Source: Candidatus Thorarchaeota archaeon | GTDB taxonomy: Archaea; Asgardarchaeota; Thorarchaeia; Thorarchaeales; Thorarchaeaceae | Assembly: GCA_003345545.1 (NCBI GenBank) | Contig: PRDH01000044.1 | Coordinates: forward strand, 124,001-188,000 | Length of the DNA stretch: 64,000 nucleotides | Direction: 5' to 3' | Part shown: positions 1 through 64,000 of the stretch, in pieces | How the letters are laid out: each line of letters opens with the position of its first letter | How positions within the stretch are numbered: the first letter of the stretch is position 1 | The notes under the pieces: generated by a model | The model's database searches: none | Told to the model about the DNA's origin: nothing | Seen by the model: the letters and a program-made list of their open reading frames with translations, nothing else | Translations under genes and position numbers: made by a program

Positions 1-1
1 A

Positions 2-208
2 TACCGACCAAGCGAATCTATTGATACCCTTCAAAGAAACTCGGAGTCCATCTATGGAGCCATACGAGAAACTGTACACTTGTTGAGAGATGGTCGCTTA
101 GTGACAGAAGACTTCATTCGAAGGTACAAAGATCTCATGAGAGATTCCTATCTCAACAGAAGAGAGATTCAGCGCCTCTCAAGAGAGTCCAGAGATCAAT
201 TCTGGTAG
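2..208 (+). CDS. C-terminal fragment of a probable ESCRT-I subunit (Vps23/Vps37-like steadiness-box/Mod(r) helices), 5' cut by window edge
   Basis: An open frame runs from the left edge to a TAG at 206-208 and encodes 68 residues of helical, charged sequence. The pattern, with a helix around IRETVHLLRDGRLV followed by EDFIRRYKDLMRDSYLNRRE, resembles the ESCRT-I steadiness box of TSG101/Vps23 and the Mod(r) domain of Vps37, where a short 'G-x-(I/L)' turn is followed by a helix ending in an Arg/aromatic-rich stretch. The gene lies tail to tail with the ESCRT-III gene, 4 bp apart, and next to Vps4, Vps25 and EAP30 genes, so an ESCRT-I role fits the context. Most of the protein lies outside the window, so the family call is an inference from pattern and neighbourhood. 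Confidence 0.5.
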   Translation, partial: YRPSESIDTLQRNSESIYGAIRETVHLLRDGRLVTEDFIRRYKDLMRDSYLNRREIQRLSRESRDQFW

Positions 209-212
209 TACT

Positions 213-830
213 CTACATCCCCAACTCACGTTCTAAGGATTTGATGTCATCCTCTAGAGACTCAATCTCGCCAAGGGGTTTCTTTACTGCAGCAGCGTCT
301 GTAAGACCTGCTTCTATGTCAATCTCCTGCATTGCAGACGTGAGATCTTCAGACGAGATCTCCATAGTCGAGTCAAGAGCCTCATCGGATATGTCCGTTT
401 CAATCTCGAATTCTTCAAGGCGTCGAGCAATCTCGTCAACGTTCGCGACGACCTTTGTCGAGTCAGTAGATTCGCCCAGCATGCCAAGAATCTTCGCCAC
501 TTCCTGAAGAGCTAGAGAGGTCTTTGCCGACGTCTGAGCACGATTCAGGTGTGCAAGGATTTTTAGAATCTGAAGTCGTGACTTGTCGACGGAGAGCGCG
601 TAGCGTCTGAAGCGGATCATCTCGGTAGCATAGGTTCGATATGCGTCAACCTGCCCGCCCTTCCGCGCACGTACAGCCCTGGCGCGTGTATCCTGTTCCT
701 CTTTCTCGAGTTTGTTTCTCTGTCGAGCAAGCTGTTTGCTCAGGATTCTTAGACGACTGGAAATCTCACCAACATCTGGTTTCTTCTTACCCCAGGCAAA
801 TGCCTTTCTTATTGAAGCCAAAGAATTCAC
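213..830 (-). CDS. ESCRT-III (Snf7/CHMP-family) membrane-remodelling protein
   Basis: The 205-residue protein has the ESCRT-III layout: a strongly basic N-terminal helical hairpin (GKKKPD, then Arg/Lys-rich helices to about residue 110) and an acidic C-terminal half. The last helix (EIESLEDDIKSLERELGM) resembles a MIT-interacting motif of type 1, which in the family docks on the Vps4 MIT domain. It starts at GTG (828-830), with AGGAG at 835-839 on the coding strand just upstream. Family members polymerise on membranes and drive scission; here that is inferred from homology. It is divergent from vps4, the expected disassembly ATPase. Length matches eukaryotic CHMPs. I favour the Vps2/24/46-like class over Vps20/32/60, but this needs a phylogeny. 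Confidence 0.85.
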   Translation of the reverse strand: MNSLASIRKAFAWGKKKPDVGEISSRLRILSKQLARQRNKLEKEEQDTRARAVRARKGGQVDAYRTYATEMIRFRRYALSVDKSRLQILKILAHLNRAQTSAKTSLALQEVAKILGMLGESTDSTKVVANVDEIARRLEEFEIETDISDEALDSTMEISSEDLTSAMQEIDIEAGLTDAAAVKKPLGEIESLEDDIKSLERELGM

Positions 831-876
831 CTTACTCCTGAATCAAGGATTTGAATCAATGATGATGGGCTATTCG

Positions 877-882
877 TTTAAA
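877..882 (-). promoter_or_regulatory. TATA box of the ESCRT-III gene
   Basis: TTTAAA within GTTTAAAC lies 47-52 nt upstream of the GTG start on the minus strand, which would give a leader of about 20-25 nt containing the AGGAG ribosome site. Confidence 0.5.
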
Positions 883-902
883 CCTTCGTAGCTACCTGCT
901 CT

Positions 903-928
903 CAACAACGCGCTCTCGTGCGTTGTTG
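903..928. promoter_or_regulatory. Inverted repeat between the divergent ESCRT-III and vps4 genes, possible operator
   Basis: Two perfect 9-bp arms, CAACAACGC (903-911) and GCGTTGTTG (920-928), flank an 8-nt spacer. The right arm ends exactly where the vps4 TATA box (929-934) begins, occupying the BRE position. A bound dimeric regulator would therefore interfere with, or assist, TFB/TBP binding. No regulator gene in this window can be assigned to it. Confidence 0.55.
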
Positions 929-934
929 TATAAA
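929..934 (+). promoter_or_regulatory. TATA box of vps4-vps25
   Basis: TATAAA 50-55 nt upstream of the vps4 ATG predicts a start of transcription near 955-960. It directly abuts the inverted repeat at 903-928. Confidence 0.55.
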
Positions 935-983
935 CGACACAGAAAGTCTTAACATCCTACACACATTGTACACATGAACACGC

Positions 984-2213
984 ATGGCCGGATCGGATAG
1001 TGATAGATTGGACCTGGGGCTCAAGACTCTGCTCGACAGAGCCATAGAACTCGATCAGAGAGGAATGAAGAACGAGGCGTGCCAATTATACCTCAAGGCA
1101 AGTAAGATATTGATCAAGCTTTCAAACTCAGCCGCTCTTCCAACCATAAGAAAACACTACTTCAATCGCGCCCAAGAGTGCGTTGATAGGGTTAGATTCC
1201 TCTCAGGCATTAAGAAGAAATCGGCAGGACCTGTTGATGGTCTTGCTGAACCGCCAAAGGCAGACTTTGGTCCTGCCAAGCCTACGCGAATCAAGCAAGC
1301 ATCCAAGGTTGAGCAGGAGATTGACGAGGATGCGAAACGACTGCGAGAGATGATCTCGGACACAATCATCTCTGAGCGGCCCAAGATCAAACTGTCTGAA
1401 GTTGCTGGACTCGAAGACGCAAAACAGGCGATTAATGATGCAATAGTCACACCAATGAAACATCCGGAGCTATTCAAGGGCAAGGCAAGACAGCCATGGA
1501 GAGGAATCCTATTCTTTGGACCAGCAGGCTGTGGAAAGACACTCATTGCAAAAGCAGTGGCATCAGAGGTGAACGCGACATTCTTCAATGTCTCTGCCGC
1601 GAACATCGTCAGCAAGTGGTTGGGAGAGTCCGAACGCTTGGTCATGAGCCTCTTTGAACTGGCCAGAAAGAATCAGCCTGCAATCATTTTTGTTGATGAG
1701 CTCGACTCTATCGGTGTGTCGCGCTCTGGAGATGATGTTGGGGGAGAACGACGACTTAAGACCCAACTGCTTACAGAGCTTCAGGGTCTTGGAAGCAATC
1801 CAGAAGACAGAATCACTCTGATTGGAGCCACGAACCTACCGTGGGAGCTGGACTTTGCACTTCGGTCGAGATTTGAGAAGAAAATACATGTTCCACTTCC
1901 TGGACGAGAGGCAAGAACAGCAATCTTTGAAACCCATATGGAAGACATCGAGGTTTCTCCGACCATTGACTACGAAGAGATGGCAGATCTGACCGAAGGG
2001 TACAGTGGTCGAGACATAAGCATCGTCTGCCGAGAGGCAGCAATGGAACCAATCCGAGACCTTCAGCGCACTGGAAGAATGGACGATGAGAGAGAAATCT
2101 TGGACATCCGGCCCGTTTCAAGGGAAGACTTCTTGAGCGCCATCGAGAACATCAGACCTGCAACTCCCCCAGAGGATGTCAGGAAATACATTGACTGGGC
2201 GGAGGGTTCTTAG
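984..2213 (+). CDS. vps4: Vps4-type AAA ATPase with MIT domain
   Basis: The 409-residue protein has an N-terminal MIT three-helix bundle (about 8-77), a linker, and one AAA+ cassette: Walker A GPAGCGKT (179-186), pore loop KWLGES (211-216), Walker B IIFVDELD (234-241), sensor GATN (281-284) and arginine fingers in LRSRFEKK (294, 296). The C-terminal part ending in RPATPPEDVRKYIDW is typical of Vps4 and distinguishes it from Cdc48 and the proteasomal ATPases. The known family role is ATP-driven disassembly of ESCRT-III polymers. It is the first gene of a unit with vps25, whose start follows 9 nt after the stop. There is no clear Shine-Dalgarno site, so the first in-frame ATG after the promoter was used. 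Confidence 0.95.
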   Translation: MAGSDSDRLDLGLKTLLDRAIELDQRGMKNEACQLYLKASKILIKLSNSAALPTIRKHYFNRAQECVDRVRFLSGIKKKSAGPVDGLAEPPKADFGPAKPTRIKQASKVEQEIDEDAKRLREMISDTIISERPKIKLSEVAGLEDAKQAINDAIVTPMKHPELFKGKARQPWRGILFFGPAGCGKTLIAKAVASEVNATFFNVSAANIVSKWLGESERLVMSLFELARKNQPAIIFVDELDSIGVSRSGDDVGGERRLKTQLLTELQGLGSNPEDRITLIGATNLPWELDFALRSRFEKKIHVPLPGREARTAIFETHMEDIEVSPTIDYEEMADLTEGYSGRDISIVCREAAMEPIRDLQRTGRMDDEREILDIRPVSREDFLSAIENIRPATPPEDVRKYIDWAEGS

Positions 2214-2222
2214 AGGTTGGGC

Positions 2223-2954
2223 ATGAGAGAGAAGCGGAAAGAGAAACGAAGAGAAGAGGCCCAGGAAGAACCAGAAGATACTGAGGTGGTCAGGACAGTT
2301 CAGGAGGCAGAGACCTCCCCAGTAATAGAGGAAGACATTCACACACCCGAGGTCATCATTGGGAAGCCCGATGCGACTGAAGTAGTCTCTGAGAATGAAG
2401 CTGTCACAGACGAAACCGAAGCAGAGAAACTTCAGAGCGTACCAGTCGTTTCGATGCCCCCTTGGGGTAGCCCCGAGGAGAGCGAATGGATGTACGGTGT
2501 TCCTCCAAGAGAAGAGGATAGAATCTTGTGGGCAGAGGAGTGGTCAGATTATCTGCTTCAATGGGCAGAACTCAAACAGATCCATGTACTATCCCTTGCT
2601 GTGTTCATTAGTGAACCTCCTTTCAATGATTTGAGAAACAAGGTCGACTCCTTCAAGATGATTTCCGAGGTCCTCATCGATAAGGAGGTGGCGGAATGGA
2701 GTGATAGGCGAAGACGCCAACTCAGAATCTTTTGGAAACCACTTGAGGACTGGGCGGACCTGATATATGAGTGGTCCCTGAGAACAGGAAAGCTAAGACT
2801 AGATGTGAAGTCCATAGTGATACAGGAGTCAAAGGAGAGCTTTGCAAAGCTTCCTGAAAGAGACCTCCATGTTGTTATGGGGTTGATGGTAGAGAAAGGA
2901 TTTGCTGAGTGGATTGATAAGAAGAAGGGCGCAGTCCTGGTATCGACTCAGTAG
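2223..2954 (+). CDS. vps25: Vps25-like ESCRT-II subunit with acidic N-terminal extension
   Basis: The last 165 residues align by eye with eukaryotic Vps25 over both winged helices: a PP motif (GVPPREED), a Trp-rich first helix, a second PPFND segment, then the diagnostic FWKPLEDWADLIYEW (eukaryotic 'W-R-x-P-E-E-W-x-x-x-I-Y-x-W') and a second winged helix ending FAEWIDKKKGAVLV. The first 75 or so residues are Glu-rich and probably disordered, absent from eukaryotic Vps25. ESCRT-II bridges ESCRT-I to ESCRT-III; that role is inferred. The ATG at 2223 was preferred to the TTG at 2217 because GAGGT (2213-2217) is well placed for it. Its 3' end overlaps the convergent EAP30 gene by 7 bp. Confidence 0.85.
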   Translation: MREKRKEKRREEAQEEPEDTEVVRTVQEAETSPVIEEDIHTPEVIIGKPDATEVVSENEAVTDETEAEKLQSVPVVSMPPWGSPEESEWMYGVPPREEDRILWAEEWSDYLLQWAELKQIHVLSLAVFISEPPFNDLRNKVDSFKMISEVLIDKEVAEWSDRRRRQLRIFWKPLEDWADLIYEWSLRTGKLRLDVKSIVIQESKESFAKLPERDLHVVMGLMVEKGFAEWIDKKKGAVLVSTQ

Positions 2955-3772
2955 GCTCCTTGGTTTGAGGTTTCAGGTTTATCTCGTGCTCTGAGACCCG
3001 GAAAATAATACCTCCCGCCTGTTGAGAAACGGATATCTGCAACTGCCATTCCGGTTTCTACGAGGCTCGTGAGCACTTGACGTGCATGATCTTCGGACCA
3101 TTTGAGCTGCATCATCACGTCTTCTACTGAAACATGACCTTTCGATGCTGCCAGGTTGACCACATCAGCTTGATCACGGCGGAGTTCGAGCGGCCTTAGC
3201 TCTACGACCTTCACTCCTCCACGAAGAGTCCGAATGCCAGGCAACAGACCGTTCTCTGACACCCGATTGACTGCCTCGATTACATCATTGTATGTAACGG
3301 ATTTCATCTCAGGAAGACGGCGTACGACCTCGACAATGAGCTCCGCAAGCCCCATTAGTCCCTTCGAAGCGTGCTCAGTCGCAACATCAAGTATTGCTAA
3401 GCCAATATAATCATAGTACTGGTCAGCATTCATTCCCTGATAGGACGTTGCGGAAGCACTCTCGCGGAGCCTGAGAAGGTCAGCAGCATCTGGAAAGACC
3501 TCTGTTATCCGTTCGCCTGCAAAGAAGCCCCCGACATCCAGTCCGCTTCGCTTCAGATTATCAATATGGCTCCGCACCTCCTGAAGGAGTGCTTGTGATT
3601 CTCTCTGGAATGATCCAATATCAACAGCACCCAGGTCATACAGCTTCTTCAGCTGGTCAAGCGTGGCAATGGAGGCATAGAGTTCTGTTTCGAATCGCTC
3701 CTGCATCGGTGATAGTTCCTTCTCTATTCTGAAAGTCCGCACAATGCTGACAAGACTCATTAAATTGCTCAT
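2948..3772 (-). CDS. Vps28-like N-domain fused to EAP30 (Vps22/Vps36) ESCRT-II protein
   Basis: The 274-residue protein has two recognisable parts. Residues about 20-75 (ELYASIATLDQLKKLYDLGAV, then SFQRESQALLQEV) resemble the coiled core of ESCRT-I Vps28. The rest resembles EAP30 proteins: a helical segment with GLMGLAELIVEVVRRLP, then two winged helices ending in GRYYFPGL, close to the 'Y-W-F-P-S-L' end of Vps22. The fusion would join ESCRT-I and ESCRT-II functions in one chain. It faces vps25 tail to tail. ATG 3772 was used, with a second ATG at 3760. EAP30 is well supported; the Vps28 part is a by-eye match. Confidence 0.75.
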   Translation of the reverse strand: MSNLMSLVSIVRTFRIEKELSPMQERFETELYASIATLDQLKKLYDLGAVDIGSFQRESQALLQEVRSHIDNLKRSGLDVGGFFAGERITEVFPDAADLLRLRESASATSYQGMNADQYYDYIGLAILDVATEHASKGLMGLAELIVEVVRRLPEMKSVTYNDVIEAVNRVSENGLLPGIRTLRGGVKVVELRPLELRRDQADVVNLAASKGHVSVEDVMMQLKWSEDHARQVLTSLVETGMAVADIRFSTGGRYYFPGLRARDKPETSNQGAY

Positions 3773-3802
3773 GCTTTAAGTGAGAGTATTATCTCGCTAC
3801 TA

Positions 3803-5161
3803 CTAGGGTGTGAGTCTGTCTCTGTCTCGCGGTAGAAGTGTGGCCTCACGGATATTATCAATGCCAAGAATCTGCATGGTAAGCCGCTCGACTCCAAGGC
3901 CTAGTCCACCATGTGGCGGAGCACCATACTTGAAGGGATCCAGATAGAAACTGAAGTCTGGAGGATTGAATCCCTTTGCTTTGAACCGCTCAATGAGAAG
4001 GTCATACAGGTGGATGCGTTGGCCTCCGGTCGTGATCTCCATTCCCTTATACGTGAGGTCAAAACTCTCGGTCATTCCTTCATCAGTTAGACTTGGCATG
4101 GTGTAGGCAGGTCTCAGTTCCAGAGGGTAGTGAGTAATGAAGACCATATCAGTGCCATATTTCTCTGGGAAGATTTGTCCAAGCAACTGCTCACATTCTG
4201 GGTCAAGATCGTCATTGATAGCGAGCTCTTTTCCGGCATTGTTGAGAAGTCCAATTGCTTCGACGTACTTCACTCTCTTGAAGGGCACTCGAGGTACCTT
4301 AAGGTCTATGCCAAGTTGTGCGAACTCGTGTGCAGCTGCCTTCTTTGTCTTCTCGAAGGAGTAGTTGAGCATTCGTTCTTCCATCTTCATGACATCCTCT
4401 ACTCCGCTGATCCAAGCCATTTCAAAGTCAAACGATGTATACTCGTTGATGTGACGTCTTGTATTATGCTTCTCAGCCCTGAAGACAGGCGCTATCTCGA
4501 AGACTCTGCCGAATCCAGCAAGCAGCATGAGCTGTTTGTAGAACTGTGGGCTTTGTGCGAGGTATGCTTTCTTCTCGAAATACTTGACTTCGAATAGGTC
4601 TGCACCGCCCTCTGTGGCTTCTGCTACAAGCTTGGGGGTATGAATCTCTACGAAGTCATTCTTCTCAAGATACTCCCGGGCATAACGGACCAGGCTATGT
4701 TGAATCCTGAAGATTGCGTTGATAGTCGGTTTACGAAGGTCTAGAATACGATGATTGAGGCGTGTGTCTAAATCAATGTCTACCTTTCCCTCTACAATAT
4801 CGATTGGAAGGCGGTCAGCAGTGTTCAGGACGCGTATCCTTGTCGGGACTATCTCGACACCGTTAGGAGCCTGCGGCGAGGCGACCACATCGCCATGGAC
4901 GGCAACAACCGTTTCAGGTTTCAATTGTCCGGCAACCTCAAAGACCTCCGCGGGGACCTTCTTCTGGGGAATAGCGACTTGCACAGTGCCATGCTCGTCT
5001 CGTAGAACTAGGAATTTGATCTTCCCCTTGTCTCGCAGGATGTGGGTCCATCCCATGAGTATAACCTGAGTGCCTGCAAGTTCCGGTGTTATCTGATTGC
5101 TGAAGTGGGTGCGCTGCTCACTGCCGATTGGGACAACGCCCGCTGTCTTGTAGAAATCCAT
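3803..5161 (-). CDS. aspS: Aspartyl-tRNA synthetase, archaeal type
   Basis: A class IIb synthetase of 452 residues: N-terminal OB fold (about 30-105) that binds the anticodon, then the catalytic core with the QSPQFYKQ segment, motif 2 (VFRAEKHNTRRHINEY) and motif 3 (GLGVERLTMQILG, ending PRDRDRLTP). It charges tRNA-Asp in the cytosol. In the OB fold, GWTHILRD has His40 where discriminating archaeal AspRS usually has Trp, and the loop SPQAPNGVE carries Pro; as I recall, both are features of non-discriminating enzymes that also charge tRNA-Asn for GatCAB. That specificity is an inference. The ATG is at 5159-5161. Confidence 0.95.
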   Translation of the reverse strand: MDFYKTAGVVPIGSEQRTHFSNQITPELAGTQVILMGWTHILRDKGKIKFLVLRDEHGTVQVAIPQKKVPAEVFEVAGQLKPETVVAVHGDVVASPQAPNGVEIVPTRIRVLNTADRLPIDIVEGKVDIDLDTRLNHRILDLRKPTINAIFRIQHSLVRYAREYLEKNDFVEIHTPKLVAEATEGGADLFEVKYFEKKAYLAQSPQFYKQLMLLAGFGRVFEIAPVFRAEKHNTRRHINEYTSFDFEMAWISGVEDVMKMEERMLNYSFEKTKKAAAHEFAQLGIDLKVPRVPFKRVKYVEAIGLLNNAGKELAINDDLDPECEQLLGQIFPEKYGTDMVFITHYPLELRPAYTMPSLTDEGMTESFDLTYKGMEITTGGQRIHLYDLLIERFKAKGFNPPDFSFYLDPFKYGAPPHGGLGLGVERLTMQILGIDNIREATLLPRDRDRLTP

Positions 5162-5290
5162 TGGTTACGCCTCAGTCTGATTAGTTCCATCCGGAGCGTT
5201 GCAGATTAAGAGGCTTTTGGAGTGAGTCAATCAGGGAGGTTGAAGATGGTCTGAGCGTATCTCAAGACCACCTTCTAGTACTCGCCTGTA

Positions 5291-5536
5291 CTACATGGGC
5301 GTCTGCACCAGCTCGTAGACCCGCTCCCGCGCATCCTCTTTATGCCCTGCCTCTTGAATCAATCCCATGGCTTTCAGCCGACTGATGCCATAGTTGACCG
5401 TTCTGGGAGGCAGATATGTTGTGCTTATGAGGTCCTGCCGGGTCATCCGGCGCTGACTCTTAAGAAGCACATAGAGAAATTTCGCGGAAGGAGGCAAAGA
5501 CATGAACGAGCGTCTGGCAAACGCTATCCCACCCAA
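5291..5536 (-). CDS. Small winged-helix DNA-binding protein
   Basis: The 81-residue protein is essentially one winged helix: helices in SAKFLYVLLKSQ, a recognition region in MTRQDLISTTYLPPRTVNYGI, and a wing around GHKEDARERVYEL. It resembles small archaeal MarR/PadR-like regulators. The first start in frame is TTG at 5534-5536; an ATG at 5501-5503 (MSLPPSAKF) would give 70 residues and still keep the domain, and neither has a convincing ribosome site. It stands alone between the methyltransferase and aspS. Target unknown. Confidence 0.65.
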   Translation of the reverse strand: MGGIAFARRSFMSLPPSAKFLYVLLKSQRRMTRQDLISTTYLPPRTVNYGISRLKAMGLIQEAGHKEDARERVYELVQTPM

Positions 5537-5622
5537 TGATTATTGCCATGACTTTAGTACCTCCGTGAAATTTGCGATTCTGAAGACCTGTTTGCTGATA
5601 AATCTTGGCATCATCTGGTGGC

Positions 5623-6975
5623 CTATCGCGGCTTTTCGAGAACTATTACCCATTCACCGAGCATTCTCTCTTTCCGAGGGATTCGAATGAAATGGCGAAT
5701 CAACTTGGAGAAGAACACTCTGTCAAGCTGGAATCCTGTCCTTTCGGTCGCAATCTCCGTGAGAATCTCGTGCGATTTCACTAACACGCCACGGATGAGA
5801 TTGCTACCTATCGCAATGCAGTAGTGACCTCCAGGCTTCAGGACTCTCATGGTCTCTGTCAACTGTGCTTCCATGTCGTCAAAGAACTTGTAGACAATGT
5901 ATGAACGTCTTGGGTCTGTCTCGAATATTCGCGCAAGTATTGGATCAAGTGTTTCCAGATTGGTGACTCGAAGACCCTGATAGTCCGTCTTGTAGACTGC
6001 TTCTGTTCCAATGTAGCGTCGTTTCACGTTCGCGAGAGGGCCATCCTCGTCGAGCAAGTCCAACCAGTACATCTCCAGTTGATGAGTACGCGGGTAATCT
6101 ACGGCATTGATGTAAGGGGGCGATGTTACTGCCAAGTCAATGCTCTCTGAATCTAGGCCCGTATGTATTGCAGTACTCTTGGGGAGCTGAACATCCCACC
6201 TCGCAGAAGACGAGTAGACCTCCCAGAGCTCGTTCATTGCAGCTACTTGCTTTGAAAGTGTGGTGAGAAATCTGGATATCGTGTCACCTGGGGCAATCTT
6301 CTTGATGATTCTCTTTCTGAGCACTGTCCGGGTGCAATGTGAATCTGCATTCGAAACGTCACGGATAATCGAAGACAAGACGACTCTCAGGAAGTCTCGA
6401 ATATCAAAGAGCAGGTCCCGCTCCATGTCAGCGTACAGTCTGGGGACTTCGTCGATGCATTTCTTTAGCATGGCCAACTCCTTGAGCACAAATGGTCGAA
6501 ACCAACTGTCACGGTAGTTGAACTCTGGGATAATGCCATCGAACTCGCCATCCTTGTCAATGGATTGGATACTCGTTGAGAGGGATGACACCACATTTTT
6601 GAGAAGACTCGGACAAACGGGAGTAGTCTTCACCTTTGTGAGGAGCTGTGCAATTGCATCCACATCAATTCCTACTCCTCTCCGGTTATTCAGTACTGCC
6701 TCAAGAACGGCGGTGCCACTTCCACACATTGGATCTAGCACCGTATCACGTTCATTGGAGAACCTGCGAATTAGATACCGAGGGAGTTCCGGAAAGAATT
6801 TTGCAGGGAACTTGTGAATTCCATGTGTAAGATAGGACTGGTCCTTGCTGACAATTAGGATGCTTGACCCATCAGGAATCACGGTTGTTGGGTCAATGTC
6901 TCCGATGAACTCCAAATGACTCTGGGAATCCCGAGCGACTTCTGTTGACTCCAGATTAGAAACTCGATTTACCAA
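5623..6975 (-). CDS. SAM-dependent DNA methyltransferase (N4-cytosine/N6-adenine type), apparently orphan
   Basis: The 450-residue protein carries SAM-binding motif I (DPMCGSGTAVLEA, about 80-95, followed by RGVGIDVDA) and catalytic motif IV TSPPYINAVDY (about 285), both of amino-methyltransferases. The C-terminal MRVLKPGGHYCIAIGS strand completes the Rossmann fold. TSPPY is more usual in N4-cytosine or beta-class enzymes, where motif IV generally precedes motif I; here motif I comes first. No restriction endonuclease or specificity gene is adjacent, so it may be a solitary modification enzyme. The start is TTG at 6973-6975: the frame stays open to 7068, but no ATG, GTG or TTG occurs upstream. 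Modified base and site cannot be read from sequence. Confidence 0.8.
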   Translation of the reverse strand: MVNRVSNLESTEVARDSQSHLEFIGDIDPTTVIPDGSSILIVSKDQSYLTHGIHKFPAKFFPELPRYLIRRFSNERDTVLDPMCGSGTAVLEAVLNNRRGVGIDVDAIAQLLTKVKTTPVCPSLLKNVVSSLSTSIQSIDKDGEFDGIIPEFNYRDSWFRPFVLKELAMLKKCIDEVPRLYADMERDLLFDIRDFLRVVLSSIIRDVSNADSHCTRTVLRKRIIKKIAPGDTISRFLTTLSKQVAAMNELWEVYSSSARWDVQLPKSTAIHTGLDSESIDLAVTSPPYINAVDYPRTHQLEMYWLDLLDEDGPLANVKRRYIGTEAVYKTDYQGLRVTNLETLDPILARIFETDPRRSYIVYKFFDDMEAQLTETMRVLKPGGHYCIAIGSNLIRGVLVKSHEILTEIATERTGFQLDRVFFSKLIRHFIRIPRKERMLGEWVIVLEKPR

Positions 6976-7336
6976 GGAGGCACAGTCTTCCTTACTTTGT
7001 CTATTCCATCGAATGAAATCCTTAGAAGATAATAAGCTAGCCGCCCACTCCCAGCTGAGAGGCGATTACGGGGTCTTGATGCTAAAAAAGTCAATTCTTA
7101 TCAGGATTTCGGGCAAATACGGTCCATCGATAGTCCTATATATAACCGCCATTCAAGCATACGTCGATTCTGAACGGCAGCAAACAGGGTGTTGCCCAAT
7201 GGCATGTAAGTTCTGACGCGCCAGAAAACGCCAATTCGCATAGCGTAGTGAAGGGGCTGCGCATCACGACTTCTTGCCTGAAGGTGATTTCCCGTTAGCT
7301 TGTTTGTGAATCTCGAAAAAGAGGAGATAAAACAAA
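6976..7336. other. 361-bp intergenic region with one clear promoter
   Basis: The gap separates the divergent methyltransferase and membrane-protein genes. It contains a strong TATA box at 7137-7145, which predicts transcription from about 7170 and so a leader of roughly 165 nt before the ATG at 7337. I saw no tRNA, no C/D-box motif pair and no convincing protein in the leader. A 67-codon open frame at 7013-7216 spans the TATA box and is not supported. Confidence 0.5.
7137..7145 (+). promoter_or_regulatory. TATA box upstream of the small membrane-protein gene
   Basis: TATATATAA preceded by C-rich sequence is the strongest TATA element in the 6976-7336 gap and is oriented towards the gene at 7337. 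Confidence 0.5.
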
Positions 7337-7666
7337 ATGTCAGATCTGAAGAAAATCGGAGACCTACTGATACTCATCGGTGCTATTATTGGACTCATTG
7401 AGGGTATTCTGACCGCTCTGCGTATCACAACTTTGGCATTCCTACCGTACCCAGCCTTCGGACTCGATCCCCTGATAACGGGTATCCTAGGAATCATATT
7501 TGCGCTGATTGCCCTAGTGAACAGTGGTACAATTAAGATTAAGATACTTGAATTCAGCAACAAGTGGCTAATCGTCCTCATCATGGGTATTCTCATGTAT
7601 GTGTTTGCTAGCGGACTGGGTGGAATCCTAGTTATCATTGGGTCTCTTCTACTACTAGTCAAATAG
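7337..7666 (+). CDS. Small membrane protein with four predicted transmembrane segments
   Basis: The 109-residue, very hydrophobic protein has segments at about 9-31, 41-62, 73-90 and 91-107, and short polar ends. The ATG has GAGGAGAT about 10 nt upstream. The C-terminal GLGGILVIIGSLLLLVK closely resembles the end of the protein at 9166-9537 (GFMILLGGILLLAK), so the two are probably distant members of one family placed on either side of the aminotransferase gene. Function unknown. A strong hairpin terminator follows at 7673. Confidence 0.75.
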   Translation: MSDLKKIGDLLILIGAIIGLIEGILTALRITTLAFLPYPAFGLDPLITGILGIIFALIALVNSGTIKIKILEFSNKWLIVLIMGILMYVFASGLGGILVIIGSLLLLVK

Positions 7667-7672
7667 AGTATG

Positions 7673-7725
7673 ATTGCTCAACATGATTGACGTTCAATCA
7701 GTGTTGAGCAATTGCTCTTTTTTTT
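7673..7725 (+). terminator. Hairpin plus T-run terminator
   Basis: Arms 7673-7690 and 7694-7712 pair over 18 bp (ATTGCTCAACA then TGATTGA, with one unpaired G at 7701 and a CGT loop), and a run of T begins at 7717. This is bacterial-looking intrinsic-terminator architecture at the end of the small membrane-protein gene, in the convergent gap before the aminotransferase. Confidence 0.7.
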
Positions 7726-7735
7726 CTTCCGAAAA

Positions 7736-9082
7736 TCAGATTTCTTCAGAGATTGCTTTGTCAACTCTTCCAACAGCATCTTCGATGTTCTCTCTGGTGA
7801 TGGTATAGCTGGGAGTGAAACGAATCACGTTCTGACCAGCTCCAAGCACCCAGAGGTGTTGCTTCTGAACCGCATTCTTGACGACAGCATCTCTCAGCTT
7901 CCGATTCTTCTCTCGGGTCTTCTTGTCCTTCACTAGTTCGACGCCGATCATAAGGCCCAAGCCACGAACGTCTCCGACGACTTCGTACTTGTCTTTCAAT
8001 TCACCAAGTAGTCCTAATAGGTACTCTCCGTTCTCCTTGTTCTTCCTCAGGAAATTCCCATCCTCCATATGCTTGAAGATCCACAGCGACAAGAGAGACA
8101 TCTTGGGTTCTGCAGAGAAAGTTTCAGAGTGCCGAGATGCACCAGTGTACATAGGAGCAGGACCGATTGATGCACCCATTGGGTATCCACCTCCGATTGC
8201 CTTGCCCATGGAGATATAGTCCGGAACCACGCCATGGTACTCAATCGCGCACCACTTCCCGGTTCTGCCCATGCCTGCCTGTACTTCATCTGACATGAAG
8301 TATGCTCCCACTTCCTTGCTCAGCTCATAGATACCCTTTACTGCCTTGGCAGGTGGAACAATGAGCCCGCCTTCACCGCAGAGAGGCTCCATCACCGTAG
8401 CCGCGATGTCGTTACCCTCAACTTCCAAGGCATATCTCAGGGCTTCAACACACTCAAGACTACAATCTTCCTCATCTGTGCCACAGGGACACCTGTAACA
8501 GTACGGATAGGGCACACGAACGACATCAACACCCTGGGGAAAACCTGACTTGTGCCTTGAGTTCGATGATGTAAGAGAGAGAGCGTAGCCTGTTCGACCA
8601 TGAAATGCGGGTCGAAATGCAACGAATCTTCTACGACCAGATAAATCCATTGCGGACTTCATGCAACCTTCGACCGCCCGTCCCCCGGAAGTCGTGAACA
8701 TTACTCGTTTCTTATGGTCCCCAGGAGTGATTGCAGCAACACGCTCAGCAAGAAGCGTCTGAGGAATCGCATCGAAATCCTGTCCTGGAAGCTCATTAAT
8801 CACATCAATTAAACTCGCCTCAAAATCGAGGAATGGCTTGTAACGAAGCCCAAATGCACGAACGGCCACGCCACCTGTGACATCAAGGTATTCCGTGCCC
8901 TCGATGTCGAAGACACGCAGACCCTCGCCTGTGGTGTGGTCAAGACAGCCATACACATCTCTGTCTTGAGTAGTAAGCGCCAGAGCCTCTGCAGCGCGCC
9001 TCTTCCAATAGTCGTTTGTCAAATCCTGTCGACGAATATTGAATCCCAGATACTCGAGAGTCTTGATGTGTTTCTCTTCCAT
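7736..9082 (-). CDS. Class III PLP-dependent aminotransferase (GABA/ornithine family or archaeal amino-acid racemase group)
   Basis: The 448-residue protein is a fold-type I class III enzyme: cofactor-binding FTTSGGRAVEG (129-139), SDEVQAGMGRTGK with the PLP-ring Asp265, and SMGKAIGGG with the Schiff-base Lys294. A Cys-rich insert at 195-211 (CYRCPCG, then CSLEC) matches the archaeal branch annotated as 4-aminobutyrate aminotransferase; some thermococcal members are amino-acid racemases. The substrate therefore cannot be fixed. It is not next to arginine or lysine biosynthesis genes. ATG at 9080-9082. Confidence 0.85.
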   Translation of the reverse strand: MEEKHIKTLEYLGFNIRRQDLTNDYWKRRAAEALALTTQDRDVYGCLDHTTGEGLRVFDIEGTEYLDVTGGVAVRAFGLRYKPFLDFEASLIDVINELPGQDFDAIPQTLLAERVAAITPGDHKKRVMFTTSGGRAVEGCMKSAMDLSGRRRFVAFRPAFHGRTGYALSLTSSNSRHKSGFPQGVDVVRVPYPYCYRCPCGTDEEDCSLECVEALRYALEVEGNDIAATVMEPLCGEGGLIVPPAKAVKGIYELSKEVGAYFMSDEVQAGMGRTGKWCAIEYHGVVPDYISMGKAIGGGYPMGASIGPAPMYTGASRHSETFSAEPKMSLLSLWIFKHMEDGNFLRKNKENGEYLLGLLGELKDKYEVVGDVRGLGLMIGVELVKDKKTREKNRKLRDAVVKNAVQKQHLWVLGAGQNVIRFTPSYTITRENIEDAVGRVDKAISEEI

Positions 9083-9165
9083 AATGCCACTGTCCTCTGA
9101 TAGCTGGTTCGAGTGGAGATGCTCACCATTATCTAATTTCCTATACCGGAACGCCGATTCTGTAT

Positions 9166-9537
9166 TCAGGACTTTGCTAGTAGAAGAATACCCCCGAGGA
9201 GTATCATGAACCCTGCAAGAGTGTCAAGACTTTGCAGCCAAGCGAATGGGTCAAGTGTGATTCCTGGCCAGGACACAATCAGAATGATAACGAAGCCAAG
9301 AAGTGCCAAGAGAAGCCCAGATCGGTGAAGCTTCCAATGAGTAAATCCGCATGCATCAAATGCTAATGCGACTAGGATTATGACTATAAAACCCAAGACT
9401 ATCTGCATTAAGCCTTCGACTGTTCCGGGGCCTGGTGAGTTGATGTTATTGATGATTCTCTGCAGTGAATATAGGATGAGTACTATGCCACCTAAGACTG
9501 TGTAGCCTTGTGCCGCGCCTTCTGCTTTGCAGCCCAT
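9166..9537 (-). CDS. Small membrane protein related to the one at 7337
   Basis: The 123-residue protein starts MGCKAEGAAQGY and has four hydrophobic segments, ending GFMILLGGILLLAK. The open frame extends to 9621, but the ATG at 9535-9537 has a perfect GGAGGT (complement of 9547-9552) 9 nt upstream, and the longer N-terminus is polar and unlike the family. Function unknown; the C-terminal similarity to the protein at 7337-7666 suggests a shared ancestor. Confidence 0.7.
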   Translation of the reverse strand: MGCKAEGAAQGYTVLGGIVLILYSLQRIINNINSPGPGTVEGLMQIVLGFIVIILVALAFDACGFTHWKLHRSGLLLALLGFVIILIVSWPGITLDPFAWLQSLDTLAGFMILLGGILLLAKS

Positions 9538-9701
9538 GATTATGATACCTCCATGGAACCTATTGATCCCATTGTCTGTGAATCTAGAACTCATTGAGAT
9601 ATTAAAGTGTCCCCTATTCATACGACCTCAGGTAATACATACCATTGTATTGTTCAGAGAGAATGCTCGTATGACAGCAAAATGGTCATCTAGTGGTGGT
9701 C

Positions 9702-10550
9702 ATGACAACGTATCCTACTTACGATGGAAACAAGGTCACTGAGAGACCAGTGAGACTTGACAAGACTGAGGGGAATGTAATCATTGAAGGAAGGACATAT
9801 CCAGCAAGAGAACTCATTGAGGCACTTGCTCAGAGCGGCTATGCTGAACTGAGAACTGTTGGTGACTCCATTGTGCTGGGCAACAAGAGAATCACGCCCA
9901 TTTTCAAGTCTCGCCAGGAACGTGCCATGGCGGCTCTGTGTCACAGCAGCCTGGCCTATTGCTGCCCGCTCTCAAAGAGATGCGCTGAGCGAGATAGAGC
10001 CCTCGAGATAATGGGTCTGACACCCAATGAGTACGAAGACCTGAAGAAGAATGAGCATTTCAAATATGTTGAAACAGCAAAAGGAATCGGAGCCGAAGAC
10101 CCCCAATGGACAAATCAGGCGCCTAGAGACCGAATTGCCAATCGACCTGCCGTTGATCCCGGATATGGCTCGGAAGACTACAGACGTGATTTCGAAACTC
10201 TAGAGAAAACAATGGTACCGGAAGAAAACCGCTTCGATGGAAGAGACACGACATGGCGAGATTCTCGAGATGATAGAAACACACAGCAATACCGGGAGAG
10301 AGAGAGCAGGGACATCTATTCAGATCTACAGGGAGCAGTCCCCACAGAAGACGAACGCAGTCGCAGTGTCTGTAGCATAAAGCGAGACGAGTCTGTCGAC
10401 GGGATTGGCGCGCTCTTCACTCAGGGCGAACTCAGTCCGTTCCTTGACGACGCTCGAAAGGAGAACCAAGAACAGAAGTTTTGCTTCTCCTGTGGAAGGA
10501 ATATCAGAGCTGGTAGCAGAGTGTGCCCATACTGCGGCTCACGTCTATGA
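9702..10550 (+). CDS. Cytosolic protein with a Cys motif and a C-terminal zinc ribbon
   Basis: The protein (282 residues from ATG 9702, which has GGTGGT just upstream) has an N-terminal beta-rich domain, then a Cys cluster CCPLSKRCAERD near residue 95 followed by a helix (EIMGLTPNEYEDLKK). A long charged, Arg/Asp-rich linker follows (about 125-235), then a zinc ribbon (CFSCGRNIRAGSRVCPYCG). No membrane segment or signal peptide. The family is not recognised; a nucleic-acid or protein adaptor role is only a guess from the zinc ribbon. Confidence 0.7.
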   Translation: MTTYPTYDGNKVTERPVRLDKTEGNVIIEGRTYPARELIEALAQSGYAELRTVGDSIVLGNKRITPIFKSRQERAMAALCHSSLAYCCPLSKRCAERDRALEIMGLTPNEYEDLKKNEHFKYVETAKGIGAEDPQWTNQAPRDRIANRPAVDPGYGSEDYRRDFETLEKTMVPEENRFDGRDTTWRDSRDDRNTQQYRERESRDIYSDLQGAVPTEDERSRSVCSIKRDESVDGIGALFTQGELSPFLDDARKENQEQKFCFSCGRNIRAGSRVCPYCGSRL

Positions 10551-10562
10551 AGAAACAAATCC

Positions 10563-11597
10563 CTAGAAGTTGCCAATCGCACTCTCTCGTCTGCGAGAAT
10601 AGTCAGAGGGGTAGTGGAACGTTGTTACAATTCTATCAATTCCAACATCCTTACCCAATGCCTTGATCTCTTGGAGCTGTTCCAAGGTCGTTACGCCCCA
10701 ACGGAAGAGGGATGCTCTTCCTCCTCTCCTCGTAAACTCATTCACAAAATAGAGTGCCTCTACGAGCTCGCTGTACTCAGAGGTTCCCTTGGCGGGGATA
10801 TCCGGAGACCATGGGAAGAGGTTAATCAAGACGTTCTTCGTAATCTCTCCGATCCTAGTGTAATCATAGCCATACTCGTTCTTTGCACCCTCTGAGAGAC
10901 CCGTTTCAGGATCAAGGAGTACTTCAACTGAGAGCCTCAGAGGTTTCTCTCTTCCAGTCGCATCATCTGCCTCCACAGCTGCATCCTGCAAGTAGGTAAG
11001 CCCCTGATGCACCTTTTCACTCCGAAACTTGTGCCATTTCTCGTGATATTCCTGATTCTCAGAAATGTACTGGTAGGTGAGCCGACCTGGCTCTTGATCG
11101 ACCATGGGTGCGAACTCCTTTCGGCAACGGTCGCAGAAGCAAAACTGATCTCTGATATAACCCCCTCCAAAGAGAAGAATCTCATCGATTGGATATGACC
11201 CGATTTCCTTCACTATCTCAGCACCGTACTGCCAGAACTCCGGGCGATTGGGGCAGATCTGATGTTCCATCTTTATGCCCCTATCATTCATGGTCTGGTA
11301 CTTCGGGTCTCGAGCGAACCATCCATCAGTATACATATCCAGCCCAACAACTGCATTAATGTCCAAAGCGTCCGTAAGGCGCACCCATTCCTCAAAGAAT
11401 GGAACATGCTGTTCTCTGACTGGCGCTGTCTTGCTGGGGTATATTGCATATCCATCAGGACCCTTGCCGACTATTCCGACAGCATCCATGTAAGAAGCAT
11501 ATGTCGAGATGAAGTCCTTTGCTGACATCTCAATGTCTTCGGGTTTGAACATGATGAGCATTTTTTGCATGAAAAACTCGCGGTAATTCACTTTCAT
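10563..11597 (-). CDS. TIM-barrel glycoside-hydrolase-like protein
   Basis: The protein of about 344 residues has beta-alpha-barrel character, with strands ending in acidic or aromatic residues (AVVGLDMYTDGW, EILLFGGGYI, RLSVEVLLDPE). The motif FCFCDRCRKEF is one seen in 'glycoside hydrolase-like' barrel families, where a small Cys knuckle follows strand 4. No signal peptide, so it would act in the cytosol. Candidate acids are present but I cannot assign a GH family or substrate. ATG 11597 was chosen; ATG 11621 is also in frame. It converges on the zinc-ribbon gene, 12 bp apart. Confidence 0.6.
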   Translation of the reverse strand: MKVNYREFFMQKMLIMFKPEDIEMSAKDFISTYASYMDAVGIVGKGPDGYAIYPSKTAPVREQHVPFFEEWVRLTDALDINAVVGLDMYTDGWFARDPKYQTMNDRGIKMEHQICPNRPEFWQYGAEIVKEIGSYPIDEILLFGGGYIRDQFCFCDRCRKEFAPMVDQEPGRLTYQYISENQEYHEKWHKFRSEKVHQGLTYLQDAAVEADDATGREKPLRLSVEVLLDPETGLSEGAKNEYGYDYTRIGEITKNVLINLFPWSPDIPAKGTSEYSELVEALYFVNEFTRRGGRASLFRWGVTTLEQLQEIKALGKDVGIDRIVTTFHYPSDYSRRRESAIGNF

Positions 11598-11705
11598 TGT
11601 CAAATACCCCGTCGAAAGCATAGTATGTCAGGCTCAAGGTCTCCTTGCGTGTATCACGCTTCGGCTATAAGAATTTCTTATTCAAACCCTCATACTGCTA
11701 TGTCG

Positions 11706-14540
11706 TTAGAAAAACTTGTCTAGGGTGGTGAAACCAAGAAACTCGCTGAAGTCGAGGCCTAGAGAGTCTAGAACTTGATCGAAGACGCCCCTCAGTATAT
11801 CAATGTAGACGTCTTTGTCCACCCAGTAGGACGTTTGCTTGGCGAGTTCAACAGGAAGTACACCACCAGGCCCTTTGGTCCGGATGAACTCAATGATTGT
11901 CCCGGGTAGCACTCGATTGGGGTCTTTCGTTTTCTCGACCAGCATCTTTGCCGCTCTGACGTGTGGCGTATCAGTTGGATACTCAGACAGACGCTTCGTT
12001 ATCTGAATTCGAAAAGCCAGCTCCTCAGGAGAGTAGCCTTCAGTCTTCCCCTCAAGCCTATCGATGACATGATTCACAATCTGACGTATTCCAGCTTTTG
12101 CTGTTTCGAATCCCTCTGCGTCATCAACTCGACTCAGTACCTCAAGCATCTCTCTAAATGCCTGTTGGGCATAGTCCGGTGTGTTCCGCTTCTTCCCGCT
12201 TAATCCTTTGACTTCCACCTTCCCATCCGGATAGACACCAATGTAGTTCTTCTTTCTGTCTGAGAGCGCTACATACTTGTAGGTCTTATCAACTTCAAGA
12301 TCAATACCAAGAGCTTTTCGCGACCATTGAACTAATTCCTTCTGCTGCTCCTTTGATGGATTGTCCAGGAAGACCGAGTCTGTATCACCATAGAGCACCC
12401 TGATTCCCATATCCTCTGCCTTCGCCTTGGCCCGCTGAATAGCATCACGCCCGAAGGCAGTGATACTCTCTGCAGCTGGCATGCAAAAGAGCTCGAAATG
12501 TCTGGCTCCTGTGACACCGTAGGATGCATTGACGAACACCTTCAATGCTTTCTCCACGACCGAGTACCAGTTCCTAGTACGTTCATCCACTGTTTTGTCC
12601 TTGCTCTTGGGTTTGAACCACTTCACACGGGTGTCCCGGAAGAAGCCTATCGTCTGACTGATCATCCCTCGTCGTTTCTTACAGACCCAGTGGTCGGTCT
12701 CCGGAACTCGATTATCATCCGCATTCTTACATTCCTCATGCGGGCAGTCAATCGTTTCGTAGCTGATATTGTGTGTTTTCATGATTGTTGGGTATAGACT
12801 GGCGAAGTCTAACACTGTCGCCTTGAAGTGCACGCCAGCCACAGGCTCAATCACAATGGCTCCCTTGAACGCTTTCCCGCCAATCAATGCTTCAGTCTGT
12901 GCGTCAGATTGCTTGACTGTATCAATATCGACACGTCGCGGAATAAGCTGGCTATGGGCTCTGTGTTCCTGCCTGAACAGTGATTGAATCCAAGAGGAGA
13001 TGTAGAATCGAGTGACCTCACCCATTGACATCCTAGAGACACGCATGAGAAGGACGATGAGTCTGAGCAACAGGTTGTTCTCATACATTGTGAATCTGAG
13101 AACGAGATTCGAATCGAGCCAGCAGTAGTGAGCAAGTTCATGGTAGGATAATGCAGAGATGTTATCGCTCAGCTGGAGTTTTCGCTCACCGAGAATACCC
13201 TCTGCGATGGTGTCCAGATTCTCACGTTGATATGCACCTGAGAGTGCATAGATCTTTATTGAGGGATTGGTGAAGAACTTGTACATGTCAACATGTATTC
13301 CACGTTTCAGGTCAGCCTGCTCTCGTCGCGGGTCCTGATTGCCGCGAATCACGATTGGACAGTACTTGTCCATGTCCATATGCAGACTCTTCGCACGGTT
13401 GTAGAGGTATTTGAGGTCGAAAGTGTCCCCAACGAAGGTCAGTACAATTGGATACTTATCAATGATTTTGAAAGCCTCGACCAACATCTCAGTTTCGTCA
13501 TCAAAGTATACTAATTCAAGCTCTTTGGGGAATTTCTTGCCCTTCTTTCCTTCGGATATTCCGGCTCGACGAAGCACAAGACACTGATTGAGCCCATCGC
13601 TATCGGACAGACCTATGGCTGTGACAGGATATTGGGACACCCGAGCATCAGGAACCCTATTGACGATGGGGGTATAGACCTCGATATCAACCGCGATTCT
13701 CCTGATGTCCGGAACTTCAGTGAAAAACATAGGGGAGTATGTAGATATGATAGACTCGAGACCCTCTTCATCAGCGATTGTCTTCTTGAACTCATTGAGG
13801 ATCTTTGTGTCTACATCAGGCTGGCAGGCAATTAGCTTCCCCTTCTCTATCTTGTACATGAGGCCGGGTACGAAACCCCTATCATACGTATAACACAGAT
13901 GATAGCGTATGGTGGCTTCCCATGCATGGCTCACATTGTTATCATCAATGAGCTTCTCCCTCATCGATGCAGCACCACCACCAATGCTGAGCGGATTATC
14001 ACCGATGAGTTTTGTCATCGTCACATGCTTATCATGCAGGAGATCATGAAGCTTAATAGTTTCGGTTCTCACAAACCCAGGATTGCCGCGTACCTTTGAC
14101 TCAACGACCTGTGGCGGCCAGTCAGTATAGAGGAATGGTTTATGCCCTGTATTATCAATCCAGAAGCAGACCCTCTTTGATTTTGGTTCATAGAGCCGAG
14201 CAACTGCCTTGTTTAGTGGGCCGGAGTAGTCAATAGACAAGAGAAAGGAGGGGGACAACTCCTTTGGTTTGTCCATTTCTCCGATATTGAAGTGAATTGA
14301 TGGTTCTTCGACATCTTCCTCGGCTATTTCATCCTCCTCATCGTTTGTCGACTGAGTTTCTGGAAAGGGAGTTGAAGTAGGTGATTCCAGAGGGGCGCCT
14401 CGCCTAGATGCGGCTGCTTTCTTCTCCCGAGAGCCTTTTGCAGAAGGCACAGGAGGAGCCTCGGTTTCTTCTGCTCCGAGGAAGTCCTCTAATGAAGACT
14501 GATTAACATCTGTCGGTTTCTCATCCTTCATTAAGGTCAT
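11706..14540 (-). CDS. polB: Family B replicative DNA polymerase with two PIP-like motifs
   Basis: The 944-residue protein has an acidic, disordered N-terminus (1-95), a 3'-5' exonuclease domain (Exo I DIEV 285-288, Exo II GDTFD 371-375, Exo III YCWLD 472-476) and a polymerase domain: motif A DFASLYP (578-584), motif B KVFVNASYG and motif C YGDTDS (717-722). All catalytic carboxylates are present; the usual Exo II Asn is Val370. A Cys-rich insert (599-620) follows motif A. PCNA-box-like sequences occur at both ends: QSSLEDFL (14-21) and the terminal TTLDKFF. Start ATG 14540; an ATG at 14531 has GGATGA upstream. Likely a chromosomal replicase or repair polymerase. Confidence 0.95.
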   Translation of the reverse strand: MTLMKDEKPTDVNQSSLEDFLGAEETEAPPVPSAKGSREKKAAASRRGAPLESPTSTPFPETQSTNDEEDEIAEEDVEEPSIHFNIGEMDKPKELSPSFLLSIDYSGPLNKAVARLYEPKSKRVCFWIDNTGHKPFLYTDWPPQVVESKVRGNPGFVRTETIKLHDLLHDKHVTMTKLIGDNPLSIGGGAASMREKLIDDNNVSHAWEATIRYHLCYTYDRGFVPGLMYKIEKGKLIACQPDVDTKILNEFKKTIADEEGLESIISTYSPMFFTEVPDIRRIAVDIEVYTPIVNRVPDARVSQYPVTAIGLSDSDGLNQCLVLRRAGISEGKKGKKFPKELELVYFDDETEMLVEAFKIIDKYPIVLTFVGDTFDLKYLYNRAKSLHMDMDKYCPIVIRGNQDPRREQADLKRGIHVDMYKFFTNPSIKIYALSGAYQRENLDTIAEGILGERKLQLSDNISALSYHELAHYCWLDSNLVLRFTMYENNLLLRLIVLLMRVSRMSMGEVTRFYISSWIQSLFRQEHRAHSQLIPRRVDIDTVKQSDAQTEALIGGKAFKGAIVIEPVAGVHFKATVLDFASLYPTIMKTHNISYETIDCPHEECKNADDNRVPETDHWVCKKRRGMISQTIGFFRDTRVKWFKPKSKDKTVDERTRNWYSVVEKALKVFVNASYGVTGARHFELFCMPAAESITAFGRDAIQRAKAKAEDMGIRVLYGDTDSVFLDNPSKEQQKELVQWSRKALGIDLEVDKTYKYVALSDRKKNYIGVYPDGKVEVKGLSGKKRNTPDYAQQAFREMLEVLSRVDDAEGFETAKAGIRQIVNHVIDRLEGKTEGYSPEELAFRIQITKRLSEYPTDTPHVRAAKMLVEKTKDPNRVLPGTIIEFIRTKGPGGVLPVELAKQTSYWVDKDVYIDILRGVFDQVLDSLGLDFSEFLGFTTLDKFF

Positions 14541-14636
14541 CCACAGAATTAGTGGAATGATGTTGACTGATAAGCACTTCCCATCGGCGCGGCGTCCTCC
14601 GTGACCTTCATTAGTGGAGCATGTCTAGCAGCACCC

Positions 14637-15068
14637 ATGGTTCGCGTACACACTACGAAAGCGACGGGAAGAGTACTGGTCGCTCGACTCTTGCCTGGCG
14701 AGGATATTCTCAGCTCAATCGAGAAGATTGCAGATGAAAACAAGATTCAGTCAGCGCATTTCAGCATGATTGGTGCGGTTTCAAGAGTCCATTTGGGTTA
14801 CTTTGACAGAGAGCTGAATAGCTACAAGGATTTCACTGTAGAAGAAGACCTTGAGGTTGTTTCGGGCATTGGCAATGTCTCAAGGCATGATGGGAAGTAC
14901 GTAGTGCATGCACATATCGTCGTAGCAGACGAAATCGGCAGGTGCTATGGCGGTCATCTTCTGGGAGGATGTGAGGTTTCGGTCACCATCGAGCTCGTTA
15001 TCACTGAGATTCCTGAGATGACGAGAACTCGTGATGAGAAGTCAGGACTCAACCTGCTCAACATCTAG
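14637..15068 (+). CDS. PPC/DUF296 domain protein
   Basis: The 143-residue protein matches the PPC (DUF296) fold: GRVLVARLLPGEDILSSIEKIADEN, then FSMIGAVSRVHLGYF, and the conserved HAHIVVAD and GGHLLGGCEVSVTIEL. In plants this domain accompanies AT-hooks in DNA-binding proteins; stand-alone prokaryotic forms are trimeric and of unknown role. The frame opens at GTG 14601, but ATG 14637 gives the typical N-terminus (MVRVHTTKATGRVL). It is divergent from polB and overlaps the convergent HIT gene by 4 bp. Confidence 0.85.
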   Translation: MVRVHTTKATGRVLVARLLPGEDILSSIEKIADENKIQSAHFSMIGAVSRVHLGYFDRELNSYKDFTVEEDLEVVSGIGNVSRHDGKYVVHAHIVVADEIGRCYGGHLLGGCEVSVTIELVITEIPEMTRTRDEKSGLNLLNI

Positions 15069-15493
15069 AATGACTTTCTGATTCGTTTTGACATCCGATC
15101 CAACTCGTCTCGCGGAGCCATTGAGTCGTGATACCCTGGTGGAAACTTGAAACCAAATGGGTCGGCATTGTTTCTGGGAATCACGTGAAAATGCAGGTGT
15201 GGCACGTCTTGCCCAGCACCCTCACCATTTGCTATGACATTGATTACACCGTCTGCTCCCGTCGCTTTCGATACTGCCTTTGTCAGCTCTGACAGTTTCA
15301 CAGACATATGAGAAAGAACATCATGGTCAACATCCATCATGTTGACAAAGTGCCTTTTCGGTATGAGTAGACAGTGTCCGGTTGTTATTGGAAAGACATC
15401 CATGAAGGCCATACAGATGTCATCCTGATATATCACGGAGGATGGCACATCACCTTGAACAATCTTGCAGAAGATACAATCCTTTGAACTCAT
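15065..15493 (-). CDS. HIT-family nucleotide hydrolase
   Basis: The 142-residue protein has the N-terminal zinc-type CIFCKI of Hint/FHIT-like HIT proteins and the catalytic triad PHLHFHVIPR. Family members hydrolyse nucleotidyl phosphoramidates or dinucleotides. The open frame extends to 15556, but ATG 15493 (MSSKDCIFCK) fits the family, and a TATA box at 15518-15524 lies 28 nt upstream, consistent with a leaderless mRNA. The 5' side shares a promoter region with the divergent IFT52-like gene. Confidence 0.92.
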   Translation of the reverse strand: MSSKDCIFCKIVQGDVPSSVIYQDDICMAFMDVFPITTGHCLLIPKRHFVNMMDVDHDVLSHMSVKLSELTKAVSKATGADGVINVIANGEGAGQDVPHLHFHVIPRNNADPFGFKFPPGYHDSMAPRDELDRMSKRIRKSF

Positions 15494-15517
15494 GTCTCGG
15501 TACTTTGAATAAGTGCG

Positions 15518-15524
15518 AAATAAA
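15518..15524 (-). promoter_or_regulatory. TATA box of the HIT gene (possibly shared with the divergent gene)
   Basis: On the minus strand TTTATTT is centred 28 nt upstream of the HIT ATG, the spacing expected for leaderless initiation. The same AT-rich core read on the plus strand (AAATAAAG) lies about 45 nt before the GTG of the IFT52-like gene. Confidence 0.5.
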
Positions 15525-15567
15525 GAATTCGAAGTGCTTGAGTGACGTGCGCACAAGTCTAATTAGC

Positions 15568-16803
15568 GTGATTGACCCGAATGAGAATAACAGGTTACTT
15601 GGGTGCATCCTCTTGAGCGGAAGAAGGCCAAAGGTTTACTTCGACCAGACACAAAATGAGCGCGGAAAGCTGGACAGTACATACTCTGAACTGGGTCAAA
15701 TCCTGAGGGATAACGACTTTGACGTAGAACCCTATACAGAATTCATGCTTCTTGCCAAGAATCTGAGAGAAGCGGATGTCCTGGTATTCGGATGTCCTAA
15801 TAGCTCCAAAGTACGACCTCCTGAGATAGATGTTTTGCAGAAGTACGTCAAGAATGGGGGCGGTCTGATGTTACTATCGCTCTCAGGTGGCGATAGAGGC
15901 CTCATGAATAATATGTCACAGATATCACAGGAGTTTGGAATCTCTTTCGACAATACAGCAGTCAAGGATGACAGGAACAACGCGGGGATTCCCACCATGC
16001 CAGTCATCAGCGACATTGTCGCTCATCCGACGACCGAGAACGTGGGAGAACTTCTCATCCCTTCTGCCTGCAGCCTTCATGTCAGTGGCAAGGCAGTCGC
16101 TCTGGCCCGGACATCACAGGTGGCAGAACCAAGTAGGGCGCCCATTGTTGCAGCCGCAGAGGTTGGAAAAGGCCGTATAATGTGCATTGGGAGCTATGAG
16201 ATCTTCAGAAAGGGCGGGGGTCTGAAGCACGAAGGGAATACGACATTTGCAATTAATGCATTCAAGTGGTTGAGTAGAGAACTGCAGGCAACAAAGCCCA
16301 GCACTGCTGCCACGGAGCAAACAAAGACAGAGAGTGCCAAGGCAAGAGGGGAGCTAAGAGAGGCTGATACTGTGCCTACAGCGGAGATCGAAAAGACACT
16401 TAGAAGGCTGGTCAATGCTGTGGTTGACCTTCAGAAAGACATCTCCAAGATGAATGAACAGGTCGGGAATGTTGAATCCCATATTGAGCTTCTTAGAAGT
16501 CAGTTCCAAGAGTTTGCAGAGAAGACACAACAACAACTGGGTGTCATGATGCCAGCAAAGCAGTTCAAGACTCCCGAGGAGAATAGGGCTGCAGATATTG
16601 AGGCAGACATCAGATCCCTACTAAAAGAGACAGAATCAATTCAGCAGCTCTGCGAACATATCGAACAGAGGTATGCATCTGGAGCCATGGCAAAAGAAAC
16701 CTATACCGAACAGATGGAGAGTCTAAACGCCAGAATCGTTAGTATAGGGAAGAAGATTGAGAAGAAAGAGAAGGAGCTTGAACAATTCAAGACGGAGGGC
16801 TAA
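15568..16803 (+). CDS. IFT52-like GIFT-domain protein with C-terminal coiled coil
   Basis: The N-terminal half follows intraflagellar transport protein IFT52: KVYFDQTQNERGKL, a strand-helix unit VLVFGCPNSSKV, KYVKNGGGLMLLSLSGGD, EFGISFDNTAV, then the C-terminal GIFT segment with APIVAAAEVGKGRIMCIGSYEIF and EGNTTFAINAFKWL. The second half is a linker plus two coiled coils (about 270-325 and 350-410). The GIFT fold is related to GldG-type ABC-associated proteins, so it need not be ciliary. No membrane segment. The start is uncertain: ATG 15442 would overlap the HIT 5' end; GTG 15568 and TTG 15613 both precede the domain. Its 3' end overlaps the convergent gene by 81 bp. Confidence 0.75.
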   Translation: MIDPNENNRLLGCILLSGRRPKVYFDQTQNERGKLDSTYSELGQILRDNDFDVEPYTEFMLLAKNLREADVLVFGCPNSSKVRPPEIDVLQKYVKNGGGLMLLSLSGGDRGLMNNMSQISQEFGISFDNTAVKDDRNNAGIPTMPVISDIVAHPTTENVGELLIPSACSLHVSGKAVALARTSQVAEPSRAPIVAAAEVGKGRIMCIGSYEIFRKGGGLKHEGNTTFAINAFKWLSRELQATKPSTAATEQTKTESAKARGELREADTVPTAEIEKTLRRLVNAVVDLQKDISKMNEQVGNVESHIELLRSQFQEFAEKTQQQLGVMMPAKQFKTPEENRAADIEADIRSLLKETESIQQLCEHIEQRYASGAMAKETYTEQMESLNARIVSIGKKIEKKEKELEQFKTEG

Positions 16804-18300
16804 ATTCATCCTCTTGCACAGCAGTGACGGTGCATTCTCTGCTTCTTGATATCGACTGCCTGAGAGAAACGAGGCGGCATCGTAGCCATCACTCGCGACC
16901 TCCAGCACGACAGAGAACTGCCTATGACAGATGTATCCCAGAAGCATAAGGATTATGAATGCAATGTATACATAGCGATTGGGTGTCAGAATCAAAAGTC
17001 CAAACAGTATTGGATTCAATAACATGAATATCGATGGTTTCACTGTCTGCTTCTTCACTGAGATCATGCTTGACACAGACTGTATGGAGAAGAATGGGAT
17101 AAGTGCGACACAGTAGTACTTGTACATTCCACGTGGTGAGAAGATGTGCACACATAGTATGAGAAGCAGTGAAAGGAAGAACATGCGGCGCCAGTATGCG
17201 GGAAGATTGTTGTCATCCTTGACCTGAAGCAACATCAATACTAGAAGCGTGAGTATAGAAATCGCCAAGAAGATGTTGTAGTATGTCGCCTTGTTCACAA
17301 TGTCGACTAGCCAAGTTGGTGCGTCTAAGAAAATCAAAAGAACAGCCGGTGATATCGGCTGGGACACATCGGGAAGATTGGTGAGGTCCTCCAGTAGAAA
17401 GCCTCCTGGTCGCTGAAAGATGTAGTAGAGATAGTTCTGCAAGTCAAAGAGATATGGCAGAGACACTACTGCGATATATACCAGAACAGCCAGAGCTATC
17501 TTAGCAAATCCTCTCAAGTCAAGTTCGTCGCCGGGAGGTCTCTTGCCACCGACGACTTCAGGCTGTTTCGTCGGAGCCCTCTTCAGAATGTAGGCGATAA
17601 GTGGAAGGGCGAGAAAGAAGGCGGTCTGCTTGAAGAGTGCGGCTGTTACCATCGCCAGAGTTCCTGAAAGCCGTCTACCCTTCATCAATAGATAGAATGA
17701 CAACATCACAAAGAACACGAAGGGTGCTGGATTGAGCCATTTGAATGTGGTGTAAAAGAGCACGAGTGGATTGAATAGATACGTGATGACGGATATTTCT
17801 CCGACCCTTCTGTTCTGTGCCAGATAGGCACTGATACCATAGATTGGAAATGCAGTCAGATATCCGAAGAGACTGATCATGAATCCAATTCCGAAGGGAT
17901 CGATGGGCAAGACCAGACCGAATGCACACATGTAGACATAGAGCGGTGGATAGAAGTATGGTGTGTTCCACGAGGTTCCATCTACAAAGGTCTTGTCGAA
18001 TGTGTCCGTGTAGGGAGCTATGCCGCTAAGAAATTGCTCACCCCAGGAGTAGTAGTAATAGTCATAGTCCACATAGCCCTCAAAGTCGTAATAGACGGTA
18101 TATCCGAATAGGTCGAACTGACCCACGCCGCCCCAAGTCCCCCTGAATGGTCGGCTTCCATCTGCGATAAAATCGGAGGCGGCCCATGTAAAGATCAAGA
18201 TCCATACGATAGCAGCCACCACAAGGATGAGTATCAGGACTATGTTCGTGCGTGCAAGTGCTCCGAGTCGAGCGATGCGGGATTCGTTCTCAGTGGACAT
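16723..18300 (-). CDS. GT-C-like polytopic membrane protein (putative glycosyltransferase), copy 1
   Basis: The 525-residue protein has about 11-12 transmembrane segments. After the first (about 18-40) comes an extracytoplasmic loop with FEGYVDYDYYYYSWG and SGIAPYTDTF, then a YFYPPLYVYM membrane entry, the pattern of GT-C mannosyl/arabinosyl-type transferases that use polyprenyl-phosphate sugars. FSPRGMYKYYCVALIPFF is shared with the next gene upstream. The last 26 or so residues are encoded antisense to the IFT52-like gene. The gene follows copy 2 by 11 bp and is probably cotranscribed with it. Sugar donor and acceptor unknown. Confidence 0.8.
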   Translation of the reverse strand: MSTENESRIARLGALARTNIVLILILVVAAIVWILIFTWAASDFIADGSRPFRGTWGGVGQFDLFGYTVYYDFEGYVDYDYYYYSWGEQFLSGIAPYTDTFDKTFVDGTSWNTPYFYPPLYVYMCAFGLVLPIDPFGIGFMISLFGYLTAFPIYGISAYLAQNRRVGEISVITYLFNPLVLFYTTFKWLNPAPFVFFVMLSFYLLMKGRRLSGTLAMVTAALFKQTAFFLALPLIAYILKRAPTKQPEVVGGKRPPGDELDLRGFAKIALAVLVYIAVVSLPYLFDLQNYLYYIFQRPGGFLLEDLTNLPDVSQPISPAVLLIFLDAPTWLVDIVNKATYYNIFLAISILTLLVLMLLQVKDDNNLPAYWRRMFFLSLLLILCVHIFSPRGMYKYYCVALIPFFSIQSVSSMISVKKQTVKPSIFMLLNPILFGLLILTPNRYVYIAFIILMLLGYICHRQFSVVLEVASDGYDAASFLSGSRYQEAENAPSLLCKRMNLALRLELFKLLLFLLNLLPYTNDSGV

Positions 18301-18311
18301 GAACGCACCTC

Positions 18312-20579
18312 CTAGATTGGCATTGATTCAGTCGCTTTCGGGAGCACAGAGACTCCTGAAGATTCCACAGAAGCACTTTGAACAAAAACAGTGCCAATGG
18401 TCAGCAGGAGATGAATTACTAGTCCTGCGATACAGGTCCATCCGAGAAGCATGAGCAGGACATCGCCAAGCGAAGACCAGACCCACGCCCCGACTGCACA
18501 CCCCAAGATGAGAAAGATGTCAGCTAATAGCCTGGATATGTTCGCAACACGTATCACAAGTCCCAAAGTCCACATAACTAGCAGCATACTAGAGACAACC
18601 ATGAGCTGGCTTTCGAGAAGACCACCAACAGTCCAGCTGAGAACGTAAGTATCGATTCCAAAGATAATGAGAAGAGCTGCCAATGTGAATGACAGTGTCC
18701 TGACGACATAATCGAGATCACTCTGTCGGGCCTGTTCTGATAGAAGCCCGTTGCTTGCTATTGAGAGAATCTGCATACCCGCGAAGACCATCGCTCCCAT
18801 CAGCAGCATGGACTGTATGATGACTGCAAGGGATGCAGTCAATCGGTCGAAACACACGGACATGCCCAGTACAAGAAGCGCAGAGCCACACACCATAGAC
18901 ACGACAATCGTGATCATCCGCAACACCTTGAATGATAGGGATTGAGTCTGCCCATGAAGCTGGACAGTGCCGAAACGTAGGCGGAGATGGCCTGCAAGGT
19001 GAGTCTTCAGGTACGAGAAGGGACGTTTGATGAGACCATAGAGTCGATCAAACAGGGGCGAGAGGCAGTAAGAAATGAAGATCAGAAGGACATATCCTAG
19101 GTAGTAGTTGCGGTCGGGAAGCAGAATCATGAGTGAGAATAGGATTGGCATCCATATCATCGAAGCCGAGAACGGCACATGTTCTCCTTTTCCACGAATC
19201 ATCTGAGCCGACGAGAGAATCGCAAAGAAGGGACCGAACATCGCGAAGTAGTACTTGAAGACCCCTCGAGGACCGGCCAAATCGGTCCACAGCATGAGAA
19301 GCATTGTGAGGAAGAGTATTCGACGCAGATACACATGTTCTTCGCCCTTGTACTTGTCAAGGAGGACCATCAGCCCTGCGAATACGACGATTCCAAAGAA
19401 GAGTGGACCCTGTGTAGTGAGAGCAATATCAAGGAGCTCTGCAAACTGAGGCATGTCATACATTATAGGAAGCATAGGCAATCGCACAGGATTGCCATAG
19501 GGCACTGGTTCCACGTAATTAGCCAGGGGAAAATGACCTAGTGCCAATGACCAGAAATTGAGGAAGTCTGGTTGGGCTAGAATGAAGGGCAGCATGATTG
19601 CTCCTGCGTAGGAGAGTGCCACAATGATACTCATTCCGAAGCCTCGAAAATCAAAGTACTCGAACAAGAAGTCGAAACTTTTGGCCTGCGGCTTCATCTC
19701 CCCATCATCGCCGAGCACACCATTGTCATAGTTGTTCAGAACAGGTTCCTCTGTGACCTTTGTCTTCCTGTCGCGAGCTCGCACGAGTAGATAGATGACA
19801 AGGGGAATTCCAAGAAACCACGCAGTCTGCTTGAAGAGCGCAGCAGTCACTATCAGTATCGTTGCAGTATGCCGCCGTTTCTTCAAGAGAGCATAGAAGC
19901 CTGCAAAGAAGAAGAAGTAGAAGGGCGCAGGATTGAGCCAGATATAGTCAATATGATAGAGTACTAGGGGATTGATCGCGTACATTAGAGCTGCAATCTC
20001 CCCTACTCGCGGATTCTTCGATAGCTCTTTTGCAATTCCGTACACTGGAAGAATGGTGGCATAGCCAAATACTGCAAAGAGGAGTCCAATTCCCCAGTTT
20101 CCCGGCCCGATTATTCCTTCCAGAGCAATGCCAAGAGCATAGAGATAGGCTGTAAGAGGCGGGAACATGTAGGCGCCATTCTGGTTGACTATCCCATCCA
20201 TGTCTAGATAGCCAAAGTCCCCTGAGTATGGCATGACTCCATTGAGCATGTTGTATCCCCAGTGGACATAGTAGTAGGAATAATCGCTGTAGCCCTCGAA
20301 CTGGTACTCTATGATATAGCCGTAGAAGTTGAACTCACCAGGATCGGGGAGCGGACCTAGCCATGCAGACCGTCCACTCCAGAAACGAGTGTTAAGATAG
20401 TCAACTAGTGCAATATTGAAGACAACCGACCAGACCACGAAGCCGATTAATAGCACTGCGATGAGATAGCGATACTCACTGAGGAATCGCGACAGACGAC
20501 GTCCACCCTGAAGAAGCGTGTGATCAATCCGGTGAACCGACCCTGTAATCCGAAACCTACTCGCAATCTCAGTGCCCAT
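18312..20579 (-). CDS. GT-C-like polytopic membrane protein (putative glycosyltransferase), copy 2 with extra C-terminal membrane domain
   Basis: The 755-residue paralogue of the downstream gene shares the loop FEGYSDYSYYYVHWG, GVMPYSGDFGYLDMDG and MFPPLTAYLYA, the FKQTAWFLGIPL segment and GPRGVFKYYFAMFGPFF. It adds about 200 residues with roughly six further membrane spans (from about 550), probably a fused accessory domain. A TATA-like TTAATATT (20606-20613) lies 30 nt upstream of the ATG, suggesting a leaderless mRNA. Likely acts in lipid-linked or cell-surface glycosylation; the substrate is not evident. Confidence 0.8.
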   Translation of the reverse strand: MGTEIASRFRITGSVHRIDHTLLQGGRRLSRFLSEYRYLIAVLLIGFVVWSVVFNIALVDYLNTRFWSGRSAWLGPLPDPGEFNFYGYIIEYQFEGYSDYSYYYVHWGYNMLNGVMPYSGDFGYLDMDGIVNQNGAYMFPPLTAYLYALGIALEGIIGPGNWGIGLLFAVFGYATILPVYGIAKELSKNPRVGEIAALMYAINPLVLYHIDYIWLNPAPFYFFFFAGFYALLKKRRHTATILIVTAALFKQTAWFLGIPLVIYLLVRARDRKTKVTEEPVLNNYDNGVLGDDGEMKPQAKSFDFLFEYFDFRGFGMSIIVALSYAGAIMLPFILAQPDFLNFWSLALGHFPLANYVEPVPYGNPVRLPMLPIMYDMPQFAELLDIALTTQGPLFFGIVVFAGLMVLLDKYKGEEHVYLRRILFLTMLLMLWTDLAGPRGVFKYYFAMFGPFFAILSSAQMIRGKGEHVPFSASMIWMPILFSLMILLPDRNYYLGYVLLIFISYCLSPLFDRLYGLIKRPFSYLKTHLAGHLRLRFGTVQLHGQTQSLSFKVLRMITIVVSMVCGSALLVLGMSVCFDRLTASLAVIIQSMLLMGAMVFAGMQILSIASNGLLSEQARQSDLDYVVRTLSFTLAALLIIFGIDTYVLSWTVGGLLESQLMVVSSMLLVMWTLGLVIRVANISRLLADIFLILGCAVGAWVWSSLGDVLLMLLGWTCIAGLVIHLLLTIGTVFVQSASVESSGVSVLPKATESMPI

Positions 20580-20605
20580 GATGCATTGTCAATCTGCGTT
20601 GCTCA

Positions 20606-20613
20606 TTAATATT
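20606..20613 (-). promoter_or_regulatory. TATA box of the GT-C pair
   Basis: AATATTAA on the minus strand is centred 30 nt upstream of the ATG at 20579, which predicts leaderless transcription starting at or next to the start codon. Confidence 0.5.
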
Positions 20614-20639
20614 TGGCCCTAAGCGAAAAGAGCAGTATA

Positions 20640-22721
20640 TCACAACTCCAAAGTTGCAGTGCTCCCCAGACCAGCCTTGGCCACTTCAACAATGGGAACA
20701 CCTTCCCATCCCTGCACATCGGTGTGTGTGATCAACAGAATCTGTTCGAAATTGTTGTCATTCATCAGATTGGAAACAACGGACTCTCTACGAGCCTTAT
20801 CAAGCCCTCCTAGCGGCTCATCAAGCATCACTGTCTTGACGCGAGGAGTGATGATGGGGCTGTTTTTCAGGGGACGAATTCTGCTCATGGTACGGCTAAT
20901 TCCAAGTCTGAGCGCGAGGCTTATTGCAGTCCTGTCTCCAAAGCTGAGCTGTGAAGTCTTCTTCCACGCTTGGTCGCGTTCATCCCATATCTTGAGAAGC
21001 AGTCCAGCGCCGGAGCGTTTCGTGGCTGGAGTTGGTTCGAGGTCGATGCGTGTGTACTGACCGTTGGTGAAGGACTGAACATACTGATTCGTTGCACTCC
21101 TGATGATGCCAATCAGTCTCTTCTGAAAGACGTAATCTGCGACAAATCCGTTCACAAGATTCCGACGTACGTATTTTGCATGCACATTGAGGTTCTCCAG
21201 TTCCTTTATCTCAGCGCCCATCTGTCGCATCTGGACTTCCTTCCCTTCCAGTTCTGAGATGAGCGTCTGTTCCTTTCGAATGTTCTCTTCGATTTCAGAG
21301 GTTCCTCTCTTTGCCTCTCGAAGAACAGCTTCCAAGTTGCCAATCTTACTGTGGACTTCCTCAAGCGTTGATACTCCGAACTTCTTGAGGAGAGATTTCA
21401 CATCAGGAATGCCTAAAGCCCTAAGCAGGTCCGACAGTTCCTGCTCGGATTTCTTAATGGATAGTCGTATGTTCTGCATATGTTCCTGAATTGACTTTAT
21501 CTTCTCCAACGCATTGGTGGAGAGAGCGATGGCTGACAGCCTCTGCTCGAGCTTCTTGACTTCGATTATCTTCAGCTTCCGCTCTTTGTCAAGCTCTTTA
21601 GCACTTAATTCACCATCACGCAATGACTTCTTGTAATTGGATACAAGACTGTCACGCTCCTTCGCTGACAGAGGTTTCGAGCAGGTTGGGCATATCGCTT
21701 CATCCTTGCCATCACGAGTTCTAGTGAGCATGTCTATTTTCTCATTCAGATCTTCGTGCATCCCGGTGACCTTGCCCATCTTCTCAGAGATGCCTGTCAC
21801 ATCAGCATTCAGGCTCTCCCGCTCTGAGTCTACTCGCTCCTTCTCTCTCTTGAGTGATTCTGAACGTGCTTCGATGATTGCAGCTTCAGCATCGAGTATG
21901 CCTGCCTGCGGGAGGTTCGTGTCAATCTCTTTCTGACTGAGATCAAGTTCATGTTCTTTCTTCTCGATCTCATCAGATATTCTGCTGACTGTTTTCAGTG
22001 TGGCACTATCAGGAATACCCCTTAGCTGCTTCTCAACTGAGACTATCTCTTTACTCCGGCTCTTTATCGATGCCTCATAGTCCTTGATTCGTGCCCTATT
22101 TTGACCTATCTGCTCCTTGATATCCTCAGGTGACCGATAGTCATCACGGAGATTCTTGATTCTCGTATCAAGATTCGACTCGAAATTCTCAAGATGACTG
22201 GACATGCGATTGAGCAGCTCAATATCATAGATTTCAACCAAGAGATTTCGAAGCGCCACAGGACCTGCTGTAGATATCGTTGCAACCTCGCCCTGGCGGA
22301 CCAAGAGCGTGTTCTGGGCCTGCTTCCACTCCAAGCCTAGAATCTCGTCTATCTTCGCTGCAACAGACTGAGTCTTGTCGGCAATTCTCTTCCAAGCACG
22401 CCCAGACTTTATGTAGAGTACTGCATTTGTCTTGTCTGCAGAACTGTATGACCTCTCTATCTTATACTGCGCTCCTACCACATCAAATGTCAGAGTGGCA
22501 CTGCAGAATGTCGAACTGAAACTGACGAGTTCGTCATTATTCAGTCCCAGGGCGTCCGAGCCCCACAGAGCCCAGAGTATCGACTCAAGAAGAGATGACT
22601 TTCCAGTAGAGTTTGGCCCTCGTATGATTATGAGCCCATTTGGGAGATTAGATTCGTCACTCGGCAGAGTTAGCTCCCGAAATGGCTTGAAATTGTGGAC
22701 CTCTATCTTCAAGAGCTTCAT
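20640..22721 (-). CDS. rad50: DNA double-strand-break repair ATPase Rad50
   Basis: The 693-residue SMC-like protein has Walker A GPNSTGKSS (35-43), a Q-loop region, two long coiled-coil stretches around a zinc hook CPTCSKP (Cys344 and Cys347), the ABC signature LSFGDRTAISLALRL (near 593) and Walker B with D-loop MLDEPLGGLDKAR (near 640). The coils are shorter than in Pyrococcus Rad50 (about 880 residues). With Mre11 it tethers and processes DNA ends. Its ATG overlaps the mre11 stop (ATGA), so translation is coupled. Confidence 0.95.
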   Translation of the reverse strand: MKLLKIEVHNFKPFRELTLPSDESNLPNGLIIIRGPNSTGKSSLLESILWALWGSDALGLNNDELVSFSSTFCSATLTFDVVGAQYKIERSYSSADKTNAVLYIKSGRAWKRIADKTQSVAAKIDEILGLEWKQAQNTLLVRQGEVATISTAGPVALRNLLVEIYDIELLNRMSSHLENFESNLDTRIKNLRDDYRSPEDIKEQIGQNRARIKDYEASIKSRSKEIVSVEKQLRGIPDSATLKTVSRISDEIEKKEHELDLSQKEIDTNLPQAGILDAEAAIIEARSESLKREKERVDSERESLNADVTGISEKMGKVTGMHEDLNEKIDMLTRTRDGKDEAICPTCSKPLSAKERDSLVSNYKKSLRDGELSAKELDKERKLKIIEVKKLEQRLSAIALSTNALEKIKSIQEHMQNIRLSIKKSEQELSDLLRALGIPDVKSLLKKFGVSTLEEVHSKIGNLEAVLREAKRGTSEIEENIRKEQTLISELEGKEVQMRQMGAEIKELENLNVHAKYVRRNLVNGFVADYVFQKRLIGIIRSATNQYVQSFTNGQYTRIDLEPTPATKRSGAGLLLKIWDERDQAWKKTSQLSFGDRTAISLALRLGISRTMSRIRPLKNSPIITPRVKTVMLDEPLGGLDKARRESVVSNLMNDNNFEQILLITHTDVQGWEGVPIVEVAKAGLGSTATLEL

Positions 22722-24028
22722 GGATCATCCCTCGTGAGCGACTCGGAAGTCATCTTCCCATCTCTAGTACCGACTGAGAACTCAAGAGAAGTAACTGCAA
22801 TCTTGGTGAGTATATCGAGATCTAGACTCTTGTCGACATCCAGCGTACTGAGATAGTCACGAAAGTCCTTTTCTGGGTCCTCAATTAAATACTCGGACTC
22901 AATCTCAGGGTATGATGCTGCAGCGTACTCAGAATCGACTGATTCTTTGGTGGACCAGACAAACTGAGCTACATTGTACTCAGAGTCCTGCGATAGCACC
23001 CTCAACCTGAAGGTTTCAAGAGCCACGCCTAGATCAAAAGCACCCACTCGGCTTGAGCCGCCCTCTAGGACAATACGAACTCGTGCGGCAGTGTGCGGGT
23101 CCCAAGGAGCAATGAGACCCTCCTCAGAGAACCAAGCGCGTAGTTTCTCCGTGACGGACTCAGCTGTATCATCCTCAGCCAACACTATCTTCTCATTCAG
23201 TACAGGACGAACAAACTCCAAGATGTGTGGAGTGACAACCGGGTCTTCATTGACCTTGATATCGACGACTAGAAATCCCTTCTTATGCTCGGATTCGTCG
23301 AACCGCCATCTCTCAGGACAACCTGCATACCATGCCTTTTGCGACTGTTTCGCCTGTTTATGGTCGTGACCGAGAGCTATGTAGTCATAGTGCATGCTGA
23401 ACACTACGTTGTAGAGAGTCTTGTCCAAATCCATACCGTGAGCAACGCCAACTGCTGGTCGCAGGCGCTCTCGCTTCTGCTGGGTAAGAATCCAATCATC
23501 AAACCTAGGAAGCATGCCTGACGACCGCAGCACTTCATGATCGATGAAGGGAAAGCAAAACACATCGAGCTTCTCATAGGAGTACGATAGTGGCTTATCC
23601 TCACGAATTGCGGCCTTGATGTCTTGTTGGGTTGCGACATCCAATCCCGGCACTGCCATCTTGAGGCTATCCAAGAGGGAAACCTCAAGCAGTCTATAGA
23701 GACCGTGATTGCCCTCGATTATTAGAACAGGAATGTGTGTCTTCTTGATGAAGCCTTGAAGCACCGATATTGCAGTTTCCTGAGCAACAACAGGGGGTTG
23801 CGACGGGTTACCCTCCCATGGGGAGTTGTAGAGGTCACCTGAGTGGACTACCAAGTCGACAGGGGGGTCGAGTGCAGCAATTCTCTCGAAGATCTCAGTA
23901 AATCGCTCATAGAAGTCATTCTCCAAGAGCTGAGTTCTCATCTCCTGGCCCCATACATTGGGGCGAACACCATCCCGAGGTCGGGCTCCCAGATGGGTGT
24001 CAGAGATGTGAGCGATTCGAGCGGACAT
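22718..24028 (-). CDS. mre11: Double-strand-break repair nuclease Mre11
   Basis: The 436-residue calcineurin-like phosphoesterase has the metal motifs in order: ISDTHLGARP, VVHSGDLYNSPW, IEGNHGLYRL, GVAHGMD and ALGHDHKQ. The C-terminal capping and Rad50-binding region follows. It provides the endo/exonuclease activity of the Mre11-Rad50 complex. It sits between herA (9-bp gap) and rad50 (4-bp overlap) in the canonical archaeal nurA-herA-mre11-rad50 order. The ATG is at 24026-24028. Confidence 0.95.
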   Translation of the reverse strand: MSARIAHISDTHLGARPRDGVRPNVWGQEMRTQLLENDFYERFTEIFERIAALDPPVDLVVHSGDLYNSPWEGNPSQPPVVAQETAISVLQGFIKKTHIPVLIIEGNHGLYRLLEVSLLDSLKMAVPGLDVATQQDIKAAIREDKPLSYSYEKLDVFCFPFIDHEVLRSSGMLPRFDDWILTQQKRERLRPAVGVAHGMDLDKTLYNVVFSMHYDYIALGHDHKQAKQSQKAWYAGCPERWRFDESEHKKGFLVVDIKVNEDPVVTPHILEFVRPVLNEKIVLAEDDTAESVTEKLRAWFSEEGLIAPWDPHTAARVRIVLEGGSSRVGAFDLGVALETFRLRVLSQDSEYNVAQFVWSTKESVDSEYAAASYPEIESEYLIEDPEKDFRDYLSTLDVDKSLDLDILTKIAVTSLEFSVGTRDGKMTSESLTRDDP

Positions 24029-24037
24029 TAGCAGGCC

Positions 24038-25810
24038 TCATATGATATGCTCTTCTGTCTTCTTTGGCTTAGCATCCTTGTATCTATGCTTATCCTTTTC
24101 ATAGATATCATTGAAAAAGGGAATCCGAACTGGCAAGGGCAGTTCCCGATACGATGCTGTGAGAATGGCCTCACCACGAGCCATAACTCGAAATTCGCTC
24201 TCAAAGCCAGAGATGTTCACACTGGCATTATCAATGCACGCCTTTATCTCACGTTCATTTCCCAGCCTGAGATTGATCTCGGTGTTCATCTGACTTAGGA
24301 TGACATTATCGAGAACGCTGACTTGCTGACTCACGACTAGGAGGCCAATGTTGAACTTACGTCCCTGACGAGATATGTCCTTGAACACAGACTGCCCCCG
24401 CATCAACTCAGGATTCAGAATGGTTGGCGCCTCCTCTACAGTGACCTGAATCACAGGAAGCGACCTAGGGTCACGGACCTCGGCACTATCCCTTCCGCCG
24501 CCCTTACTATAGAACGCGCGAGCCCGTTCTTTCACCCGGTTGAAGAAACTCCTTGGAAGCCGCATCTCACCCTGACGTTCAAAGTCACCAAGATTGCCAC
24601 TGCTCTTTAGAGCTCGACGCATGTCCGACAGGGTGCGCGTGACTACTGTGGTGAGTAAGAACTGCTCTTGGTCGCCCATGAGGCTTGTGTTGACAACAAG
24701 AATGCGACCGGTTTCCATGGCGCAATAGATGTCCTCAAGTATGGAGCTGCCTTCTCTGATGAAAATCGGAGAGCGTTCCAAGAATCTCAACCTGCGTTTT
24801 ACTGCTCTGAGGGTCCCCTGTGAGTCATCACTGCTTTCATCCATATCGATTATTGTAGCTATCCAATCCTCATTGGAACCACCATTATACTGTGCGTCAA
24901 TGAACGACGACATCTGCGGAGAGAACTCCATGATTGAATAGAGGTCTCTTGGCTGAATCTCAGACCATAGAATGCGAATCTCACGAGCATACCTGCCAAT
25001 TTCGCGGACAGTCGCGCTTCTGTGCGTCGTCAGATAGTAGAACTCGCCGATTACCTCGGAGCGCATTTTGTCGCTCATGTCCTCCACAATGTTTTGAATG
25101 CCAATATTGTCAACACCCTTTGCAAACTCATCATGGGGATCGATACAGAACGCCGAAACTCTGGTGCTTTTCCTATTTGGATTGCGGGCTGCATCAAGGT
25201 TCGTGTCGATCATTGACTTGATGAGAACCATCATGAGATTGCTCTTTCCTGAACCGGTCGACCCGAAGATGCCGACATGCATGGGCAAATACTTGCACGG
25301 GATTCTAACAGGCACATCCAGAGTGTCTTCTCCGACCTGCAGGTCGCCAACGACGATCTCTCCGTCCGTCTGACATTCAAGCATTTCACGTACAGACTCG
25401 TCAGAGAGGCCGGGCATCGGGCGGTACACCGAGGCCAGATGGTCCGGCATGCGCCGCGGGGCCTTGAAAGTCCACTCTCCCTTCTTGTCCTTTTCCGCAA
25501 ATCCAAGCATTCTTCCGCCAACTGAGAGGAGCATGTTGCGTTCAATACCTGAGAGATAAGCATCTCCTTCAACCATGAGTGTGCTTGCGACTCGGGATAT
25601 ATCATCTACTTGTCGAAGGTAGTTTTCTAAGTCCAAGACTCTGAAGAAGAATACCCGCTCGTGGTCATCACGTTTGGAATAGATCATGAATATCTCGCCC
25701 ACACTTATGTCGCGGTTATTCCCCATTATGCCGAGGGAAGTCTGATTTCCCACCCCGACCTTTCCATAGAGTTCACCCAGTTTTTCTCTATCCAAATCCA
25801 TTACTATCAT
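24038..25810 (-). CDS. herA: HerA hexameric DNA translocase
   Basis: The 590-residue FtsK/HerA-family ATPase has an N-terminal HAS beta-barrel (to about 115), Walker A FGSTGSGKSN (182-191), a Walker B segment in VIQVTVEEAPTIL and the arginine/sensor region SRQGRKFNIGLLVVSQQ, ending in NTEINLRLGNEREI. HerA works with NurA to resect DNA ends. The gene starts at ATG 25810, 9 bp after the nurA stop, and is followed by mre11. Confidence 0.95.
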   Translation of the reverse strand: MIVMDLDREKLGELYGKVGVGNQTSLGIMGNNRDISVGEIFMIYSKRDDHERVFFFRVLDLENYLRQVDDISRVASTLMVEGDAYLSGIERNMLLSVGGRMLGFAEKDKKGEWTFKAPRRMPDHLASVYRPMPGLSDESVREMLECQTDGEIVVGDLQVGEDTLDVPVRIPCKYLPMHVGIFGSTGSGKSNLMMVLIKSMIDTNLDAARNPNRKSTRVSAFCIDPHDEFAKGVDNIGIQNIVEDMSDKMRSEVIGEFYYLTTHRSATVREIGRYAREIRILWSEIQPRDLYSIMEFSPQMSSFIDAQYNGGSNEDWIATIIDMDESSDDSQGTLRAVKRRLRFLERSPIFIREGSSILEDIYCAMETGRILVVNTSLMGDQEQFLLTTVVTRTLSDMRRALKSSGNLGDFERQGEMRLPRSFFNRVKERARAFYSKGGGRDSAEVRDPRSLPVIQVTVEEAPTILNPELMRGQSVFKDISRQGRKFNIGLLVVSQQVSVLDNVILSQMNTEINLRLGNEREIKACIDNASVNISGFESEFRVMARGEAILTASYRELPLPVRIPFFNDIYEKDKHRYKDAKPKKTEEHII

Positions 25811-25819
25811 CTCACATTA

Positions 25820-27112
25820 TCATAGGTTGTAGTCAGTCCTCAATGATTCCGTCTTACGATCATCGAATCCTAATTCCAGACGCACGTCTCGCGCTATCTC
25901 TTTGGCAAGACGAAGGTCCTCGAAGCTTAGTTTGCAGTTCTCATGAGCTAGAGCGAGAGCGACAGGATAACCGTACCACCGAGCGTCTCTAGACATGAAC
26001 TCAAGCTCTCTGAAGAGTGCCAATTCATTCTCTCGCGTTGCCTGTGGGTCGCCATCAACGAAGATATTCTCTGACCACCAGACTCTATCAAAATCGATTC
26101 GCGATGGTCTGTTGTCCCTTGAGAAACTATAGAGATAGGGAACAGCTAGAATCGGAGGGATGTATGCTCTGTCCTCAATGATATGGAGACCGCCACCAGG
26201 ATCTTCTTTGGAAGGAAGATGGCAGAACCATTTTGCACCCTCTCCCAGCTCTTCCTTCGCTACACTCGCAATACGATGAGCAAAGGGAATTGTGTGATTC
26301 TTGCTTACTGCACATAGAATCACTTCCTTTCGACGAGCAAGAGAACAGAGGTCTCTAAGCATGAATCCACTAGGCATTGAGGGATAATGCCTGACGAAGT
26401 GCATGAAGATCGACATGGCACCGTCCAGTAACAGGTACTTCGGGCACAGGTCACTCTCAAGAAGGCGACGTGCTGCCGCATATTCGCTGACTTTTCTCAG
26501 CTCCTCATGGACTGCTGCATTTGTCAGGGTCTGTGTGCGTGAGATGAGTGACCTCATCACTTGAAGACGCGATCCAAACGGCGCGAACTCAGTGTCTGAA
26601 ATATCTGTGATTGAAGATATCTTGCCACCTGTATAGTCACAGAAGAAGGGGAGGATAAGGCTGACCATATCTTTCAAGGGGTAAATCTCAGCCAACGATT
26701 CAGCCATCTTTTCTCTGGCATCATTTCTCACACTGGAATGCCAGTGCACATCGATATGGGGTTGTTCTCCAATCTCGCTCTCAACAGTGGCACGGTCCAC
26801 CATTGAAAATAATGACTCACGTTGAGTGTCGGTATTGAGCACTATAGTCGATGTACTCAATAGATGAACACGAATGTCATCAAGAGTAACAAGACTCTCT
26901 GTTCCTGAGCCATCGACAGCTGCGACCAGAAAATCTTCACTCAGAACAGTATCCGAGGGAAATGCGTGAATTCTGGCAAGCAACTTCTCCCGGATTCGTG
27001 CTTCATCCTTAACGAATTCAGCCTCATCTCTGCGATCCTGCTGATTATTGATGTCTGAAAACACAAGTTTCAGAGTGTTCCTGAACTTCTCAGCAAGTAT
27101 CTTCTCAAGCAT
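25820..27112 (-). CDS. nurA: NurA 5'-3' nuclease
   Basis: The protein (431 residues from this start) has the NurA motif VAAVDGSGT, with the metal-binding Asp near residue 67, and the C-terminal RPSRIDFDRVWW and GYPVALALAHENCKLS segments of the family. It is the first gene of the operon. The frame opens 85 codons earlier (27367), but ATG 27112 has GGAGAG about 10 nt upstream, begins a family-like N-terminus (MLEKILAEKFRN), and the longer version would overlap the divergent gene. Confidence 0.9.
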   Translation of the reverse strand: MLEKILAEKFRNTLKLVFSDINNQQDRRDEAEFVKDEARIREKLLARIHAFPSDTVLSEDFLVAAVDGSGTESLVTLDDIRVHLLSTSTIVLNTDTQRESLFSMVDRATVESEIGEQPHIDVHWHSSVRNDAREKMAESLAEIYPLKDMVSLILPFFCDYTGGKISSITDISDTEFAPFGSRLQVMRSLISRTQTLTNAAVHEELRKVSEYAAARRLLESDLCPKYLLLDGAMSIFMHFVRHYPSMPSGFMLRDLCSLARRKEVILCAVSKNHTIPFAHRIASVAKEELGEGAKWFCHLPSKEDPGGGLHIIEDRAYIPPILAVPYLYSFSRDNRPSRIDFDRVWWSENIFVDGDPQATRENELALFRELEFMSRDARWYGYPVALALAHENCKLSFEDLRLAKEIARDVRLELGFDDRKTESLRTDYNL

Positions 27113-27353
27113 GGTATCGACACTCTCCGCCGAATGGCAAGAACGCAGAGTCCTATGATTCGTTGTCTTGACCGAGTCATAAAAAGCTAGCACTCGACCC
27201 TGAAGAGAGTCCTCTAGATGGAGAAAACCGCGCCGGATTACGGGGCAGATATGTATAGAGTCGCAATTTCCTTTTAAGGAACCATCACAACGGTTCAATG
27301 ACAGAGGCAGTTCTGGCGCGACCGTGCTAGTGAAACTGACGGGAAGTGATCGT

Positions 27354-28049
27354 TTGCTGAACATCACCTACTTTGGACACACATCATTTGCATTAGAATC
27401 AAAGGGGACAGTAGTTCTACTTAATCCAGGAATCTGGAAGAAGGAACCAATAGTCCCGAATGATTTTAGCGCGAGAGTGGTGGTGGCAACAAACAAGGAA
27501 GATGATGCATTAGGAAACGCAAGCACAATATCTGTGAACTCAAAGGCGTGGTTCCTTGGCAACAAGGAGGCCGTAGAGAAGGCTACTGCACAGGGTGTTA
27601 AACCCTGGCTTCTTCATGTTCTTGAGAATGAGGTTCCCTATGAGATACCCAATGTCCGTTTCGTCCCCTATGCTCTCTCAAGGATTGACGAAACGAAAGG
27701 TGGACATATTGGTAATCTCGGTCTCATGATTCAGATTGGAGGCATGAAAGTTGGCTATCTGGGGGATACAGCAATTCGCGGCCCATTCGAGCATCTAGAA
27801 ATGGATATCCTCATCACTCCTATCGGGGGAGGAGCCACATTTCCAGTGAAGGATGCGGTGAGTCTTTGCATAGACAGTAAGCCGCGTATCAGCATACCAA
27901 TGCGATGGACTTCAGATGAACAGCCTGTCAAATTCTCAAAGTATCTTGAGCAGTTTGGACAGGGAATCAAGGCAGTAGTGATGATGCCAAACCAGAAACT
28001 CACAGCTCAGTGGGCAGCAGGTAACGAGTTTAGATACGAGCTAAACTGA
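27354..28049 (+). CDS. Metallo-beta-lactamase-fold protein (UPF0173/UlaG-like) without the metal-binding motif
   Basis: The protein of about 231 residues begins NITYFGHTSFALE and contains GYLGDTAIRGPFE and RISIPMRWTS, following UPF0173 MBL-fold hydrolases. Where relatives have the THxHxDH metal motif, this protein reads TNKEDDALGN, so the three motif histidines are gone while the flanking strand and DALGN turn are kept. A hydrolytic role is therefore unlikely. TTG 27354 was chosen because GGAAGTGAT precedes it and it matches the family N-terminus; GTG 27324 is an upstream alternative. Divergent from nurA. Confidence 0.75.
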   Translation: MLNITYFGHTSFALESKGTVVLLNPGIWKKEPIVPNDFSARVVVATNKEDDALGNASTISVNSKAWFLGNKEAVEKATAQGVKPWLLHVLENEVPYEIPNVRFVPYALSRIDETKGGHIGNLGLMIQIGGMKVGYLGDTAIRGPFEHLEMDILITPIGGGATFPVKDAVSLCIDSKPRISIPMRWTSDEQPVKFSKYLEQFGQGIKAVVMMPNQKLTAQWAAGNEFRYELN

Positions 28050-28125
28050 TATTCTCCGTTTGAGTCAGTACGGAAGGCAGAAGATTCCCTGAATCGGTGA
28101 GCATATGACAAAGGGTGTGCATTAG

Positions 28126-29913
28126 ATGGGTGACAATGATAAGAAGAATGTGATTATTGACCTCGAAGAGTCCGAAAAAGCTCAACTTGGTAGACTTAGC
28201 GAACTCGAGAACGTTGAAACCTCAGGAGTTCTGAGCGTCATCAATACGTCAAAGAGGTGCCGTATTTGGAATGTGAAGGTACACCTTGGCAACTCTCGTG
28301 GTAACACTGATATCGGCAAAGAACCACTCGCAGCAGGAGAAATTGATATTGGTGGAAAATGGGAGAAGCGATACAAGGTAACAACGCGTGCACCAATGGT
28401 GACTCTCTCAGAGATTTATGATACCTGCGGAGACCTTGAGACTGAAGGACCTCACTGGGCATATGTCAGCGGCAAAGATAACCAGGTGAAAATCAAGATA
28501 TCCATCAAGAATGAAACCGATGGAGAAATCGATAACATTATTCTCAACAAGACTATTCCACCGGAATTATCAGATATTGAAATCCTCTCAGCAAAGTCAG
28601 GTAAGGCAGAGTACGATGAAGGCACCAAACAGATTGTCTGGAAGGACTTTGTCATCTACCCACACGAAGACACAACCCTTGTCATCAAAGCGACAGGAAG
28701 AGTGGAGAGTACTGATTTAAGGAGTGGAGGCGAAATCGTCCTTACCTACAGGGGAGAAGGACAGCAGAGATCAGTCTTAGATCCCGCTCTCACAGCGCTC
28801 ACTGAGTTTCTGATGGGAATTGAAACTGCTGAAACAAAACCGAATCAGTGGGAGTGCACGCTCGAATGCTCTAACGAGAGCGACCTGATAGTGCGACTTG
28901 ACAAGGCTGTAGTCTTCGTGACACCTGAAGGCGGTGGCGAAAAGAAGAAGATGCTCAATGCATCACCCTCCGTAGAGATGGCACCAAATCAACAATGGAA
29001 AGCCTCCTTCAAGGTGGCGAGCCAGAATACTCCAAAATGCAAACAGGACCTCCTCTACACGCCCGTCAGTGTTGTTACCAAGAGAGTGCTTGGCACAATT
29101 GAGAAGTCGCCTCAGATGGTGTCGGTGTGTAAGATTGATTGCACAAAGACATTCGACCCGCCTTCTGTGAGCAGCTTCGACAAGACCCCGGTTGAAGTCA
29201 CTATCGAGATGACCAATACTGGAACAGCTCGATTCAATGAGATTGTCATCACGGATAACCTCCCAGACGACGTCATGCCTCCTACGAGTGAGCATGTTAC
29301 GGTTTGGATCAAGGGAAAGAAGTACACCGGGCCATATGAATTCATCATTGATCCCAAGAACCAAGACCCCGAAAAGCAACACAAAATCACATTCAAGGTC
29401 GAAGGTCTGAAGGACTCCGTAGGTGAACTAGAGCCTGGTGAGAGTGTCAAGATCAACTATGCAGTGATGGCATGGAGAAACAGACCTGAGAAGGAATATC
29501 CCTCACCGATTACCTGTGGCGCAAACACATACCCTGCTGGAATTCAGACCGAGATCAGCAGTCCCAAGGATGGCTACAAGCTTGGTGTCATCTACAAGAA
29601 ACGTGCAATCTCGACGAAGAAGGCTATCAACAAGGGTTCGAGCGCAGGGCAATATGTCGTGGTACTCGTTGTGTCAAACAATGGAGAAGTGACAGCAGAG
29701 AATATCCAGATGACTGATTGGATACCTGCCGCATTCGAGTATGTTTCTACTGAACCTGAGGATGATCAGCCCGTTCTGGCAAAGGTGTCTGATGGGACCA
29801 ACATGGTCTGGAACTGGGCACGCATGAATCCTGGCGACCAAAAGAAAATCAAGGTCTCTGTGCAGGGTGAGGGCGAGTATGAGCGCCGTGAGCCTGAAGT
29901 GACTTCAATCTAG
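28126..29913 (+). CDS. Cytosolic protein of tandem DUF11-like beta-sandwich domains
   Basis: The 595-residue protein consists of about five consecutive beta-sandwich repeats (roughly 30-95, 110-205, 215-330, 340-475 and 495-590). Recurrent phrases are VKIKISIKNETDGEIDNI, VEVTIEMTNTGTARFNEI and VVVLVVSNNGEVTAENI, each followed by a '(D/N)-x-x-P' turn and a late L(E/N)PG(E/D) strand, as in archaeal surface-protein DUF11 repeats. There is no signal peptide, no membrane anchor and no Thr/Ser-rich stalk, so it appears to be intracellular, which is unusual for this fold. No Shine-Dalgarno site; ATG 28126. Function unknown; a scaffold or binding role is a guess. Confidence 0.7.
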   Translation: MGDNDKKNVIIDLEESEKAQLGRLSELENVETSGVLSVINTSKRCRIWNVKVHLGNSRGNTDIGKEPLAAGEIDIGGKWEKRYKVTTRAPMVTLSEIYDTCGDLETEGPHWAYVSGKDNQVKIKISIKNETDGEIDNIILNKTIPPELSDIEILSAKSGKAEYDEGTKQIVWKDFVIYPHEDTTLVIKATGRVESTDLRSGGEIVLTYRGEGQQRSVLDPALTALTEFLMGIETAETKPNQWECTLECSNESDLIVRLDKAVVFVTPEGGGEKKKMLNASPSVEMAPNQQWKASFKVASQNTPKCKQDLLYTPVSVVTKRVLGTIEKSPQMVSVCKIDCTKTFDPPSVSSFDKTPVEVTIEMTNTGTARFNEIVITDNLPDDVMPPTSEHVTVWIKGKKYTGPYEFIIDPKNQDPEKQHKITFKVEGLKDSVGELEPGESVKINYAVMAWRNRPEKEYPSPITCGANTYPAGIQTEISSPKDGYKLGVIYKKRAISTKKAINKGSSAGQYVVVLVVSNNGEVTAENIQMTDWIPAAFEYVSTEPEDDQPVLAKVSDGTNMVWNWARMNPGDQKKIKVSVQGEGEYERREPEVTSI

Positions 29914-29933
29914 TTTCTTCGCTATGATGAGTA

Positions 29934-29957
29934 GGCACTGGGTTTCAGCCCGGTGTC
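29934..29957. terminator. Hairpin in the convergent gap after the beta-sandwich gene
   Basis: GGCACTGGG (29934-29942) pairs with CCCGGTGTC (29949-29957) around a 6-nt loop, with two G-T wobbles. It lies between two convergent genes, 21 nt after the plus-strand stop. No strong T-run follows, so a terminator role is tentative. Confidence 0.35.
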
Positions 29958-29976
29958 TATTCAGAGTCTACTCCTC

Positions 29977-30315
29977 TTACTCTCGCTCTATTTCTTCGAG
30001 CTCTTTTCTTGTTTCTGCAAGCGCAGCATCAATATCCTCTAGTGGTATGTAGTCCTCTTCTTCCTCAGGCTTGTGAGTGTCTAACCTGTACAGTACCTTG
30101 AAACCGTTCAGTGTCTTATGGATTGCATCTGCAATCTCCACGATTACAGTCCCAAGTTTTGACTCCTTGAGTTCTTCATCGGTATGTTCGTATACAAAAT
30201 CATATGCTCCCTTGACCGGTTTGAAACCCAATTGGAGCAGTTTATGCACTACTCTTGATGGTGATGCACCTTCACTATAGAACCAGACTTGGACATGTGT
30301 AACATACCTAGACAT
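29977..30315 (-). CDS. Small conserved-looking protein of unknown function
   Basis: The 112-residue protein starts MSRYVTHVQVWFYSEG and has an alpha/beta N-terminal domain (VVHKLLQLGFKPVKGAYDFVYEH, TVIVEIADAIHKTLNGFKVLYRLDT) and an acidic helical tail. The layout could be a ferredoxin-like fold but no family is recognised with certainty. The frame extends to 30366; ATG 30315 was chosen because GAGGT lies 8 nt upstream on the coding strand. Confidence 0.65.
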   Translation of the reverse strand: MSRYVTHVQVWFYSEGASPSRVVHKLLQLGFKPVKGAYDFVYEHTDEELKESKLGTVIVEIADAIHKTLNGFKVLYRLDTHKPEEEEDYIPLEDIDAALAETRKELEEIERE

Positions 30316-30392
30316 GATTGACAACCTCATCTTGGCCGGATACAGGCCTCGCTCTGCACCTGACATATGACTTCTGCTATTAGTCTTTCGAC

Positions 30393-31475
30393 TCAGGTAT
30401 GAGTCTGCAGGGAGATATCCTCATGTTCAAGTACATGGAGCCATAGCAATCTGCAGTCACAGGCAAGACTCTCGAGTGACCTTACATCTTGGTCTAGAGA
30501 GAATCTACGAATTGCATCCAGAATTGGCGCGTCACACTTCCCACAGTTGTGCGCGCCTCTGCTTTTTCCTGCAGCTACTGGGTCACAGACAATATTGATT
30601 GTTCCCTCTGCAATCCTATGTGCATGACGCAAGACCTCGACCACACTCCACAACCATGGTGGTCTGAACTTCCCCTTTTCCCATAGGTCTTCAACAAGGG
30701 TGCTCCGCTGCACATTCACAGGATTCAGGGAGATTGTTGACACTCCGAGAGCCAAGGCATCGTTTATCGTGTTCTGAGCATCAAGAAGGGCTGACCTCTC
30801 AGTCAGGAATGGAGGTTTCAACAGAACATATGCGCGCGTTCCGATGCCGTATCGCTTGGCGGTGTTTACAGAGTCAGCGAATGAGCGGAAGTTGAAGTTC
30901 TTGTTGATACAGACAGACCTCACAATATCGCTACTGCTCTCCAGGCCTATACCAAGCTCTACCCGACGGTCTCCAAGGATTCTTCGAACCTCAGTAAGAA
31001 CCGAATCTGTCACATACTCCGGTCTTGACTCCAAGACTACCTCCTTGATTCGATCATCATTCGAGATAGACTCTAGCATCTGATTTCGTGTAGAAGCGGG
31101 TATCTCATCTGAGTCCAAGAAACTGCCACTCGTGTATATCTTCACAGAGAGTGGCGCAGTATGTTTATCGAGCTTACTCATTGCTGATTGAAACTGAAGG
31201 AGAAACTCTTCCTCTGTCGGATTCTTGTCTGTGCCATCCAAGAGGTAGCTGCACATGGTGCACCCACCCTCGCTGCTTCGTGCATGGGCACATCCAATGG
31301 AGGAAAGCACAATCGAGAGAGCAGTCCCTTGGATTGAACCTATCCGACTAGGTGAAGTCCATGCAGCAGAGGGCCTAGTGAGGCTCTTCGACGGCCTCTC
31401 AACAATAGACTCACCGCGCGCTCGAATCGACGCCTGCTTCACAGCATTCCGAATCTGCTCAGATAGAGTGTCCAT
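30393..31475 (-). CDS. raSEA: Archaeosine biosynthesis radical SAM protein RaSEA
   Basis: The 360-residue radical SAM protein has an Elp3-like iron-sulfur motif, C-x9-C-x2-C, in CAHARSSEGGCTMCSY, and a TIM-barrel core with VELGIGLESSSD and TRAYVLLKPPF. Together with ArcS it converts a preQ0-lysine adduct on G15 of tRNA to archaeosine. The gene is directly downstream of arcS, whose stop overlaps its start (TAATG), which makes the assignment firm. The C-terminal CGKCDAPI and CDCRLLW cysteines may bind a second metal site, as an inference. Confidence 0.9.
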   Translation of the reverse strand: MDTLSEQIRNAVKQASIRARGESIVERPSKSLTRPSAAWTSPSRIGSIQGTALSIVLSSIGCAHARSSEGGCTMCSYLLDGTDKNPTEEEFLLQFQSAMSKLDKHTAPLSVKIYTSGSFLDSDEIPASTRNQMLESISNDDRIKEVVLESRPEYVTDSVLTEVRRILGDRRVELGIGLESSSDIVRSVCINKNFNFRSFADSVNTAKRYGIGTRAYVLLKPPFLTERSALLDAQNTINDALALGVSTISLNPVNVQRSTLVEDLWEKGKFRPPWLWSVVEVLRHAHRIAEGTINIVCDPVAAGKSRGAHNCGKCDAPILDAIRRFSLDQDVRSLESLACDCRLLWLHVLEHEDISLQTHT

Positions 31476-33418
31476 TAGCCGCCCTCCTCTTTGTGTCGTA
31501 CACTCACGGCGCGACCACGCTCCAGTTCAGACATCTCTCTACCGGACATCTCACTCCGACCAACAGCGGTCACCTCATCATGACTGTTGATCACAATGAC
31601 CTCGTCTCCCGGTCGAATAGATTGGTCTGCGTCTCTAACACCGACGGCAAAGATGGATCCGCCCTTGACAGATGGAGCGTCCAGGTGAACCCAGTAGCGA
31701 TTCAGTGGTGCTAGGCGTCTTGCGCCACCAAGTGTCAATGATAACAGACCCGTATCAGCCACGTAAGAACAGACCTGCTCCTTCTGGACTTGACACAGTA
31801 TTTGCCTGTAGGGCTTTCCCATGAGCTTGGCGCCTTCAGGGACCAAGGCATCACCAGCTCCTGGGCCAAACTGAAAGTCAGCAGTCGCCCGCACAATCTC
31901 CTCCAGCTCCTGCGGGCGTGAGCTCCTGATGGGCAAGATGCTCTTCAGATCAACCAAGGTCTCTTGCAGAGACTCCCGAGACTCCCAGCTTGTAGGTGAG
32001 GCTTCCGGACTAGTATAGATTATGCTCTGAGCTATTCTGTGCTCTGCAGTCTTCACAATACCAAGATAGCCGCCTGAAACATGAGCAACCACAACAACGT
32101 CCGAATCGAACTTCTCAAGATGCGTAGCAAGGGCTTCGGCTGCTAGGTTCGTTTCCTCTGTATCCCATTCACCAGTGACAGGAATATCATAGTTTGCGGC
32201 AGGGTATATGCGCTCCAGTTCACGGGGTACTAGTCCAAGCGGTGATGTCAGGATTATCTGTGCAATCTGGGACGTTGCGCCACTCAACGACGCTTCTATG
32301 GTTTCCAGGAAGCGCTTATGAGACTTTGAGTCAGAGTATGGTTTTCGAGCAGAACAAGGCAGTAGCAGAGCTACCTTCTTGCCACTAGGCGGACGATATC
32401 GATTGGCTATGTACTCCCTGAATCTCCTGACTGCAGGAGCATTATAGGACTCAGGGCCAATAAGAGGAACAACTGGGGCTCCGCTTGAAGGGGTGAATTC
32501 CTCCACGAACGAGTAGGCCTGCCTGTCAACTCTGCGAAGAATCGATGCGTGAGCTGGACTATAGTGAGTAGTGGATTCGACGAGCCAGCGAAGACGCCCC
32601 GAATTCATGGCATCAATAGCCTCAGAGAGCACGGAGGCATACACGTTCACATTATGCTGCAGAAGGACATCCGTCACCTCAGAGGGACCGATGTCCTCAA
32701 GATGCTGACAGCTTGTGCAGGCGCAATACCTATGATGCTCGTCAGCACGAATTGTTTCAGCTCCATTGTGCCAGAGACGCTGGTGTTTTGCTGCAGCCTC
32801 TTGAGCGTGGCCTATGTCAATCAGATCAAAGCCCATGTAGTAGAGAAGTGGTATCGTGCCGGGCGCTATCCTGCCGAGCGCAACAGCCAGCCAAGATAAG
32901 GGCAGATGGCTACGTGAGAGCAGAGCATTGAGGTCCGAGTTTCCTAGCATTCCATCAAAGGTAAAGGCACCTGCTCGAACGCCTCGCGAGTGAGAGTCCT
33001 TCAGGTAAGAGGCAAGCGCTTCTGGCCCGATTTCCTCAGGGACACGTAGAATGACACGTGAAGGAGCGATATGAGAACGAATCTCATCAATTACGCTCAA
33101 CTGATGTTTCAGCATGAGAACTCCAGCATCATCTCCGAGAGCAGAGAACGCGGGCAGTGAAGGAAGAAGTAGTGAGTCTGAGTCCCCTACTTCTCCCTTG
33201 AGGGCATCTAGGGATGTTTCAAATGGCAGTGCTAGTAGGTGAGGCTCTGAAGAGTGCGACATGGCTCTTCCAATCGTCTTGTACGGTAGAAAGCGGTCAT
33301 CCGACAGGCATGCACTGGTGAGGGCAGGGGTTTCGTAGACTTGAGTTCCCATGATGTATTCTCCAATTCTAGCTGGACCATCGTGTCCGCGACCAATTCT
33401 GAACTCGGTCAACTTCAT
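31475..33418 (-). CDS. arcS: Archaeosine synthase ArcS (TgtA2-type)
   Basis: The 647-residue protein is a TGT-fold paralogue with a C-terminal PUA domain (about 570-640; WVHLDAPSVKGGSIFAVGV, then RPGDEVIVIN). The core contains the ArcS hallmark LLPCSARKPYSDSKSHKRF and a zinc-type CACTSCQHL knuckle. ArcS attaches lysine to preQ0-modified tRNA, after which RaSEA (next gene) releases archaeosine. The tRNA-Arg genes at 39.7 and 40.1 kb keep G15, the modified position. The ATG at 33416-33418 is 10 bp after the helicase stop. Confidence 0.9.
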   Translation of the reverse strand: MKLTEFRIGRGHDGPARIGEYIMGTQVYETPALTSACLSDDRFLPYKTIGRAMSHSSEPHLLALPFETSLDALKGEVGDSDSLLLPSLPAFSALGDDAGVLMLKHQLSVIDEIRSHIAPSRVILRVPEEIGPEALASYLKDSHSRGVRAGAFTFDGMLGNSDLNALLSRSHLPLSWLAVALGRIAPGTIPLLYYMGFDLIDIGHAQEAAAKHQRLWHNGAETIRADEHHRYCACTSCQHLEDIGPSEVTDVLLQHNVNVYASVLSEAIDAMNSGRLRWLVESTTHYSPAHASILRRVDRQAYSFVEEFTPSSGAPVVPLIGPESYNAPAVRRFREYIANRYRPPSGKKVALLLPCSARKPYSDSKSHKRFLETIEASLSGATSQIAQIILTSPLGLVPRELERIYPAANYDIPVTGEWDTEETNLAAEALATHLEKFDSDVVVVAHVSGGYLGIVKTAEHRIAQSIIYTSPEASPTSWESRESLQETLVDLKSILPIRSSRPQELEEIVRATADFQFGPGAGDALVPEGAKLMGKPYRQILCQVQKEQVCSYVADTGLLSLTLGGARRLAPLNRYWVHLDAPSVKGGSIFAVGVRDADQSIRPGDEVIVINSHDEVTAVGRSEMSGREMSELERGRAVSVRHKEEGG

Positions 33419-33428
33419 TCATCTCCTG

Positions 33429-36086
33429 CTATACTAGGGGCTGGTATCCCACGTAACCCTCAGTGTCTACCTTGGTCTCTGCCCTTGACAGTATCTTCTC
33501 AACGCTCTCAAGAGCTCCTATCTTGAACAGCGGACTGTTATTGTTACCGCAATTGTATGAGTATGTGCACAGAGGACATCCATCGAGGGTGTTGCAATCG
33601 CAGCTCTCTAGTATCCTCTTTGCCCTTCTGAATGCCTCATCTAGTTTTCCAAAGAGGAGTTTTGATGCGCCATTTCCTCCTGGGCTTCCATCGTAGACAA
33701 AGATGATTCCTGAATCGCCCATTGAAACACCACCGATTTCCCGTGTGCCACCTCCTGTAAACATGTTACTAGATTCGATGAGAACGTGTTCGACAGCGTG
33801 GTAGGTGCCCCCATAGAGTTCAGCAGGTCCCATCACGGCTCTTTCAATGGACGCATACTTTCCTGCGATGTAGTCATTCACTGATTTGCTGGGCTCAGGT
33901 GCAGTAAACGCGAATCCACGTGTCTGATATGTATACAATAGGGGGGTCAGCAGATTCTGCTTGCCAATTATATGCCCACTCCTAGTCTCCTTTGTCACAT
34001 AGCCAAACACGGTCTGAGTCATCTCAAGATTGCAGTAGACAGCATCGAGGCCGAGAATCTTGGTCCTCTCGACTATGTCTAGTATCTTGGGCATGGTATA
34101 GTATAGCGGTTTTGTGTGGGTGCTCCGGTCCCCATGCAACACCACTGTAGCCCTTCCCAACCCAGTCGTGTATTTGAAGTCGACAGACAGGTAGTTCTTG
34201 CCGCCGTGAAGGTAGATTGCTCCTGGGTGCAACTCTTGAGCGGCCATAGGCATCGAACGCTCACCCAGTCCTCTCTTATCAAGACGTATCTGAACGGTGT
34301 CGCCAATCCCTCTTATATTGTAGCTACGCCATGCCTTTCTTGCCCTCTCATCATCAGCAATACGGATTGTTCCGTCCCCAAGTTGCCTGACGAGACCGTC
34401 GTCTGACAGCTTTTGAAGAACCCGATGATGTCTTGAGAACTGAGCTGCATTGAGCCTACCACTCATGGCCGCTGCAATCAATTGATAGTAGCCGACCACT
34501 TCATTCTCGGGTTCTGTGTATGCAGCATCGATATCCGTGAAGTATTTGTCAGGTTCATGCCTGTAGAAGGAGGAGATGGGATCATTTTCACGGAGTGCAA
34601 GGACAGCCACACTCTCCTGTCCTTTTCTACCCGCCCGCCCGATTCGTTGTGTCAGTCGCGTTATTGAGACAATCATGCTCACGACGCTGTTCAGGTCGCC
34701 AATGTCTATCCCCAGTTCAAGGGTAGGTGTTGAAACAATGACTGGTAGCTGCCCGGAACGGAAGCTGTCCTCAACGTTACTTCTGTGTTTCTTTGAGAGG
34801 CCGGCTCTATGAACCATTGATTTCACGCCACTCTCGCCTAGGAGCATGTTCAAGACCTCAGCCTCAGAATGCGTATTTCCGAACACGAGTGTCTTGAACT
34901 GGCCAGACTGTAGCGAGGAGACAATGTCAACAATCATGCCGTACTTGCTTCTCGTCTCAGGATAGTAGATGAGAAAGTGTACAGGACCTCTCTTGGCGTT
35001 CTTTGACTCTATGAGCCTGACCTCTGAGTCAAAGAGAACTTCAGCAAACTCCTTCGGATTGGCTACTGTAGCTGAGGCTCCAATCTTCTGGAACTTCCCA
35101 GATTCCATTTCGAGCCGCTTCATGATGAAATACACATTTGCTCCCATCGATCCGGTATACAGATGAATCTCATCGAGAACGACAAACTTCACGGTTCGAA
35201 GAAGAGGCGTCAGGCGCGACTGAGACCACCCAAGGTGATAGTGCAGGACATCGGGGTTGGTCAGCAGGATATCAGGAGGGCTGGCATAGATCTTGGTTCT
35301 GGCATCTTCAGAGATGTCACCATCAAAGAGGGACACTGTAAAACCAGATGCCTTACCAAGTTCCTTGATCTTGTCAAACTGGTCCCTCGCCAGAGCTTTT
35401 GTTGGATAGATGAGAAGTGCTCTCACTCCAGGATTCTTGAATGACTCCTGAACCGAGATGAGAATCTGCCTGATGATGGGTAAGATGAATCCTTCAGTCT
35501 TCCCCTGTGCCGTGGGCGCGACGATGACAACATCCTCACCATTGTTGATGGCATTGTAGGACTCCTCTTGGAACTTGTAGAGAGTGGCAATCCCTCTGGA
35601 GTGCAGAAGCTCCTTGAGTCGTGTGGGTACACTAAGATCATCCGTCTTGATGCCATATTCGGCATCTGTTGAGGGCATGTATTTGTACTTGACAAGATAA
35701 TCGCGACCGGACAGCACAAGTGAGCGTAGTGCCTCAGGAAGGGCATCCAGGGTGCCACCACCTTGTTCTACGATTCTCCTCACCGCCACTTCAGACTGGA
35801 CTCTCGTAGAAACGCCTTTCTTGCGGCGTTTCGTCTTGGGAGTATCGGCTCCGCTGCCCAGATACTCTCTCCTCTGCAGGTCAGATTTTGCAGTGTCATC
35901 AGAGAGTCCTTCTCGCTTGATGACCTCGGTATATGCCTCATAGGCATCAAAGAGGTCTTTCCTGCTTCCGTCTACCATGACTTCGACGGCACAAGAGGAA
36001 CACCGTACATACCAGCCCCCTGCCTCTTTCGTGAAGTCAAGACGCGAACCACACTTAGAGCAGTGAAGGACCGGCACAGTACTCAC
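33429..36086 (-). CDS. Superfamily 2 DNA helicase of the MrfA/Hrq1 (YprA) type with DUF1998 domain
   Basis: The 885-residue protein has an N-terminal zinc ribbon (CSKCGSRL, CSSCAVEV), a RecA-like domain 1 with APTAQGKTEG (motif I), LDEIHLYTG (DEIH box) and GASATVANP, domain 2 with STPTLELGIDIGDLN and TQRIGRAGRKGQ, and a DUF1998 region ending in the four-Cys cluster CDCNTLDGCPLC. Hrq1/MrfA helicases act in repair of interstrand or mitomycin lesions; the role here is inferred. It is just upstream of arcS on the same strand. Confidence 0.88.
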   Translation of the reverse strand: MSTVPVLHCSKCGSRLDFTKEAGGWYVRCSSCAVEVMVDGSRKDLFDAYEAYTEVIKREGLSDDTAKSDLQRREYLGSGADTPKTKRRKKGVSTRVQSEVAVRRIVEQGGGTLDALPEALRSLVLSGRDYLVKYKYMPSTDAEYGIKTDDLSVPTRLKELLHSRGIATLYKFQEESYNAINNGEDVVIVAPTAQGKTEGFILPIIRQILISVQESFKNPGVRALLIYPTKALARDQFDKIKELGKASGFTVSLFDGDISEDARTKIYASPPDILLTNPDVLHYHLGWSQSRLTPLLRTVKFVVLDEIHLYTGSMGANVYFIMKRLEMESGKFQKIGASATVANPKEFAEVLFDSEVRLIESKNAKRGPVHFLIYYPETRSKYGMIVDIVSSLQSGQFKTLVFGNTHSEAEVLNMLLGESGVKSMVHRAGLSKKHRSNVEDSFRSGQLPVIVSTPTLELGIDIGDLNSVVSMIVSITRLTQRIGRAGRKGQESVAVLALRENDPISSFYRHEPDKYFTDIDAAYTEPENEVVGYYQLIAAAMSGRLNAAQFSRHHRVLQKLSDDGLVRQLGDGTIRIADDERARKAWRSYNIRGIGDTVQIRLDKRGLGERSMPMAAQELHPGAIYLHGGKNYLSVDFKYTTGLGRATVVLHGDRSTHTKPLYYTMPKILDIVERTKILGLDAVYCNLEMTQTVFGYVTKETRSGHIIGKQNLLTPLLYTYQTRGFAFTAPEPSKSVNDYIAGKYASIERAVMGPAELYGGTYHAVEHVLIESSNMFTGGGTREIGGVSMGDSGIIFVYDGSPGGNGASKLLFGKLDEAFRRAKRILESCDCNTLDGCPLCTYSYNCGNNNSPLFKIGALESVEKILSRAETKVDTEGYVGYQPLV

Positions 36087-36169
36087 CAGATTCTATGAGG
36101 AGGGGTGCCTATGGCTTATCAAACTTTAGCATAGCTGTAATAGCCTTGACTAAGAATCTCTCCACAAGT

Positions 36170-36183
36170 TTATGAATTCATAA
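36170..36183. promoter_or_regulatory. Perfect 14-bp palindrome in a divergent promoter region
   Basis: TTATGAATTCATAA reads identically on both strands and lies 32 nt before the ATG at 36215, at TATA-box distance, between the helicase gene and the membrane zinc-ribbon gene. It may be the promoter itself, an operator, or both; AT-rich palindromes of this length can also arise by chance. Confidence 0.4.
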
Positions 36184-36214
36184 TGCACGACACACGTGAG
36201 AGAGGAGTACTTTA

Positions 36215-36703
36215 ATGTCCAGTGCATACAAGGCAAACTTACTCACAGCTGCTAGAGCAACTCATCTTGCCAGATTGACTCTTCTTTTGAATGGAAGCAG
36301 CACCTCTATGGCACCAGTTGTATACTATGGATGGCCCGTTACGGCGTTGTATTTCACATTCTTTCTTATCGATGTGATTCCCTTCTTATTGTTCTGGTTC
36401 TTGAAACCGAACCTGGAACTTGCAGTACGACTTATTGGTATTGCATGGGCAATTCTATTGTTTGCAGTCCTACTCCATATTGGGATGGAAATTGGGCTGG
36501 CTCTTCTGTTTTTTATTCAGCTAATTGTTCTGGCTTGGCCAAGAATGTATATGACCACTGCGGTGAAGGAAGGGGGTCAGAAAGCCGCGACTGCATCTAG
36601 AATCAAATGTTTCCACTGTGGAGCAACCTATGCATACAACCTCGACACCATTGTGAATGGAGACGTCGTCTGCCAGAACTGTGGAAGGTCGTTCAGAATC
36701 TGA
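36215..36703 (+). CDS. Membrane protein with C-terminal zinc ribbon
   Basis: The 162-residue protein has about three membrane spans (39-62, 68-92 and 94-112) followed by a cytosolic zinc ribbon (CFHCGATYAYN, then CQNCGRSFRI). GAGGAG lies 9 nt before the ATG. The family is not recognised. The layout suggests a membrane-anchored binding module facing the cytosol. Codirectional with the thioredoxin gene 80 bp downstream. Confidence 0.75.
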   Translation: MSSAYKANLLTAARATHLARLTLLLNGSSTSMAPVVYYGWPVTALYFTFFLIDVIPFLLFWFLKPNLELAVRLIGIAWAILLFAVLLHIGMEIGLALLFFIQLIVLAWPRMYMTTAVKEGGQKAATASRIKCFHCGATYAYNLDTIVNGDVVCQNCGRSFRI

Positions 36704-36783
36704 TTGGCTATAGCGCAATCCTTTTAACGGTTGTGTAAGGAGAACGCACAACCGATTCGCACCAGCGATGGAGTTTGAATATA

Positions 36784-37146
36784 ATGGTAGAAGACATCAG
36801 CTCATCGGAGCTAGATCAAGTAATCGCAAGTAATAGAGTGGTTTTCGTGGACTGTCATGCTGTCTGGTGCGGGCCTTGCAGGACGCTCGGCCCAATCCTC
36901 GAAGAGGTCCATGAAAAGTATCAGGGCAGAGGACTCAAGGTCGTCAAGATAGACGTTGACCATAATCGAGAATTCAGTATGAAGAACCAGATAACCGGAG
37001 TTCCGAGTGTTTTGATCTATGCCGATGGCAAGAGGGTAGTCTTCGACGATGGCGCTGGCAGAAAGACCGACAAGCTCGTTGGCGTCATGCCACCTGAAGT
37101 ATATGCACAGATAGCAGACGACCTCCTCGCTGAGGAAGCAACATAG
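36784..37146 (+). CDS. trxA: Thioredoxin 1
   Basis: A 120-residue thioredoxin with the redox motif WCGPCR, the conserved FVDCHAVWCGPC strand and cis-Pro in TGVPSVLIYADG. It reduces protein disulfides in the cytosol. ATG 36784 (MVEDISSSEL) was chosen over TTG 36775; GGAG lies at 36770-36773. Its second strand has VDCHA where the VDFWA consensus of most thioredoxins is expected. Confidence 0.93.
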   Translation: MVEDISSSELDQVIASNRVVFVDCHAVWCGPCRTLGPILEEVHEKYQGRGLKVVKIDVDHNREFSMKNQITGVPSVLIYADGKRVVFDDGAGRKTDKLVGVMPPEVYAQIADDLLAEEAT

Positions 37147-37204
37147 GCGAATTTCTGTGGGTTGACAACAGTTGCAGGAAACTTGGACAAAGTCGGACAG
37201 GTGC

Positions 37205-37212
37205 TTATATAG
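37205..37212 (+). promoter_or_regulatory. TATA box for the candidate RNA at 37232
   Basis: TTATATAG is centred about 24 nt before the predicted 5' end of the structured region. No protein start lies within the next 200 nt, which argues that the transcript begins with RNA structure. Confidence 0.5.
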
Positions 37213-37231
37213 TCCAGTCTGAAAAACTCCT

Positions 37232-37380
37232 GTGAGGATAATCTGTCACGAACTCTGTCCTCACGGAGTCCGGCCCAGTGCCGTTCTCTGGGCGGACAAC
37301 ACTTCGGTGTCCAAGTTTGTCCAACAAACAATGAACGGTACTACGGGGAAGGATTAGTCTTCCCCGTGAGACCTCCTCAC
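37232..37380 (+). ncRNA. Candidate structured non-coding RNA or long structured leader
   Basis: About 150 nt between the two thioredoxin genes fold into a closed multi-branch structure. A 7-bp terminal helix pairs GTGAGGA (37232-37238) with TCCTCAC (37374-37380). Inside are a 10-bp hairpin with one bulge (37268-37278 with 37288-37297), a UUCG-capped hairpin (37299-37310), a 5-bp hairpin (37316-37328) and a perfect 9-bp hairpin (37343-37351 with 37359-37367). A TATA box precedes it at the right distance. A second TCCTCAC at 37258-37264 could compete for the 5' strand. I see no RNase P, SRP, tRNA or C/D-box signature, and no protein frame. Confidence 0.5.
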
Positions 37381-37463
37381 TCTTCTTTGATTCACACAAT
37401 GACAACGTTCAATACCTCGTGAGCGGGAGTCACTATAGGTGTAGGCAGCGTTTGGTGAGAGAT

Positions 37464-37826
37464 GTGACCTCCGAAGAAGTGGACGCTGAGAAGAAGAAGA
37501 CCAAGCTTCTCTTTGTTGATTGTTGGGCAGAATGGTGCGGACCATGCAAAGCACTCAGTCCAATACTGGATGAGCTAGAAGAAAAGTACAGAAACAATCA
37601 GGATATTCGATTCCTGAAGTTGAACACAGACGAGCACCAAGCATTTGCTATCAGGAACAAAATCAGGGGAATCCCATGTGTGCTCATCTTTTTCAATGGA
37701 GAGCCAGCAAGACTCAAGATAAGGAACAAAGATACGGGAGTCACAACCGTTGTTGATAGGTTGATTGGATTGAGACCTGCAGAGCACTTTGAGTCTGCTA
37801 TCGAGTCCCTGCTCAAGGGAAAGTGA
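37464..37826 (+). CDS. Thioredoxin 2
   Basis: A 120-residue thioredoxin with FVDCWAEWCGPCKALSP and cis-Pro in IRGIPCVLIFFNGEP. Compared with thioredoxin 1 it has an insert around KIRNKDTGVTTVVD and a basic C-terminus. The frame opens at GTG 37419, but GTG 37464 fits better: GGTGAG lies 6 nt upstream, and CTATAGG (37433-37439) is 28 nt upstream, compatible with leaderless initiation. The two thioredoxins are divergent in sequence and probably serve different partners. Confidence 0.88.
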   Translation: MTSEEVDAEKKKTKLLFVDCWAEWCGPCKALSPILDELEEKYRNNQDIRFLKLNTDEHQAFAIRNKIRGIPCVLIFFNGEPARLKIRNKDTGVTTVVDRLIGLRPAEHFESAIESLLKGK

Positions 37827-37893
37827 CCGTTCCATTGAGCATATGATGTTTTATTAGATATCAAAACCTGTATGCGTCAGTTCAAGTGAAGAG

Positions 37894-38427
37894 GTGTCAG
37901 AAGTGCCAGTACTACCCTTTGGAAAGAACAATCCAAGAATAGATTCGAAGGCATACGTGAGTGTCCAGGCAACAATCGTTGGCGATGTTGAAGTAGGACC
38001 TAGAGCAAGCGTGTGGCCAGGCGCAGTAGTTCGCGGAGACCTTGCTTCAGTGAAAATCGGCGAGAACACATGCATTCAGGACAGTGCCGTGATTCATGCG
38101 CACAGTGAACATAATCCTGCAATGATCGGCAACAACGTGATTGTTAGCACGGCCGCAGTACTTCATGGCGTATATATTGGTGATAGCGTCTATATCGGAG
38201 AGGGGTGCGTTATCTTCGACGGCGCCACACTAGGAGAAGGAGTAGTGCTGACACCGGGAAGCATTATTCCTGCCAATGTTGTGATTGCGCCGCGTACTCT
38301 CAACTCAGGAGTTCCAGCAGCTCAGATTCGCGAGATCTCAAGAGAAGAAGTGGATAAGCACGTGACGAGGGCAGAGGCAATGGCCCAAGTCTTCCAGAAA
38401 CTGAAGCACTGGCAGCAGAGTGCATGA
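37894..38427 (+). CDS. Gamma-carbonic-anhydrase-like left-handed beta-helix protein, one zinc ligand replaced
   Basis: The 177-residue hexapeptide-repeat protein follows the gamma-CA family: ASVWPGAVVRGDLASVKIG, NTCIQDSAVIHAH, AAVLHGVYIGDSVYIGEG, ending PRTLNSGVPAAQIRE. Two of the three zinc histidines are present (VIHAH, AVLHG). The middle one, normally in a GH motif two strands later, is replaced: the segment reads VSTAAVLHG, putting Thr in place of His. Carbonic anhydrase activity is therefore doubtful, though the trimeric beta-helix should form. GTG start with GAAGAG upstream. Confidence 0.82.
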   Translation: MSEVPVLPFGKNNPRIDSKAYVSVQATIVGDVEVGPRASVWPGAVVRGDLASVKIGENTCIQDSAVIHAHSEHNPAMIGNNVIVSTAAVLHGVYIGDSVYIGEGCVIFDGATLGEGVVLTPGSIIPANVVIAPRTLNSGVPAAQIREISREEVDKHVTRAEAMAQVFQKLKHWQQSA

Positions 38428-39555
38428 TCACATGGTTTCCCTAGCCAAGGTCCCCAAGTCCTCTACGCCGTCATGAGTCACGAGGACAACATCTGCCACC
38501 TTGGCAGATCCCGCTTCAGGTAGATAACCCGTGGGATGAAGTGTGAAGGTCATACCCTCTCTCAGGGAGTACTGGCTCTCCGGGGAGATATAGGGCGGCT
38601 CATGAAGGTCTAGCCCAATGGAGCTTCCAAGTGGTTGCACAAAGGTACCATGAGGGATGCCTCTCCCTGATTTCTTCAGTACCTGGGCAGCAACATCTTC
38701 AAGACTCACCTCTGGCTTCATCACTTTCTCTGCCGTCTTGATGGCGTTCAGAACGGACTCATAGAGTGCCCTCTGTCTGCTGCTTGGAGTCCCCAGATGG
38801 ATTGTTCGTGCGACCTCTGCGAAGTATCCTGAGTGACTCACAGTGATATCCAAGACCACGAAGTCCTCTTTCCTGATACGATCCGGACCAGGCTGCGATA
38901 GTGGAAAACGGGCATGAGTTCCTGAAAGAACAGCAGCTTGTATTCCCCGCTGTTGACCTCCTGCTCCTCTCATTGCCGCTTCTATTTCTAGGGAGGCTTC
39001 ATCTTCAGACTTACCTGGGGCTACAATCTCCAAAGCGGTGCGAACGCCTATCTCAGCCACATTCACGGCCTGGCGAATCGCATCGATTTCAGCGGGATCC
39101 TTTATGTGTCGCAACTTCCACAGGGACTGCGAGAAATCCCGAAATCCAGCCTCAGGAAGACTGGTCTTGATCTTCTCAAACTCTCTTACAGACAGCCATT
39201 CATGTTGAAGGCCTATCATTCCTTTTGCCCAACCTATTTCATTCAGGACATGCAGTGCTTCATCCCAGAAGGCGTTGCCATGGGCTCGAAACCAGTCTTC
39301 AGAGGCATCTGTGTTGAAAGAATGAAATGTGCCTATAATAGGCTCGCCAACTGCAGCGGCCTGAAGAGTGTCTGAGAGAATGAGGTGTGGCTGACTGCCT
39401 TCAGCGATTACGCAGCCAATGGGCAAGTTTTGGCCTCTGCTTTGAAAGCCAGTCAAGTACTGCACGTCTTGCCTTCTAGTGACTACCAAGGCATCAATCT
39501 CATCACGTCGCATGGCTCGATACACTCGGTCCAATCGCTGTGGTGTATGCTGCAT
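38428..39555 (-). CDS. M24-fold (aminopeptidase P/creatinase) protein lacking metal ligands
   Basis: The 375-residue protein has the creatinase N-domain (DALVVTRRQDVQYLTGF) and the pita-bread C-domain (LRHIKDPAEIDAIRQAVNVAE, IGLDLHEPPYIS). Of the five usual metal ligands only the first Asp (VVLDITVSHSGY) remains: the second is Glu (FAEVARTI), the His is Ser (LGSSIGLD), and both Glu are lost (TLHPTGY and KVADVVL). It is thus likely a non-metal hydrolase such as a creatinase-like enzyme, or a binding protein, not a prolidase. It abuts the gamma-CA-like gene tail to tail. Confidence 0.82.
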   Translation of the reverse strand: MQHTPQRLDRVYRAMRRDEIDALVVTRRQDVQYLTGFQSRGQNLPIGCVIAEGSQPHLILSDTLQAAAVGEPIIGTFHSFNTDASEDWFRAHGNAFWDEALHVLNEIGWAKGMIGLQHEWLSVREFEKIKTSLPEAGFRDFSQSLWKLRHIKDPAEIDAIRQAVNVAEIGVRTALEIVAPGKSEDEASLEIEAAMRGAGGQQRGIQAAVLSGTHARFPLSQPGPDRIRKEDFVVLDITVSHSGYFAEVARTIHLGTPSSRQRALYESVLNAIKTAEKVMKPEVSLEDVAAQVLKKSGRGIPHGTFVQPLGSSIGLDLHEPPYISPESQYSLREGMTFTLHPTGYLPEAGSAKVADVVLVTHDGVEDLGTLARETM

Positions 39556-39681
39556 CTAGTCTGCATCACTCTTAGCAGGTTACAGAGCCAGGTGAGCTGT
39601 TCTGCTTGCCCTCTGCCGGTCTTGTTACAGCATTTAAGCTTCGTGTCGAGGATTACAGAAGGACTGACCGAGGAAAAGCAG

Positions 39682-39759
39682 TGGCGGGACCGCCCGGATT
39701 CGAACCGGGGACTACCAACTCCGCAGGCTGGCGCCTTATCCAGGCTAGACTACGGCCCC
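39682..39759 (-). tRNA. tRNA-Arg (GCG anticodon, CGC codon)
   Basis: A complete 78-nt cloverleaf with the CCA end encoded. Acceptor GGGGCCG pairs with CGGTCCC (one G-T), D-loop has G15, G18, G19 and A20, anticodon stem CCAGC/GTTGG encloses the loop CTGCGGA, variable loop is 5 nt, and the T-arm is CCCGG TTCGAAT CCGGG. No intron. G15 is the site that ArcS/RaSEA modify. Confidence 0.95.
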
Positions 39760-39847
39760 ATCTTAGGGGAGGCAGAAGTCGACTCATAAAGTCTTCGCTG
39801 CAAAATCGAGCGCCGGGGCTACAGAGTATCCTGCAGCTGGAGAGAAC

Positions 39848-40054
39848 TCAAACGAGGGGTAACTTCATCACCGTAACAATGGCATGTCCTCTTCGCTTTG
39901 TTACCCTAAGAGTGTGCTCAGCGGTCTGGAGCACAAAATTCTCTCCTTCATCCAAGTTTTGGAGAACACTTTTCCCCAAAGGGCCGTTCAGGTATTTTGT
40001 GAAACGAGTCACTACTTTCTCTTCGTCTGTGACTTGGTTTCCGACTGTGGTCAT
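39848..40054 (-). CDS. Small protein of unknown function between the two tRNA-Arg genes
   Basis: The 68-residue protein (MTTVGNQVTDEEKVV..., with FVLQTAEHTLRVTKRRGHAI near the end) is basic at the C-terminus and may be an alpha/beta domain. ATG 40054 was chosen because GAGGT (complement of 40062-40066) lies 7 nt upstream; the longer frame to 40096 would start inside a TATA-like TTTATA. No family recognised. Confidence 0.55.
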   Translation of the reverse strand: MTTVGNQVTDEEKVVTRFTKYLNGPLGKSVLQNLDEGENFVLQTAEHTLRVTKRRGHAIVTVMKLPLV

Positions 40055-40129
40055 GATTCGAACCTCAATTCGTAATCCAGTGCCAGAAAGACGCATATAA
40101 AGTCCGATTTTCTTGTGCGAAGAATGAAG

Positions 40130-40207
40130 TGGCGGGACCGCCCGGATTTGAACCGGGGACTACCAACTCCGGAGGCTGGCGCCTTATCCAGGCTAGACTA
40201 CGGCCCC
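40130..40207 (-). tRNA. tRNA-Arg (CCG anticodon, CGG codon)
   Basis: A complete 78-nt cloverleaf with encoded CCA, identical to the tRNA at 39682 except for the first anticodon base (loop CTCCGGA) and one T-loop base (TTCAAAT). The pair clearly arose by duplication of one gene followed by change of the wobble base. No intron. Confidence 0.95.
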
Positions 40208-40249
40208 AGAAGGGTTAGGATGTGGGGTTTCTTAAAGAATTCGCTCCAA

Positions 40250-40771
40250 TCACGCGAGAATCAGATCTGAGTCCACGAGCCACCAAGCTCCCCGCTTGTT
40301 CTTGACATACCCTTTCCTGTACTCCAGAACTGGCGAACCGACTATTGCAGTTGCTCGATTGTTGAGCCTGTCAATCCTGTCCAAGATCGTGCGTCGCTTA
40401 TGAGTGTCACCAAGCAGATGTTCTGCCAGCTCTGGAGTCGTTCCTCCCTCATTTCTGACAAAGAACGCCAGCAGTTTTCTATCAAAATCATCGGTGCATA
40501 TCTTTTCCTTTGCCGCGGTGTTGAGCTCGCTCAGAAAGACACTCGTTGTCTGTGAACGTTCTAGATGCTCCACGCGGCTCTTGAGCTGAGTTAGCTCTTC
40601 AGAGAGCTCAAGGACCATGGGAGGTAGCTCCTGATCAAGTCGCCACTCGATAGATTCCTGAATGTACCTCTGACGATTTCCTGTGCCCGCCACAGCATCT
40701 ATCCTGTCCAATAGCGACCTCTCAAGACGCACACGAATGCTTACTGATTCGTTCGCTTTTTTCTTTCTCAC
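40250..40771 (-). CDS. Ribbon-helix-helix regulator with coiled coil and C-terminal winged-helix-like domain
   Basis: The 174-residue protein starts MRKKKANESVSIRVRLERSLLDRIDAV: a CopG-type ribbon-helix-helix (about 8-48, with GNRQRYIQESIEW as helix 2). A short coiled coil (LSEELTQLKSRVEHLE) and a C-terminal domain follow (FFVRNEGGTTPELAEHLLGDTHKRRTILDRIDRLNN, a winged-helix pattern). GTG 40771 is supported by AGGAG 8 nt upstream (complement of 40780-40784); the frame extends to 40879 without better signals. Target and signal are unknown. Confidence 0.75.
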   Translation of the reverse strand: MRKKKANESVSIRVRLERSLLDRIDAVAGTGNRQRYIQESIEWRLDQELPPMVLELSEELTQLKSRVEHLERSQTTSVFLSELNTAAKEKICTDDFDRKLLAFFVRNEGGTTPELAEHLLGDTHKRRTILDRIDRLNNRATAIVGSPVLEYRKGYVKNKRGAWWLVDSDLILA

Positions 40772-40877
40772 TTCGTCTACTCCTATTGCATCCGGCGTCA
40801 TGAGCCAATCGTAGTTCAACATACCAAGAACAAAAGCGTTGCCTTCGCTCTCTTTCGACACAGTTATAAAACAAATC

Positions 40878-40884
40878 ATATAAC
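40878..40884 (+). promoter_or_regulatory. TATA box of the charged-protein gene at 40911
   Basis: ATATAAC is centred 30 nt before the ATG, consistent with a leaderless mRNA. Confidence 0.45.
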
Positions 40885-40910
40885 CCGCTAAAACGCGATG
40901 GTGACTGTCA

Positions 40911-41282
40911 ATGGTGGACAGGAAGAAGCTCGAGCGTGAACGTGTAAAGATTAGAAAGGATCAAAATCCTAAGCAGGTGGATTTCAGAAAAATGGACAAG
41001 AAGAGAACCGTGAAGACTGAGTACTGGAAGGAGAAAAAGCGAGCCGCCAAGGCTCCAGCTGCAAAAGTGCCCTCAGAGAAGCCCGAAAAGAAACCTAAAC
41101 CTGAGAAGGGAAAGAAGAAGCCTGAGAAGGAAAAGAAACCTGAGAGAGAGCCAGAACTAGAGGTCATTGAAGAAGAACCTGAGATCGAAGAGATCGATGA
41201 AGAAGCCGAAGACTTATTCACCCTCGATGAAGACCTGGATGATGAGCTCGGCGACGAGGATGACGCCGAAGATCTCGACTAG
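40911..41282 (+). CDS. Highly charged low-complexity protein
   Basis: The 123-residue protein has a basic N-terminus (RKKLERERVKIRKDQ), a Lys-Pro-Glu-rich middle with repeats such as KPEK and KKPEK, and an almost purely acidic end (DLFTLDEDLDDELGDEDD). It is probably disordered, with a positive-to-negative charge gradient. Length, promoter and sense-strand openness favour a real gene, but no function can be read. A nucleic-acid or ribosome-associated role is only a guess from the charge. Confidence 0.6.
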   Translation: MVDRKKLERERVKIRKDQNPKQVDFRKMDKKRTVKTEYWKEKKRAAKAPAAKVPSEKPEKKPKPEKGKKKPEKEKKPEREPELEVIEEEPEIEEIDEEAEDLFTLDEDLDDELGDEDDAEDLD

Positions 41283-41374
41283 GCTCAATGCACTCTGTCT
41301 TGCTGCTTATCCAAAAGCATAAGACGGACAGCAATCACTGGACACTCTGAAACCCTTCCAGGAGAAAAGAAGGC

Positions 41375-42205
41375 ATGACCAGTCTTCTCCAGATTGTCAA
41401 ACGTCTACAAGAGCTCTCCCCTAGGGAGATGACAATTCAGGGTCTAGAGGATAGGGTTGAGATAGGTCCCCAGAGCCCCTCCGAACAGGCCAACACTACC
41501 ATAAACAGAGCCTTGATTGCCACTTATCCCTCTGCAAGGGTCATCACGAAAGCGTCGCAGGACAAGTCGAACCTTCTCATTACTTACAGACCATTGTTTC
41601 CGTTTGCGATTGACAGACTTACCGGCCTCGATCTTGTAAGAGTACGTCTTCTCACCAAGAATTACATATCATCGTACGTCATTGGAAGCGGCTGGCTCTG
41701 TGCTAGGGACGGCTTGAATGATGCTCTCTCAGAGGCACTTGGCTTGAAGAAGGTCGGCGATTTCCTTTCGGAGAGCGATTATGGCCAGTTTGTGCCATTT
41801 GGCAGAATCTGCAGACTAGAAGACGTCAAGAACCATTCCGGTTTCGTCAACTATGTTGCATCTAGAATGAATCTCAACACGGTCTTGTTCTCAGGGGACC
41901 TGGATGACGAGGTTGGAGAGTGCCTGCTGGTCGCTGGAAGTCATGTTGATATGCCACACGTCATCAATGCAAAGAAACAGGACATTGAAACCTTGGTCAC
42001 TGGAGAGCTGAATCCAGAGATTAGACTCCTTGCACACGAAGAGGGAATGAACACTCTTGAACTGGGAGCCTTTGTGACTGAAGATCTTGGAATGAAGAGG
42101 CTCAGAGACAGCATCAGCATCGAGTATCCTGACCTCAAGATAGATTTCATGGCCTCAACTCCTGTTGCGCAGGCACTTAGGCCGTACAAAGAGGACATGG
42201 CATGA
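41375..42205 (+). CDS. NIF3/DUF34-fold protein lacking the dimetal site
   Basis: The 276-residue protein aligns with NIF3 (YbgI) along its length: NLLITYRPLFPFAIDRLTG, ISSYVIGSGWLCARDGLNDALSEALGL, and late LAHEEGMNTLELGAFVTEDLGMKRL. The metal ligands are absent: the HH pair is YR, the HLPLDA-type segment is IGSGWLC, and the C-terminal GH is GA, although the nearby TE is kept. The fold and LGL turn are preserved, so it is probably a non-enzymatic member or a divergent archaeal subgroup. Confidence 0.75.
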   Translation: MTSLLQIVKRLQELSPREMTIQGLEDRVEIGPQSPSEQANTTINRALIATYPSARVITKASQDKSNLLITYRPLFPFAIDRLTGLDLVRVRLLTKNYISSYVIGSGWLCARDGLNDALSEALGLKKVGDFLSESDYGQFVPFGRICRLEDVKNHSGFVNYVASRMNLNTVLFSGDLDDEVGECLLVAGSHVDMPHVINAKKQDIETLVTGELNPEIRLLAHEEGMNTLELGAFVTEDLGMKRLRDSISIEYPDLKIDFMASTPVAQALRPYKEDMA

Positions 42206-42218
42206 TGGAACTCAAGCC

Positions 42219-43109
42219 CTAGTCAGCAGCGGGTCTTCGAATCATTATTACATTCTTATTCCTTGGAACTCCGACTTGCCGAGCCACAGGATTGCACTTT
42301 GTTCTCATGATATGCACGGTTGGACAGTGCGGATCAAACTCAGTCATCGACTCAAAGTTGCCCATACCTTTGGCGACGATGAGTTCTGAGGACGTGAAGA
42401 GGTTTCTGAACTCATCCGAGCTACGTTCAATATTGACACCTATGGCGGGAGTTCCCGTATCCACAACCCGGTCCGCATAGTCGTTCAGATGCACTTCATC
42501 AGCATCAATCATGGTTGCATCGTTTAGGACCGGTCCTCCTTTCACCACGGCAGTGACCTCGGCTCCAAGGCGTTTCATCTCCCTAATCAGAATCACATCA
42601 AGAACAAGTTCGCCGGCATTGTCCATGATGTAGAGAACAGTCTTTGCACTCTGACATAATCGTCTGAATTCCTCAATCTGGTCAATTGCTAGGTCGTCCT
42701 CCACATGGTCTATTGTGGTTTTGAGTTCATTGAGAGAGAAATCACGTCCGGAAACATCGAATTCAATGGAATTAGCAGCAGCAGCAATGAGAACAGAGGT
42801 CCTGAACCTAGCTTTTGCATTCGACTTTCCATCGACAAGCTGCAGCAACTCTGGAAGAATCCTGAGAGCCATCGCATTTGACTGATGCTTGAGGCCTTCG
42901 TAGGGATCACACCCGGTCATACGTTGGACAAGCAGGTCCCGTTCAGTGCCTATGTGACTTGGCACAGCATCACTATTGAAGTTCTCTCCAAGGAACCTCG
43001 TCATCGCCTCGATGATCTTCATCTGGAGCTCTGGGTCATCAGTTGCTAGTTTTACCTGATTGCCTGCTCGCTCTAGAAGACAGTGTGCACACTCAAGGGA
43101 AACTTTCAC
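42219..43109 (-). CDS. DUF89-family metal-dependent phosphatase (ARMT1-like)
   Basis: The 296-residue protein has the N-terminal CAHCLLERAGNQV (CxxC) of the archaeal/plant-type DUF89 branch, the metal-site signature YIMDNAGELVLD, and AKGMGNFESMTE. Members are damage-control phosphatases acting on phospho-sugars or cofactor by-products; the substrate is not predictable here. All motif acids are present, unlike the NIF3-like neighbour. Converges on that gene with a 13-bp gap. Confidence 0.88.
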   Translation of the reverse strand: MKVSLECAHCLLERAGNQVKLATDDPELQMKIIEAMTRFLGENFNSDAVPSHIGTERDLLVQRMTGCDPYEGLKHQSNAMALRILPELLQLVDGKSNAKARFRTSVLIAAAANSIEFDVSGRDFSLNELKTTIDHVEDDLAIDQIEEFRRLCQSAKTVLYIMDNAGELVLDVILIREMKRLGAEVTAVVKGGPVLNDATMIDADEVHLNDYADRVVDTGTPAIGVNIERSSDEFRNLFTSSELIVAKGMGNFESMTEFDPHCPTVHIMRTKCNPVARQVGVPRNKNVIMIRRPAAD

Positions 43110-43163
43110 ATGAATCGCCTACTGACAGTCCTGCCCAATCGGTGAAAAACGAACCGGATTGTG

Positions 43164-43847
43164 CTATTTCTTCAGCGGCGAAACAAGATCTGAGAGAACT
43201 TCCTCTGGCTTGTCAGAATTGGCAACAGCAGACGCCAAAAGCACACCCTGAGCACCAAGTCTGATGGCTGATGCCACATCATCGCCAGTGCCAATTCCTG
43301 CTCCGCACAGAATCACAACGGTCTTGTTCACTTTCCGTATCTTCTCCACAGTACCCTTGATTATTTCGGGCTGTGCCTGAGAGACCGATATACCCGACCC
43401 GATCAGTTCCGGGGGCTCAACTGCCACTGACCATGGATTCAGGCATGCCGCAGCGACGCTCACCTGTATGTTGTTCGTACAGACCACTGTAAGGAGGTCA
43501 GTCTTGTGTGATTTCGAGATGGACTCTTCAATATCCGCCAGTTGCATCCTCTTCTCAGAGTGGTTGAGAAGCGTGCCAGCGCATCCTGATTCGACCAAGG
43601 CATCAGCCAAGATATGACCAGTGAATCGACCGGGTTCACCGGGATCCATATGCTGTGAGAAGACGGGAATCTTCACAGCCTTTGCTACACGATACAGGTC
43701 CGGTATTTGAGGTGCCACGAGTATTGGAACATCGTATTTGTTTGAGACCCTTTCGCAGGTACGAGCTAATAGCACAGCCTTCTCGCCTGTAGCTTTAGTA
43801 TATGTCTTGAAATTGATGATGACCACGGGAGTTTCAATCTTATTCAA
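43164..43847 (-). CDS. tpiA: Triosephosphate isomerase, archaeal short type
   Basis: The 227-residue TIM-barrel protein has the substrate Lys in VVIINFKTY, the catalytic His in TLLNHSEKR, the catalytic Glu in VAVEPPELIGSG and the phosphate loop GAGIGTGDDV. Archaeal TPIs are about 25 residues shorter than others and tetrameric. With fba and fbp at 46.5-48.7 kb it supplies gluconeogenesis. The ATG is at 43845-43847. Confidence 0.95.
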   Translation of the reverse strand: MNKIETPVVIINFKTYTKATGEKAVLLARTCERVSNKYDVPILVAPQIPDLYRVAKAVKIPVFSQHMDPGEPGRFTGHILADALVESGCAGTLLNHSEKRMQLADIEESISKSHKTDLLTVVCTNNIQVSVAAACLNPWSVAVEPPELIGSGISVSQAQPEIIKGTVEKIRKVNKTVVILCGAGIGTGDDVASAIRLGAQGVLLASAVANSDKPEEVLSDLVSPLKK

Positions 43848-43932
43848 TCATATCCCACCTGGATGCCTTCAGCAATCTAGTGCCTGATTAATACTTTGCC
43901 AGACACTTCGGGAGGAGAGGGTTGTACGCGAA

Positions 43933-44532
43933 CTACCTTGCTGAGCCAATGAGTAGTTTCATGATTGGCACACGGGCGTAACCTCGTCGATTCAGGTCTG
44001 TTATTGGCTTGCGGACCTCAATCTTGATGAACTTGCCAGGTTCAGGAGTCTTGTAGTAGTGCATGAAGACCTTTGAGAACTCAGAGAAATTCGCCGCAGA
44101 GAGAAGGATTGCCGCAACATCATTGGAAATACGCACATGGGCGTCCTGATCAGTCATCGCGCCAACTTTGATTGACACCTTTCCAAGAGGAGCCTTGCCA
44201 ATCCAGAATCGCTCTCCCATTGCCATGAACTCGATATAGAACTCATCTGTCCCCTCAATCCCAGAACCAATGGTTGAATCATTGAACATGTACATTAAGC
44301 GATCCTGAATTGATGCATGGTACGGAATTGTTGGCTGTCGACTTACTGGCGCTTTTTCTGTGACAGTGACTTCCGGAGCTTCAGTGGTTTCTTCCGCACT
44401 GGGCTCTGGAGCCTCAACTGTTTCTTTTACACTGGACTCTGGAACTTCGACTTGGACTTCCTCTACTGGTTCTTCCTCAGCAGTCTTAGCTTCTTCTTTA
44501 ACTGACTTCTTGCGTTTAAAGAATCGTGACAT
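43933..44532 (-). CDS. SCP2-like domain protein with acidic N-terminal linker
   Basis: The 199-residue protein has a basic start (MSRFFKRKKSVKEE), then a Glu/Pro/Val/Thr-rich disordered stretch to about residue 75 with degenerate EAPEPSAEE-type repeats, and a C-terminal domain (DRLMYMFNDSTIGSG, AHVRISNDVAAILLSAANFSEFSKVFMHYY, KFIKIEVRKP) that resembles SCP2-type lipid-binding folds. ATG 44532 has AGGAG about 12 nt upstream. The SCP2 match is by pattern; a lipid ligand is an inference. Confidence 0.6.
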   Translation of the reverse strand: MSRFFKRKKSVKEEAKTAEEEPVEEVQVEVPESSVKETVEAPEPSAEETTEAPEVTVTEKAPVSRQPTIPYHASIQDRLMYMFNDSTIGSGIEGTDEFYIEFMAMGERFWIGKAPLGKVSIKVGAMTDQDAHVRISNDVAAILLSAANFSEFSKVFMHYYKTPEPGKFIKIEVRKPITDLNRRGYARVPIMKLLIGSAR

Positions 44533-44664
44533 ATTCAGAATTGCTCCTAATTGCAGGGTGAGCAATATGCTCAGCATCGGGTAAGAGATGAACTGCTCTT
44601 CTGACTCTAATGCCTAGGCAGAAAATCTACTCAGTCACAGAAAAAGATAGCTCAGTTGTATCCA

Positions 44665-44895
44665 TCACGCGGGAGGGCGTGGCTTCTGTATCTCCGGAAT
44701 AAGCGCCAGTTTCTCGAGTTGGGTCACTAAAGGAACACCGCCAGACACCTTTCGTTCTCCCCAGAGTTCATCAACAAGAAGGTCTCTGATAGCTATCCTA
44801 ATGACCTCTGAGCGATTCGGGTATTTGTTCTGGCCGATGAGTTTGTCCACGCCATCAACATAAGACTCAGGTAAACAGATAGTGACGACTCGCAT
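44665..44895 (-). CDS. Ribbon-helix-helix (CopG/MetJ-type) transcriptional regulator
   Basis: The 76-residue protein MRVVTICLPESYVDGVDKLIG... has the beta strand and two helices of a ribbon-helix-helix (helix 2 NRSEVIRIAIRDLLVDEL), then a Pro-rich tail. ATG 44895 was preferred to TTG 44910. It is a small stand-alone regulator next to a dehydrogenase gene; the target is unknown. Confidence 0.75.
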   Translation of the reverse strand: MRVVTICLPESYVDGVDKLIGQNKYPNRSEVIRIAIRDLLVDELWGERKVSGGVPLVTQLEKLALIPEIQKPRPPA

Positions 44896-44973
44896 TATAA
44901 TCAGTGTCAATCACAACATAGTCTGTAATGAACCGGTGTCTGACTGTAGTGCGTATCAGGGTATTACTCACCA

Positions 44974-46014
44974 TTATGGCAGGAGAAGGATCTTCCCGAA
45001 CTGCTCTCCTCGTTCCAAGAGCTCATGGGCCTCTCTCGCCTTTGAGAGCGGATAGACACGGTCGACGACAGGTCGGACTTTTCCTGTCCATGCAAGCTTC
45101 AGAGCAGTACGTAACTCATCCCTGCTGCCCATAGTGGAGCCTAGTATCTCAAGTTGCTTCCAGAATAGAAGGCTGACATTTGTTTCAGCATTAGGACCAG
45201 AGGTGGCTCCACATGTGACTAGTTTTCCGCCCTTTCTCAGACTCTTCAGGCTTTTGGCCCATGTAGCCTGTCCCACTGAGTCAAGTACCACATCAACACC
45301 ACGATTTTTTGTCACACGATAGATCTCCTTATGATAATCAGGAGTCGTATTGTGATTGATTCCAACATCTGCACCCAGCGCACTTGCCTTCTCCAGCTTT
45401 GCATCCGAAGAACTTGTGACTATGACTCTTGCTCCTGCGGCCTTGGCAATCTGAAGAGCTGCAACTGCGACTCCGCCTCCAATTCCAATAATCAGGAGAT
45501 CATCTCCTGGCCTTAACTGAGCCTTAGTAATGAGCATCCTCCAAGCAGTCATCAACGTAAGGGGAAGCGCAGCAGCCTCAGCAAGGTCAAGTCCCGCATC
45601 CTTTGGGATTGGCACCACATTTTGCGGTTCTAGTGCAATATACTGTGCATAACCGCCTCGATAGTGCTCACCTATGATTCCATAGGATGGACAGAGAGAT
45701 TCTTGACCACGCATACAGAACTCGCAAGTTCCGCATGAGATGCCCGGGTCTATAATGACGTGCTGACCGACTTCGAGCGTAGTCCCCACTTTGCTACCCA
45801 GTTCTACGATCTCGCCACTGATGTCACTTCCAAGGATATGGGGCATTTCCAACTTCAGGCCAGGAATGCCGCTCCGAACGAATAGATCCAGATGGTTCAA
45901 TGCAGCAGCCTTGACTCTAATCAGTACTTGACTCGTACGAATCTTGGGATCCTTGAAATCCTCGTAAGAGAGAACTTCAGGAGAACCATGTTTGTGAAAT
46001 ACGGTAGCCTTCAT
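44974..46014 (-). CDS. Zinc-type medium-chain dehydrogenase/quinone-reductase-like protein
   Basis: The protein of about 346 residues has the MDR fold: catalytic-zinc-region AALNHLDLFVRSG, ILGSDISGEIVELG, structural zinc lobe CGTCEFCMRGQESLC, and the Rossmann segment LLIIGIGGGVAVAALQIAK followed by Ser-rich VTSSSDAKLE, which suggests NADPH. The catalytic Cys of alcohol dehydrogenases is replaced (AALNHLD), pointing to quinone or enoyl reductase-type chemistry. ATG 46014 was chosen over GTG 46023. Confidence 0.85.
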   Translation of the reverse strand: MKATVFHKHGSPEVLSYEDFKDPKIRTSQVLIRVKAAALNHLDLFVRSGIPGLKLEMPHILGSDISGEIVELGSKVGTTLEVGQHVIIDPGISCGTCEFCMRGQESLCPSYGIIGEHYRGGYAQYIALEPQNVVPIPKDAGLDLAEAAALPLTLMTAWRMLITKAQLRPGDDLLIIGIGGGVAVAALQIAKAAGARVIVTSSSDAKLEKASALGADVGINHNTTPDYHKEIYRVTKNRGVDVVLDSVGQATWAKSLKSLRKGGKLVTCGATSGPNAETNVSLLFWKQLEILGSTMGSRDELRTALKLAWTGKVRPVVDRVYPLSKAREAHELLERGEQFGKILLLP

Positions 46015-46156
46015 ATCGACCACTCTTTAGAGGGGAACTGACTGCAAACGTAGACATAAAGACTCTCCTTTCAGGGGCGCACTGCATCTGGGTGGACAAG
46101 TTTAAGACGGTCTGAACTCTGGGCTCCCCGTCAGGTTTTCTGAAACAGGTGATTCA

Positions 46157-46447
46157 ATGTCAAAAGCAAAAGCCGGAAAAGTCCGAGCAAGTCATATTCT
46201 GGTTGAAAAGCATAGCCAGGCCCTAGCTCTCATTGGTAGAATATCATCGGGGGAGGACTTCGCAAAGATCGCAAGAGAGTACAGCACATGCCCCTCAAAG
46301 AAGAAAGGCGGTGACCTGGGTTGGTTCACCAAGGGCCAGATGGTACCCGAGTTCGAGAAGGCGGCATTCGGTCTCAATGTCGGGGCAATGACCGTAGAGC
46401 CAGTGAAGACAAAATTCGGCTACCATATTATCAAGCGGATGGGGTAG
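46157..46447 (+). CDS. Parvulin-type peptidyl-prolyl isomerase
   Basis: A single-domain, 96-residue parvulin: VRASHILVEKHSQA, EYSTCPSKKKGGDLGWFTKGQMVPEFEKAAFGL and FGYHIIKRM are the family's three motifs, with the active-site Cys/His residues present. It is cytosolic (no signal) and assists folding by prolyl isomerisation. Converges on fbp; a GC-rich hairpin separates the two. Confidence 0.93.
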   Translation: MSKAKAGKVRASHILVEKHSQALALIGRISSGEDFAKIAREYSTCPSKKKGGDLGWFTKGQMVPEFEKAAFGLNVGAMTVEPVKTKFGYHIIKRMG

Positions 46448-46482
46448 CCTGAGGATATCTGACTGGTATAGCATGGCAAATA

Positions 46483-46502
46483 GCGGGGTTGACCGGCCCC
46501 GC
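46483..46502. terminator. GC-rich hairpin between convergent parvulin and fbp genes
   Basis: GCGGGG (46483-46488) pairs with CCCCGC (46497-46502) around an 8-nt loop in a 63-bp convergent gap. There is no T-run; it may stop transcription from both sides. Confidence 0.4.
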
Positions 46503-46510
46503 ACATATGT

Positions 46511-47668
46511 CTACTCTACCGAGCTTGATTTCTTCTTCTTCTCCGTCTCTTTGCCCTTTGGCACTATCTCTTCATTCACGAACCTGTTCTCACAGCGAGC
46601 CATAACCTTTGGAAGTGTCGTGTACTCCATTTCTTCTTCGCTGAGCCTGTGAGGCTGGAATGGTCCCTGTCTGCGCAGATAGTCAGCTACCTTCATACCG
46701 CGTTGGCGGCTGATGTCAAATGCAACATCATCAAAGAGGTCTACAGGCCCGACAAGCATTCCATTTGATACTTGGAAACCGAGTGCGACAACCCGTGGTG
46801 GCCCATCAAATCGCGTACATCGAGAGTCCTTCAATCCAACAGGCAATAGCGGACCAGTGTGAGAACCCCTCATCCAACCAGCAACCAGGTGTGGGAGAGT
46901 GAAAGCCTCTAGAACCTCGCCCATTGCAGGTAGGCCAGAGTGTGCTCGCACAATGGCAACAGGATCATCTTTCCCAACATACTTACCTGCAATAGCATGT
47001 AGCTTGTCGGTGCTTACTGATGCTGTCACCATTCCATCTCTACGATAGACCTTCTTGATAGTGTATCTTCCTGTGCTTCCCAGAAGTGCGAGAAGATCGT
47101 ACGATTCCTCTGGCGTCTTCATCGAGATGAAACAGGGCACTTGTTTTATGACGTCCTGGATGACGAATATGAATCCATCATGCAGGTTTGGATCGATGAC
47201 AAGCCCCGCAGTGTTGAATGGATCAGCATAGATCTTGTAGAGAGGCAGATTATAGGCACCAGGTTCGGTCTTATCGGCCATGAAGACGACAACTGGCTCT
47301 GACGGACGTTCTTCGAATGTCATCTCCGCAGAACCCGGACCCATACCCTTCACATTCCCGCTGAAGGTGTCAGCAAGCATGTCCTGACCTGCTGCATAGA
47401 TCTTGTTCTTTCGCGCAAGCTCTGTACCCTTGATGAAAGTATCCCAGGCAAGTCTGTGGACTTCCGGATTACCCTCTCCCTTATTGTGAGTCATAATCAG
47501 CTCGAGATCATCGCCTGCATGGGAAACATGAAAGTCGTTGATGATCTTCTTCTCAACGCCTTCCTTCAATGACTTCCTTGCCAGCTCGAGCAGGAAGTCA
47601 GGAACAATAACATGACCGGCTAATGACCCGATATCTGCTTTGATCACGCTAATGGTGGTCTCAACCAT
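46511..47668 (-). CDS. fbp: Bifunctional fructose-1,6-bisphosphate aldolase/phosphatase (class V FBPase)
   Basis: The 385-residue protein matches the archaeal class V family: TTISVIKADIGSLAGHV at the N-terminus, HAGDDLELIMTH, PEVHRLAWDTFIKGTELA, KGMGPGSAEMTFEERPSEP, and FNTAGLVIDP. It makes fructose-6-phosphate from triose phosphates in one enzyme, a gluconeogenic step. ATG 47668 was chosen (GGAGAAG upstream); ATG 47674 is 2 codons earlier. The class I aldolase gene is just upstream on the same strand. Confidence 0.96.
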   Translation of the reverse strand: MVETTISVIKADIGSLAGHVIVPDFLLELARKSLKEGVEKKIINDFHVSHAGDDLELIMTHNKGEGNPEVHRLAWDTFIKGTELARKNKIYAAGQDMLADTFSGNVKGMGPGSAEMTFEERPSEPVVVFMADKTEPGAYNLPLYKIYADPFNTAGLVIDPNLHDGFIFVIQDVIKQVPCFISMKTPEESYDLLALLGSTGRYTIKKVYRRDGMVTASVSTDKLHAIAGKYVGKDDPVAIVRAHSGLPAMGEVLEAFTLPHLVAGWMRGSHTGPLLPVGLKDSRCTRFDGPPRVVALGFQVSNGMLVGPVDLFDDVAFDISRQRGMKVADYLRRQGPFQPHRLSEEEMEYTTLPKVMARCENRFVNEEIVPKGKETEKKKKSSSVE

Positions 47669-47721
47669 TTGCATTCTTCTCCTTCTTTACCCGACTACGA
47701 TTCTCTTGTGTGGGAACCAAG

Positions 47722-47746
47722 AAAAAAGATGCGGTTCCTACGGAAC
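47722..47746 (-). terminator. Possible terminator downstream of fba
   Basis: On the minus strand GTTCC and GGAAC (47734-47746) form a small hairpin followed by T6 (47722-47727), 60-85 nt after the fba stop. Confidence 0.35.
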
Positions 47747-47807
47747 TCTGACTATTCTCTGAGCATATAATAGTTCTCATTCCAGAGTATGGTCAGAAAG
47801 TGGTGTA

Positions 47808-48704
47808 TTAGCCACTTTGGAGGCTCTTAATCATGTCTTTGAGTCTCTTTGTCATTGTCAAAGCATCAGTCCACTCTCTCTGCCAGAGATTCCGACCAAA
47901 TATGATGCCCGTTGCGCCTTGCTCAAGGCACACCTTTGCTCTGCGAACCACTTCATCATCATTCATCTTTCCGCCGCCAGAGAACAACACCAAGGTCTTT
48001 CCCGCCGACATCACGACCTTGTGCACCATCTCCTCATAGCTCAACTCGAGTTTGTCATAGGGACTAGGCTGCTGAGACCTGGTCTTGGCATCATCCACAG
48101 GAACATTCAGCTTGACAATATCTGCACCTACCTCATTGGCAACCCTTGCTGCATAGTCAATAGCATAGAGAGAGTCCTTTCCACCTTTGCTGTCAACTGC
48201 TTTTCCCCGAGGATATGCCCAGATGATGATAGGCATACCATAACGCTCGGCATCTGCCTTCACGTGTCTGAACTGGTTCAAGTCTGCAACTTGGTTCGGA
48301 CTTCCAACATACAACGTGTATCCGATTGCGTCAGCTCCAATCCGGACTGCATCTTCAACAGAGCCAGTCATTGCGGAGATCGGGTCGTCTGCTGCGGGGA
48401 TGCGTGTCTTACCATTAATCTTCAATACAATGGGTATCTTCCCAGCGTGTTTTGGTGCATACTTCTCGGCTAGACCAAGATGCAGAGCGATACCGGAATA
48501 TCCACCCTTCACTGCCAGTTTGAACTGAAACTCAGGGTCTGCAGATGGCGGATTGGGGAAGAAGTCAACAGGACCATGTTCCAGACCCTGATCAATTGGA
48601 AGAATCATAAGCCGACCGTTCCCAGGTCCGTGCTCGTATAACATGTGGTGAAGTCTGATTCGTTTTCCCAGACTTAGGTGGTCGAGTTCATCGATTGTTG
48701 TCAT
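47808..48704 (-). CDS. fba: Class I fructose-bisphosphate aldolase, archaeal DhnA type
   Basis: The 298-residue TIM-barrel protein has LMILPIDQGLEHGPVDFF near the N-terminus, VLKINGKTRIP, WAYPRGKAVDSKGG (region preceding the Schiff-base strand), ADIVKLNVP with the catalytic Lys, and the phosphate loop LFSGGGKMNDDE and GIIFGRNLWQRE. It cleaves or forms fructose-1,6-bisphosphate. Together with the bifunctional FBPase it may split glycolytic and gluconeogenic roles. The ATG is at 48702-48704. Confidence 0.95.
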   Translation of the reverse strand: MTTIDELDHLSLGKRIRLHHMLYEHGPGNGRLMILPIDQGLEHGPVDFFPNPPSADPEFQFKLAVKGGYSGIALHLGLAEKYAPKHAGKIPIVLKINGKTRIPAADDPISAMTGSVEDAVRIGADAIGYTLYVGSPNQVADLNQFRHVKADAERYGMPIIIWAYPRGKAVDSKGGKDSLYAIDYAARVANEVGADIVKLNVPVDDAKTRSQQPSPYDKLELSYEEMVHKVVMSAGKTLVLFSGGGKMNDDEVVRRAKVCLEQGATGIIFGRNLWQREWTDALTMTKRLKDMIKSLQSG

Positions 48705-48829
48705 GATGTCTTGCCTCGGAGTTACAGACTTCTAGATACTACCTTCTTCCTATATGCTTAGCGAGAGTGCCATTCGCTGGATACAAAAGGGAGTTCGGAC
48801 TCAGTCGCAGCACAGCGAGAGATGAACAG

Positions 48830-49663
48830 ATGACAGACAAGAAGGTTTCAGCGAGAAAACCGGTGACTGAAGACAGAAGGCAGTATCATCTTGAGGTCAA
48901 GGAGGGCGATGTCGCAAAGACTGTCCTTCTCCCAGGAGACCCGCAACGGGTCGAACGCATAAGTTCTCTCTGGGACTCCTTCAGAGAGGTCGCATCACAT
49001 CGCCAGTTCGTGACTCACACAGGTAAGTACAAGGGAGCAGACATCTCTGCATGCTCCACAGGAATAGGGGGTCCAGGCATGGCAATTGTGGTAGAGGAAC
49101 TTGCAAATGTCAATGTGGAATCATTCATTCGTGTAGGATCGTGTGCTACCCTGAAGAAGGACATCAGGATTGGAGACCTCATCATCTCAACTGCAGCCGT
49201 CCGTCTTGATGGGACAAGTCAGCAATACGTGCGACCGGAATATCCTGCATCAGCATCTCACGAGGTAGTTCTTGCTCTCATTGAAGCAGCTGAGAACCTT
49301 GGGCTCACGTATCACCTAGGAATATCAGCATCAACTGATTCATTCTACCCGGGTCAGTCACGTCCGGGATATAGGGGATACTTCCAGAGCTTCAGTGCCA
49401 CTCTCATTGATGACCTCCAGAGAGCAAACGTTGCCAACATCGAGATGGAAGCAGCGACCCTCTTCACTCTTGGGAATATCTATGGCTTTAGAACAGGTGC
49501 AGTGTGTGCGGTCTATGCCAACAGAGTGCTTGATGAGTTCGCGGTCAAGGGAGAGATGGATGTCATCAGGTGTGGGAACGAGGCCGTGAAAGTCCTCGGA
49601 GAGATTGATGATGAAAAGAGCGCAGCAGGCAGAGACCACTGGAGCCGTAGAGTCTTGTCATAG
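48830..49663 (+). CDS. Nucleoside phosphorylase of the uridine phosphorylase (PNP/UDP) family
   Basis: The 277-residue protein has VLLPGDPQRVERIS (phosphate site), STGIGGPGMAIVVEEL, IRVGSCATLKKDIRIGDLIIS and ANIEMEAATLFTLG (ribose-binding MEAA/T). The base is probably uracil or a purine. ATG 48830 (MTDKKVSARKP) follows GAGAGATG and matches the family N-terminus; an ATG 63 nt earlier is in frame but less likely. Divergent from fba. Confidence 0.9.
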   Translation: MTDKKVSARKPVTEDRRQYHLEVKEGDVAKTVLLPGDPQRVERISSLWDSFREVASHRQFVTHTGKYKGADISACSTGIGGPGMAIVVEELANVNVESFIRVGSCATLKKDIRIGDLIISTAAVRLDGTSQQYVRPEYPASASHEVVLALIEAAENLGLTYHLGISASTDSFYPGQSRPGYRGYFQSFSATLIDDLQRANVANIEMEAATLFTLGNIYGFRTGAVCAVYANRVLDEFAVKGEMDVIRCGNEAVKVLGEIDDEKSAAGRDHWSRRVLS

Positions 49664-49708
49664 GGTCTCGTCAGTCGCATTCTAAGCGTTACCCGTGGCT
49701 AGGTACTC

Positions 49709-51529
49709 CTATCTTCCCTTTCCTACGTAGTAATAGTCGCCGGATGCCTTCTGTTGTGAGTCAAGCTGGGATCCGTCTTTGTTGACACGTGGACGTCCAG
49801 TCTGGGGGTCTCGCCGGAAGGTCACACCCATCTGCTTCAAGAAGCTATTCATTCCAATACGCAGAGTAGTGACTGGTGACGCCATACCTGACTTCCCAGG
49901 AATGCCGCTGAAGATAACGAGGCTGTCACTTAGATAGTCAGCCATGAGGATGGAGTGTTCAACAACAAAAGCCGTCTTCATATTGTTCCGAACATGTCTT
50001 CTTATCGCACGAGAACTTGCGAGCCGTTGTTCAATGTCAAGGAATGCCGATGGCTCATCCAGTAGATAGATGTCAGCATCCCGCGCAAGGCATGCCGCGA
50101 TAGCTGCTCTCTGCAGCTCTCCACCGCTCAGCTCCTGAAAGTTATGGTCCATTAGATGTTCAAGTTGGAGCTTCTTGATGACCCCCGTTTGAAAGTCAGC
50201 GGAATCGATATTGTGCCCACCTGCTTCGCGCAGGTACAGTCGCAAGTTACCCTCAAAGTCGTTGGGAATGTACTGCGGTTTATAGCTGATTTTGAGGTCA
50301 AGTCCTGTGACAGTCTTCTTCGGTGCCTCTCCCTGTTCGGGCTCGATTTCTCTGGCGAGCATACGCACAAAAGTCGTCTTTCCAATTCCGTTAGGTCCTA
50401 GAATGCCAATGACCTGGCCTTTTGACACACGGCCGCCCTTGACATCGAGAGTGAAGTTCTCAAACTCCTTATGCATATCCCCATACTCTATCAAGGTCTC
50501 GGAGAATGTGAATTCCAAGTCTTCTGTGGACATGCCTTTGAAGGAGATAGATGTGTCCCTGAATCGCATGTTCTCATCAGGAATGAAGCCATCCAAGAAC
50601 TGATTCACTCCAACGCGAGTCCCATGTGGATGGGAGATAATACCATAGACCCCCGGCTCACCATAGAACATGCACACATTGTCTGATACATAGTCCAGGA
50701 TTGAGAGGTCGTGTTCCACTACGACCACTGTCTTTCCAAGTTCAGCCAGATGCCGAATTGCCCGTCCGATCCGAAGTCGCTCTCGAACGTCGAGATATGC
50801 GGTTGGTTCGTCGAAGAAGTATATATCGCCCTCACGGACAATGGCGGCAGTGACTGCGACACGTTGAAGTTCCCCTCCACTGAGAATCTTGACTGGACGG
50901 TCCCAAATATCATTGAGGCTCATGTCCGCCTTCAGGTCCTTCAGACGACCCGAAGAGTCTGATGACTCTAGGAGCTCGCTGATCGGACGGTCTGCTATGT
51001 TCTTGACTTTTGGAAGATCGGTGATGTTCTGTGGCTTAAGAATTGGAACTACCGTGCCAGCCATGACTCTCTCAAAGAAGGGCTGAAGCTCGGACCCACG
51101 ATATGCCCTGATGATCTCCTCCCAGTCAGGAGGGTTTTCGACGCGACCAAGGTTTGGCTGCAACTCGCCAGCAAGTATCCTCACTGCAGTGGTCTTTCCA
51201 ACCCCATTTGGTCCGATCAGACCGAGTACCTGTCCTTGCTTTGGTATGGGAAGTCGAAACAACTTGAATCCATTGATACTGTACCTATGACTGGTATCAG
51301 ATTCAAGCTCTTCAGGAAGATTGACTATACTGATGACATGATACGGGCATTTCTTCACACAGATTGCTTCTCCAGAACAGAGCGATTCAACTATGACTGG
51401 AGGCTTGTCCTGTCCATCAGGAAACACCACCGTCTCGTCTCCTATACGAACACGGGGGCAGAACCTCCGGCACTCATGAGTACAGTCCTTGGGCCTGCAC
51501 CTCTGTCTGTCTACAATGGCGATACGCAT
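49709..51529 (-). CDS. abce1: Ribosome recycling factor ABCE1 (Rli1) with an altered iron-sulfur domain
   Basis: The 606-residue protein has an N-terminal ferredoxin-like domain, then two ABC ATPase cassettes (GPNGVGKTT and GPNGIGKTT Walker A; LSGGELQRVA and LSGGELQRAA signatures; DEPTAYLD and DEPSAFLD) and the hinge. It splits post-termination ribosomes. The Fe-S domain has Cys11, Cys16, Cys20 and Cys24 in the first motif, but the second motif reads LCSGEAICVKKCP instead of the usual C-x-x-C-x-x-C-x-x-x-C, so one cysteine is Glu54 and only seven of eight ligands are present. Confidence 0.96.
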   Translation of the reverse strand: MRIAIVDRQRCRPKDCTHECRRFCPRVRIGDETVVFPDGQDKPPVIVESLCSGEAICVKKCPYHVISIVNLPEELESDTSHRYSINGFKLFRLPIPKQGQVLGLIGPNGVGKTTAVRILAGELQPNLGRVENPPDWEEIIRAYRGSELQPFFERVMAGTVVPILKPQNITDLPKVKNIADRPISELLESSDSSGRLKDLKADMSLNDIWDRPVKILSGGELQRVAVTAAIVREGDIYFFDEPTAYLDVRERLRIGRAIRHLAELGKTVVVVEHDLSILDYVSDNVCMFYGEPGVYGIISHPHGTRVGVNQFLDGFIPDENMRFRDTSISFKGMSTEDLEFTFSETLIEYGDMHKEFENFTLDVKGGRVSKGQVIGILGPNGIGKTTFVRMLAREIEPEQGEAPKKTVTGLDLKISYKPQYIPNDFEGNLRLYLREAGGHNIDSADFQTGVIKKLQLEHLMDHNFQELSGGELQRAAIAACLARDADIYLLDEPSAFLDIEQRLASSRAIRRHVRNNMKTAFVVEHSILMADYLSDSLVIFSGIPGKSGMASPVTTLRIGMNSFLKQMGVTFRRDPQTGRPRVNKDGSQLDSQQKASGDYYYVGKGR

Positions 51530-51627
51530 CTATTCTGTCACACTCGCTGAAGAGCTGTCCGAGATTGGCTCCGGTCACTATTTAGCGCTTTGGCTTAGTG
51601 AAGAAACCAGCCTTATGTTCTCCAAAC

Positions 51628-51657
51628 CAAGATCGACACATGATGTGTCGCCTTGGA
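51628..51657. promoter_or_regulatory. Long inverted repeat between abce1 and the plus-strand run, possible operator
   Basis: CGACACAT (51635-51642) and ATGTGTCG (51644-51651) flank a single central base, and CCAAG (51628-51632) pairs with CTTGG (51653-51657) on the outside. The symmetry of about 30 bp lies in the 174-bp divergent gap, closer to the plus-strand start (51704). Confidence 0.5.
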
Positions 51658-51703
51658 AAGCCTTTTGTGCAGTCCCGTTGTCATTGCCGCGGGATAGAGT
51701 AAG

Positions 51704-51937
51704 ATGACCATACTGGACCGATTGTTCGACATGTTTGGGAGAAGACGCGCACTGAGGATGGGAGCAGTATCACCACCTACTGACCTCGTTGCATACCTGT
51801 ACAGAGTACGTGCTGCAACCTACTTCAAGATTACTGGCAAGACTCTGCCCAACCAAAGCCTGCCTGCGGAGAATGGCGTGGAGGACATGACTCGTGACTT
51901 GTCACCCTCTCGCAGACTTGCCAGAAGAGGGCTCTAG
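51704..51937 (+). CDS. Small basic protein of unknown function
   Basis: The 77-residue protein (MTILDRLFDMFGRRRALRMG... ending SPSRRLARRGL) is Arg-rich with an amphipathic N-terminal helix. There is no domain match. The ATG follows a weak GAGTAAG. It is followed after 23 bp by the YkgJ gene, and its frame looks coding by spacing only. Confidence 0.5.
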   Translation: MTILDRLFDMFGRRRALRMGAVSPPTDLVAYLYRVRAATYFKITGKTLPNQSLPAENGVEDMTRDLSPSRRLARRGL

Positions 51938-51960
51938 AACTATCGAGCCTTTGGGGACTC

Positions 51961-52509
51961 ATGGGACTCGATTCCGCATTTCAGACCCATTACAGGGAAG
52001 GCAAGCCAACCTATCACCGAAAGAATCCTGCAGACCGCAAAACATCTGATGCAAGAGATACACACATATCGATAGAGGAGTGCCAAGAGACTGTGTCACC
52101 ATTTGTCTGCAACCATGATGGTTCATGCGAAGAGGTTCGGCTCTGCTGCACCGAAACAGAGATGACCCTGACTCGCGAAGATGCCAAGAGAATCGAAACG
52201 TTAGGTTACAGAAAAGAGGACTTCCTCGTCAGAGTGATGGCGGGGTATTGCGAACTCAAGAATGTTGATGGACATTGTTATTTCTACGACCCAGATACAA
52301 AGGTGTGCCGCATATATGAGAACAGGCCGGAGGGCTGTAAGTACTACCCGATTATCTACGATGCAAGAAAGAGGAAATGCATTCTTGATACGGACTGCCC
52401 CTCTTCGGTGACTGTCACTCGAGAAGAGATTAAGAAGGTCTGCCATAGAGTGAGGCAACTGGTAGAGACCCTTCAACAGGAGGCAGCGCACGGTGAGAGC
52501 CCTTGCTGA
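51961..52509 (+). CDS. YkgJ-family zinc/iron-chelating cysteine protein
   Basis: The 182-residue protein has the family pattern CNHDGSCEEVRLCCTETEMTL, LVRVMAGYCELKNVDGHCYFYDPDTKVCRIYENRPEGCKYYP, in which Cys residues bind a metal, usually Fe-S or Zn. Role in the family is unclear. A cysteine-rich C-terminal addition is also present (RKRKCILDTDC). The 3' end overlaps the PHP gene by 17 bp. Confidence 0.82.
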   Translation: MGLDSAFQTHYREGKPTYHRKNPADRKTSDARDTHISIEECQETVSPFVCNHDGSCEEVRLCCTETEMTLTREDAKRIETLGYRKEDFLVRVMAGYCELKNVDGHCYFYDPDTKVCRIYENRPEGCKYYPIIYDARKRKCILDTDCPSSVTVTREEIKKVCHRVRQLVETLQQEAAHGESPC

Positions 52510-53347
52510 CCTGCATGTACACTCGAACCACTCTGACGGTATCTTCTCTCCAATGCAGCTGGTCGAGATGGCTCTGAAGACGGGGCTCGGTGGCATTGCA
52601 CTAACAGACCATGATACCATTGGAGGAAACAGGGAGTTCATTTCTGCGGGCAAAGGAAAGGACATTGTCTGTGTTCCTGGCGTCGAGATCAGCACAGAAT
52701 ATCATGGCTATGAGCTGCACCTCCTAGGCTATTTCGTTCCAATGGACAATCCTGAACTCGAAGAGGAACTGGCTGCCTTCAGAGATGAGAGACATACAAG
52801 GTTTCCAAAGATGGTGCAGAAACTCAGAAACCTTGGATTTGATATACCTGAGTCAGACGTTCAGAGAGTCTTGCGGACTGTGGCATCTCCTGGAAGACCG
52901 CATCTAGCACGGATACTCGTTGAGATGGGCGCTGTCACAGACATTGATGAGGCCTTTGCCAAGTACTTGGCAGAGGGTAAGCCCGCCTACGTAGGACGAG
53001 AGAGACCGGACATAATCAAGGGCATAAGGAGACTAAGAGATGTCGAAGCAGTCCCTGTTTTGGCGCACCCCCTCTACTACCATGCAAACGATCTCAGGAG
53101 TCTCTTGAGGAGCCTCAAGAAGGCTGGTCTAGCTGGAGTGGAGATCGTCTATGACTACGAGAGAGGTACAGACCCGGCAGAGGATACAAGACAGGTTCAG
53201 ACTGCTGCCCACGGACTTGGACTCATTGAAACAGGCGGCACTGATTTCCACGGGGACAGCACACACAACGACCTCGGCAGTATGACGGTCTCAGTCGATG
53301 TCATCGATCAGCTCAGGAAGGCTGCAGAGGAAATCAGGACTGCATGA
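52493..53347 (+). CDS. PHP-domain metal-dependent phosphoesterase (TrpH/RNase AM-like)
   Basis: The 284-residue protein has the four PHP motifs: DLHVHSNHSDG, ALTDHDTIGG, the central HLLGY and AHPLYYH, and TGGTDFHGD. The TrpH/YciV group in this family are 5'-3' exoribonucleases or nucleotide phosphatases on short RNA or pAp-like substrates. GTG start 52493 lies in the YkgJ coding region, so translation is probably coupled. Confidence 0.9.
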   Translation: MRALADLHVHSNHSDGIFSPMQLVEMALKTGLGGIALTDHDTIGGNREFISAGKGKDIVCVPGVEISTEYHGYELHLLGYFVPMDNPELEEELAAFRDERHTRFPKMVQKLRNLGFDIPESDVQRVLRTVASPGRPHLARILVEMGAVTDIDEAFAKYLAEGKPAYVGRERPDIIKGIRRLRDVEAVPVLAHPLYYHANDLRSLLRSLKKAGLAGVEIVYDYERGTDPAEDTRQVQTAAHGLGLIETGGTDFHGDSTHNDLGSMTVSVDVIDQLRKAAEEIRTA

Positions 53348-53407
53348 TCGAACAGAGAGCGCAGAAACCTTAATCGGTTCTGCGAGTTGTACACTGTTGG
53401 GATACCA

Positions 53408-54313
53408 TTGAGAGTTATCGATGCACATGCTCACACGTGGACAAGGGACATCATCAGCGAGCAGGACCGGCAGGCAAGGAAGATTGCAGCAGAACGAGCA
53501 GGCGTAGAACCCCAACTTGATTCTCCTGTTCAGAAACTCAAGGCTGCGATGAATAAGAGCGGCGTTGAGCGAGCGGTTGTCCTGCCAATAGACAGCGGCT
53601 TCACGCAGACCATGCCGCTGAGCCTCCAGGAGAAGACAGACTGGCACGCTGATGAGGTGGCCGACTTCCCTGACATCATCACATTTGTTGGGGTTGATCC
53701 GAGAAGAGGAGAAGAGGGTCTTCGAGAGCTTGAACGTGCTGTCACAGAGAAGGGATGCCGCGGTTGGAAGATGTACCCACCGAATGGTTTCTACCCTGAT
53801 GATGACTCGTTCTACCCATACTACGAGAAATGCGTGGACCTAGACATTCCAATCGTGATTCATACAGGGTTCACTTCGAGATTCAAACACGTGAAGTATG
53901 GACAGCCAGTCTATGTCGATAAGATAGCCACTGACTTCCCTACGCTGAAGATTGTCCTAGCACATGTCGGAGCCCCGTGGGTAAATGAGGCACTAATGGT
54001 TGCATCCAAGAATCCAAATGTGTCAGTCGATGTTTCTGGGTGGCAAATCTTCGCCTCGAAAGTGCCAATCAGAGTCTGCCAGATGATTGCAGAGGCCAAA
54101 CTGAATCGTGTGTTCCCTAATAGGATGTTATTCGGAAGTGACTTTCCGCTCTTTGAATATGCCTTGCCTCTTGAAAAATGGGTTCGATTCTTCGCGAAAC
54201 TCCAGCTGCCGAATGACATGGTGGACCAAGGATATGCACAGATAAGTGAGGATGAGATTGAAACGGTGATGTGGAAAAACGCTGAACGCTTGTTCTTTGG
54301 TGATAGACATTGA
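53408..54313 (+). CDS. Amidohydrolase-related metal-dependent hydrolase
   Basis: The 301-residue TIM-barrel protein of the PF04909 type has VIDAHAHTW (strand 1 metal site), PIVIHTGFTS, KIVLAHVGAPWV and MLFGSDFPLF. This group includes decarboxylases and hydrolases of cyclic or aromatic acids, so the substrate is open. TTG 53408 (MRVIDAHAHTW) gives the typical family start; an upstream TTG at 53387 is also open. Overlaps the Mut7-C gene by 4 bp. Confidence 0.85.
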   Translation: MRVIDAHAHTWTRDIISEQDRQARKIAAERAGVEPQLDSPVQKLKAAMNKSGVERAVVLPIDSGFTQTMPLSLQEKTDWHADEVADFPDIITFVGVDPRRGEEGLRELERAVTEKGCRGWKMYPPNGFYPDDDSFYPYYEKCVDLDIPIVIHTGFTSRFKHVKYGQPVYVDKIATDFPTLKIVLAHVGAPWVNEALMVASKNPNVSVDVSGWQIFASKVPIRVCQMIAEAKLNRVFPNRMLFGSDFPLFEYALPLEKWVRFFAKLQLPNDMVDQGYAQISEDEIETVMWKNAERLFFGDRH

Positions 54314-54801
54314 CGACATTCATCGTAGATGCCATGCTTGGAAAGCTCGCAACATGGCTCCGTCTCACAGGTCATGATACATTCTATTCCACGGTGATGC
54401 CTGATGAAGAGATGGTGCGCATAGCACACGAGCAGAATAGGGTCTTGCTCACTTCGGACGCCACTCTCTTCGGCCAGGCACAGGAGGCAGGGGTTGAAGC
54501 GATGCTTGTGAGAGGGTCTGTGGATGAGGGCGTTGCTAGCGTCTTCTCAAAATACGGAATCAATGCCGCGGCGGATCCTGCTACATCAAGATGCACAAAA
54601 TGCAATGGTGACCTTGTTCACATCATGGGGGATGAAAAAGTGCAGATCAAGGACCTTGTCCATGAGAAGACCTACAACTACTATGATGAGTTCTGGTACT
54701 GCAGATACTGCAAGAGTGTCTTCTTTCGAGGTGGACAGTGGATCAACATCGATGCATACATGGAGAGGATATCAGAGCTCATGCGAGATCTTGAGAGCTA
54801 G
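54310..54801 (+). CDS. Mut7-C RNase-domain protein (PIN-like fold plus zinc ribbon)
   Basis: The 163-residue protein has FIVDAMLGKLATWLRLTGHDT, VLLTSDATLF and EAMLVRG, the acidic-residue pattern of the Mut7-C PIN-like domain, and a split zinc ribbon (CTKCNGDL, CRYCKSVFFRGG). The family is often linked to RNA processing or decay. TTG start 54310 overlaps the amidohydrolase stop (ATTGA). Confidence 0.88.
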   Translation: MTTFIVDAMLGKLATWLRLTGHDTFYSTVMPDEEMVRIAHEQNRVLLTSDATLFGQAQEAGVEAMLVRGSVDEGVASVFSKYGINAAADPATSRCTKCNGDLVHIMGDEKVQIKDLVHEKTYNYYDEFWYCRYCKSVFFRGGQWINIDAYMERISELMRDLES

Positions 54802-54802
54802 A

Positions 54803-55255
54803 CTAACCCTCTCGAATCGAGATGTCATACTGGAACGGTATACAATCCTTGATAGACCTAGTGAGATGGCAATACTCCTTCATGAGAGAGATACACCGCT
54901 CCCCAGTCTCAAGCTCATCCTCCCCAACAACGACCTCGCCTGAGATAGTGACACCGGTAATGCGATAGCCAGTACCATCGAAGGCCGACGTGGCAGTGCC
55001 TCGAAGCACAAGTGACTTGAGTTCCATCTCAAAGCGGCGCTGGAAGTCAAGAAATGTATTGTTCAAGCATCCAAGAATCGTGGACACGAATAACTCATCT
55101 GGACAGATGCCAGTGCCTTTTCCACCATATGCCTCCGGGGTGTCGTAGATAATCTTGCGCCCGGCACTCACTGTTGCAGTACCGCCAGTCTGACCGTCCC
55201 ACTCTGAGGTGGAGTGATACACTATCTTCTTGGGGTATTTTGACTTCAGTCGCAT
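54803..55255 (-). CDS. OsmC/Ohr-like peroxiredoxin-fold protein
   Basis: The 150-residue protein has the two conserved redox cysteines of OsmC proteins (STILGCLNNTFLDF and KEYCHLTRSI) and the GKGTGICPDELF segment. Members reduce organic peroxides. The ATG is at 55253-55255. Faces the Mut7-C gene tail to tail, 1 bp apart. Confidence 0.9.
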   Translation of the reverse strand: MRLKSKYPKKIVYHSTSEWDGQTGGTATVSAGRKIIYDTPEAYGGKGTGICPDELFVSTILGCLNNTFLDFQRRFEMELKSLVLRGTATSAFDGTGYRITGVTISGEVVVGEDELETGERCISLMKEYCHLTRSIKDCIPFQYDISIREG

Positions 55256-55361
55256 ATTGGAGCCCCTTGCCTACTGCCAAGGAAGCTAGGATTAAGCGTT
55301 CCGGTAGGTCTAGTCAGTAATTCATTTAAACGGGGATTGTGACCTAGCATCGGGATTATTC

Positions 55362-56405
55362 ATGCCTCGAAGGATGAAAGCAGCCATGTACTATGGCATA
55401 GGCGATGTGCGGTACGAGGAAACAGATATTCCGAAGATAGGACCAGGAGAGCTCTTAATCAAGATTGGAACTGCCCTTACCTGTGGCACCGATGTCAAGA
55501 CATACAAGAGAGGGCATCCGATCCTGCTAAAGCACATTCCTTCACTCTTTGGACATGAGTACGCGGGGACCGTAGAGGAAGTGGGAAAGGGTGTGCAGAA
55601 GTTCAAGGAGGGAATGCGTGTTGTAGCCACGAACTCCGCCCCGTGTGGTGAGTGCTTCTTCTGCAAGAGGGACGCGCCCAATCTGTGTGCCAAACTCAAG
55701 GATAGTCTTGTCAATGGAGCCTTTGCTGAGTATATCCGAGTTCCTGAAGCAGTCGTCAGGTGGAACACCCATCCGATACCGGACTCGCTCTCTTTCAGAG
55801 ATGCTGCTCTCACTGAACCATTGGCATGCGTGGTCCATGGTATCGAAGAATCGAACATCAGACCGGGCGACACTGCAGTCGTCATCGGAGCAGGACCGAT
55901 AGGTCAGATGATGGCCATGCAGGCCAAGAAGAGGGGTGCGTCCACGGTCATTGTTTCAGACCTAGTGGACCTCAGGCGAGAGATAGCGAGAAAGGCAGGA
56001 GCAGATGTTGTTATAGATCCCTCCAAGGAAGACCCTGTGGAACGGGTGAAGCAGGAGACCTCAGGGAGGGGGGCAGATGTCGTCATTGAGGCTGTGGGAA
56101 TTCCCAAACTATGGGAACAGGCAGTGAGCATGACCCGTGATGCCGGCACCACTGTGCTCTTCGGCGGAGCAGCATCAGGTACGAAGTTCGAGGTTGACAC
56201 TGCGAGGTTTCACTATGGAGAACTCACATTGAAAGGTATATTCCACCTCAAGCCACGACACGTGGAGCAGGCACTGCAAATCATCATCGCGGGCGACATC
56301 AAGTCAGATCTGCTCATTTCGCACAAGATGCCTCTAGAGAGGACAAGTGAAGCATTACAGATGATGGGCGAGGGCAAGTCCATGAAGGTCGAGATTACGC
56401 CGTAG
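55362..56405 (+). CDS. Zinc-dependent medium-chain alcohol/polyol dehydrogenase
   Basis: The 347-residue MDR protein has the catalytic zinc Cys in TALTCGTDVKTY, FGHEYAGTVEEVG (GHE), the structural zinc lobe CGECFFCKRDAPNLC and the nucleotide site VVIGAGPIGQMMAMQAKKRG with Asp-containing IVSDLVDLRRE, which suggests NAD(H). Resembles sorbitol or threonine dehydrogenases rather than quinone reductases. Distinct from the MDR protein at 44974, which lacks this catalytic Cys. ATG 55362. Confidence 0.9.
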   Translation: MPRRMKAAMYYGIGDVRYEETDIPKIGPGELLIKIGTALTCGTDVKTYKRGHPILLKHIPSLFGHEYAGTVEEVGKGVQKFKEGMRVVATNSAPCGECFFCKRDAPNLCAKLKDSLVNGAFAEYIRVPEAVVRWNTHPIPDSLSFRDAALTEPLACVVHGIEESNIRPGDTAVVIGAGPIGQMMAMQAKKRGASTVIVSDLVDLRREIARKAGADVVIDPSKEDPVERVKQETSGRGADVVIEAVGIPKLWEQAVSMTRDAGTTVLFGGAASGTKFEVDTARFHYGELTLKGIFHLKPRHVEQALQIIIAGDIKSDLLISHKMPLERTSEALQMMGEGKSMKVEITP

Positions 56406-56423
56406 TCAGAGTATGGTGAGTCT

Positions 56424-56915
56424 ATGACGAGAGATAATGATGACGGCTCACTGCGAGGAAAGGCTGACATCTATAGGACCATAGCAATAGAGAGAAGACG
56501 CTCCATGAAGCTGCGGGACAACGAACGAGTGCTCATTGAGGTAATCCGAAATCTTGACACCAAGCATAAGGGACTGGTTGTCATTGTGGAGGGAAAACGG
56601 GATGCCGCAGTCCTGCAGAACCTAGGTCTGAAGGCGCCAATAGTGAGAACACAGTCGAAACTGCTAAGGTACCAGTTGATTGAGCAGATTGTTGCAAGAG
56701 CAGGAGCGAAGGGGCAGGTGCTTATCCTGACTGACTACGACCAAGCGGGGGAGGATATCTGTAGCTACATTGAGAAAGCACTTGAAACAACGGGCGTCAG
56801 GACCCTGAAGGGTGTCAGAATCAAGATCCGAAAACTGATGGGCAACTGGAGATTCATAGAAGAATTGGTCGCTCTGTTCAAGAGAAGGGACTCGCCAGAG
56901 AACGTGTCAGTGTAG
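56424..56915 (+). CDS. Small Toprim-domain protein
   Basis: The 163-residue protein has a helical N-terminus and one Toprim domain: VVIVEGKRDAAVLQNLGL (catalytic Glu) and VLILTDYDQAGEDICSYIEK (DxD pair). It resembles archaeal stand-alone Toprim proteins (UPF0292-like, RNase M5/primase relatives). A nuclease or metal-dependent phosphotransfer role is inferred. Start ATG 56424, 18 nt after the dehydrogenase stop. Confidence 0.85.
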   Translation: MTRDNDDGSLRGKADIYRTIAIERRRSMKLRDNERVLIEVIRNLDTKHKGLVVIVEGKRDAAVLQNLGLKAPIVRTQSKLLRYQLIEQIVARAGAKGQVLILTDYDQAGEDICSYIEKALETTGVRTLKGVRIKIRKLMGNWRFIEELVALFKRRDSPENVSV

Positions 56916-56923
56916 GCAGGGTC

Positions 56924-57952
56924 CTACACAGTGACCTGACTTCCACAATTCGGGCAGATGAACTTGCCACCTGGAATCTCGGCTCCGCATACCCTGCAGA
57001 TCCTAGCCCTCTTTGCCCGCATCGTGTCAACTACCTCAGTAGACTGTGGCACAAGCACGAACTTGTTGTCAACGTACGAGAGCCGAAACTCCCGCGGACT
57101 CCCAGCAAGGTTCAAGAGATCAGTGGGCATGGGCAATCGGCACTTGTCATCCAGGCGTACAATTCTCGTTGTGTCAAGCATGTCAAGGTCAATGCCAGTC
57201 TGATGGAAACCAGAGATGACACCATCGCGGAGCTCGACCGTCATATCAGCTTTCGATGCAACCTGCTGACTGTGAGTCACAATAAAGAAGGATGTACCAA
57301 TGGTTTCGTTCAGCTCTTGGAACAGATCCAGAATCCTCTCACCGGTTTCCGGGTCCAGATCGCCCGTCGGTTCATCACAGAGGACAAGTCCTTTCCCTTC
57401 GGTATCAAGCAGATTGACGAGCGCACTTGCAATGGCCACACGCGACTTCTCACCGCCGCTCAGAGTTGTTGCCTTGTTGCGCTTTCTCTCCTCGAGTCCC
57501 ACCATCTTGATGAGTCTATCCACACGCTCCTTTCGGATAGCACGAGGTACTCCAGCAATCCTTGCAGCGAGCTCCACATTTTGCCATGCGTTGAGATGAG
57601 GCAGGAGATTGTTCAGCTGAAAATGGAATCCGATGAAGTTGCGTCGAGCCTCTGTCAAGACCCTTTCGCTGAGCTTGGTGATGTCAGTCCTCAGATTGGC
57701 CCAGTAGACGCGACCAACAGTCGCCTTTGTGATTCCCCCAATGACGTTGATGAGGGTTGTCTTACCTGATCCGGAGGGACCGACTACTGCCATGATCTTG
57801 CCCTCTAGAATCTGCAACGATACACCACTGAGGGCGACGACCTCTAACTCCTCAGCCTTATAGATCTTGTAGCACTCGTTCACACTGACTACAACGTCGT
57901 CAGGCAAGTCACTGTAGAGGTCCAGTTCTTCCTCCGTTTCGGTTATATTCAT
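56924..57952 (-). CDS. ABC transporter ATPase with C-terminal zinc ribbon
   Basis: The 342-residue protein is a MacB/LolD-type ATPase: Walker A GPSGSGKTT, FHFQLNNLLPHLNAWQNVELA (Q-loop region), TLSGGEKSRVAIA (signature), VLCDEPTGDLDPETGE (Walker B) and THSQQVASK. Beyond residue 245 comes an added domain ending in a zinc ribbon (CRVCGAEIPGGKFICPNCG), unusual for this class. It sits 10 bp after the permease gene on the same strand and is the likely partner of the two FtsX proteins. Confidence 0.9.
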   Translation of the reverse strand: MNITETEEELDLYSDLPDDVVVSVNECYKIYKAEELEVVALSGVSLQILEGKIMAVVGPSGSGKTTLINVIGGITKATVGRVYWANLRTDITKLSERVLTEARRNFIGFHFQLNNLLPHLNAWQNVELAARIAGVPRAIRKERVDRLIKMVGLEERKRNKATTLSGGEKSRVAIASALVNLLDTEGKGLVLCDEPTGDLDPETGERILDLFQELNETIGTSFFIVTHSQQVASKADMTVELRDGVISGFHQTGIDLDMLDTTRIVRLDDKCRLPMPTDLLNLAGSPREFRLSYVDNKFVLVPQSTEVVDTMRAKRARICRVCGAEIPGGKFICPNCGSQVTV

Positions 57953-57962
57953 TCTTTCTCCC

Positions 57963-60878
57963 TCACATGTTTCTCAATACTTCGGCAGGATTTGTGTTCG
58001 CTGCTCTACGAGCTGGATAATAGCACGCCGCTATCATCACTGTACACTCCAATAGGATTGTGAATAGCATAACAAGAAGTGGATACGTCAACGCCTTTGG
58101 CAGAATAGGCCAGACTGAAGATATCCCAAAGGTGAGTAGTGTCTGTGTGTAGCCGAATAGGACACCCAGGCCAAGACTAATCAGAACTGCCGCAAGAACG
58201 CTCCCTGCGAACTCGCCGAACACAAGACTGATGATTTGTCGTTTCGTACCACCGATCGCACGAAAGAGCGCATACTCGGGTTCGCGTTCCAGCACAGCAG
58301 AACCCAAGAATAGTGCTATTGATGAGATACCCATTGCGGCACACATGATGAAGCTGATCATTGTCAGTCCTTCCAAGCCAGCCACGAACAACCCTGTGAC
58401 AGTATCAGGGCCAAACTCAATTGTTCCTGCTGTGTAGACAGTGGTGTACTGCAGGGATTCAAGGTGTGCGATCAGTTCTACAACATCGTCGAGTGAGGAT
58501 GCACCCACAAAGAAGGTCCCAGTGGTCGTGGCGCTGGTTTCATATGCGAGATCTTGGAGATTGACTAGTGCAAATCCGCCGAGACCCGGCTGGAACCCAA
58601 AGAATGCGCCAAAGGGGATGCCCTCAAGGTCCCTTGTTGATGCCATTCCAAAGCCAGGTGCACTGATCATCATTCCTACCACTTGAAAGTTCACTATCTT
58701 ATGACTCGTTGTTGTTGTCACATCGATGGACAGAGTGGCTCCCACTGTGAGGTTCCAAGCCGTGGCATAGTCCTCGCTTATGATGATGCCATTTTCCGTG
58801 TTGTCGAGGGCCGTAAGAATGATATCAGAGCTGCTCCCGACGAAACTCGTGGATTTGAAATTCCCTATGTCCCTGTAGTGCGCCGCATCAATTCCTTCTA
58901 GATAGAATCCTTCTTCGCCAACATGGGACAAAGCCTCAATCACAGGGGTCCCACCATCAGCCTCGGAGTATCCTGGAAGACCGTCAAGCCAGTCGAGAGA
59001 GTTGCGAGTAGTTTCGATTCTCAATGTTGACCCAACCGCATAGTCTGCCTCGTTCGCGAGCGTGTCTTCGAAACTTGCAGTCTGAATCAGCATCATCGTG
59101 GTTGTCGTCAGAGTCAGTGTCAAAATCACAAGAAGCGGGATGAACTGCCCTTTACGTCTGCGCAGACTCTGAGTGAGATAGAGCCTCTTCTCACCCATGA
59201 TTCGAGCCACTCTTTCTGATGCCTCCGCTGTGATCAGTCTCATCGCCCGTGAACCCAAGTATGCTGCTGCAAACAGGAGAAACGTCGATATCAGAATCTC
59301 AAGGATGGCAGTCTGACCTGTCGGATTGAGCAGAATTGGCATCACGAGCAGCATGACGAGCGCCGCACCCAATCCAATAGCGTAGTGCGAGAAGCGAACG
59401 GTCTCAGGAACCTCATAGGTCAATCGAGTCGTGGGCTGTCCAATCTCAGTGACATCAATCCGTCTTGAAACATGGAATAGGTATGTTGCAGGAAGGAAAA
59501 GTGCGATGATTGTAGCAAGAATCAACGCATGTGATGGGATTGCAAGTTCATTCAGGAACACATAGTAGCTGGGGAGATCAAAAGACAGGAGCCCCGTTGA
59601 GGACCCCATGAGTGGTGCCATCAGAGAAGTGAAGCCTAGCCCGATGAGCAAGCCGGTGGCGGCAAGGATTAGAGACTCCCAGATGAGTGTGCCGAAAACT
59701 TGATTGAAGGAGGCACCCTTGGACCGAAGGGCACTGATTTCGCCCTTCTTCTGTGAAATCGAGGTTTCTGAGGTGAAGATGGTCAACATCAGGCTCATGA
59801 CCATGATTGGCAGAGCTAGGAGAATCAAGACCTGACTTGCCACATATGTGTCGATGTGGGTCTGAAGAATCTTGATGTTGTTCAGACCCCGAACAGAGAG
59901 AGTCTCATCGCTCTCCTCTATTTGTGTTTTCAGTGCCAGCATGTTCACTGCTGCCTCAGTTGGTCCAGCTGCAATGAGGCCATCTGCCGACCCCCTTACA
60001 AAACCCACCGGCGAGAAGAAACCATTGTAAGTAATCATCTCAACCGATTCATCGCCAATCTCGTCAGCCAACATGAGAACTGAATCACTGATTCCCATGA
60101 CACTCTCCGTGGGGCCAAATGAGTCCCAGTTTTTACGGGATACATCAGAAAATGAAATGCTCACTGTTGAAGACTGAAGAACCTCATAGATTCCAGCAAC
60201 CGTCAGATTCCGCACTACCTGCCGGTGCAGAAGCAGAGGGTCAAACGGATGACTCTGGGAGGGCGCATAGTTGGTACGGAGCACGTCGATGCCAATTTCA
60301 GATCCGATTTGGATATTGACATTGTTGTTAGTGACCTCCTGAGCAGTTTCCACGAATCTGCGAGAGACCAATATCTCTCCGGGGCTGAGCGAGAAATTGC
60401 CTTCCCAATCAAGCTCCTTAGACCAAACCGCAAGAATCTCAGGGGTCACAATAATGACTCTTCCATCTTTGATTCCATGTGCATAGTTGACATCTGTTGT
60501 GTAGTAAGACTCCCATTCGGTGGTAATCCCGTCAACTCTAAGGATGCCCACGGTAGTAGGGGTAATATGAGCGTACTCGGCAAACGGGCTCTTCAGAATT
60601 AGCTCTTGGGCATCAAAGAGCCGAGTATAGACGGGAGCCTCTGGTTCGTTTTGAACGCTGAACTGGTAGGCATTATCATCAAAATACTCCCTAATGGCGA
60701 GCCTCGTACCGGTGTTGGTCCATGTGAAGACTGTGGTCGGAAGTGCTATACTGATTGCGAGGACGAACGCAATTCCCATGTTCCGTGTTCTACTATTCTT
60801 CAGAGAGGTGAACGCATAACCCAATGACCACAGACGATTACCTCGCAGCAGTCTTGGGTTGTTGCTTTTCTCGGACAT
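57963..60878 (-). CDS. Large FtsX/MacB-type ABC permease, copy 1
   Basis: The 971-residue membrane protein has one N-terminal span (about 29-50), a large extracytoplasmic domain (about 60-345), three spans at the end of the first half (353-470, with the 'F-T-S-E-T' type loop), a second long extracytoplasmic region (about 600-830) and the C-terminal FtsX unit (three spans, 835-950) with ALFRAIGGTKRQI and PARRAANTNPAEVLRNM. The duplicated FtsX organisation is seen in archaeal MacB-like exporters. Substrate unknown. Confidence 0.88.
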   Translation of the reverse strand: MSEKSNNPRLLRGNRLWSLGYAFTSLKNSRTRNMGIAFVLAISIALPTTVFTWTNTGTRLAIREYFDDNAYQFSVQNEPEAPVYTRLFDAQELILKSPFAEYAHITPTTVGILRVDGITTEWESYYTTDVNYAHGIKDGRVIIVTPEILAVWSKELDWEGNFSLSPGEILVSRRFVETAQEVTNNNVNIQIGSEIGIDVLRTNYAPSQSHPFDPLLLHRQVVRNLTVAGIYEVLQSSTVSISFSDVSRKNWDSFGPTESVMGISDSVLMLADEIGDESVEMITYNGFFSPVGFVRGSADGLIAAGPTEAAVNMLALKTQIEESDETLSVRGLNNIKILQTHIDTYVASQVLILLALPIMVMSLMLTIFTSETSISQKKGEISALRSKGASFNQVFGTLIWESLILAATGLLIGLGFTSLMAPLMGSSTGLLSFDLPSYYVFLNELAIPSHALILATIIALFLPATYLFHVSRRIDVTEIGQPTTRLTYEVPETVRFSHYAIGLGAALVMLLVMPILLNPTGQTAILEILISTFLLFAAAYLGSRAMRLITAEASERVARIMGEKRLYLTQSLRRRKGQFIPLLVILTLTLTTTTMMLIQTASFEDTLANEADYAVGSTLRIETTRNSLDWLDGLPGYSEADGGTPVIEALSHVGEEGFYLEGIDAAHYRDIGNFKSTSFVGSSSDIILTALDNTENGIIISEDYATAWNLTVGATLSIDVTTTTSHKIVNFQVVGMMISAPGFGMASTRDLEGIPFGAFFGFQPGLGGFALVNLQDLAYETSATTTGTFFVGASSLDDVVELIAHLESLQYTTVYTAGTIEFGPDTVTGLFVAGLEGLTMISFIMCAAMGISSIALFLGSAVLEREPEYALFRAIGGTKRQIISLVFGEFAGSVLAAVLISLGLGVLFGYTQTLLTFGISSVWPILPKALTYPLLVMLFTILLECTVMIAACYYPARRAANTNPAEVLRNM

Positions 60879-60887
60879 CTTTTCACC

Positions 60888-63788
60888 TCACATATTTCGT
60901 AGTACGACAGCTGGCTCAGTTCTAGATGCTTCCCGAGCTGGCAGAAAGGCTCCAATCACCATGGTCACAATCTCGAGGAATAGCACGATCGATAGGAATT
61001 GTAGTGGAAACGAGACTGTAGTGGCAAGGGTTCTTGAGAACGGACTCATGTTGTTAAGCAGGATTCCCATGACATAGGCGAAGACCGCACCAAGAAGCAG
61101 ACTGAGAACAAGAGAAGCGATGACGACGCCTGTAAACTCGGAGAAGACCATTACTACAACCTGTCTACGTGAACCTCCAATTGCTCGGATTACAGCATAT
61201 TCCTTCCTACGTTCTCTCACCACCGAACCCAGAGAAACTGATAATGCGAATATGCTGAGGATGAGGGACATCACGAATCCAATCGAGAACAGACCTTCCA
61301 CCGTGTTCAGGAATAGAGCAGTACTGAGAGACCGGCTTTTGAGGTCGAATTCTTGAGGAGTGTTCGGATAGACTCCCGGTAGCAGCCGCAGTTCAGTGGT
61401 CAGAAGTGTACGATTGACATCATCCTGAAGGTCTACAAGAAACAGGTCTGTTGTGTGACTATCGATTTCGGTTTCGATGTAGCCCAGATTGGCTACTGCA
61501 AACCCAGCATATTTCGCCTGATAGCCAAATCCAGCTCCAAGAGAGGATGGTGGTATGTCCGTGACCGATGCATATCCAAATCCAGGTGCGCTGTAGACTA
61601 TTCCAACGACGATGAACTCGACAATCTGTGTTGCTCCAGGACCACTCATCTCAAGATTCAGAGTGTCTCCTTCAGTCTTGTTCCACATCGTTGCATAATA
61701 CTTGCTGATGATGATACCATTGGGTACTGCAGCCAATGTTGAGAGGACCTCTGATGGTTCCTCGCCGTAAAAACTCGATTGATCAAAGTCGCCTATCAGA
61801 GCATACTGCTCTGGGTATAGAGCCTCAATTGTGAATAAGTCGGGGCCCAATCGTGCCCAAGTTCTCAGGACAGGCATAGCGCTCTCTATCCCGCTGTAAT
61901 TGCCGAGTGTGTTATTGAAGCCGAACTCTCTGATTGTACAGTCTATGCGCAGGTCTGCACCGACTGCATATTCGACCTCTCTTGTCAGGTCCACGCGAAG
62001 GCTTTCCGACTGGACTGCAAATGCAATTGTTGTAGACATCGTGAGAGCGAGAACTACCATCAGTGGTATGATTCGTCCCTTTCTCATCTTGAGGTAGCCT
62101 GCTGAGATGAGGTTCTTTTGTCCCAATAGGAAGGATAGTCTCTCAGAGACCTTGGCAAGCCCGACTCTTGAAACCTTGGAACCATTGTATGCTATGAAGA
62201 ACCAAGCCGCAGTCCCGAGAGCAAGTTCCATCATGAAGAAGATAGGACTCCTAGGCAGAATCAGCATCATCACGATGGCGATAATCAGGAGGACAATGGA
62301 CGCTCCAATTGTGAATCCGTGAGACTCTGTCTGTTCAGCGGAGTCTGCTGTTGCTTCCATGAGTGTAAGTCCAATCTCTGCCTGAGCATCTCTTCGGGCA
62401 CGATAGAGAATGAATAACATGCTCGGCAGAACTGTCAGACCGACTGCTCGTAGAATCGTACCCGATGTCAATACAGTATTGGAGAGATAGTAGGCATAGA
62501 CACTCCAATCGAAAGTCATGAAATTGATAGAGGCAGGAATCAGCGGGGCAAACAGAATACTAAACACTACACCCATAAAGACAGCAATAGATGAAATGAA
62601 CAAGGTTTCCCAGAGGAATACTGAGGACACTTGAGAATAACTGGCACCCTTTGAACGGATAATTCCAATCTCTACAGTCCTCGGTGCCATAAAGGTGTCA
62701 GCCGCAAAGACCGAGAAGAAGAGGGCAAGAAGTATGACAGGGAGCGCAAGGATGGAGAGCGAGAGAGTCGACACATAGGTATTGACTGAACTCTGCATCT
62801 CGTTAATCTTATCAGAGCCAAGCCAACTGACGCGAAATCTCTCTTCAGTGCGGTATATCATGCCGAATAGATTCATTGCCACATTCTCAGGGCCGGCAGC
62901 CGCTAGGGCCGTTGCAGACACACGAACGAGAGTTGATGACTCAAAGAATCCGTTCTCCGAGAGTATGTCAGGGGAAATAGAGTCCTTCAGGATGAAGACA
63001 CTATCCCGGATGCCCAGAACAGGGTATCGCATGTTGGTGATATTCAGGTTCTCTCGGTATATGGAAGGCATTGCTTGCTCGAGCATAGAATTGCCTGTTG
63101 TTGGATCGTAGATGCCAACAATCGTCAATGAGGTCAGACTGACTCTGCCAAGGGTTCCAATCTGTACTGGTATGGCTGTTCCCTCACCCGTGAGGAGTTC
63201 AATATCAATCTCATCTCCGAGTTCGAGATTGGTCTTGAAGACATAATCAACATAGGAGATGAACTGGGATGAAACAAGTATCTCACCAGCCTGTAGCTCG
63301 GATAAGCCCTGATACAGGAACTCATTGGCAGTCAGAGCGAGAAAATCATTGTCCACAAAAACGACTCTGGTATCCTTTAGTCCCTCCGTATAGACCGAAC
63401 CATCAAAATCATACAGAGTTGTATTCGGCAGCTCTGTCCCCCAGACCAGGCCAATCGTGGAGTTCAAACGGTAAGTGCTCTCAACAAAAGGGTCCTGCAT
63501 CATATAGGACTGGGCCAACACAAGATCTTCAGGATAACCGGCCTCTGCGCTCACATCAAGCTGGTATGAGTTTGCCTCAAGGTACTCATAGATGCTCACG
63601 TATACCCCCGTGTCTCCCCACACCATTGTCGAAGCAAAGAGGCTGATACCTAGACTGAGTGTCAGCGCCAGACTGACTGCCCTGAAGGGATTCGCACGAA
63701 TCGTACTGAGTGCATAAGACAGTCCATACCTGGTATTTCCCTTGGACTTCAGTCCTGTTGATCTCCTTGTTGCAGCCAATAGTATCAC
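60888..63788 (-). CDS. Large FtsX/MacB-type ABC permease, copy 2
   Basis: The 966-residue paralogue of the downstream permease has the same plan: N-terminal span (about 33-53), extracytoplasmic domain, a central FtsX-like unit (IGIIRSKGASYSQV), a second extracytoplasmic region and a C-terminal unit with YAVIRAIGGSRRQVVVMVF and PAREASRTEPAVVLRNM. It precedes copy 1 by 9 bp, and both are followed by the ATPase gene. The two probably form a heterodimeric exporter or a mechanotransmission complex. Confidence 0.88.
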   Translation of the reverse strand: MILLAATRRSTGLKSKGNTRYGLSYALSTIRANPFRAVSLALTLSLGISLFASTMVWGDTGVYVSIYEYLEANSYQLDVSAEAGYPEDLVLAQSYMMQDPFVESTYRLNSTIGLVWGTELPNTTLYDFDGSVYTEGLKDTRVVFVDNDFLALTANEFLYQGLSELQAGEILVSSQFISYVDYVFKTNLELGDEIDIELLTGEGTAIPVQIGTLGRVSLTSLTIVGIYDPTTGNSMLEQAMPSIYRENLNITNMRYPVLGIRDSVFILKDSISPDILSENGFFESSTLVRVSATALAAAGPENVAMNLFGMIYRTEERFRVSWLGSDKINEMQSSVNTYVSTLSLSILALPVILLALFFSVFAADTFMAPRTVEIGIIRSKGASYSQVSSVFLWETLFISSIAVFMGVVFSILFAPLIPASINFMTFDWSVYAYYLSNTVLTSGTILRAVGLTVLPSMLFILYRARRDAQAEIGLTLMEATADSAEQTESHGFTIGASIVLLIIAIVMMLILPRSPIFFMMELALGTAAWFFIAYNGSKVSRVGLAKVSERLSFLLGQKNLISAGYLKMRKGRIIPLMVVLALTMSTTIAFAVQSESLRVDLTREVEYAVGADLRIDCTIREFGFNNTLGNYSGIESAMPVLRTWARLGPDLFTIEALYPEQYALIGDFDQSSFYGEEPSEVLSTLAAVPNGIIISKYYATMWNKTEGDTLNLEMSGPGATQIVEFIVVGIVYSAPGFGYASVTDIPPSSLGAGFGYQAKYAGFAVANLGYIETEIDSHTTDLFLVDLQDDVNRTLLTTELRLLPGVYPNTPQEFDLKSRSLSTALFLNTVEGLFSIGFVMSLILSIFALSVSLGSVVRERRKEYAVIRAIGGSRRQVVVMVFSEFTGVVIASLVLSLLLGAVFAYVMGILLNNMSPFSRTLATTVSFPLQFLSIVLFLEIVTMVIGAFLPAREASRTEPAVVLRNM

Positions 63789-63790
63789 TC

Positions 63791-64000
63791 CTACGAAACC
63801 CTTTCTCTACTGTCTGACTTCTTGTACTCCTTCTTCGTTGCTACATCGACTCTGCTGGTCTTGAAGAAGTCACCAACAAGTTCGTCTACAAGAACACCGT
63901 CACGTAGGAGAAGAATTCTATCTGCCATGCGAGCAGTCTCAGGATCGTGGGTTGCAGCGATGACTGCGCGATTCTGATTCTTTGCAAGGTCTCTCATCAG
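63791..64000 (-). CDS. C-terminal fragment of a second ABC ATPase, cut by the right window edge
   Basis: The frame runs off the right end. The visible 69 residues contain the H-loop AVIAATHDPETARMADRILLLRDGVLVDE typical of LolD/MacB ATPases, with a charged tail (KKEYKKSDSRERVS). It lies 2 bp before permease copy 2 on the same strand, so the locus is ATPase-permease-permease-ATPase. Confidence 0.9.
   Translation of the reverse strand: MMRDLAKNQNRAVIAATHDPETARMADRILLLRDGVLVDELVGDFFKTSRVDVATKKEYKKSDSRERVS

What the first reader, a model, noticed from the sequence alone, without database searches (positions are those of the whole stretch)
37232..37380. Candidate undescribed structured RNA between two thioredoxin genes
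A TATA box is followed by about 150 nt forming a terminal helix and four internal hairpins, including a UUCG tetraloop and a perfect 9-bp stem. The 5' GTGAGGA can pair with either of two TCCTCAC copies, suggesting two alternative folds. No known RNA signature was recognised.
Basis: seen in the sequence. Interest (0 to 1): 0.75.

Follow-up and report, generated by a model that had tools for sequence, protein, structure and literature searches.

The report
Mobile guide-RNA element in Thorarchaeota
The stretch between the two thioredoxin genes is a roughly 180-base mobile DNA element, scattered in many copies through Thorarchaeota genomes, that carries its own promoter and apparently makes a guide RNA for TnpB, the transposon-encoded, RNA-guided DNA-cutting enzyme related to CRISPR Cas12.

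Summary
Window 37159-37339 is one copy of a dispersed, roughly 180-230 bp element. I collected 121 distinct near-complete copies, all in one Asgard family (Thorarchaeota). The element has sharp ends with a GG core, direct TTGGACA motifs at the left end, an internal TATA box, and an RNA of five helices including two pseudoknots, supported by covariation. Four congeneric genomes have the same thioredoxin intergenic region without it; the strong 9-bp hairpin at 37343-37367 is a separate native feature. The element's right end is shared, sequence and pseudoknots alike, with transposons that encode an IS607-family serine recombinase (TnpA) and a divergent ~712-aa TnpB with an intact RuvC triad. So it is a non-autonomous IS607-type element carrying a promoter-driven, stand-alone omegaRNA; the host DNA after its right end would be the guide. 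In three loci this 'guide' matches unoccupied alleles in relatives directly behind the core. TnpB co-occurs with the element (28 of 34 positive genomes, 0 of 13 negative), although none was found in the window's own genome. Guide activity is inferred, not shown. New variant of a known kind (OMEGA/IS607).

The parts
37159..37339 (+). Whole non-autonomous element, left GG core to right GG core plus the following T
   Evidence: Sharp identity boundaries in alignment of 37 copies and nhmmer over all loci; homologous intergenic regions lack it
37159..37160 (+). Left GG core (exchange dinucleotide)
   Evidence: Filled versus empty sites at other copies: L042/L267 ATTAAG-GG-TGCC, L003/L285-L287; IS607 GG exchange (PMC6188088, PMC10711439)
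37161..37199 (+). Left end GTTGACAACAG...AAACTTGGACAAAGTCGGACA with direct TTGGACA-like motifs, probable TnpA binding sites
   Evidence: Same left end precedes tnpA in autonomous copies L175, L238, L240, L250; binding is inference from IS607 ends (PMC6188088)
37205..37211 (+). TATA box TTATATA, most often 28 nt before the first helix
   Evidence: TATA-like match in 100 of 121 solo copies; spacing 28 nt in 50 copies
37233..37339 (+). omegaRNA scaffold (predicted transcript start near 37233)
   Evidence: Five helices, 96.2% of cells paired, 42 double-change cells versus 10.7 in shuffles
37233..37263 (+). Helix 1: 37233-37239 with 37257-37263
   Evidence: specific to the solo form
37264..37306 (+). 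Helix 2: 37264-37269 with 37301-37306, encloses helix 3
   Evidence: Pair 69/110 is AU 15, GC 9, GU 6, CG 1
37274..37292 (+). Helix 3: CCCAG 37274-37278 with CTGGG 37288-37292, loop TGCCGTTCT
   Evidence: CG/UA covariation in solo and in tnpB-borne copies
37280..37339 (+). Pseudoknot A: loop GCCGTT 37280-37285 with 3' tail AACGGT 37334-37339
   Evidence: 97.9% of cells paired; also in tnpB-borne copies
37294..37322 (+). Pseudoknot B: GGACA 37294-37298 with TGTCC 37318-37322
   Evidence: Pair 100/126 is GC 19, UA 10, CG 2; also in tnpB-borne copies
37308..37325 (-). Inverted TTGGACA-type motifs at the right end (TGTCCAAGTTTGTCCAAC), possible TnpA sites overlapping the RNA
   Evidence: Sequence comparison with the left end; binding is inference
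37337..37338 (+). Right GG core
37340..37359 (+). Predicted guide of this copy (host DNA): ACTACGGGGAAGGATTAGTC
   Evidence: Inference from IS607 TnpB reRNA architecture (PMC10711439); at other loci the equivalent 20 nt match empty alleles
37343..37367 (+). Native hairpin of the thioredoxin intergenic region, NOT part of the element
   Evidence: Present in G001, G004, G010 and G012, which lack the element

Best explanation
Window 37159-37339 is a non-autonomous (MITE-like) IS607-family element that carries a stand-alone omegaRNA gene. Shown by sequence: it inserts at a GG core without target duplication, shares both ends with autonomous elements encoding an IS607 serine recombinase (TnpA) and a ~712-aa TnpB, and has its own TATA box and a covarying RNA with two pseudoknots ending at the element's right edge. 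Inferred: TnpA made elsewhere moves it. The archaeal promoter transcribes the scaffold and runs into the flanking host DNA, whose first ~16-20 nt become the guide. TnpB made in trans binds the scaffold and cuts alleles that lack the insertion, where GG stands directly before the guide sequence, so that repair restores or spreads the element. The small element thereby uses the larger one's proteins while supplying its own guide at every site.
For: (1) Dispersed copies: 6 in the own genome, 34 of 228 Asgard genomes, all in one family; all 108 matches of a strict pattern among 84,980 species genomes are Thorarchaeota or unnamed archaeal MAGs. (2) Empty sites with a GG core, including homologous thioredoxin intergenic regions without the element. 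(3) Right end shared with tnpB elements, in frame with the TnpB C-terminus (S-A-V-P-G-R-T), with the same helix 3 and both pseudoknots, supported by covariation; left end shared with tnpA elements; L175 is a deletion derivative joining left end, tnpA fragment, tnpB tail and right end. (4) TnpA: NF033518 E 1.3e-53. TnpB: PF07282 E 7.5e-15, guided_TnpB E 1.4e-15, invariant D487/E596/D689, and an AlphaFold model whose 40 PDB matches at E<=0.001 are all Cas12, TnpB or Fanzor chains, best 1.4e-9. (5) Covariation. (6) Co-occurrence with the 712-aa TnpB: 28/34 versus 0/13, Fisher p 1.9e-7. (7) Guides of three loci match empty alleles at 17/18, 19/20 and 20/20 directly after GGT or GGAT. (8) C is depleted just before the left GG (7/94, p 2.5e-4) although it precedes GG at the right end, as expected if a motif protects the element's own copy.
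Against: No transcript or protein-RNA data. Neither the cognate TnpB nor an IS607 TnpA was found in the window's own genome, though that assembly is 93% complete and repeats break assemblies. Inherited (orthologous) copies diverge about as fast as their flanks in several groups, so selection on the RNA after insertion is not shown; conservation may reflect selection on transposing lineages only. The T after the right GG is almost fixed (111 of 121), and whether it comes from target choice or from the element is unresolved; at one site (L041) relatives have GGA or GGG.
Confidence: 0.8

Rival explanations
1. A MITE whose RNA is inert: the right end is conserved because TnpA binds it as DNA, and the omegaRNA fold is a remnant of the parent transposon.
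For: It is mobile and has motif repeats at both ends. Orthologous copies evolve about as fast as their flanks. The window's genome has no detected cognate TnpB.
Against: Solo copies have a TATA box and two helices that are not seen in the tnpB-borne copies. Covariation includes base pairs not expected from DNA-protein recognition. The own-genome copies score among the highest of all (120-145 bits).
Confidence: 0.14
2. The copies are host-retained guide RNA genes used by a TnpB-derived regulator or defence protein in trans, with mobility now incidental.
For: The own genome and five others carry copies but no cognate 712-aa TnpB. The own genome has two ~550-aa TnpB-like proteins that appear to lack the RuvC-II glutamate and lie next to a large nuclease-like protein.
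Against: The ~550-aa family has its own, different 3' RNA and fits the element's distribution less well (29/34 versus 5/13). Insertion sites look random and intergenic.
Confidence: 0.05
3. A cis-acting leader, riboswitch or independent small RNA belonging to the thioredoxin genes, as the finding implies.
For: Position between two thioredoxin genes and a TATA box.
Against: Other copies lie beside unrelated genes in varied orientation; four congeners have the thioredoxin pair without it.
Confidence: 0.01

Closest known systems
IS607-family transposons with TnpA, TnpB and reRNA (ISXfa1, IS607, IS1535; PMC10711439, PMC6188088)
   Same: Serine recombinase, GG core, no inverted repeats or target duplication, short direct motifs at the ends, reRNA at the right end running into host DNA
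   Different: This copy has no genes, has its own archaeal promoter and an added 5' helix; its relatives' TnpB is ~712 aa rather than ~390 aa; restricted to Thorarchaeota in the searches made
RAGATH-18-derived reRNAs of IS607 TnpB (PMC11061315)
   Same: Guide RNA of IS607 TnpB; 36% of RAGATH-18 RNAs were also not next to a TnpB
   Different: Rfam scan of solo and tnpB-borne loci gives no RAGATH-18 match; different structure and sequence
omegaRNA processed from tnpB mRNA (PMC10278001)
   Same: Scaffold overlaps the 3' end of tnpB, guide downstream
   Different: Here the stand-alone copies have a promoter of their own and no mRNA to be processed from
Stand-alone trans-acting omegaRNAs of IscB in Ktedonobacter (own recollection of Altae-Tran 2021; not found in the library)
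   Same: Many dispersed guide RNA loci apart from the nuclease gene
   Different: IscB/Cas9-type and bacterial; here TnpB/IS607-type and archaeal, with transposon ends on every copy

Membership tests
IS607-family element (non-autonomous member) | Exchange at a GG dinucleotide, no target duplication | tested here: met
   Empty versus filled sites L042/L267 and L003/L285-L287; one site (L041) is ambiguous by one base
IS607-family element (non-autonomous member) | Ends shared with elements encoding an IS607 serine recombinase | tested here: met
   L175, L238, L240, L250: left end followed by tnpA; NF033518 E 1.3e-53
IS607-family element (non-autonomous member) | Mobilised by TnpA | not testable with these tools
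   Needs a transposition assay
omegaRNA/reRNA of TnpB (OMEGA) | Structured RNA at the right end, next to or overlapping a tnpB gene in full elements | tested here: met
omegaRNA/reRNA of TnpB (OMEGA) | Partner protein with TnpB fold and RuvC D-E-D triad | tested here: met
   partner is in relatives, not found in the own genome
omegaRNA/reRNA of TnpB (OMEGA) | Flanking host DNA acts as guide for cleavage beside a transposon-associated motif | tested here: inconclusive
   Three guides match empty alleles behind GGT or GGAT; activity untested
omegaRNA/reRNA of TnpB (OMEGA) | RNA expressed and bound by TnpB | not testable with these tools
   No RNA-seq or pull-down available
RAGATH-18 or any other Rfam family | Covariance-model match above the gathering score | tested here: not met
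Cis-regulatory leader of the thioredoxin genes | Conserved at the orthologous locus, co-oriented with a downstream gene | tested here: not met

The most novel reading that the evidence does not exclude
In lineages such as the window's own genome, where neither the cognate TnpB nor TnpA was found, the dispersed promoter-driven omegaRNAs form an array-less set of host-used guide RNA genes working in trans with another TnpB-derived effector, possibly the ~550-aa TnpB-like protein lacking the RuvC-II glutamate and its large PD-(D/E)xK-like neighbour, for regulation or defence.
Probability: 0.06. Interest if true: 0.9.

Novelty: new variant of a known kind. Interest (0 to 1): 0.62.

Why it matters
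omegaRNAs are usually seen as by-products of the tnpB gene's own mRNA. Here a miniature element has separated the guide RNA from the nuclease, given it its own promoter and an extra helix, and multiplied in Asgard archaea. If the RNA works, each insertion makes its own guide against its empty site, which would be a simple RNA-guided retention or homing strategy for a gene-less element. The partner TnpB is unusually large and divergent, so it is also a new candidate RNA-guided nuclease. The many near-identical copies with known empty sites make guide, motif and target predictions directly testable.

Tried and rejected
Rfam at gathering level and at E<=10: only junk. Riboswitch or leader: rejected by orientation and empty sites. 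Two alternative folds and the UUCG loop: rejected, not conserved. Viral origin: strict pattern absent from viral contigs. The ~550-aa TnpB-like family as partner: has its own 3' RNA and fits less well. Purifying selection on orthologous copies: inconclusive. Structure prediction of the large protein's first 666 residues failed (pLDDT 35). Literature: no paper in the library joins TnpB with Thorarchaeota, and none found on promoter-driven solo TnpB guide RNAs; most subscription journals are not held, so prior description cannot be excluded.

Full report
What is there. The finding lies between two thioredoxin-like genes (36775-37146 and 37419-37826, both + strand). The 149-nt stretch folds better than all shuffles and has no Rfam match. 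A DNA search of the own genome returned six copies (78-86% identity for the five others), and a search of 59 relatives returned copies in 26 genomes. The repeated unit is window 37159-37339, not 37232-37380.

Anatomy. Alignment of 37 copies shows sharp ends, GGGTTG...AACAGCTGC at the left and ACAATGAACGGT at the right; 121 distinct near-complete copies were later collected, nearly all 176-230 bp. From left to right: GG, a left end with two direct TTGGACA-type motifs, in some copies an extra ~10-40 bp, a TATA box, and an RNA. A TATA-like match is found in 100 of the 121 copies, most often 28 nt before the first helix. The structure I named has five helices, two of them pseudoknots. On 32 sequences 96.2% of cells are paired, with 42 double-change cells against 10.7 +/- 3.1 in shuffles, and all slid controls are far below. 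The best single case is pair 100/126 of pseudoknot B: GC 19, UA 10, CG 2.

Distribution. A covariance model finds the element in 34 of 228 Asgard genomes, all in the window's own family, none in the rest of the phylum (scored with stricter filters and at most 14 candidates a genome). A strict pattern scan of 84,980 species genomes gave 108 stretches; those listed are labelled Thorarchaeota or unnamed archaeal MAGs, and none was in viral contigs. The pattern is strict, so distant relatives could be missed.

It is mobile. Joined flanks of element-bearing sites match relatives in one piece. At L042 the filled site reads ATTAAG-GG-[element]-GG-TGCCCGTC and the relative's empty site ATTAAG-GG-TGCCCGTC; L003 behaves the same way; L041 has relatives with GGA or GGG and is ambiguous by one base. 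At the window's locus, G001, G004, G010 and G012 have the thioredoxin pair without the element. Orientation to neighbouring genes varies.

What kind of element. About twenty loci match only the 3' part of the model, and upstream of it in most lies a ~712-aa reading frame, or a piece of one, ending in a zinc-ribbon and RuvC-III motif. It is a TnpB: PF07282 E 7.5e-15, guided_TnpB E 1.4e-15 but below NCBI's cut-off, with all three RuvC acids invariant in eleven sequences. The predicted fold (pLDDT 73) matches only Cas12, TnpB and Fanzor chains at E<=0.001. The RNA core CCAGTGCCGTTCCTGG is in frame with the TnpB C-terminus S-A-V-P-G-R-T. In these copies helix 3 and both pseudoknots are kept, with covariation in helix 3 and pseudoknot B, while the TATA box and helices 1 and 2 are not seen. 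Full elements begin with the same left end and an IS607-type serine recombinase (NF033518 E 1.3e-53). L175 is a deletion derivative joining left end, tnpA fragment, tnpB tail and right end. GG exchange, lack of inverted repeats and target duplication, and direct motifs at the ends are the published marks of IS607 (PMC6188088); in IS607 TnpB the base just past the right end belongs to the scaffold, followed by the guide (PMC10711439).

Partnership. The 712-aa TnpB is found in 28 of the 34 genomes with the element and 0 of the 13 family genomes without it (Fisher p 1.9e-7; genomes of one family are not independent). A second TnpB-like family (~550 aa) fits less well (29/34 versus 5/13, p 0.003). 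The own genome has neither the 712-aa TnpB nor an IS607 TnpA at the thresholds used. It is 93% complete in 82 contigs, so absence is not proven.

Guide. The 20 nt after the right end match unoccupied alleles in relatives: L042 19/20 behind AAGGGT, L041 20/20 behind TGGAT, L079/L089 17/18 behind CAGGT. This is also what plain insertion would give, so it shows only that the prediction is consistent. Two further hints: C is rare before the left GG (7 of 94, p 2.5e-4) but the rule before the right GG, as expected if a motif spares the element's own copy; and the base after the right GG is T in 111 of 121 copies and pairs in pseudoknot A. Against a retained function, orthologous copies diverge about as fast as their flanks in several groups.

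Verdict. The identity as a non-autonomous IS607-type element with an omegaRNA right end is well supported (about 0.93). Expression and guide activity are inferred (about 0.75). The category is known; the promoter-driven, gene-less, multi-copy archaeal form with a large divergent TnpB appears to be a new variant, within the limits of the literature available here.

Noticed in passing
window 37343-37367: Native hairpin between the two thioredoxin genes, kept with changes on both arms in four congeneric genomes; perhaps a transcription or processing signal.
   Followed up: partly
L238:2926-7902 (+), L240, L237, L241, L245, L250: A ~1650-1860-aa protein of no known family lies on the opposite strand between tnpA and tnpB in large IS607-type elements; its conserved G.VDL...VLEIKTK...QL..Y motif resembles RecB/Cas4-type PD-(D/E)xK nucleases.
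   Followed up: partly
L232:1944-3614 (own genome C22), L233:2599-4245 (own genome C16), L234-L236: A ~550-aa TnpB-like family in which the RuvC-II glutamate appears replaced by glycine (VALGRL/VAIGRL); several copies sit divergently beside a relative of the same large protein. Possible nuclease-dead RNA-guided system.
   Followed up: partly
G227, G224, G018 and others (residues 445-557 of P0004): Many short dispersed pieces match only the C-terminal end of the ~550-aa TnpB-like protein; they may be a second family of stand-alone guide RNA elements.
   Followed up: no
L232-L236, just downstream of the ~550-aa gene: Conserved 3' stretch GGAACACAGAAGTTTCTT...GTTCACTCA, probably that family's own right-end RNA, different from the one in this finding.
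   Followed up: partly
L037 (G008:C50): Three solo elements within 4 kb, separated by single genes, on one contig.
   Followed up: no
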